Assembly (NCBI GenBank): GCA_009885535.1
Contig: VFKL01000154.1
Span: 1-32,010 of the forward strand
DNA: 32,010 bases
Reading direction: 5' to 3'
From: Chitinophagaceae bacterium
GTDB taxonomy: Bacteria; Bacteroidota; Bacteroidia; Chitinophagales; Chitinophagaceae
Part shown: positions 1 through 32,010 of the stretch, in pieces
Position numbering within the stretch: position 1 is the first letter of the stretch
Layout of the letters: each line of letters starts with the position of its first letter
Made by a program: the position numbers and the translations under genes
The notes under the pieces: model-generated
What the model was told of the DNA's origin: nothing
Databases searched by the model: none
The model's input: only the letters and a program-made list of their open reading frames with translations

Positions 1-2323
1 TGTTTTTAACGCGATGATGCACTTCCGTAAGCAAGATGTTTTTTTCGGAAATCAACAGATCTTTTTCATTAAGTGTTTGGGTTAAACTATTGGTACGCTC
101 CTGCACTTTGCGCTCCAGTTTTATATTTGCAATTTTAAAACTTTTGATACGTATGAAATAAATCAGTAAAATCAGAATTACCAATACAGCAAATGAGGAT
201 ATCCAAAACCAAATTTTCAGATAATAGGGCTTGAGTACCATTATGGGAATAATAATTTCCTGCGCATTCCAAACGCCGGTTGACAATTGCGCTTTAATAC
301 GAAGTTTTAAATCACCATAAGGCAGACCGCTGATTCTGATATTGTTTTCAGTTATGTAATTCCAATCGTTATCCATCCCTTCTATACGATAAGCATATCT
401 GTGCGTTCTATTTTCAAAATCAAGTAGAGAAAAAGAAACCGTTAGGAAGCGATCGCCAACTTGCAAAGTCAGTTTATTACTGGAGTTGAAGTCATGTAAA
501 ACATCAACTAGTTTATTTTCCTTTGCAGAGAATTTAGTAAAGTCAACCAACTGAAAAGATACATTATTCACTTCTTGATCATCTTTCAATTGGGCAGGAT
601 TAAATGCATCCACTCCATTAAACCCGCCAAAATAAATCTTGCCATTTTCATCTTTAAAAGAAGAAACGCGATTGAATTCTGTATTAGCCAAACCATCTTT
701 GGATTGATATACTTTGGCGGAGAAATTAGTTTTATTAAATCGCACCAAACCATTGTAACTGCTGATCCATAAGTTATTGAACGCATCTTCTTCAATTCGA
801 TACAGGATATTATCTGGCAGTCCATTGTCAACCGTAAACCGCTTTATATTTTCAGATGCTATTGATTTTTTTGCATTCCAATCCCATCTAACCAATCCTT
901 CTCCATTTGTTGCCAACCAAGCTATCCCCTTTTTGTCTTCAAAAAAATCATAGATACCGGTAAAGGGTAAACGCTTTTCTACTTGCGGATGCCGACTTCC
1001 ATAATAATCATAAATCACAAACTGATCGTTGATAAAATAGATGCCATTTTCTGCAACAGCTACCCAGCCTTTTTTGGTAGTTTTTAAGATTCGATAAACA
1101 CTTTTTGGAAGTTCTTTTATTTTTGAATCAAATTGAATTGGATTTATTTGTTTTGAATTTTCATTGTATGTAACAATTCCATAAGAACCTCCCAACACAA
1201 TAATGCTATCCGACAAAGCCGCCAAGGACCAAGCCTCACCAATGCCAGCATTCTTTACCAATGTGACGATTGAATTGCTGATTGGGTTATATCTTGTTAA
1301 GCCGGTGTTAGAAATATAAAATTGATTATTTCTTTTTAGTAATGCGAATCCGGGTGTCGAATTAATTTCGTTAATTCCACTTGTTGATTGTTCTAACATA
1401 TTTGCACTTTCACACAATGCATATATTTTGCTTTCGTTTTTTTTGTATTGATCTGAATAAATTCCCCTGATTGAATATTGAAATTTAATGCTTTTATTAT
1501 TTGTAAATAATTGTTGGAATTTATTTTCGCGAATGGCTACTTGAAACACCCCTCTAGTAGTAGAAAACCAAATATTATTTAGCTTGTCACGAAAAAAATT
1601 CTCAATGCCAATCTCTCCTGCATTACGAATATCAATGGTATCACGGACTAAAATATATTCATCTCCTTGCCTTACAAACCATTGATTGAAGTTATCTATT
1701 TTATAATCTGGAAGTAGCTGCTTTAAATCAAAGACATTTATCGAATCAGTTGTGAAATTATTTTTTATAGCGGAGTGAAGTCTAAACCCTGATTTTATAT
1801 TGTATGTATACCTCTGATTGGGGTTCGAAATAATGAAAACCAAACTCCCCGATTCGTCAGCCGATACTTTTTGAATACGATTTGATTGAAATGGAATTTT
1901 TTGAAATAAAGCTTCTACATTTTTAAAAGTATAATCATTCAAATCCAATACTTGTACATTGACAAAAATGCCTTTATTATTTTCAGGTGCATCACTCATT
2001 ACAAACAGGTGATTTTCTGCATCAATAGCAATGTTGGAAATTGCATTAGACAAGAGCTTACTGTTTTTAATATTAAAGGTTTTGAAATGGTTACCATCAT
2101 ACCTACAAAGTCCATTTGCGGTGGCAAACCACATAAACCCAGCTTTATCTTGAGCAGCCGCTTTGACGGTTCTTGATGGCAGGCCATCTTCTACAGAGAG
2201 CAAGCGTTTGGTGATGATGTAGTTTTGATTGAAGGATTGGTTTTGAGCATAGGAGGAAACCCCCGTTACTACAAGCGCAATAAATAATACAAGTTGCTTT
2301 ATATGAGAATAATATGACTTCAA
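1..2323 (-). CDS. Two-component sensor histidine kinase, reg_prop/Y_Y_Y beta-propeller type (3' end outside window)
   Basis: The ORF track misses this gene because its stop lies beyond base 1. Translating the minus strand from a TTG at 2323 gives an open frame of about 774 codons; I checked the frame at both ends and at several internal points. The N-terminus is a signal peptide (MKSYYSHIKQLVLFIALVV, then a likely cleavage after SSYA). Residues about 43-77 carry the reg_prop signature (LSVEDGLPS and GFMWFATANGLCRYDG). A propeller region follows, then FGGFNGVDAFNP near residue 565 and a Y_Y_Y domain (YRIEGMDNDW, about 620-690). One transmembrane helix spans about 701-724, with a short helical linker after it. 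The last visible residues, EVHHRVKN, are the H-box of HisKA_2/LytS-like kinases; the His before Arg is the likely phosphoacceptor. The catalytic domain is outside the window. Family role: a periplasmic sensor, often of glycans, that signals to a response regulator. TTG was chosen because an in-frame TAA lies 14 codons upstream and no ATG precedes the signal peptide. Confidence 0.88.
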   Translation of the reverse strand, partial: MKSYYSHIKQLVLFIALVVTGVSSYAQNQSFNQNYIITKRLLSVEDGLPSRTVKAAAQDKAGFMWFATANGLCRYDGNHFKTFNIKNSKLLSNAISNIAIDAENHLFVMSDAPENNKGIFVNVQVLDLNDYTFKNVEALFQKIPFQSNRIQKVSADESGSLVFIISNPNQRYTYNIKSGFRLHSAIKNNFTTDSINVFDLKQLLPDYKIDNFNQWFVRQGDEYILVRDTIDIRNAGEIGIENFFRDKLNNIWFSTTRGVFQVAIRENKFQQLFTNNKSIKFQYSIRGIYSDQYKKNESKIYALCESANMLEQSTSGINEINSTPGFALLKRNNQFYISNTGLTRYNPISNSIVTLVKNAGIGEAWSLAALSDSIIVLGGSYGIVTYNENSKQINPIQFDSKIKELPKSVYRILKTTKKGWVAVAENGIYFINDQFVIYDYYGSRHPQVEKRLPFTGIYDFFEDKKGIAWLATNGEGLVRWDWNAKKSIASENIKRFTVDNGLPDNILYRIEEDAFNNLWISSYNGLVRFNKTNFSAKVYQSKDGLANTEFNRVSSFKDENGKIYFGGFNGVDAFNPAQLKDDQEVNNVSFQLVDFTKFSAKENKLVDVLHDFNSSNKLTLQVGDRFLTVSFSLLDFENRTHRYAYRIEGMDNDWNYITENNIRISGLPYGDLKLRIKAQLSTGVWNAQEIIIPIMVLKPYYLKIWFWISSFAVLVILILLIYFIRIKSFKIANIKLERKVQERTNSLTQTLNEKDLLISEKNILLTEVHHRVKN

Positions 2324-2467
2324 GTGAGGGCAAAGTAAAGAAATTAATTTGGAAGGTGTTATTTAAGAAATGAAATTCTTCATGCATTCCTAACAAAGTC
2401 AGCCTAATTATAAATAAAGATTTAATTGATTTTCATAGGAATTATAAAATTTAAAAAAAGAAAAAAA

Positions 2468-2481
2468 ATGGTTGAAACCAT
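2468..2481. repeat. Isolated palindrome related to the adjacent REP-like cluster
   Basis: ATGGTTGAAACCAT is a 6-bp inverted repeat around GA. It shares the GGTTGAAACC core with the hairpins of the REP-like cluster that begins about 25 bases away. On the minus strand it is followed by a run of eight T, so it could also act as a weak terminator for transcripts leaving the cluster. Otherwise the DNA from 2324 to 2507 is AT-rich with no coding signal that I can see. Confidence 0.5.
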
Positions 2482-2507
2482 TACACACAAGACAATGATT
2501 TCTTCCA

Positions 2508-2890
2508 CCCACGGTTGAAACCATGGGCTATGAAAAACAAATGCCGTCATAATCGTTTTAACGGTTTGCGTGAATAAAATCAATTTTTAAAAAATGACTT
2601 TGTTGTATCAATTGAAAAAAATCTTTACAATAGTATTTTATTGGAAATTATAAATTCCTTTTTTAGCCCATGGTTTCAACCGTGGGATATGAAAACAAAT
2701 GCCGTCATAACCGTTTCAACGGTTTGTGTGAATAAAATCAATTTTTAAAAAATGACCTTGTTACATCAATTGAAAAAAATATTTACAATAATATTTTACT
2801 GGAAATTATAAATTCCTTTTTTAGCCCACGGTTTAAACCGTGGGATATGTGATGAGTTTGTTGCTCCATAACCGTTTCAACGGTTTGCGT
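2508..2890. repeat. REP/BIME-like tandem repeat, two full units and one partial unit, each with two palindromes
   Basis: Units begin at 2508, 2667 and 2825, a period of about 158-159 bases. The first two are near-copies over their whole length; the third diverges after its first palindrome and stops near 2890. Each unit opens with a 20-base palindrome of the form CCCACGGTTTAAACCGTGGG. About 24 bases later comes a second one, AACCGTTTCAACGGTT (2551-2566, 2709-2724, 2870-2885). Both share a CGGTT/AACCG core. The opening palindromes of units 1 and 2 are exact reverse complements of each other. There is no ORF in the 2324-2987 gap. Paired palindromes in an intergenic gap are typical of REP/BIME elements mobilised in trans by RAYT transposases, but no transposase is present in this window. 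Confidence 0.8.
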
Positions 2891-2917
2891 ATCATTCAAC
2901 CCATTATCCATTATATC

Positions 2918-2958
2918 AAAAAAAAACCGCTCCAGTATTTTACTACTAGAGCGGCTTT
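2918..2958 (-). terminator. Rho-independent terminator of the giant adhesin gene
   Basis: Read on the minus strand, this is an 11-bp stem (CCGCTCTAGTA / TACTGGAGCGG, with one U-G pair) around a 6-base loop, followed directly by nine T. It lies about 30 bases past the stop codon at 2988, the expected place for a strong intrinsic terminator of that gene. Confidence 0.88.
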
Positions 2959-2987
2959 AAAATTCAATCGATTTATTAAAACTTCAA

Positions 2988-5900
2988 TTAAAATTTAACC
3001 AATCGAACTGTTTTTGTTTTATTGCCTTCATTTACTTCTAAAAAATAAATGCCTGGTTTTAAATCATTCCCTAACTCAATCGTTTGATTAGCATTTATGG
3101 TAAATGTTTTAAGCACTAATCCACGTAAATCTCTAATCTTAGCTTTTGTATCCTTACCATTTCCTTCCAACGCAATTTTGAATGCACCTCTAGATGGATT
3201 CGGATATACTTTCACCATCATCTCTGTTGGTTTCGTTGATACAGTTTCTGTTGGCGTTTGAGCAATTGGGTTTGCATTTTTTGTAATCAAACATCCTGTT
3301 TTAACAAGATTAGATAATCTAATCGCTTTGTTAGCACTATTTCCACAAGTAGACGTGTATGCCAATCTAATGCTATCTCCAGTAGCTGCTGCTGCATTGC
3401 TGCTGTAGACAATTCGAATTACTTGAGATCCCAATGAACCAGAATCCAATGTTCCTGTTGCTCCTAAAGTTCCAACTGGCATCGACCATGCATAACCGGT
3501 AGGTGCAGTGAAAGACAAGTTTGATACACCCGGAAGAACTGGTGCTTTGTAACGATAAACCCTTGCGCCACAAACATCACTTACCAATTCTGCAGTAATA
3601 GTTGCTGGTGTAAATGGTACATTAACACCAGGATTAGGGAAAATCATTGATTTGCTTGCTCCAATTCCACAACCTGAATTATAAGCAACCTTGATGCTAT
3701 CGCCAATGAAAGAAGATGCGGTGTTCAAATATCTAACTACTACTACATTTCCTTCTGCACTTCCCGAATCTATCGTAGCAATTGCATTTGAATTATTACC
3801 CATCGTCCATACATAACCGGTAGCTGGTGCAAATAATGCTGGAGCTGTATAACGATATACTTTTTCACCGCAATTATTTACCAATAATACTGATGATATT
3901 GAAATTGGTGCAATTGGCGCTGTCAATACAGTGTTGATTAATTTAGCTGCTTTGAAATAACCTGTACCACAAACTGAAGTGTATGCTACTTTAATACTAT
4001 CTCCTGTTGCAGCTGCTTCATTGCTTGAGTATTTAATTCTAATGGTTTGAGATGACAAACTACCCGAATCCAACACACCAGTTGAACCAACAGTTCCAAT
4101 TGGCATTACCCATGCGTAACCGATGGCACTGTTTTGTCCAGCTGTAGCCGTGTATCTGTACACTCTTTCACCACAATAATTGCTTACTAAAGTTTGCGTA
4201 ATTGCATTTGGTGCAGTTAACTGAACACTTAAATTACTTAAAAGTATATTAGTAAGTTTCACTGATAACGCACTACTGTTTCCACAACTAGAAGTATATG
4301 CCACTTTAATGCTATCTCCTTCAGCTGCTTCTGCATTACTGCTGTATTTAATTAAAATTGTTTGAGATGATAAGCTACCAGAATCTAACACACCTGTAGA
4401 ACCTACTGCTCCAATTGGCATCGACCATGCATAACCGGTTGCAGCTGTGTACGACAAATTGTTTACACTTGCTAAAGCAGGTGCACTATAACGGTAAACT
4501 CTAGCCCCACAATCATCACTTACCAAATCTACTGTCATGCTTGCTGGTTTAAGTGGAATGAATGATGCTGTATTGATTAATCCTAAAGTTCTGTATGCAC
4601 TTAATGCACAACCTGATGAAAACGCAGCTCTTATGCTATCTCCAGAGCCTGCTATTGAGTTGCTAACGTATCTAATAATTATTGTTTTAGAATTCAAACT
4701 TCCTGAATCTATTACACCAGTTGAACCGTAATTACCTTCAGGCATACTCCATTGGTAAACGATAGCAGTTCCTTGAACTTCAGACATGGTGTAACGATAC
4801 GCTTTTTCACCACAATTGTTTAATACCAATGTTTGCGTAATAGATGCTGGCGTAGGTACTACAGATAATGGCAATGTTATGTTAGATAGCATTACTGTAC
4901 GCGCATTACTATTTCCACAACTAGATGTGTATGACACTTGGATGCTATCACCAGCAGTTGCACCTGCATTACTGCTGTATCTAATTCTGATTGTTTGAGA
5001 TCCTAATGTACCTGAATCCAATTGACCATTTAATCCCAATGTTCCAATTGGCATTGACCATGCATAACCTGTTGCTGCTGTATGAGCCATATTGGTGATA
5101 CCTGGCATACTTGCTGCTTTGTATCTGTAAACACGTGAACCACAATAATCTTCCACCAATTCGGTAGTAATACTAACTGGTGCTAATGGAGCATTTACTG
5201 CAGGATTAGGGAAAATAATTGATTTGGTTTCACTATTTCCACATAAAGAAGTATATGTTACACCGATACTATCACCAATGCTTTCAGATGAACTATTAAA
5301 GTATCTCACAATAATGGCGCGTCCTTCTATATCTCCCGAATCTAATGAAGCACTTGATCCTAATGTAAGCGTGCTATAAGACCAAATATAACCAGTGGCC
5401 GCCATTGTATTTTGTGTAGCTGCTGGTAATGCTGGAGCTACATAACGATATACTTTTTCGCTACAATTATTCACCAATAAAGTAGCCGTAATACTTGCTG
5501 GTGCTGCAGGAATAGTAACAATATTTGAGTTAGATAACATAACTGCTTTGTAAGGACTAATTCCACAACTAGATGTGTATGCCACTTTTATACTATCGCC
5601 GATTCTAGCCGCAGCAGTATTGGCGTATCTAATTTTGATGGTTTTAGAATATAAACTACCTGAATCTAATACACCTGTAGAACCTAATGTTCCGATAGGC
5701 ATTAACCATGAATAGCCTGTCGCTGCTGTATACGTCATGTTTGTAATCGTAGGGAATGAAGACACAGTGTATCTGTAAACCCTTTCTCCACAAACATCAC
5801 TAACCAATTCGGTTGAAATACTAGCTGGAGAGAATGGTGCGTTAACTACTGGGTTAGGGAAAACAATTGTTCTGTTGGGGCTTAAACCACATACAGAATT

Positions 5901-8900
5901 GAATGCAACACTGATGCTATCTCCAACACTGCTTGATGCGTTATTGAAATATCTCACAATAATTGCTTTTCCATCCATTGTACCCGAATCAAGCAATAAT
6001 GTTGATCCTGCTTCATTGATATTAAACGACCATGCATAACTTGTAGCAGCAACTGTAGAATTTGTTGCCGGTGTTAAGTTTGGCGCTACATAACGGTATA
6101 CTTTTTCACCACAATTATTCGACAACAATGTAGTTGAAATTGATGTCGGTGCAGCTAAACCTCTTTTTATGATATTGGTTAATGGTGTAGTACGGTATGC
6201 ACTAATTCCACAACTTGATGTCGTAAATGCCACTTTAATGCTATCACCTGCAGAAGCGCCATTATTGCTTCTGTATTTAATTCTAATGGTTTGAGATGAT
6301 AAGCTTCCTGAATCTAAGTCACCCATTTCACCCAATGGACCAATAGGCATCATCCACGCATAACCAATGGCTGGTGTTGCAGAAATGTTATTCACAATGT
6401 TAGGGAAATTAGCTGCTTTATATCTGTATACCCTTGCACCACAATCGTCGCTCACTAACTCTGCTGTAATACTTGATGGTGATGATGGAAGCATTACTGC
6501 TGGACTTGGTAACAAAATTGATTTATTTAAGCTGATACCACAGTTTGAAGTATATGCAAGTGCAATACTATCATCAACATTTACTAATGAATTGATATAA
6601 TATCTTACAATGATTGATTTACTGTCATAAGAACCTGAATCCAAGATAACCCTTGAACCAGAATTCATAAATAATGACCATACATATCCTGTGGCTTGAA
6701 CTAAATTTTGATTAGCCGCAGGAAGTGAAGGCGCTGTATAACGGTAAACTTTTTCACCGCAGTTATTAGCCAATAATGTAGTGATTATGTTAGAAGGCGA
6801 AGCCGGAACAAAAGCAACAGGATTGGTTAAACTAAATGCTTTGTATAAGCTGCTTCCACATAAAGATGTGTATGCTAATTTAATGCTATCTCCAGCAGAA
6901 GCAGCCACATTAGATGCAAATCTAATGATGATTGCTCTTGAATCTAAGCTACCTGAATCCAATGTACCTATTGAACCTAATGAACCCTCTGGCATGGTCC
7001 ATAAATAACCCGTTCCTGCGCCAGTTGTTTGCGTTGCTCCAGGAAGAATTGGTGCAACATAACGGTAAACTTTTTCAGAACAATTGTTTACCAATAAAGT
7101 ACTCATCATACTTGAAGGCATGGCAGGAACACTTAGGTTTGAATTAGACAAGTTTACTACTTTGAAAGCGGTATTCCCACAACTTGTTGTGAATGCTACC
7201 TTGATGCTATCTCCGATAGAAACTCCAGCATTACTGCTGTATTTGATTCTTATGGTTTGAGAGCCCATTGATCCAGAATCCAATACTCCATTAGAGCCCA
7301 AAGGACCATAAGGCATCGACCATGCATAACCGTTAGCAGCTGTGTAAGACAAATTGTTAACTGCTGGTAATTCTGATGCTTTGTAACGATATATCCTTGC
7401 GCCACATTCATTGCTCACCAATTCTGTGGTTATAGATGCAGGTGAATTAGGTATGTAAATTACTGGTGTAATTAATCCTGAAGTTTTAAACGCACCCATG
7501 CCACAAATAGAAGTGAAAGCCACTTTAATACTATCACCAGATCCAGCAATAGCATCTGTATTGAATCTAATCAAAATTGATTTTGAAGTCAATGTTCCAG
7601 AATCCAAAGTACCTAAAGTACCATAAGCTCCTGTTGGCATTTCCCATTTGTAACCTGAAGCATTTGTAGCAAGTGTAGGTACAGTGTAACGATAAACCTT
7701 TTCTCCACAATTGTTTAATTTCAATTCTTGGAACACTGCTCCTGGAGTAGGAATAACTGTAGCTGGCATAAAAATGTTAGAAAGCATTGTTACATTATTT
7801 CTACTGTTTCCACAACTTGACGTGTATGCCAATTTGATGCTATCTCCAATATTTGCCGGTGCATTACTGCTGTATTTAATTTTAATGGTTTGAGAACCTA
7901 ATGATCCAGAATCCAACACCCCAGTTAATCCCAAGGTACCGATTGGCATCGACCATGCATAACCGGTAGCTGCTGTAAATGACATGTTTGTAACACTTGG
8001 TAATGTAGCTGCTTTGTAACGATAAACCCTTGCGCCACAAACATCACTTACCAATTCGGCAGTAATACTTGTTGGCATCAATGGCGCACTAACTGTTGGG
8101 TTAGGGAAGATCATGATTTTGTTTGCACTATTACCACAACTTGATGTGTATGATACGCCTATGCTATCTCCAACACTTACAGTTGAGCTATTGAAGTATC
8201 TTACTATTATCGCTTGACCTTCTAATGATCCAGAATCCAATGTGGCACTTGATCCTAAAGAAAGTGTATTGAAACTCCATGCATACCCTGTTGCCGCCCA
8301 AGTATTTTGAGTAGCTGCAGGTAATGATGGTGCTACATAACGATATACTTTTTCACTACAATTATTTATTAATAGCGTAGTTGTAATGTTTGCAGGAGCT
8401 GCAGGAGCAGTTACTTTAACATTAGGTAATCTTATTGCCTTGAATAAACTATTTCCACAACTAGATGTGTATGCCACTTTGATGCTATCGTTAATTGAAG
8501 CTGGAGCATTACTGTTGAACGCAATTCTAATGATTTGAGAACCTAAAGTTCCTGAATCCAAACTAGCTGTATTAGCCAATGGACCGGTTGGCATCAACCA
8601 TGCATAACCTGTAGCGGCTGCATAGGATAAGTTGCTCACCCCTTGAATTGGCGTTGATTTGAAACGGTAAACCCTTGCGCCACAAGCATCACTTACCAAT
8701 TCAGATGTAATATCTGTAGGTGTTAATGGCACATAAATTGGCGGATTTAATAAAGCCAATGACCTGTAAGTTCCCACTCCACAATTAGACTTAAATGCTA
8801 CTCGTACTGTATCACCAGCACCAGCCGTTAAGTTCGTGATGTATTTAACTATTATAGATTTCGATGTCAATGTACCTGAATCTAATGTTCCGACTGAACC

Positions 8901-11900
8901 ATAATTACCTACTGGCATTTGCCACTGATAACCTGTTGTGTTTGTAACAAGAGATGGTGCGGTATAACGATAAGCCTTTTCGCCACATTTATTTAAAATT
9001 AACTCTTGCATTACCACAGCTGGTGTAGGTATTACGGATGTAAGCAATAATGCATTGGTCAATTTTATTGCAGCCGCTTTACTATTGCCACAACTAGATG
9101 TAAATGCTACTTTGATGCTATCGCCTGTTGCAGAACCTGCATTGCTGCTGTATCTGATTTTTATTGTTTGAGAACCTAGCGTTCCTGAATCCAATACACC
9201 TGTTAAACCTAAGTTACCAAAAGGCATCGTCCAAGCATAACCGGTAGCCGGTGTATAATCTGATGCTGTTACACTTAATATTGCAGGTGCTTTGTAACGA
9301 TAAACCCTTGCTCCGCAAATATCACTTACCAATTGAGTAGTGATTGTTGTTGGAGCCAAAGGAGCAACTACAGCAGGATAAGGGAAAATGATTGATTTAT
9401 TTGCCCCTACTCCACATGTTGATGTATATGCTAAGCTAATGATGTCATTCCAACTATTTGAAGTACTATTTGAATATCTTACAACGATGACTTTACTCTC
9501 CATTGAACCTGAATCCAATGTAGCATTTGATCCATTTGTATTTACATTGAATAACCATTTGTAACCGTTTGCTGCCACTGTTGTAGCTGTTGCTACAGGA
9601 AGTGATGGCGCAACATAACGATATACTTTTTCTCCACAATTATTTAATACCAATGTACTTGTAATGGCTATTGGTGCTACTGGCACCGTTAATACAACAT
9701 TCGTAAGTGGTGTAACTTTATTTAAACTATTACCACAACTTGAAGTGTACGCAACACTAATGCTGTCGCCAGCAGAAGCACCTGCATTGCTGCTGTATTT
9801 AACCCTTATTGTTTGAGATGACAAACTACCAGAATCCAATATACCGGTTGAACCTAATGAACCAGTTGGCATCAACCAAGCATAACCGTTAGCTGCAGTA
9901 TAAGACAAATTGATGGTACTTGTCAAAGCAGCTGCTTTGTATCTGTACACTCTTTCGCCACATACATTACTTACCAATTCGGCTGTAATGCTTGCTGGGC
10001 TAGTTGGTGCTTTTACCAATGGATTTGCGAATATCATTTTCTTTTTTCCGCTTATGCCACAACCTGATGTGTACGCAAGACTAACGCTATCTCCAATACT
10101 TACTGATGAATTATTAAAATATCTGATGACAATTGTTTTTCCATCTGCAGATCCTGAATCCAATACAGCGGAACTACCTACTGCATTTGTATTAAATGAC
10201 CATGAATAACCAGATGCAGCTACTGATGTTGCAGTTGCCATTGGAAGAGATGGAGCTACATAACGATATACTTTTTCGCCACAATTGTTTACCAATAAAG
10301 TACTTGTAATTAATGTTGGCGCTAATGGTACGTTAAACGTTGTCAACGCTATTTTGGTCAACTTGGTGCTCAATAATGGTGTGTTACCACAATTAGTAGT
10401 GTACCCCACTTTAATTGAATCGCCTAAGCCCGCAGCTGCATTGCTGCTGTATTTGATGCATATAACTCTTGAAGTTAAAACACCAGAATCCAAAGCACCT
10501 GTAGATCCTACAGTTCCAATTGGTAACGACCATTGGTATCCCATAGTATTTGATGACGGCAGAGCAACTGAATATCTGTATACTTTAGTATTACAAGTAT
10601 TGCTTACCAATGTTTGTGTTAATGAAGTTGGTGCAGTTAATTGTACTGTTGGTGAACTGTACACAATATTTGTAAGTTTTGTTGCCAACACACTGCTGTT
10701 TCCACAAGTTGAGGTGTAAGCAACTTTGATGCTATCTCCAATAGATGCTGCAGCACTGCTGGTATATTTAATTCTAATGATTCTTGAACTTAAGGTCCCT
10801 GAATCCAATACGCCTGTTGAACCAACCAATCCGATTGGTAACGACCATGCATAACCGTTAGCCGCTGTATTTGCACTATTGGTTACAGTTGGTAATGAAG
10901 GCGCTGTGTAACGATAAACCCTTGCACCACAATTGTCACTTACTAATGAAGTTGAAATGCTTGTAGGTGCTAAAGGCGCACTTACTGTTGGGTTAGGGAA
11001 TATGATGATTTTATTTGCACTTAATCCACATTCTGAAGTGAATGCCAATTTGATGCTATCTCCTATTGAAATATTTGTTGCATTGTTGTATGTAACTACA
11101 ATTGATTTGCTACTTAAACTACCCGAATCCAATGATGAACTTGACCCTTGTCTTGAAACATTTATTGTCCATACATAACCCGAAGCCGCAATATTATTCA
11201 ACGTTGCTGTTGTTAAATCTGGTGCTGTATAACGGTATGTTTTTGAACCACAATTGTTTGCCACCAAAGTACTTGTTATAGCCAATGGAGCAACTGGTAC
11301 AGTCAACAATGTATTGGTTAACTTAATTGCTTTAGGAATAGAATTTCCACAACTTGATGTGTATGAAACTTTGATACTATCTCCTACAACTGCAGCTGCA
11401 TTACTGCTGTATTTTATTTTAATGACTTGACCACTTAATGATCCCGAATCCAATACACCGTTTTGCCCTAATGCACCATAAGGCATTGTCCATGCATATC
11501 CTGTAGCTGCCGTATATGATACGTTTGTTACTGCAGGTAATTCTGATACTTTGTAACGATACACCCTTGCACCACATACATCACTTACCAATTCAGAAGT
11601 TACACTAACTGGTGATAATGGCAAGTAAATAACAGGTTTAGGATAAATGGTAGATTTAACCGCACCATTACCACATGCAGAAGAATAAGACAATTTGATG
11701 GTATCGCCTATGTTTGTTGAATTTGCATTTGTATATCTCACAACGATTGTACCTGAATTCAATGTTCCCGAATCCAATAAAGCTGTGGTGCCTGTTGATG
11801 AAATATTTAATGACCAAATATATCCTGTTGCTGCTCCGTTTGTTGCTGTTCCTAGTGGTAAAGAAGGCGCAAAGAAACGATAAACAGTTTCACCACAATT

Positions 11901-14900
11901 ATTTGATACTAGTGTACTACCAATAATTGTTGATGGTGATAAAGGCGGATTTAAAATGGCGTTTGTTAATTTAACTCCTTTAAATGCGCTGTTGCCACAA
12001 CCAGAGAAAGCCAATACTTTAATACTATCTCTTGTTAATGCCGCTGCATTTGATGCAAATTTAATTTTGATTGTTCTTGATCTATTGATGTTTCCAGAAT
12101 CTATAGTTACACCTGATACGCCACCAACAGAAGTTGGTAACAACCATCTGTAACCGTAAGCATTTGCCACTGCTGAAGTTACCGTAAAACGATAAACACG
12201 TGCCGCACAATTGTTGCTTACTAATGTTTGTGTTATACCTGTTGGAGCGTTTGGTTTTACGGAATTTACCGTTACGATATATGTAATAACGCTATCACAT
12301 CCGTCAGCCTTTCTGAGTGTGATGGTATATGTACCTGCACTTGTAATACTAGTACCATTAAATGTATATGGTAAACTTGTAGTAGTACAAATAGCAGTAT
12401 CTATTGTACTGTATGTATTGTTTTGAGCAATTGTAAGATTTAATACCGCTATACTATCACATCCTGCAGCATTTGTTCCATTCCAAGTTCTTGTACCAGC
12501 TGTTGAATAAGTTACCCCATTCCAAACGTAGGTAATACATGCTGATACATTTGCTACAGATGAACTGCTTTTTCTAACGGTTAAGTTTAATGTAGCTACC
12601 GAATCACATCCCACAGCATTTGTCGTTGTGTATGTATAAACACCACTATTGGTATACGTTATGCCATTCCATAAGAATGAATTACAAATTGATTCTGTTC
12701 TTGTTGATGTACTGCCATACTTTACAGTTAAGTTCAATGTTGCTACTGAATCACATCCCACTGCATTTGCTGTTGTATATGTATAAACACCACTTGTGGT
12801 ATAGTTTACGCCATTCCATAACAATGAATTACAAACAGTTACTGAACTTGTTGAAGTGCTTCTGTAATTAACGGTTAAGTTTAATGTAGCTACTGAATCA
12901 CATCCTACAGCATTCGTAGATGTAAATGTTTTTATACCACTTGTTGTATAAGTTGTACCATTCCATAAGAATGAGTTACATACAGTTTCTGTTCTTGATG
13001 ATGAAGTGCTATATTTTACCGTTAAGTTTAATGTAGCTACTGAATCGCAACCACCAACATTTGTTGTATTGAATGTATAAATGCCACTTGTATTGTACGT
13101 TACACCATTCCATAACAATGAGTTACATACGGTTTGTGTAGATGTTGACGAATTGCTATAATTAACCGTTAAGTTTAATGTAGCTACTGAATCACATCCT
13201 GCTGCATTTGTTCCAGACAAAGTTCTTGTTCCTGAGGTGGTATAGTTAACGCCATTCCATTCAAATGAATTACAAGCCGCTTGATTTAAAACTGAAGATG
13301 TTGCTCTTCTTATTGTTAAGTTCGCTATCGCAAATGAATCACAACCGACAGCATTAGTTGTTGTAAATGTTTTTACACCACTTGTAGTGTAAGTTGTTCC
13401 ATTCCATATGAATGAGTTACATACTGTTTCTGTTATTGTTGATGATGAACTATTTTTGATTGTTAAGTCAACTATCGCAAATGAATCACATCCACTAGCA
13501 TTAATTGTATTATAAGTGTACACACCGCTTGCTGTATACGTTATATTATTCCAACGGAAAGCATCACAAGATGTTTGTGTTGTTGATGATGTCGTTGAAA
13601 GAGCAACAACATTTGCAGTTAGCGCAGTTCTAGTTGCAGATATACAACCTGTAACCGTATCTCTTGCTTCTGCATAATAAGTAGTGTTTGTTGAAATTGT
13701 TGGCGTTGTAAATGCATTTGTACCTAAAGCCATTAAAAATCCTCCAGTTGCACTATCATACCAATCAATTTTTGCTCTTGTGCTTGTAGTTGCAGAAAGC
13801 GTTGTAGTTCCTGTTTCACAAATATTAGCACCTCTTGAAGATGTAAGTATTGTTGGTAATGGGTTGATGTTAGCCGTTACAGTTGTTCTTGGATTACTTA
13901 ATATGCTACTATTCCCAGCAACAAAGTTTGATGAAGCTCCAGACAAAGTAAAATTGCTAACAGTACCATTATTATTATTGCCTGAAGCATCTAATGTTGT
14001 TGTTATTGTTGAATTATTTGCACTTGCTACACCTTGATTAAAATGATATGAAGCAACTAATCCAGATTGTTGATTTAATTCATTATATAAATTTGCTTGT
14101 ATCTCTGTTTGAGTACGAGCAACATTCCAAATCCTAACTTCATCTAAAGTTCCACTAAAGAATCTATCGTTACCCCAAGAACCAATTGTAAATGGCGTTG
14201 AACCTACAATACTAGGGAATGAATTGTTGGTTATTGTATTTTGTAAAATACCATTTACGTAAAATTTAAGTGTTCGAGTTGATGTTGAAGTTGAGTATAC
14301 TGCAGCTATATGATACCATGTATTTATGTTGAAACCATATGAACAAGCATTGTCATTGCCGCCATTTACATCAAAACGAATTTGATTCCCTGCAAATTGG
14401 AAATGAACCATTCCGGCTGACCATCCAATGTGATTAATTATTGACTTTACACCGCCAAAAGAATTTGAATTAACCCAAGCTTCATATGTTATATCACTAG
14501 TTGATGTAAAATTAGTGATGCTCGATGTTACTTTATCATTTAGACCATCAAAATTAATCGCGTTTGATGATTCAGATTGTGCTGAAATACAACCTGTTGT
14601 AACATCTCTCGCTACTACATAATATGAAGTAGAAGATAAAAGACTTGGCGTAGTGAATGTATTAGAGCCTACTAATAATGGCGTAGTTGATGTAGATGTT
14701 TCATACCAATCAACTTCAGTTCCTGCGGTAGAAGTAGCGATTAAGGTTACTGTATTGCCAGCACAACTAGACCCATTGGTAACCACAGGTTTAGCTGGTA
14801 TTGCATTTATCGTTAAGTTCAATGTTACCACACTATCACAACCTGTTGCATTTGTACCTGACCATGTTTTTGCACCCGATGTAGTGTATGTTGTTCCTTT

Positions 14901-17900
14901 CCACAAATACGACCCACAAGCTGTTACTGATTCTGATGATGCTGATGGAGAACATAATTTTAATATTAAAACACTTACCGCACATCCACTTGTTCTAACG
15001 TAAGTGCCACTAGCAGTGTATACCGTTCCATTCCATGTATAACTTGTAGCACCATTTGTAATATTTACTCTTGATGTATCATAAGTACTTGAACCTGCAC
15101 TAACGGTGATGGTTATTTTAGTTCTTGAGTTAGCAACAATGCTGTCATATCCAGCAACAAAATTTGAAGTACTTCCTGTTAAAGCAAAATTGCTAAATGT
15201 TGCATGATTTGCATTACTTGTTAAATCTGTTAATGAAGTAATACTTGTATTTGTTCCACCTGGTGTTCCCTCATTAAAGTTATAATAAGCCACCAATCCT
15301 GCTTCTGATCCTGTTAACTGAGTAAACATAGATGACTGAATTTGAGCTGGAGTAAGTGCTACATTCCAAATACTCAATTCATCCATTATACCATTAAAAA
15401 CTGGATCACCCCAATTGCTTGCGCCTATTAAACATTTCGTTCTTGTAACATTTGCAGGTACAGGGAAATTAGCTGTTCCAGATGCCTGACCATTAACGTA
15501 TATTGTAGCTGTAGTTCCATTTAAAGTTGCCGCTACGTGATTCCATTTATTTAAAGTAAGTTGTCTATTCGCTTGAAATTGTGCACCACCTACATAAAAA
15601 CCAGGATATCCACCTGTTCCATAAGTTGCACTTAGCAATACACAATTATTACCTGCGCCATTTCCGAAATCTATTATTCTAGACCAATTGGCAAAGCTTC
15701 TAACGTAAACCCATGATTCAATGGTGAAATTACCGTTGAAATAAACACCCGATTTCGCTGTTAAATAATCATTTGACCCATCAAAATTCAACGCATTGGT
15801 TACTCCAGGCTGAGCAGATACACAACCTGTTACCGTGTCTCTCGCTACTAAATAATATGTAGCATTAGCCGATAAGTTTGGTGTTGTAAATGTATTTGAA
15901 CCTGATAATAATGGTGTTGATGATGTTGCTGTTTGGTACCAATCTACTACAGTTCCAGGAGTAGATGTAGCACTCAAAGTAATCGGCACACCAATACAGC
16001 TTGCCACACTATTGTTAACTACGGGGCTAGCAGGGAATGCATTGATTGTTAAATTCAATGTTACCACACTATCACAACCTATTGCACTTGTACCTATCCA
16101 AGTTTTTGCTCCCGAAGTAGTGTAGGTTGTACCTTTCCAAGCATATGATCCGCAAGCTGAAACCGTTTGCGAACTGGTAGATTTTACTTTTACTGTTATT
16201 ACAGCAGTTTTATTAGTGGTACATCCATTAGACGATGTAAATGTATAATTCGCGGTTGTTGTACCCACTGATAATCCAGTTAGCAAACCGGTGCTGCTTA
16301 TAGTTGCATTGGTTGAATCTGATAATGACCAAACTCCACCCAATAAATTAGTTCTCAATTGATTTGTACCATTTACACAAACGGTAATTGCACTAGAAGT
16401 AGATGCTATAGATCCAATAGCATCTATTGAAAAACTATTGGCAACCCAGTTTGAAGCAGCACCATTTAATGCCATATTGGTTACTGTACCATTATTTGCA
16501 TTACTAGTGCGATCTGATAAAGTGGTAACACCGGTATTTGTACCTGCAGCTATACCATGATTGAAATCAAAATAACTTGCTAAGCCAGGTTCTGTGCCTG
16601 CAAGCTCTATGCCCAATGAACTTCTAATTTGAGCTTGTGTTCTTTGCGTACTCCAAACACGCACCTCATCAATAGATCCTTTAAAATCTTGACCCGTGTT
16701 GGGAAGGTTTGTACCAATAAATAAACTTTCATTTTGATTCAAAATGGTATACGTTGTAGTAAGTTTCAATACACCATCAATATAAATATAAGAGCCATCG
16801 GTAACGCCAGCATTATAAGTAAAGGCAACGTGATGCCATTTGTTATCAGCTAAATTAATTCCTGTAGATTTATCCCCTACATTAAAATTGTGCGCAATTA
16901 ATATTCCATCTTTTAAAAACAATCCATATGCATAAGGTTTAACTACAATTCCTCTATATCCACTACCTGCATTTGATGTTTTTATCCATGCTTCTATGGT
17001 ACCTGTTGTATTTAATTGTAAACTGCTGCTATTGGTTGATTTTACATAATCGTTTGAACCATCAAAATCCAATGCATTTCCAAAATTACCTGGAGCGTTT
17101 GATACTACAATTTTTCCCGTTACATAAGTTGTACCACAACCAGCAATTAAAGGAATGGAATAATTATATGTACCCGATACATTTGGTGTACCACTTATTG
17201 TTAAAATATTGGTTACAGTAGAAAATACCGCCGTTACACCTGCTGGTAAATTAGTAGGAGTACCTATGCTAGTAAACCCTGAAGTATTGTAAAGGATATT
17301 GGTTATTGCTGTACCCAAACATAATTTTTGATTATCTGTATTGGCTACGGTTAAAGAAGTTGAGGTTGATCCGCAATTCCACTTAGCGTATAAATTTGTT
17401 GTAGATATTGATTCAAACAATTGTACTTCAGCCAACTGAAACATTCCATCACCACATGTGTTTGTAACATTAACCCTGTAATGTAAAAATGGACTGGTGT
17501 TTGAAATATCAAATGTTCTAGTGAAAAATCTAGTACCAATACAAGGGATTGTTCCAGTGCCAACAGAAGTAAAATTAACTCCATCGTTAGAACCAAAAAC
17601 TTCGAAATTTTTAGGATCTCTGCCAGAACCATCATTGGCCGTTGTAATGGCAATTTTTGTAGCCGTTCTAGCGGTACCGCCAAGATTTACTGTAAAGCCC
17701 ATTCCATCACCCGCATTAAAATCCAGATATTTAGTACCGACATTACCATCAATAATGTTCATGAATTGTTCATTCCCAGGAGATCTCACCGATCCAAAAG
17801 GAGTAATGCCCATGGTTCTTGTAAAAATCGGTATATCGCCGGCTGTGCCTGAAGTAACGCTTGAGGCGTTTGCGCTTGTAATGGTATATGTAGAACCAGC

Positions 17901-20342
17901 TGCGTAATTTGTTCCGGTGCCAATTGCATTTGTGTTCCAACCTGCAAAAGTAAATCCTGATCTCACCAAATTACCTGTGTTATCAGGAATGGTAAATGTT
18001 TGATTAATGGTCGAAGACAATACCGGTGGAACAGTTCCACTTGTGCTACCATTTCCATTGTAGGTAATGGTATATTTTATTGGACGCCATTTTGCATAAA
18101 GTGTGGTTACGTTTCCAGGGATGGTAAATGAAGCACCAGCTGCATAGTTGGTACCCATTGTATCCGCAGATGTATTCCAACCGGCAAAAGTAAATCCTGT
18201 TCTTACCAAAGCACCCGAATTTGTAGCAAGGGTAACCGCTGTGTTGTATGTAGCAGTATTACTAGCAGGTGCGGCACCTCCAGTGTTTCCGTTTCCATCA
18301 TAATTTACAGCATAACTATTTATAGTCCAATTTGCAAACAAAGTAACATCAGAAGTAACTAAAAAAGATGTACCAACTGCATAGTTTGTTCCTGCAGATC
18401 CAAATAATTGAACTTCTGCAAGGCTTAAACAGTTTTGACCTGCAAGCTGAATACGCACGTATCTGGCGTCTTTATTTATTAAGAAATTTCTATTGCCGTA
18501 AACATATACTTCATTAGTTACGTATTTAGAAGAAACATTTGGGTCTCTTAAAGTTGTTGCAAGATCTTGAGAAGTAAATGGTACTGCAGAAGTTAAAATA
18601 TGAAAATTTTGTAAACGGTCATTACAGCAATCCAATCTGTTCCAAATGGTAATAGAGCCGATAAAATAAGTATTTTGTAAATCCAACTGCCACCAGCCCT
18701 GATTTTCACAATTATTATGTGTAACAGAATTCCCACCCCATTGTTGGTTTGTATTTCCGTCTATAGCCCTAGAAGCATCTCCTCCATGCCCTGTACTATT
18801 TTGTGTTGCTGGTTTACCAAGTGTAGGAATTTGTTGTTGTACACCTGAATTTGCCGTATTCCAACCAGCAAACGTGTAACCTGTTCTAACCAAACTACCC
18901 GAATTGGAAGGCAACAATAATGAGGTATTATATTTTGCTGCTCCATTTGGAGGAGGTGTTCCACCAGTACTTCCATTTGGATTATATGTTATGTAATAAG
19001 TATTTAAACGCCATTTTGCATAAAGTGTTCTGTTTGCTGAAGGAATGGTAGAAGAAGAACCAGCCGCAAAATCATTTCCGGTTGTATCTGCAAAAGTATT
19101 CCAACCCATAAATGTGTAGTTTGCTTTTGCCATTGTACCCACAGTTGCCAATGTAAATGTGTTGTTGTACACATCCGTAATGCTAGCAACAGATGGAGCA
19201 CCTGTTGCACCATTGGCATTATACGTAACGGTATAATTTGTAAAAAGCGAATTGTCATTTGTTACATAATTGCTCGAAGCGCCTGATAACGTAAAATTAT
19301 TTAAAGTACCATTTTTTTCATCAGTACCCATTTCAAACAAATTAACGACTCCGGTATTGTTACCAGCAGCTGTTCCCTGATTAAATGTAAAGTAACTTAA
19401 TAAGGCAGTTTCATTTCCCTTTAACTCATCATACATGCTGCCTTTAATTTGAGCCGCTGTTCTTTGGCTAGTCCAAGTTCTCACCTCATCCATTTTACCA
19501 TTAAAATAACCATCTGATGACCAACCACTTTTTCCAATGTAATTCGCAGTGTGTGTAACATTCTGAGAAAAAGCATTTATAAATGTTTTTGTACCATTCA
19601 ATTCACCATTAATGTATAAAGCCACCGAAGTTCCATTTATGGTTGCCGCTATATGCGTCCATTGGTTTAATGGAATTTGTTGAGTCGCCGTTATCACTTC
19701 TTCATTAACACCAAAAGCAGGCTTACCTGTAGAACCTGTACTTGATAAAAGATATATTGAATTCGCATTTGAATTTGCAGTTGAGCCAATTTGAATTATT
19801 CTAGACCAGTTTGTGGTTTCTGTTGGATAAACCCAAGCTTCAACCGTAAAAGAAGAACTCGTTGTTGCATAACCACTTGGCATTGAAACATAATCATCTA
19901 CCCCATCAAACGACAATGCGTTATTTCCATTTCCACCGGCAACCCCAACAGTTTTAGGAATCCACTGTGCAAACAAAGTTGTATTAGCCGTTAACGTAAT
20001 ACTACTGTTGAAATAGTACCTTGTTCCTGTTCCGGCAGCGTTGGTGTTCCAACCGCCAAAAGAGAATCCCGTTTTGTACAACCCTGTTTTGCTGTATTGC
20101 GCCACATTTGCCGAACCACCAGATACAATACCAGTTACCGTTGTTGGAACAGTTCCTCCAGTAGCACCATTTGAATTGTACACAAGGTCTAATGCATAAG
20201 AGAAACAAGTAACCATCATCAAAATGGTTAACATGCTCAAGCGCATAAAAATGTTTTTGCTAAAAATTGAAAGCTCAAACGAACGTCTTTTTGGGTTAGC
20301 TTGAAATGAAATTGGTTGCATTGTTAATGATTTTTTTGTCAT
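2988..20342 (-). CDS. Giant modular T9SS-exported adhesin (5784 aa)
   Basis: A single uninterrupted frame. Order of modules by residue: N-terminal signal (hydrophobic FMRLSMLTILMMVTCFSYA, about 32-50); five InlB-type B-repeats (Flg_new, 51-988, motif AGWNT...LYAKW) that enclose LamG domain 1 (141-367) and two discoidin-like domains (501-650 and 823-980); a He_PIG-like segment (about 990-1080); LamG 2 (1089-1303); a Big_2-like segment; 49-residue Cys repeats; Ig_7-type domains carrying LamG 3 (1516-1735) and LamG 4 (1927-2147); nine tandem 49-residue repeats (2248-2692); 28 PKD/Ig-like repeats (2694-5681); and a type A T9SS sorting domain (about 5707-5784). LamG and discoidin folds bind glycans, so a cell-surface or extracellular adhesin is the best reading; the natural ligand is unknown. 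Composition is rich in Ser, Thr, Asn and Gly. It has its own promoter and terminator, and a PorP/SprF-OmpA gene lies two genes upstream. The start could also be Met8 or Met33 (20246), the latter giving a conventional signal peptide. Confidence 0.95.
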   Translation of the reverse strand: MTKKSLTMQPISFQANPKRRSFELSIFSKNIFMRLSMLTILMMVTCFSYALDLVYNSNGATGGTVPTTVTGIVSGGSANVAQYSKTGLYKTGFSFGGWNTNAAGTGTRYYFNSSITLTANTTLFAQWIPKTVGVAGGNGNNALSFDGVDDYVSMPSGYATTSSSFTVEAWVYPTETTNWSRIIQIGSTANSNANSIYLLSSTGSTGKPAFGVNEEVITATQQIPLNQWTHIAATINGTSVALYINGELNGTKTFINAFSQNVTHTANYIGKSGWSSDGYFNGKMDEVRTWTSQRTAAQIKGSMYDELKGNETALLSYFTFNQGTAAGNNTGVVNLFEMGTDEKNGTLNNFTLSGASSNYVTNDNSLFTNYTVTYNANGATGAPSVASITDVYNNTFTLATVGTMAKANYTFMGWNTFADTTGNDFAAGSSSTIPSANRTLYAKWRLNTYYITYNPNGSTGGTPPPNGAAKYNTSLLLPSNSGSLVRTGYTFAGWNTANSGVQQQIPTLGKPATQNSTGHGGDASRAIDGNTNQQWGGNSVTHNNCENQGWWQLDLQNTYFIGSITIWNRLDCCNDRLQNFHILTSAVPFTSQDLATTLRDPNVSSKYVTNEVYVYGNRNFLINKDARYVRIQLAGQNCLSLAEVQLFGSAGTNYAVGTSFLVTSDVTLFANWTINSYAVNYDGNGNTGGAAPASNTATYNTAVTLATNSGALVRTGFTFAGWNTSADTMGTNYAAGASFTIPGNVTTLYAKWRPIKYTITYNGNGSTSGTVPPVLSSTINQTFTIPDNTGNLVRSGFTFAGWNTNAIGTGTNYAAGSTYTITSANASSVTSGTAGDIPIFTRTMGITPFGSVRSPGNEQFMNIIDGNVGTKYLDFNAGDGMGFTVNLGGTARTATKIAITTANDGSGRDPKNFEVFGSNDGVNFTSVGTGTIPCIGTRFFTRTFDISNTSPFLHYRVNVTNTCGDGMFQLAEVQLFESISTTNLYAKWNCGSTSTSLTVANTDNQKLCLGTAITNILYNTSGFTSIGTPTNLPAGVTAVFSTVTNILTISGTPNVSGTYNYSIPLIAGCGTTYVTGKIVVSNAPGNFGNALDFDGSNDYVKSTNSSSLQLNTTGTIEAWIKTSNAGSGYRGIVVKPYAYGLFLKDGILIAHNFNVGDKSTGINLADNKWHHVAFTYNAGVTDGSYIYIDGVLKLTTTYTILNQNESLFIGTNLPNTGQDFKGSIDEVRVWSTQRTQAQIRSSLGIELAGTEPGLASYFDFNHGIAAGTNTGVTTLSDRTSNANNGTVTNMALNGAASNWVANSFSIDAIGSIASTSSAITVCVNGTNQLRTNLLGGVWSLSDSTNATISSTGLLTGLSVGTTTANYTFTSSNGCTTNKTAVITVKVKSTSSQTVSACGSYAWKGTTYTTSGAKTWIGTSAIGCDSVVTLNLTINAFPASPVVNNSVASCIGVPITLSATSTPGTVVDWYQTATSSTPLLSGSNTFTTPNLSANATYYLVARDTVTGCVSAQPGVTNALNFDGSNDYLTAKSGVYFNGNFTIESWVYVRSFANWSRIIDFGNGAGNNCVLLSATYGTGGYPGFYVGGAQFQANRQLTLNKWNHVAATLNGTTATIYVNGQASGTANFPVPANVTRTKCLIGASNWGDPVFNGIMDELSIWNVALTPAQIQSSMFTQLTGSEAGLVAYYNFNEGTPGGTNTSITSLTDLTSNANHATFSNFALTGSTSNFVAGYDSIVANSRTKITITVSAGSSTYDTSRVNITNGATSYTWNGTVYTASGTYVRTSGCAVSVLILKLCSPSASSESVTACGSYLWKGTTYTTSGAKTWSGTNATGCDSVVTLNLTINAIPAKPVVTNGSSCAGNTVTLIATSTAGTEVDWYETSTSTTPLLVGSNTFTTPSLLSSTSYYVVARDVTTGCISAQSESSNAINFDGLNDKVTSSITNFTSTSDITYEAWVNSNSFGGVKSIINHIGWSAGMVHFQFAGNQIRFDVNGGNDNACSYGFNINTWYHIAAVYSTSTSTRTLKFYVNGILQNTITNNSFPSIVGSTPFTIGSWGNDRFFSGTLDEVRIWNVARTQTEIQANLYNELNQQSGLVASYHFNQGVASANNSTITTTLDASGNNNNGTVSNFTLSGASSNFVAGNSSILSNPRTTVTANINPLPTILTSSRGANICETGTTTLSATTSTRAKIDWYDSATGGFLMALGTNAFTTPTISTNTTYYAEARDTVTGCISATRTALTANVVALSTTSSTTQTSCDAFRWNNITYTASGVYTYNTINASGCDSFAIVDLTIKNSSSSTITETVCNSFIWNGTTYTTSGVKTFTTTNAVGCDSFAIANLTIRRATSSVLNQAACNSFEWNGVNYTTSGTRTLSGTNAAGCDSVATLNLTVNYSNSSTSTQTVCNSLLWNGVTYNTSGIYTFNTTNVGGCDSVATLNLTVKYSTSSSRTETVCNSFLWNGTTYTTSGIKTFTSTNAVGCDSVATLNLTVNYRSTSTSSVTVCNSLLWNGVNYTTSGVYTYTTANAVGCDSVATLNLTVKYGSTSTRTESICNSFLWNGITYTNSGVYTYTTTNAVGCDSVATLNLTVRKSSSSVANVSACITYVWNGVTYSTAGTRTWNGTNAAGCDSIAVLNLTIAQNNTYSTIDTAICTTTSLPYTFNGTSITSAGTYTITLRKADGCDSVITYIVTVNSVKPNAPTGITQTLVSNNCAARVYRFTVTSAVANAYGYRWLLPTSVGGVSGVTIDSGNINRSRTIKIKFASNAAALTRDSIKVLAFSGCGNSAFKGVKLTNAILNPPLSPSTIIGSTLVSNNCGETVYRFFAPSLPLGTATNGAATGYIWSLNISSTGTTALLDSGTLNSGTIVVRYTNANSTNIGDTIKLSYSSACGNGAVKSTIYPKPVIYLPLSPVSVTSELVSDVCGARVYRYKVSELPAVTNVSYTAATGYAWTMPYGALGQNGVLDSGSLSGQVIKIKYSSNAAAVVGDSIKVSYTSSCGNSIPKAIKLTNTLLTVPVAPLAITSTLVANNCGSKTYRYTAPDLTTATLNNIAASGYVWTINVSRQGSSSSLDSGSLSSKSIVVTYNNATNISIGDSIKLAFTSECGLSANKIIIFPNPTVSAPLAPTSISTSLVSDNCGARVYRYTAPSLPTVTNSANTAANGYAWSLPIGLVGSTGVLDSGTLSSRIIRIKYTSSAAASIGDSIKVAYTSTCGNSSVLATKLTNIVYSSPTVQLTAPTSLTQTLVSNTCNTKVYRYSVALPSSNTMGYQWSLPIGTVGSTGALDSGVLTSRVICIKYSSNAAAGLGDSIKVGYTTNCGNTPLLSTKLTKIALTTFNVPLAPTLITSTLLVNNCGEKVYRYVAPSLPMATATSVAASGYSWSFNTNAVGSSAVLDSGSADGKTIVIRYFNNSSVSIGDSVSLAYTSGCGISGKKKMIFANPLVKAPTSPASITAELVSNVCGERVYRYKAAALTSTINLSYTAANGYAWLMPTGSLGSTGILDSGSLSSQTIRVKYSSNAGASAGDSISVAYTSSCGNSLNKVTPLTNVVLTVPVAPIAITSTLVLNNCGEKVYRYVAPSLPVATATTVAANGYKWLFNVNTNGSNATLDSGSMESKVIVVRYSNSTSNSWNDIISLAYTSTCGVGANKSIIFPYPAVVAPLAPTTITTQLVSDICGARVYRYKAPAILSVTASDYTPATGYAWTMPFGNLGLTGVLDSGTLGSQTIKIRYSSNAGSATGDSIKVAFTSSCGNSKAAAIKLTNALLLTSVIPTPAVVMQELILNKCGEKAYRYTAPSLVTNTTGYQWQMPVGNYGSVGTLDSGTLTSKSIIVKYITNLTAGAGDTVRVAFKSNCGVGTYRSLALLNPPIYVPLTPTDITSELVSDACGARVYRFKSTPIQGVSNLSYAAATGYAWLMPTGPLANTASLDSGTLGSQIIRIAFNSNAPASINDSIKVAYTSSCGNSLFKAIRLPNVKVTAPAAPANITTTLLINNCSEKVYRYVAPSLPAATQNTWAATGYAWSFNTLSLGSSATLDSGSLEGQAIIVRYFNSSTVSVGDSIGVSYTSSCGNSANKIMIFPNPTVSAPLMPTSITAELVSDVCGARVYRYKAATLPSVTNMSFTAATGYAWSMPIGTLGLTGVLDSGSLGSQTIKIKYSSNAPANIGDSIKLAYTSSCGNSRNNVTMLSNIFMPATVIPTPGAVFQELKLNNCGEKVYRYTVPTLATNASGYKWEMPTGAYGTLGTLDSGTLTSKSILIRFNTDAIAGSGDSIKVAFTSICGMGAFKTSGLITPVIYIPNSPASITTELVSNECGARIYRYKASELPAVNNLSYTAANGYAWSMPYGPLGSNGVLDSGSMGSQTIRIKYSSNAGVSIGDSIKVAFTTSCGNTAFKVVNLSNSNLSVPAMPSSMMSTLLVNNCSEKVYRYVAPILPGATQTTGAGTGYLWTMPEGSLGSIGTLDSGSLDSRAIIIRFASNVAASAGDSIKLAYTSLCGSSLYKAFSLTNPVAFVPASPSNIITTLLANNCGEKVYRYTAPSLPAANQNLVQATGYVWSLFMNSGSRVILDSGSYDSKSIIVRYYINSLVNVDDSIALAYTSNCGISLNKSILLPSPAVMLPSSPSSITAELVSDDCGARVYRYKAANFPNIVNNISATPAIGYAWMMPIGPLGEMGDLDSGSLSSQTIRIKYRSNNGASAGDSIKVAFTTSSCGISAYRTTPLTNIIKRGLAAPTSISTTLLSNNCGEKVYRYVAPNLTPATNSTVAATSYAWSFNINEAGSTLLLDSGTMDGKAIIVRYFNNASSSVGDSISVAFNSVCGLSPNRTIVFPNPVVNAPFSPASISTELVSDVCGERVYRYTVSSFPTITNMTYTAATGYSWLMPIGTLGSTGVLDSGSLYSKTIKIRYANTAAARIGDSIKVAYTSSCGISPYKAVMLSNSNIVTIPAAPASITATLLVNNCSEKVYRYVAPALPAATQNTMAATGYIWSYSTLTLGSSASLDSGDIEGRAIIVRYFNSSSESIGDSIGVTYTSLCGNSETKSIIFPNPAVNAPLAPVSITTELVEDYCGSRVYRYKAASMPGITNMAHTAATGYAWSMPIGTLGLNGQLDSGTLGSQTIRIRYSSNAGATAGDSIQVSYTSSCGNSNARTVMLSNITLPLSVVPTPASITQTLVLNNCGEKAYRYTMSEVQGTAIVYQWSMPEGNYGSTGVIDSGSLNSKTIIIRYVSNSIAGSGDSIRAAFSSGCALSAYRTLGLINTASFIPLKPASMTVDLVSDDCGARVYRYSAPALASVNNLSYTAATGYAWSMPIGAVGSTGVLDSGSLSSQTILIKYSSNAEAAEGDSIKVAYTSSCGNSSALSVKLTNILLSNLSVQLTAPNAITQTLVSNYCGERVYRYTATAGQNSAIGYAWVMPIGTVGSTGVLDSGSLSSQTIRIKYSSNEAAATGDSIKVAYTSVCGTGYFKAAKLINTVLTAPIAPISISSVLLVNNCGEKVYRYTAPALFAPATGYVWTMGNNSNAIATIDSGSAEGNVVVVRYLNTASSFIGDSIKVAYNSGCGIGASKSMIFPNPGVNVPFTPATITAELVSDVCGARVYRYKAPVLPGVSNLSFTAPTGYAWSMPVGTLGATGTLDSGSLGSQVIRIVYSSNAAAATGDSIRLAYTSTCGNSANKAIRLSNLVKTGCLITKNANPIAQTPTETVSTKPTEMMVKVYPNPSRGAFKIALEGNGKDTKAKIRDLRGLVLKTFTINANQTIELGNDLKPGIYFLEVNEGNKTKTVRLVKF
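2991..3224 (-). other. Type A T9SS C-terminal sorting domain of the giant protein
   Basis: The last ~78 residues match the TIGR04183-type pattern: a KVYPNPSRGAFKI opening strand, a middle KIRDLRG strand, a L-K-P-G-I-Y-F-L-E-V segment, and a basic end (TVRLVKF). Domains of this type send proteins through T9SS and are usually cleaved on the surface by PorU, with attachment to A-LPS. The only visible alternative is an unrelated Ig-like end, which the YPNP and GIYFLEV motifs argue against. Confidence 0.9.
3300..12263 (-). repeat. 28 tandem PKD/Ig-like repeats of about 107 residues
   Basis: Residues 2694-5681 divide into 28 units, each with the plan P-x-x-P..I...LVS--CGxxVYRY ... ATGYAW ... LDSGS ... 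GDSIKVAYTSSCG. The YRY/GYAW/GDSI..AYTSSCG spacing resembles the PKD-like domains of Bacteroidota surface proteins. Each unit has one Cys near the start (CGE or CGA) and one near the end (SCG), which could form one disulfide per unit. Three classes are visible: A (CGARVYRYKA, YAWSMPIG), B (NNCGEKVYRYVAPSLP, ending IIFPNPxV) and a shorter C (about 100 residues, e.g. QELILNKCGEKAYRYT). The units are similar but not identical in DNA, so this is an old, diverged expansion. The expected result is a long semi-rigid stalk. Confidence 0.9.
12267..13601 (-). repeat. Nine tandem 49-residue Cys-containing repeats
   Basis: Residues 2248-2692 hold nine units of about 49 residues (147 bases) with the pattern TxTVCNSFLWNGTTYTTSG...TNAVGCDSVATLNLTV. 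Each has two Cys about 26 residues apart. The last unit is divergent. Two further copies stand alone between the upstream LamG/Ig modules (around 16070-16220 and 14810-14960), and a degenerate copy lacking the first Cys lies near 15000-15080. Repeats of this kind are common in Bacteroidota surface proteins; the function is structural as far as can be told. Confidence 0.88.
13902..14564 (-). other. LamG-like (concanavalin A-like) domain 4
   Basis: Opens with NAINFDGLNDKV and ends LSGASSNFVAGNSS (residues 1927-2147). Internal motifs are EAWV, WYHIAAVY, LDEVRIWNVARTQ and GLVASYHFN. It sits between GCISAQSESS and NPRTTVT of an Ig_7-type domain, so it looks inserted near that domain's last strand. 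Confidence 0.85.
15138..15797 (-). other. LamG-like domain 3
   Basis: Opens with NALNFDGSNDYL and ends GSTSNFVAGYDS (residues 1516-1735). It contains ESWVYV, WNHVAATLNG, MDELSIWNVALT and GLVAYYNFNEG. Like LamG 4 it is flanked by GCVSAQPGVT on one side and NSRTKITIT on the other, the two halves of an Ig_7 end. Confidence 0.85.
16432..17078 (-). other. LamG-like domain 2
   Basis: Opens with NALDFDGSNDYV and ends GAASNWVANS (residues 1089 to about 1303), with EAWIKT, WHHVAFTYNAG, IDEVRVWSTQRTQ and ASYFDFNHG. It lies between a He_PIG-like segment and a Big_2-like Ig segment. Confidence 0.85.
17403..17876 (-). other. Discoidin-like (F5/8 type C-like) domain 2
   Basis: Residues about 823-980 include NIIDGNVGTKYLDF, an FEVFGSNDGVNFTSV segment and a terminal LAEVQLFES strand, as in F5/8 type C/discoidin folds, which often bind sugars. 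The preceding TITSANAS and following TTNLYAKW belong to one B-repeat. Confidence 0.75.
18393..18842 (-). other. Discoidin-like (F5/8 type C, fucolectin-like) domain 1
   Basis: Residues 501-650 have KPATQNST, RAIDGNTNQQWGG, GWWQLDL, ITIWNRLDCCNDRL and a terminal RYVRIQLAG...LSLAEVQLFG, the classic order of F5/8 type C lectin-like domains. The adjacent CC is a feature of fucolectin-type members. It interrupts a B-repeat between AGWNTANSG and GTNYAVG. Confidence 0.85.
19242..19922 (-). other. LamG-like domain 1
   Basis: Opens with NALSFDGVDDYV and ends LSGASSNYVTND (residues 141-367), with EAWVYP, WTHIAATINGTSVALYING, MDEVRTWTSQRT and LLSYFTFNQG. It lies between the first and second B-repeats. 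Confidence 0.87.
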
Positions 20343-20393
20343 TTTAATTTAAAATTGTAGGTAATTTCTGAGTATTAGGTGTTTATAAGAACG

Positions 20394-20424
20394 CAAATTT
20401 ATTATGTTTGTTTTAACAGTGCAA
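20394..20424 (-). promoter_or_regulatory. Bacteroidota-type promoter of the giant adhesin gene
   Basis: On the minus strand TTG (20424-20422) is followed after 20 bases by TAAATTTG (20401-20394), an exact match to the Bacteroidota TAnnTTTG -7 element at about the expected distance from a -33 TTG. A start of transcription near 20387 would give a leader of about 45 bases before the ATG at 20342. Confidence 0.7.
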
Positions 20425-20472
20425 GTAGTGTCAACTCGCTTTCAAGCTTTTAGAAACAAATTCTAAGAAATA

Positions 20473-20488
20473 ACAAAAAGTATTTTGT
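20473..20488. promoter_or_regulatory. Small palindrome upstream of the adhesin promoter, possible operator
   Basis: ACAAAA-AGTA-TTTTGT is a perfect 6-bp inverted repeat about 50 bases upstream of the adhesin promoter. A loose direct repeat, TTCTAA(T)GAAATAA, occurs at 20461 and 20551 on either side. These could be sites for the adjacent AraC-type regulator, but AT-rich DNA gives such matches by chance. Nothing else stands out between 20425 and 20567. Confidence 0.25.
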
Positions 20489-20567
20489 AATAAACTTGCA
20501 ATTTCCTTTAATTTGATATTTTTCAATTTTTTCATTAAATGTTAAACGGATTCTAATGAAATAAGCC

Positions 20568-20598
20568 AATTTCAGTTTTTCGAAATCAAACTGGAATT
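20568..20598 (-). terminator. Hairpin downstream of the AraC-type regulator gene
   Basis: AATTTCAGTTT and AAACTGGAATT form an 11-bp stem with one wobble-type mismatch around a 9-base loop, about 50 bases past the regulator's stop. On the minus strand the following bases are only partly T-rich, so termination strength is uncertain. Confidence 0.4.
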
Positions 20599-20646
20599 TT
20601 TTAAACCCGTATTTTAAAATTTGTACAAATGAATAATACTTTTTTT

Positions 20647-21879
20647 TTAAAATTCTTGAGGTGAAATCCCAATTATTTCTTTAAAAGCATAGTAGAAAGG
20701 TGTATAGGAGGAGAACCCTACATACTTAGATAGAGAATCAAGTGTGTTTCTTTTTAAGTAACCAGACTTGATCAAAATCGTTGCAAAGTTAATTTGGCAT
20801 TTTTTTCGGTAATTAATAAAGCTCAATTGGCTGCAATATTTGAAAATAAACTTCACATGACTGATTGGAATTTTAACCATTGAAGCCAACATTTCTAAAT
20901 CAAAATCATTTTTACAAACCACTTCGTATTGTAAAAAAACCCCGTCTATTTTTTTAAAGTAATCCGATAATTTGTCCTCAATATTGGAGAATAGTTTTAT
21001 ATCATTAGGGTTAATCATTTCTTTAATGGGCAAATTACTCCAACTGTTAAAATGAATTTCTTCACCTTTTTCTCGTTCAATTTCAAGTTCTATTTCTTTT
21101 TCTTTTACAATTTCTTTTTCTTTTAATTCAACGATTACATTTGAATATGGCGTTTTATACACCACATTTTGTACAGAAGTTTGCAAATTAAATCCATACA
21201 AAATTTCAGGCGAAATGATAATTCTTACAAAAATAGCCAGCCACAAAAAAGCACTTATCCATATCAATTCCATATTCTCAGGACCAAATACATTAGATGA
21301 AAATCTGATGTAAAATCCAACCACTATTCTTACCGCTATTAAAAACAACATTGCAGATAAAAACAAAAGCCAATGTTTAATTGCTTTCGGTTGTGTTATT
21401 TCGGATTGTTTTTTTTGTAAAAAATTAATGTTCAACATGTTGAATATGGCTACTGTATAATAGCCCAATAAAACACAAGTTGCTATCATGTTAAGACAAA
21501 CAAACCCAAGTTTTAAATCAGATTCTTCGTGTATGCCAAATGCAATTATTGAAAAAACAAGAATGACATTGGGTGCAATAAAATGGTACATGTCTTTTTG
21601 TGTCCATTTATCTTTGTTCAATACCTCTCTAAAATATAAAAAGCAACATGGAATAATATTTAAAGAAAACAACTCTCCCAATTTTGAAAATATCAATATA
21701 ATTTCATGATCAACAAATTGAGAAATCCCATAAAGCGTATATCTAAAAATAATATTGATCAACGTCAATTTCAGGTATCTATTTATTAAAACAGATGACT
21801 TTTTGAATTTGAATTGCAACAATAAAAACAATAAACAACCTACAAACGCTGTTAGAAAAAATAAAAATGCCTTTAACAT
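20647..21879 (-). CDS. Membrane-embedded AraC-family transcriptional regulator
   Basis: A 410-residue protein with seven predicted transmembrane segments in the first ~235 residues (starting MLKAFLFFLTAFVGCLLFLLL and ending near LIWISAFLWLAIFVRIII). A charged helical linker follows (KEKEIVKEKEIELEIEREK), then a C-terminal AraC-type domain. The second helix-turn-helix is recognisable: LDSLSKYVGFSSYTPFYYAF then FKEIIGISPQEF. This 7TM-plus-AraC plan is known in Bacteroidota and suggests a regulator that senses membrane or envelope state and binds DNA while tethered. It starts 22 bases after the PorP/SprF-OmpA stop, so the two are probably co-transcribed, and it lies directly before the separately promoted adhesin gene. 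The adhesin promoter is an obvious candidate target (inference). Ligand and target are not shown by sequence. Confidence 0.85.
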   Translation of the reverse strand: MLKAFLFFLTAFVGCLLFLLLQFKFKKSSVLINRYLKLTLINIIFRYTLYGISQFVDHEIILIFSKLGELFSLNIIPCCFLYFREVLNKDKWTQKDMYHFIAPNVILVFSIIAFGIHEESDLKLGFVCLNMIATCVLLGYYTVAIFNMLNINFLQKKQSEITQPKAIKHWLLFLSAMLFLIAVRIVVGFYIRFSSNVFGPENMELIWISAFLWLAIFVRIIISPEILYGFNLQTSVQNVVYKTPYSNVIVELKEKEIVKEKEIELEIEREKGEEIHFNSWSNLPIKEMINPNDIKLFSNIEDKLSDYFKKIDGVFLQYEVVCKNDFDLEMLASMVKIPISHVKFIFKYCSQLSFINYRKKCQINFATILIKSGYLKRNTLDSLSKYVGFSSYTPFYYAFKEIIGISPQEF

Positions 21880-21901
21880 TATAAAAATTAGCTTGAAAAA
21901 A

Positions 21902-23920
21902 TTAATCTATTAATACAATTACAGACTTTCGGTACTTCCATCTGTCTGTATCAGAAAGCGTTTTAAATGTTTTGCCAAAATGAATTAAAGAAATGATTTT
22001 CTTATCTATTCCTTTGGCAATCAAATATTTTTTTACCGAAATCGCCCTGGATTTCGACAATTTCAAATTGTGTGATTCGGTTCCTATATCATCGCAAAAT
22101 CCTTCTACCAATAATTTCACCCCAGGTTTTATTTTTTGATTTGAAATAAATTGATCAATGATTAATTTACTCGAATCTGATAACGATGATTTGTTGAATT
22201 CAAAATAAACATTGGTCATCTCTCCTTTTTCAATCATCAACTTATTGGTTAGATGTACAATTGATTTCTTGCTGCTGTCTTTTTGAATTTTATTTATCTC
22301 CTTTAGGTCATTGGGAACCTTATTAGAGGCATCAATTTGTGGTTGACTATTTTTATTATCTGCTATATCTGAATTCTTTTCTTGGACTTTCGAGTTTGCA
22401 ATATTATCAGGCTGAGCAAGCTGAACAACAATAGCAGAATCACGTTTCATTTTTTTTGGTTGGTTGTTATTCGATGCTATTGGATTTTCAGAATTGATGT
22501 TTTTTACGGAATCAAAATCAGATTTATTTTCTTTTTGCATTTGCTTAACCAATAAGGTACTATCTGATTGATTAATATCTAAATCTTTTTTATTGGAAAC
22601 AATTATTTTATCGGGATTGGTATTCTTAATGGAATCAATTACACCTTTACCTGCAATCTGGTTATCAAGCTGATTTGTTTTAGCGAGGTCTGAATTTAAT
22701 GATGTTGCTGAAGAATCAATCAACACATCCTCAGTTTTTATTTCAGGTTTTTGAACAATTTCGTTTTCAACCACAGGATTATTTTTTACAACATTTGCAT
22801 TTTCTGTTTCATGGTTTGTGTACACCAAAACCGTATCATTTTTATACACAAAAATGGTATCGTGTACGTTAACCACTTTAGTAAAATCATTTTCATTTAA
22901 AAATACGCTATCGCCAAAACTAGCAACTGTAGGCAATTCAACTGATTTCTTTTTTTTCTTATCAATATAAATAAATGAAATGCCCATTTGGGTTGGATTA
23001 TCTAGATCTTTTCTAAGTGGCAGTTCGTAACTCAATTGAGTGTTAATGTTTTTAAACAATTGTATACCAAAAATCAATGAAAATGCTTTAACTGAACGAG
23101 AGCGCAATCCTATATTGTACGGTATTTTATTTACGTTTTCATACATAAATCCGTAGGTTACTTCTTTTATACCAATGGAATCTGCCAAAATAATTTCTTG
23201 ATCACTATCAAAAAAATGTCCTTCTTGCCAAGTTAATTGCTCGAATTTCACATGACTATATTTATTTAAAGCATACTTAAATGATAAGTTTGTCGTCAAT
23301 CGTCGCCTTTTTCTTGAAATGTCTTTTTTTTGAGTAAACCACAATAAATTATACATAGAGCCAGTAGCTTCGAAGCAAATCTTATTAATGTTATACGTAT
23401 AACTAAGGCCAATATTAGAGCCCCAATATTGATTCGAATATTTTAAAGAATCTGGTACTCTAGATGTTTTTGTAAATGGGAAAGCCCTAGGGTCTAAGTA
23501 AGCGTTGTATCCTTTTTTATTTTTCATATAAACAGGACTTAAAAAATTAAATACACTTCCTATTCTCAATTGGTGCAAATGATTTTTATCGATAAAAAAC
23601 GATTTTGAAATTCCTAACCCGAAATAATCACCAGAAACCGCAAAATTTTCAGAACCCGTTTTCATATAGTTAAACCCTAATGACAAACGATTATTTTTCG
23701 TTTTAAAATCTGCGCTAAGATTGAACACATTGTTGCTCAATTTATCATCAGTAGCATAATTGTAGTATCCAATAACTCTTGATGAACCATCGAAATTTCC
23801 AATAAGCGAAGGGCTCATCATTAATGGCAACTTCTCATATTGCGTTAACCTTGCATCTTGTGCAAAGAGTTTGCTTACAATAGATAAAGTAATCACCAAA
23901 AATGCGATTGCATTTTTCAT
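21902..23920 (-). CDS. PorP/SprF-type outer-membrane protein fused to an OmpA domain
   Basis: The ORF track starts at 23968, but Met17 (23920) gives a clean signal peptide (MKNAIAFLVITLSIVSKLFAQ) and removes an overlap with the upstream gene, so I use 672 residues. After the signal, DARLTQYEKLPLMMSPSLIGNFDG matches the start of PorP/SprF-family proteins, and about 300 residues of alternating beta-strand follow, ending QMGISFIYIDKKKKK. A polar, probably disordered linker of roughly 210 residues rich in Asn, Asp, Lys and Ser comes next. Residues 570-672 are an OmpA domain (VYFEFNKSSL, EGFCDDIGTESHNLKLSKSRA) with the Asp and Arg expected for peptidoglycan binding. Family role: SprF-type partners help T9SS export or surface assembly of large adhesins. 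The OmpA end would anchor the barrel to the cell wall. Partnership with the giant protein is inferred from proximity. Confidence 0.88.
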   Translation of the reverse strand: MKNAIAFLVITLSIVSKLFAQDARLTQYEKLPLMMSPSLIGNFDGSSRVIGYYNYATDDKLSNNVFNLSADFKTKNNRLSLGFNYMKTGSENFAVSGDYFGLGISKSFFIDKNHLHQLRIGSVFNFLSPVYMKNKKGYNAYLDPRAFPFTKTSRVPDSLKYSNQYWGSNIGLSYTYNINKICFEATGSMYNLLWFTQKKDISRKRRRLTTNLSFKYALNKYSHVKFEQLTWQEGHFFDSDQEIILADSIGIKEVTYGFMYENVNKIPYNIGLRSRSVKAFSLIFGIQLFKNINTQLSYELPLRKDLDNPTQMGISFIYIDKKKKKSVELPTVASFGDSVFLNENDFTKVVNVHDTIFVYKNDTVLVYTNHETENANVVKNNPVVENEIVQKPEIKTEDVLIDSSATSLNSDLAKTNQLDNQIAGKGVIDSIKNTNPDKIIVSNKKDLDINQSDSTLLVKQMQKENKSDFDSVKNINSENPIASNNNQPKKMKRDSAIVVQLAQPDNIANSKVQEKNSDIADNKNSQPQIDASNKVPNDLKEINKIQKDSSKKSIVHLTNKLMIEKGEMTNVYFEFNKSSLSDSSKLIIDQFISNQKIKPGVKLLVEGFCDDIGTESHNLKLSKSRAISVKKYLIAKGIDKKIISLIHFGKTFKTLSDTDRWKYRKSVIVLID

Positions 23921-23948
23921 ATAAAATATTTGTTTGAAAGGATTGGAA

Positions 23949-25292
23949 TTAAAATGCATTCGGGTCACCGAAAGTCATTCGATAAATGGTAAGGAAAAGT
24001 ATTTTAAAATCAAGTAAAAAATTCCAATTTTCGATATACCAAATGTCGTATTTAACGCGATTTTCCATGTCCACCACTTCTTTTGTTTCGCCTCGAAAAC
24101 CATTTACTTGCGCCCAACCGGTAATGCCTGGTTTTATAAAATGACGCACCATAAAATCATCAATTTGTTCGCTGTATGATTCGGTATGCTTAAGCATGTG
24201 AGGCCTTGGACCAATGACAGACATTGATCCTAAAAAAACGTTGACGAATTGAGGCAATTCATCCAAATTCGATCTTCTTAAAAATGCACCTATTTTAGTA
24301 ATTCTTGGATCGTCTTTAGTGGCTTGAATTTCATCGGATTCAGCATTGACTTTCATTGTTCTAAATTTATAACAATAAAATTCTTTGCTGTTTTCTCCGG
24401 AGCGAAGTTGCTTAAAAAAAACAGGTCCTTTTGTAGTTAATTTTATCAACAATGCAATTAATGGAAACAACCAAGAAAAAATAAACAAAATGACAACAGA
24501 TGAAAACACAATGTCAAATATTCGTTTTAATGAACGATTAATTTGTTTTTCTAATGGTTCCTTTCTAAAAGTATATGCAGGTAAATCACCGTATTCAACA
24601 ACAACAAATCTTTTGAAAGACCCTAAAGGAATAAGATTTGGAATAAATCGAATTCTTGTCATTTTTAAATTGCAAATATTAATCACCTTTTTTAAATCAG
24701 CTTGATTAAAACAATTTGAAGTAATAAAAAGCTCATCTAATTTCTTATTGTTTTCAATGAATTCTACAACATCATTTAAATTGCCCAGATGGGATTCTTT
24801 TACATCGGAATTTTTATTGTCATCGAAATATCCTTTTATATTATAGCCAATTGATGGGTCATTTTTAATGACATGATGAAATTGATTAACGTACGAACTC
24901 CATCCACAAAAGGCAATTGTTCTGTAGTTGTATCCACGCTTTCGAAGTTGCTTAATCAGCTTAACAACAAAAATTCGTTGAGGTATGAGCACAAATAAAA
25001 AAATGACATAAAAGAAAAAAAGCTGAAAAATCGTAAGTCCACTAAACTTAAATAGAAATATACAAATCAATACAACATGTAAGATAAATGCATTTAGCAT
25101 TCTGCTCACATAAACCGCCACGGTTTCCATTCTTAATTTTTTTTCGGCATGGAGCCACAATACCACCAATACCCACAAAAGATTAATGACAAATAATTCC
25201 AGTTGAATCAATTTTATAGACAATAGATTTATGCTACCCCACTTTAAAAAAAGTGAAAATAAAAACACTGCATTCAACACTATTAAATCCAA
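23949..25292 (-). CDS. Undecaprenyl-phosphate sugar-1-phosphate transferase (WcaJ/EPS initiating type)
   Basis: An exopolysaccharide polyprenyl glycosylphosphotransferase. It transfers a hexose-1-phosphate from a UDP-sugar to undecaprenyl phosphate, the first membrane step of repeat-unit synthesis. The N-terminal third has several transmembrane helices. A CoA_binding_3-like region follows (YNYRTIAFCGWSSYV, GYNIKGYFDD). The C-terminal bacterial sugar transferase domain (PF02397) starts KRIFDIVFSS and has YKFRTMKVNAESDE, LRRSNLDELPQFVNVFLG, MSVIGPRPH and KPGITGWAQVNGFRGET. The sugar cannot be told from sequence. The listed start is TTG. However, the codons just upstream read IKIYRYIRLIQLALD, which resembles the conserved beginning of this family, with no ATG, GTG or TTG before the stop at 25361. 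The true start may be non-standard (for example ATC at 25331). Confidence 0.92.
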   Translation of the reverse strand: MDLIVLNAVFLFSLFLKWGSINLLSIKLIQLELFVINLLWVLVVLWLHAEKKLRMETVAVYVSRMLNAFILHVVLICIFLFKFSGLTIFQLFFFYVIFLFVLIPQRIFVVKLIKQLRKRGYNYRTIAFCGWSSYVNQFHHVIKNDPSIGYNIKGYFDDNKNSDVKESHLGNLNDVVEFIENNKKLDELFITSNCFNQADLKKVINICNLKMTRIRFIPNLIPLGSFKRFVVVEYGDLPAYTFRKEPLEKQINRSLKRIFDIVFSSVVILFIFSWLFPLIALLIKLTTKGPVFFKQLRSGENSKEFYCYKFRTMKVNAESDEIQATKDDPRITKIGAFLRRSNLDELPQFVNVFLGSMSVIGPRPHMLKHTESYSEQIDDFMVRHFIKPGITGWAQVNGFRGETKEVVDMENRVKYDIWYIENWNFLLDFKILFLTIYRMTFGDPNAF

Positions 25293-25365
25293 TGCCAGTT
25301 GAATAAGTCGTATGTATCTGTAAATTTTGATAGAATTTTTTTTTCTAAAAAGAAAATATTATGTG

Positions 25366-25380
25366 AAGTGAAAAGTCAAA
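25366..25380. repeat. Left arm of a 15-bp inverted repeat flanking the VanZ-like gene
   Basis: AAGTGAAAAGTCAAA here is the exact reverse complement of 25997-26011. Similar AT-rich sequence extends a little on each side. The arms bracket the VanZ-like gene about 620 bases apart. The rest of the 25293-25422 gap is A/T-rich with no clear terminator. Confidence 0.5.
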
Positions 25381-25422
25381 ATTTAAAATTCAAAAAAATA
25401 AAATTACTGAATACCTTATTTT

Positions 25423-25857
25423 TTACTTTTTACTTTTTGAATTTGGGCTAGCCAATACTGTAAAAAAAATGAACAAATAAAAAACAAACGCACCCAAAAC
25501 ACTACCAAAAAATCCATAAAAAACATCCATTAAATCTGGGCTGCGATGTACTATAAAAAACTGTCCTATTTCTGCAATGATTACCAAAAAAATGGAAAAC
25601 AAAATATTTTTAAAGAAATGTTTTAATTTTTGAGTAACCGAGTAATTGTTGTTGAAAGATTTAAATTCCAAAATAAATCCGATAAAAATAAACGGCACCG
25701 CTGTTCTGAAATTGTAATATTCATTGCACCAATTGCGAACATATAAAGGCATATAAGTTTCCGTTTCAAAACCAGGATTAGGAATCCATGAAAAATAGAA
25801 AACGCATATTGCTAAAATAAATAAGGACGCAATATATAATGTAGATTTATTTTTGAT
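25423..25857 (-). CDS. VanZ-like small membrane protein (start codon uncertain)
   Basis: The track gives 109 residues from ATG 25752, but the same frame stays open upstream to a TAA at 25861-25863. It encodes an obvious first transmembrane helix (LYIASLFILAICVFYFSWIP) followed by NPGF. I therefore extend to about 145 residues, although no ATG, GTG or TTG is available and the nearest candidate is ATC at 25857. Further features: a second helix (FRTAVPFIFIGFILEF), a third (NILFSIFLVIIAEIGQFF), the VanZ-like motif E-x-x-Q-x-F...RSPDLMDVFYGFFGSVLG, and a last helix. VanZ-family proteins are small integral membrane proteins often found beside polysaccharide genes; their biochemical role is not settled. 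The C-terminus is a short basic tail. Confidence 0.78.
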   Translation of the reverse strand: MKNKSTLYIASLFILAICVFYFSWIPNPGFETETYMPLYVRNWCNEYYNFRTAVPFIFIGFILEFKSFNNNYSVTQKLKHFFKNILFSIFLVIIAEIGQFFIVHRSPDLMDVFYGFFGSVLGAFVFYLFIFFTVLASPNSKSKK

Positions 25858-25996
25858 GGGTTATCAATGTTTTGTTTTTATCAATGATGCAAAATAACAA
25901 AACAAAAAATGATAATTATTTATTATTCTAAAAATTTATTCTTTTAATAACCTTCAACATGAAATACTTCAAACAGGAAATTCAAACTTTTTCAAA

Positions 25997-26011
25997 TTTG
26001 ACTTTTCACTT
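25997..26011. repeat. Right arm of the 15-bp inverted repeat flanking the VanZ-like gene
   Basis: TTTGACTTTTCACTT matches the reverse complement of 25366-25380 exactly and lies just past the stop of the GT2 gene at 26017. The surrounding 25864-26016 gap is AT-rich, with no gene or convincing promoter seen. Confidence 0.5.
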
Positions 26012-26016
26012 TTATC

Positions 26017-26760
26017 TTAATTAATATACTGCCTAATTGCCAATAACTTTTTTTGAAAAACCGATTTGTATGCAGACAGGCCATGACTTTTATAAATCTT
26101 GAAATCTTCTTTAAAAACTTCAATCATTTTTCTACTACTTGTACTCAATCCGCCCATGCGCATTTTCACAATGTATTCGTTTAAATAAATCAATTTAATC
26201 TGATGTTTTAATAAATACCTTAATAAAAGTTCGGTATCAGAAGCGATTTTGTAATCAATATCATAATAACCGAATTTCTTTTTGATGTCGCCCCTAATGT
26301 ATACGGTAGGGTGCAAAGGCAACCAACCTGATTTTATTTTTTTCATACTAAAATCACCACAAATTCTATTGCGTACTAATTTTTCGTGTTCATCATTTGT
26401 TACATAAACTCCGTTTCCGTAAACTCCTTGCGAATGCGGATTATTTTTAAATAAGGAAACAATTTTTTCTACAACATCATTGGTATAATACTCATCATCA
26501 GAATGCATCAAACCAATAATATCACCAGTTGCCAATTTTAATCCCTTGTTGATGGCATCATACATTCCTTTATCAGGTTCAGAAATAAATGTGCTGATTT
26601 TACTGCCATAAGCAGCAATAATTTCTTTTGTTCCGTCCGAAGAGCCTCCATCAATAATGATATATTCGATGTTTGGATAATTCTGCTTCAATACGCTATC
26701 AATTGTTTTTGATATGGTATTTTTTCGATTGTAGCAAACGGTGATGATTGAAACTAGCAT
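26017..26760 (-). CDS. Glycosyltransferase family 2 (WcaE/WcaA-like)
   Basis: 247 residues, a single GT-A domain without membrane helices. Motifs in order: MLVSIITVCYNRKNTI at the N-terminus (nucleotide-sugar binding strand), IEYIIIDGGSSDGT, EPDKGMYDAINKGLKLATGD, and GLMHSDDEYY as the metal-binding DXD-like site. The second half has GWLPLHPTVYIRGD and IASDTELLLRYL, as in GT2 enzymes of colanic acid-type clusters. It probably adds one sugar to the lipid-linked repeat unit on the cytoplasmic face. Donor and acceptor are unknown. A 161-base gap with repeats separates it from the next upstream gene. Confidence 0.9.
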   Translation of the reverse strand: MLVSIITVCYNRKNTISKTIDSVLKQNYPNIEYIIIDGGSSDGTKEIIAAYGSKISTFISEPDKGMYDAINKGLKLATGDIIGLMHSDDEYYTNDVVEKIVSLFKNNPHSQGVYGNGVYVTNDEHEKLVRNRICGDFSMKKIKSGWLPLHPTVYIRGDIKKKFGYYDIDYKIASDTELLLRYLLKHQIKLIYLNEYIVKMRMGGLSTSSRKMIEVFKEDFKIYKSHGLSAYKSVFQKKLLAIRQYIN

Positions 26761-26785
26761 ATAAGATGTTTGTTAGCCCCCTCAG

Positions 26786-26800
26786 TCCCCCGAAGGGGGA
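26786..26800. repeat. GC-rich hairpin TCCCCCGAAGGGGGA
   Basis: A 6-bp perfect inverted repeat with a GAA loop, preceded by another C-run (GCCCCCTCAG). Short CCCCCGAAGGGGG elements recur between genes in many Bacteroidota genomes (recalled, not checked). It lies between two glycosyltransferase genes and lacks a T-run on the minus strand, so it is not a standard terminator. Confidence 0.65.
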
Positions 26801-26849
26801 AGTTGGGAATTATTTTAAATTATTGAAATATTTGTACCGGATGAATATT

Positions 26850-26930
26850 TTAAACCTCTTGAACGCATTGAACCTTTTGAACCTTTTGAACATCTCAAAC
26901 CTCATAAACATCAAAAACCTCTCAAACCTT
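26850..26930. repeat. Nine-base tandem repeat, nine units
   Basis: Exactly nine consecutive 9-base units with consensus TTGAACCTY: TTAAACCTC, TTGAACGCA, TTGAACCTT twice, TTGAACATC, TCAAACCTC, ATAAACATC, AAAAACCTC, TCAAACCTT. The last unit carries the stop codon of the upstream GT2 gene (26922-26924). The period is a multiple of three, which explains the artefactual Leu/Asn-rich ORF on the plus strand. Confidence 0.85.
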
Positions 26931-27761
26931 TTTTCTCTGCTCAACTATCTTGCAATAAACCTGTGTGAAATATGCCGCTTTAAGAATTGAAAAAGCGAAT
27001 CCTCTTGCGCCATCTCTGAAACCTGCTAATAAAAAGTAACTGCCTAAAAAATACAATGGACCTATAAAAGGTGTAAGCATTAATTTGTATTTAAGCTTTT
27101 GTTTCCAAGTCCAAGTTGCACTTATTGTTTTATCGTTTAACGATTTTAAAATGCGTTGTGCTTCCCAACTGGCGTATTCATTATGTTTGGAGATATAATG
27201 CGAAATACTTCTAAAATCCAAGTGATCAATTTCGCTTTTAATTTTTCCGGTATTTCCAATTAAAATGGGGTGCTCATGAATCTCCATATCAAACTGACTC
27301 CAATTATTTTCATCAATTTTTTCGTATTCCCCTGCCCCTACTTGAAACAAAGCCAACTTTAATAAAGGATAACCACCTTTAAGTTTTTTTCCTAAAAAAT
27401 ATCTGCTGTAGGTAAGCCAATACCCTACTTTGTTTGAACTAATTAAATTCGATCTTACCTCATTTTTAAATGCATCAGTAATGTATTCATCAGCATCTAA
27501 AAACAACACCCATTTTGTTTGAGGTTTGTGGCTTTGTAAAAACCAGTTTCTTTTTTTCGGGAATTGACCGTTCCAATTAAACTGAATGACTTCAATATTA
27601 TTTGCTTTTGCAATTGCCAAAGATTCATCTGTGCTCCCAGAATCTATAATGACAATATGTTTTGCAAAATCTTTCCCAATAGCGTCTATGCATCCCTGTA
27701 ATAATTTTGCTTCATTTTTAATGGGAACAGCAATGGTTAAATCTAAGTTGATATTATTCAT
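26922..27761 (-). CDS. Glycosyltransferase family 2 (WaaE/KdtX-like)
   Basis: The track starts at 27923, but the first 54 residues of that ORF are an out-of-frame reading of the acetyltransferase gene. The real start is the ATG at 27761 (MNNINLDLTIAVPIKNEAKLL), giving 279 residues. It shares one base with the upstream stop (TAATG), so translation is probably coupled. Motifs: AVPIKNEA, HIVIIDSGSTDES, KRNWFL, and WVLFLDADEYI with the metal-binding DAD. These match WaaE/KdtX-like GT2 enzymes that add hexoses to LPS core or polysaccharide intermediates. The C-terminal part has a hydrophobic stretch (LTPFIGPLYFLGSYFLLAG) that may associate with the membrane. The stop codon falls inside a 9-base tandem repeat, so the last few residues may be length-variable between strains. 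Confidence 0.92.
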   Translation of the reverse strand: MNNINLDLTIAVPIKNEAKLLQGCIDAIGKDFAKHIVIIDSGSTDESLAIAKANNIEVIQFNWNGQFPKKRNWFLQSHKPQTKWVLFLDADEYITDAFKNEVRSNLISSNKVGYWLTYSRYFLGKKLKGGYPLLKLALFQVGAGEYEKIDENNWSQFDMEIHEHPILIGNTGKIKSEIDHLDFRSISHYISKHNEYASWEAQRILKSLNDKTISATWTWKQKLKYKLMLTPFIGPLYFLGSYFLLAGFRDGARGFAFSILKAAYFTQVYCKIVEQRKKV

Positions 27762-28318
27762 TAAACAGAAGTGAAATTTTTTCTTTCTTTGATAAATTTT
27801 GCGGGGTTGCCAGCATAAACCGACCATGGTTTTAAATGACATGAAGCTACAGCACCTGCGCCTAAAACTGAGCCTTCCCCACAAATTACATTGGGCAACA
27901 CAATCGACTTTGCACAAATCCAAACGTAAGACTCTATTAAAATTTCTTTTTTTATGTAGGTAAAATTTTCATTGTTGTAATCATGTGTTGCCCCACATAA
28001 AAAAGCATCTTGCGATACGATAGCAAATCGACCAATTTTACAACCAGCTGGATTATACACTTCAACACCAGGACCAATACAACTGCTATAATCCATCTTT
28101 AATAACCAAGGTGCCCATATTTTACAGCTTGAATAAATATGAACTTTTTTGTCAATTTTTCCACCAAATAAAATAACAATAAAACGTCTCCAACTATGAA
28201 GCGGATTGGGTGTCCATTTGCAAAATAGAAACCATACCATTTGCCATAACAATCTTTTTAATTTATTGCTCAATGAAAAAACGGCTATTTCATAATGGTT
28301 AATTTGCGACATGAACAA
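27761..28318 (-). CDS. WcaF-like hexapeptide-repeat acyltransferase
   Basis: 185 residues. The N-terminal part has a hydrophobic helix (LLWQMVWFLFCKWTPNP) and HSWRRFIVILFGGKI, typical of WcaF-like colanic acid acetyltransferases. A left-handed beta-helix of hexapeptide repeats follows (VHIYSSCKIWAPWLLKM, CIGPGVEVYNPAGCKIGRFAIVSQDAFLC). GATHDYNN carries the His usually used in catalysis. The end has VLGAGAVASCHLKPWSVYAGNPAKFIKER, the standard cap. The likely reaction is O-acetylation of a sugar in the repeat unit from acetyl-CoA. It starts 7 bases after the upstream glycosyltransferase stop and overlaps the next gene by one base, so it is inside an operon. Met3 is an alternative start. Confidence 0.9.
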   Translation of the reverse strand: MFMSQINHYEIAVFSLSNKLKRLLWQMVWFLFCKWTPNPLHSWRRFIVILFGGKIDKKVHIYSSCKIWAPWLLKMDYSSCIGPGVEVYNPAGCKIGRFAIVSQDAFLCGATHDYNNENFTYIKKEILIESYVWICAKSIVLPNVICGEGSVLGAGAVASCHLKPWSVYAGNPAKFIKERKNFTSV

Positions 28319-28325
28319 TACTCAA

Positions 28326-29528
28326 TTATTGGTTTAAAATATCAAACATTTTTTTGGCTGCGTATTCATTTTTGAAATTATTTTCATAAATTTTTTTGGC
28401 ATTTTCTCCCATCAACACTTTACTTTCTGCATCTAATGCAATCCATTGTTTTAGATTATTTATTGTACCCGTCAATGTATCTTCTTCGATGATGCCACCG
28501 CCACCTTTTTCGATTTCTCTGTAGATATTTATTTTGTTTGTAATCAATACAGGTTTTTCGCAAGCCAATGCTTCCGCAACTGCAATTCCAAAATTTTCCT
28601 GATGGCTTGGCAATATAAATGCTTCACAACCATAGATTGCAGCCCATTTCATTTCAGCATTTATCAATCCTGTTAATATTACTTTTTGCTTTAACAATGG
28701 ATAAATTTCTATATACTTCAATAAGCCATTTCCATATTCAGAATCAAATCCAGAACCAGCTATTACTAGATCGGGTATAACATTTGGATTACTAGACTCT
28801 TGTAATATTGTATTGTATGCTTTTAACAACAAATCAACCCCTTTTTTAAAATGAATTCTGCTTAAAAATAAAAAATAAGGATTCGATTTATTGATGTTGA
28901 ATTTATTATAAAATGCTTCTAATTCAATTTCGTTTTTTTTAGGCGGCGCTTGAATTCCATATCCAACATTAATTTCTTGTTTGGGTTTATACCCATAGAA
29001 CGTTTTTTTTGCTAAAAGCATTTCTTCATAACAGGTAAATAAAACAGCATCAACTTGATTCACAACATTTTTTTCAATTAAATGCCAGTAAACCATATTT
29101 CTAATCGCTTTAATTTTTCTGGTTTTTTCTTTTTGAAACCAAGGATCAAGCATGCCATGAGGCATCAAATAAATTTTAGGGATTTTTTGATTTGAATTTT
29201 GTTTTTTAAAGTATCGCATAACTTTCAATGCGGCATAACTATGATAAGTCCACATCCCATTTACGATGATGCAATCATATTCGAGCATATGTTTTTTTAG
29301 CCAAGTCATTAAGACAGGATTTCGTTGCCAATGATTGTTCGCATTGCCCAATCCAATCAACTTTAATGTATTAGAAAAATTCCACGAATTCAAATCTGCT
29401 TGATTTTCAAAACATAGTATCGTTCTTTCAATACCTAGCATATGCGATGCTTCATGATAATTGCGAATGCCTTGTATTGGCCCGCCTGATTCAGGACTTG
29501 CACCTGAAATAATGTGTAATAATTTCAA
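28326..29528 (-). CDS. Glycosyltransferase family 4-type (GT-B fold)
   Basis: 400 residues. The N-terminal Rossmann-like domain starts MKLLHIISGASPESGGPIQG, with the Gly-rich acceptor-side loop. The middle has IYLMPHGMLDPWF. The C-terminal domain contains FLFLSRIHFKKGVDLLLKAY (donor-binding start) and HQENFGIAVAEALACEKPVLIT, which includes the E-x7-E motif of retaining GT4 enzymes. It is predicted to be cytoplasmic or peripheral to the membrane, adding a sugar to the growing oligosaccharide. The gene is 47 bases after the upstream glycosyltransferase and 7 bases before the acetyltransferase. The specific sugar is not predictable here. Confidence 0.92.
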   Translation of the reverse strand: MKLLHIISGASPESGGPIQGIRNYHEASHMLGIERTILCFENQADLNSWNFSNTLKLIGLGNANNHWQRNPVLMTWLKKHMLEYDCIIVNGMWTYHSYAALKVMRYFKKQNSNQKIPKIYLMPHGMLDPWFQKEKTRKIKAIRNMVYWHLIEKNVVNQVDAVLFTCYEEMLLAKKTFYGYKPKQEINVGYGIQAPPKKNEIELEAFYNKFNINKSNPYFLFLSRIHFKKGVDLLLKAYNTILQESSNPNVIPDLVIAGSGFDSEYGNGLLKYIEIYPLLKQKVILTGLINAEMKWAAIYGCEAFILPSHQENFGIAVAEALACEKPVLITNKINIYREIEKGGGGIIEEDTLTGTINNLKQWIALDAESKVLMGENAKKIYENNFKNEYAAKKMFDILNQ

Positions 29529-29575
29529 TTTAATTAATTGGTTTTTCTGATTTGGTAGGATTCATTTCAAAAAAT

Positions 29576-30757
29576 TTACTCAACTGTTTTTTGAGATTTT
29601 GAAAGGATATTTAAGTAAAAGGACTCTATTTTTAACAACGAATTTTCAGCATTAAATAATGATGCTTGCTGAAAACCTTTATTGGTATAATTTATTTTTT
29701 CTGTTTCGGAAAACCGAACAACTGTATCAAGTTGAACAGCTGCTATTTCAGCCCAATTGTTTACCAAATTAGATTTACTGGGTTTTCTTGGAATGAATAT
29801 TCCTGCATCCCCTGCCACTTCAATCATGGGTTGTTTATTGGTTGTTACGACAATACACCCACAAGCCATGGCTTCAATTATTGGCCAACCGAAGCCTTCA
29901 TCAAGCGAGGGGAATATCATACAAATTGCGCCCGAATACGCTTCATTCATTAAATCATCTGAAAAATTTGTTAGAAAATGAATGTCATTTTTAAAGGTAG
30001 TATTCTTTTGAATGGTTAATAAATCATCAGTAGGATTTGCACCAATCAACAACAAAGGAATTTTACGTTTATGGGTTTTTCGCCAAGCTGTATAAATCTC
30101 TATAACCCCTTTTCTGTTTTTATAAAATTGATTGCCACCAACATGCAGAAAATAACCATTGGTTAAATCTTTCTTCACGTATTCACTTAAAATGTTTCTT
30201 GCTTTGTTTGTTTCAATTGGGTTAAACATTCGATTAAACCCATTATAACATACTACACAATTTTCAATTTTTCCCGTATGAAATAATTTTAAATCAGATT
30301 TTGTTTTTTTTGAAATCGCAATAAAATGCTTCCCTGTTGAAAATCCTTTTTGAATATATTTCTGATACAACTTACCGGTAAATCCAATTTTATTTTCTGG
30401 AACTTTCTTTGTTGCAGAACGCAAAGCCATAAAATCATGACAATGCACTACATGTGGTTTATTCTTTACTAAAGGCACCCAAGGGCCAAGCGCTTGATCG
30501 GCAAAAACAAATAAGGTATCAGCAGAACATGCTTTTAATTGTTTGCGCACAACAAGTGGAAAAACAATATACTGATCAATATATCCAAACCATTTTTTAA
30601 CCGCATTATTTTCTGAAAAATTATAAAAAAAAGCTTTTGGTTTCCAAATACTAATTTCATGTCCTCTGTTTTTCAAGCCCTCAAAAAGAAAATTGGCATA
30701 CCTCGGCATGCTTTGCGAGTTAAGAAAATTGGGATGTGTAAAAAGAACGATTTTCAT
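29576..30757 (-). CDS. Glycosyltransferase family 4-type (GT-B fold), second copy
   Basis: 393 residues. MKIVLFTHPNFLNSQSMPRY opens the N-terminal domain, and VVHCHDFMALRS is a typical acceptor-side segment. YFLHVGGNQFYKNRKGVIEI begins the donor domain, and FPSLDEGFGWPIIEAMACGC holds the E-x7-E motif. It differs clearly from the neighbouring GT4 gene, so it is not a recent duplicate and presumably makes a different linkage. It begins 11 bases after the polymerase-like gene and is probably translated from the same message. Confidence 0.92.
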   Translation of the reverse strand: MKIVLFTHPNFLNSQSMPRYANFLFEGLKNRGHEISIWKPKAFFYNFSENNAVKKWFGYIDQYIVFPLVVRKQLKACSADTLFVFADQALGPWVPLVKNKPHVVHCHDFMALRSATKKVPENKIGFTGKLYQKYIQKGFSTGKHFIAISKKTKSDLKLFHTGKIENCVVCYNGFNRMFNPIETNKARNILSEYVKKDLTNGYFLHVGGNQFYKNRKGVIEIYTAWRKTHKRKIPLLLIGANPTDDLLTIQKNTTFKNDIHFLTNFSDDLMNEAYSGAICMIFPSLDEGFGWPIIEAMACGCIVVTTNKQPMIEVAGDAGIFIPRKPSKSNLVNNWAEIAAVQLDTVVRFSETEKINYTNKGFQQASLFNAENSLLKIESFYLNILSKSQKTVE

Positions 30758-30768
30758 TATTTAAAAAA

Positions 30769-32010
30769 TCAAACAACTATTTTTTTTGGGAAATCCGTTT
30801 TTGTATTGAATGAACCGATAATTAGTCCGCCGATTAATACATAAAAACCTAGTCCATTGGGCTGCGACCAAGTGCCTTGAAAAATCTGCAAAAACCCATA
30901 GCCTAAAAGCATCCAAGGCAATTGGTTTCCATTCTTCAATGCTTTAAACGCTTTTGATGTTATTTCAAAAGTCATTGTAATTCTAAAAAAAATAATTAAG
31001 ATGCCTAAAAAAATGCCGCTTTCTCCAATCACCCTTCCCCACTCACCTTCGGAAATTAGAAATGCTGTTTTGCCGGCCAATAGCTGAGCGCCCACATTTG
31101 TGCCCATCCCAATGCCCAATCCAAAAAGGCAATGTGCATCGTCGATGTTAATAAAAGAGCCCACCAACCCGCCTAAGAAACGGTCGATAAAAACCCCATT
31201 TAATCCTCCTTCTTGTTCATTAGCCGTGGTAAATCGCTCTGTAAATGCATCAATTTGCGTGTTTAAGAAATTAACTTTTGAAAATATGAAGAGAAAAATT
31301 ATTACGCCAAAAACAATCTGTAAAACATTTTTTAAAAAATCGGGCTCATTTGATTTTGCCCACAAGAAGAAGAAGAAAATAATTACCGCTTGAAAAAACA
31401 AACTCCTACTGATACTGGTTGGAATGGAAACAACGAATGCAATTGTAGCCGCGATTAGTAAATATTTTTTAACAAGATGCGGGTTAATCCAAAAGTAAAA
31501 AACATAACAAGCCGCAAAACTAAAAAAGGAACTCACCCCGGTAATAAAAGAGAACGTACCTGGCGGTCGAAAATATTCACCGGATCCACTAAAACCAGCA
31601 CCATTCATATCATTACCAACTCCCTTATTCACCCAGGCTGTTTGTGGGCTATAAAATTGAATGGTGATTAATATTGCCATGGGAATTGAAATCCATAACA
31701 CCGCTTCTCCAAATTTTATAACGTCATTTTTATTTAACACTTTGCCAATAATAAATAACACAGGGATTTGAATAATTAAAACCCTTGCACCAAATAAAGC
31801 CACAAAAAAATTTCCATGTCCCCAATACAATGCCGTAAAAATGCTAATAAAGCCCAAAAGTATTATCAAAGAAATCCAAATTGATTTCGGAAAAATGCTT
31901 GCCCGATAAGCTTTATACATTAAATAGATAGCAATAGGATCTCTTACCAAAAGCAATGGAGTAGCCAATCCAGGTAAAAACCAACGACGCAAGCCTCCTT
32001 CAAAAATCAA
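30769..32010 (-). CDS. Wzy/O-antigen polymerase- or ligase-like membrane protein (5' end outside window)
   Basis: 413 residues are visible. The first codon at the window edge is TTG but is probably internal, because the family normally has about one more helix before FEGGLRRWFLPGLATPLLLVRDPI. That FEGxLRRW...P motif is typical of Wzy-like proteins in polysaccharide clusters. There are about ten predicted transmembrane helices. A large periplasmic segment lies in the middle (about residues 115-145, NKGVGNDMNGAGFSGSGEYF then RPPGTFSF), and a second near 245-290 (TERFTTANEQEGG). The enzyme would polymerise or transfer lipid-linked repeat units on the periplasmic face. The RPPGTF and GLGIGMGTN motifs agree with this but do not separate polymerase from ligase. 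Confidence 0.82.
   Translation of the reverse strand: MIFEGGLRRWFLPGLATPLLLVRDPIAIYLMYKAYRASIFPKSIWISLIILLGFISIFTALYWGHGNFFVALFGARVLIIQIPVLFIIGKVLNKNDVIKFGEAVLWISIPMAILITIQFYSPQTAWVNKGVGNDMNGAGFSGSGEYFRPPGTFSFITGVSSFFSFAACYVFYFWINPHLVKKYLLIAATIAFVVSIPTSISRSLFFQAVIIFFFFLWAKSNEPDFLKNVLQIVFGVIIFLFIFSKVNFLNTQIDAFTERFTTANEQEGGLNGVFIDRFLGGLVGSFINIDDAHCLFGLGIGMGTNVGAQLLAGKTAFLISEGEWGRVIGESGIFLGILIIFFRITMTFEITSKAFKALKNGNQLPWMLLGYGFLQIFQGTWSQPNGLGFYVLIGGLIIGSFNTKTDFPKKIVV

Follow-up and report, generated by a model that had tools for sequence, protein, structure and literature searches.

How does a short palindrome come to stand beside its own mirror image, in units that otherwise read in the same direction? 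The question is raised by an intergenic repeat cluster in a 32,010-nucleotide stretch of a Chitinophagaceae genome (hereafter the window, corresponding to contig C70 of the assembly). The first-pass annotation had taken the cluster for a REP/BIME-like group whose first hairpin was flipped while the unit around it kept its orientation, a change that it found hard to explain by simple tandem duplication and took to suggest hairpin-level strand exchange or resolution. We favour, at a probability of roughly 0.8, a simpler reading in which orphan REP copies make up a BIME-like cluster, the mirrored palindrome is a polar REP carried within a larger three-palindrome element, and the second unit was created by recombination.

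The palindromes of the cluster

Three different palindromes make up the cluster. Palindrome A (CCCACGGTTnnAACCGTGGG) is present in three copies at a spacing of about 158 bases, starting at 2508, 2667 and 2825 and ending at 2527, 2686 and 2844 (spacing 159 and 158), and palindrome B (AACCGTTnnAACGGTT) is likewise present in three copies, at 2551–2566, 2709–2724 and 2870–2885 (spacing 158 and 161). As three matches to A at up to three mismatches are observed in the window against 0.03 expected from shuffles, chance is ruled out for the A repeats. The third palindrome, C (AATGGTTGAAACCATT, plus strand, 2467–2482), opens the cluster and is found only ahead of unit 1, where it marks the left edge of a complete C-A-B element.

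In unit 1, A1 (2508–2527) is a REP in minus orientation: the CTAT at 2528–2531 reads as an ATAG tag on the minus strand, and the reverse complement of A1 with its flanks, catagCCCATGGTTTCAACCGTGGGtggaag, fits the class of solo REPs described below. B1 (2551–2566, plus strand) reads AATCGTTTTAACGGTT. Unit 2 carries A2 in plus orientation, at 2664–2686 including its TAG tag at 2664–2666 (tttagCCCATGGTTTCAACCGTGGGatatg), and B2 (2709–2724, plus strand, AACCGTTTCAACGGTT). In unit 3, A3 with its TAG tag (2822–2844, plus orientation) is a perfect palindrome with a TTTAAA centre, and the spacer between it and B3 (2870–2885, plus strand, again AACCGTTTCAACGGTT) bears no relation to those in the other two units. 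BIMEs are defined as REP pairs of opposite orientation in tandem (PMC8266576); the window has such an arrangement, with A1 in minus and A2 and A3 in plus orientation, separated by linkers within a 158-base tandem repeat. The mirroring itself is exact, as first described: A of unit 1 (CCCACGGTTGAAACCATGGG) and A of unit 2 (CCCATGGTTTCAACCGTGGG) are perfect reverse complements of each other.

A polar repeat family

The genome surveyed, by pattern searches and sampled stretches, is a metagenome-assembled genome (MAG) of 2.57 Mb in 210 contigs that is 91.8% complete. Palindrome A is far from unique to the window, with 66 matches at up to two mismatches and none in the reversed-pattern control; palindrome B has 22 matches at up to one mismatch, with three in its control. 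Of the A sites sampled, 59 out of 60 fall outside open reading frames of at least 100 amino acids, although such frames occupy 65% of the sampled DNA. Palindrome A is a REP-like family of about 60 small, hairpin-forming intergenic repeats, on which no paper was found in the literature searched, most subscription journals lying outside its coverage. Its copies fall into two classes. Solo REPs follow the pattern tttcatag followed by CCCACGGTTTCAACCGTGGG, and many of them have in common an AT-rich leader of about 45 bases, ttccaacattttacaatttcaatctttacgacatttttcatag, 5' of the tag (examples at L045:280-660, L046:1500-1810, L047:1500-1700 and L052:1500-1660), hinting at a longer mobile unit. Most A copies sit in composite C-A-B elements, in which three palindromes are spaced at 36–43 bases (C to A) and 40–45 bases (A to B); across this genome and one sister species, 27 elements have C 36–43 nt ahead of A. 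The start of the cluster is one complete element of this kind. In most A copies within C-A-B the centre is the symmetric TTTAAA. Covariation in the stems is weak by corrected count, because the stems barely vary.

A is a polar REP, with an AG tag directly 5' of a hairpin that has a 9-bp stem and a TC/TA centre. The full tag is mostly ATAG or TTAG and rarely the canonical GTAG; as a tag is present and sets the polarity, yet is rarely GTAG, we regard the family as REP-like with a variant tag. When copies are oriented by the AG immediately 5' of the CCC arm, the centre reads TTTCAA from the tag in 25 cases to 0 in this genome, window excluded, and in 46 to 0 in other genomes, so that all 71 TC-centred, single-tagged copies outside the window obey the same polarity. 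Because the asymmetry of the centre is fixed to the tag, two REPs in opposite orientation are mirror images by default, and strand exchange beyond tandem duplication is unneeded. Mirrored inverted pairs are indeed ordinary in the family: in Flavobacterium, where they flank the Y1 transposase gene discussed below, they typically stand 60 bases apart, and alternating REP arrays are found at the glyS locus of two sister species, G011 and G017. A1 and A2 are thus very probably one polar unit in two orientations and not a hairpin flipped in place.

A second asymmetry is shared by the two. Units 1 and 2 both carry T at position 5 of A, a minority C-to-T variant that only 3 of the 76 TC-centred copies elsewhere possess. 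On the tag strand this T gives a T-G pair and on the other strand an A-C mismatch, with predicted DNA folds of -6.4 and -4.4 kcal/mol, respectively. Its presence in both units is more than independent origin predicts, and judged by this common T, A1 and the lineage of A2/A3 may have been copied one from the other.

How the second unit arose

What, then, produced the regular spacing? The first-pass annotation counted three units with a period of about 158 bases. The period holds for the spacing of A and B (158–161), but the true direct repeat, with a unit of 158 bases, extends over only 2.2 copies. Copy 1 (2534–2691, plus strand) comprises a spacer, B1, an AT-rich linker R and A2; copy 2 (2692–2849, plus strand) comprises a spacer, B2, a linker R' and A3 and is 93% identical to copy 1. 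Units 1 and 2 share all the sequence from the right of A as far as the next A, but their left flanks are not homologous. Units 2 and 3 have in common the left flank and A, as far as 'atatg', as well as B; to the right of A3, B is all that unit 3 shares with unit 2, and both the A-B spacer and the downstream sequence are unrelated. Since its right flank matches unit 1 and its left flank matches unit 3, unit 2 is, on sequence comparison, chimeric at A, with a putative junction inside the palindrome that joins the A3 side to the A1 side. As the entire left flank differs, unit 2 is something other than unit 1 with its hairpin reversed.

The arrangement C-A-B-R-A-B, with C in the first unit only, is found at five loci of this genome (the window and contigs C20, C6, C22 and C182), and the 158-base unit looks like the product of recombination between two A copies. 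A plausible starting state would be a complete C-A1-B1 element, with A1 in minus orientation, about 100 bases from an A3-B3 pair with A in plus orientation. The near-palindromic hairpin gives A1 and A3 about 20 bases in common, and unequal recombination or replication slippage between them probably duplicated the intervening 158 bases. The resulting unit 2 would carry a left flank and palindrome derived from A3 and a right flank derived from A1. A search of relatives for the orthologous intergenic locus gave no full-length match.

Could point changes have sufficed? A symmetric, double-tagged palindrome might have lost one tag, with the centre and position 5 changing separately in units 1 and 2. 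The symmetric TTTAAA centre of most A copies in C-A-B elements would provide such a starting point, elements with both tags or with none exist, so that stepwise changes are also available, and the same position-5 variant recurs in six further genomes within the order, as well as at L112 of the sister species G017 and at L138 of Flavobacterium. However, about four matching changes would be required, and units 1 and 2 do not have homologous left flanks. We consider this origin unlikely.

In-situ inversion, in which the A hairpin (about 22–24 bases) was turned round within its unit by cruciform resolution, by template switching in the hairpin or by RAYT-catalysed excision and reinsertion, seems quite unlikely to us. 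It would account for the mirroring of A1 and A2 at all four asymmetric positions of stem and centre, the minority variant included. Elsewhere in the genome, adjacent units on contig C22 read cataa-A-ctaaa and catag-A-ttaaa with homologous flanks, and an element on C107 reads catag-A-ttatg; at both loci the tag is switched and the flanks are in place. By tag position, 40 C-A-B elements divide into 28 tagged on the right, 4 on the left, 2 on both sides and 6 on neither; the left-tagged ones include C107 and, beside a right-tagged unit, C22. The tag bases on the two sides are associated (Fisher p 0.002, or 0.01 once unit 3 is dropped as a duplicate). This association is weak, though, and concerns three loci only, while elements with both tags (C56 and G017 L107) or with none (C6:32859 and G017 L114) indicate that single changes occur; in the window itself the differing left flank again speaks against a turned hairpin. 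The broader proposal that A was inverted in place by a Y1 transposase or by cruciform resolution, with the window, C22 and C107 as three independent switches, we regard as very unlikely; if true, it would mean that REP polarity can switch while the C-A-B element stays put.

Finally, it is extremely improbable that the hairpins serve the giant gene as functional RNA elements (terminators or 3'-UTR stabilisers) and are not mobile repeats: they do lie 3' of that gene (stop codon at 2988), but a separate, likely intrinsic terminator on the minus strand, from 2958 to 2923, stands ahead of the cluster along the transcript and would be reached first, the same elements recur at dozens of unrelated intergenic sites, and no Rfam family reached its gathering score in a search with the elements. 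The giant gene encodes PKD-like repeats and a type IX sorting tail, and the next gene encodes a two-component-regulator-propeller protein. About six imperfect tandem repeats of 147 bases, 72–80% alike, lie within the giant gene at 12559–13447.

The transposase and comparison with known systems

The REP/BIME-like character assigned at first sight is borne out: the palindromes are genome-wide, extragenic and paired both ways, and a matching Y1 transposase gene is present in relatives. In the sister species G012 and G011, a distinct Y1 gene (MSHSYYNVW...) carries A-type palindromes on its flanks, and an alignment search yielded 22 relatives in Chitinophagaceae, Flavobacterium and others. At each of the 12 Chitinophagaceae-like loci the gene adjoins glyS, and at nine of them nrdJ stands on the opposite side; in Flavobacterium it occupies one conserved locus in six genomes; such conserved sites argue for vertical inheritance and against IS behaviour. 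The protein at the glyS locus matches PF01797 (E 7e-26) and scores above the NCBIfam cut-off as an IS200 transposase and below it as REP_Tyr_transpos. The cognate gene appears to encode a small Y1 transposase that is RAYT-like and close to TnpA subclass 1.2.

Across 21 loci, the 20.6 kb lying up to 500 bases from the gene hold 40 GC-rich palindromes of 20 bases, and the 91.6 kb further out hold 6. Kinship among the loci inflates this contrast, and its p-value should not be read at face value. Palindromes of the form CCCA...TGGG lie within 500 bases of the gene at 14 of the 21 loci, with stems that vary by species (CCCACGG, CCCACCG, CCCACCA). At L144:2650-2870, a more distant transposase relative has CAACCGTTTAAACGGTTG, a B-type palindrome, as its flanking repeat. 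Three MAGs titled 'Streptomyces griseus' or 'Chitinophaga pinensis' (L135, L133 and L134) have a Chitinophagaceae-like glyS locus, and these names look unreliable.

In the genome that contains the window, glyS is present without a transposase gene beside it, and the cognate RAYT was not found elsewhere in this 91.8% complete MAG; the link between REPs and RAYT consequently rests on relatives, and the gene is likely absent from the rest of the genome as well. In G017, too, glyS is present and the transposase gene missing, and G017 keeps a REP array at the locus. Upstream of glyS in G017 (contig C152, L180:180-560), A-type REPs alternate where sister species have the transposase. Three other Y1 genes of the window's genome, on contigs C60, C79 and C58 (L039:1-950, L040:2900-3760 and L053:3380-4480), were considered as the source of the REPs and rejected, each being flanked by other palindromes (GCTCC..GGAGCGACCTG, TCGCTCCTCTGGAGCTA and CGCCGGTTTCCTAACCGGTG). 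With a distinct palindrome family beside each of the three, the REP families of this genome seem to number four or more. Most likely, an HuH/Y1 transposase of the IS200-like or RAYT type spread the REPs as single-stranded hairpins, and its gene was apparently lost from this lineage, which would leave orphan copies.

It is in Proteobacteria that REP/RAYT systems have been studied best. What the locus points to is a system of Bacteroidota: a small Y1 protein of the DHVH type with tagged palindromes of its own, a three-palindrome composite element, and lineages that lost the gene yet keep the repeats. Such lineages offer a natural test of whether REPs spread or decay after RAYT loss.

With the REP/BIME and TnpA_REP (RAYT) systems of enterobacteria, Pseudomonas and Stenotrophomonas (PMC8266576, PMC3733652), the family shares short extragenic palindromes tagged at the 5' end, pairs of REP and inverted REP, tandem copies and a Y1 gene flanked by the same palindromes, here seen in relatives. 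It differs in its tag, which is mostly ATAG or TTAG and not GTAG, in its short, near-perfect stem, in the three distinct palindromes per element and in the absence of the transposase gene from the genome. The REPINs of Pseudomonas fluorescens SBW25 are also inverted REP doublets, and tandem REPIN clusters that include the flanks are known (PMC3116915), as in the window; C-A-B, in contrast, consists of three different palindromes at set spacing and not of two copies of one, and A1 and A2 are 139 bases apart.

Among Y1 proteins, the glyS-locus protein resembles, by its motifs, TnpA subclass 1.2 of Cyanobacteria and Bacteroidetes (PMC6006769), being alike in length and in the DHVH, WQ and Y-I-K-x-Q motifs; the Y motif keeps its HH end only in part (YIKKQKLKH). 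Subclass 1.2 is generally without typical associated structures (PMC6006769), whereas the genes described here have cognate palindromes. Subclass 2.6, with atypical structures, likewise comprises Bacteroidetes Y1 genes with copies of the flanking structure elsewhere in the genome (PMC6006769), but its proteins are longer and carry NHxH and YIHxNP motifs, which places the DHVH protein in another lineage.
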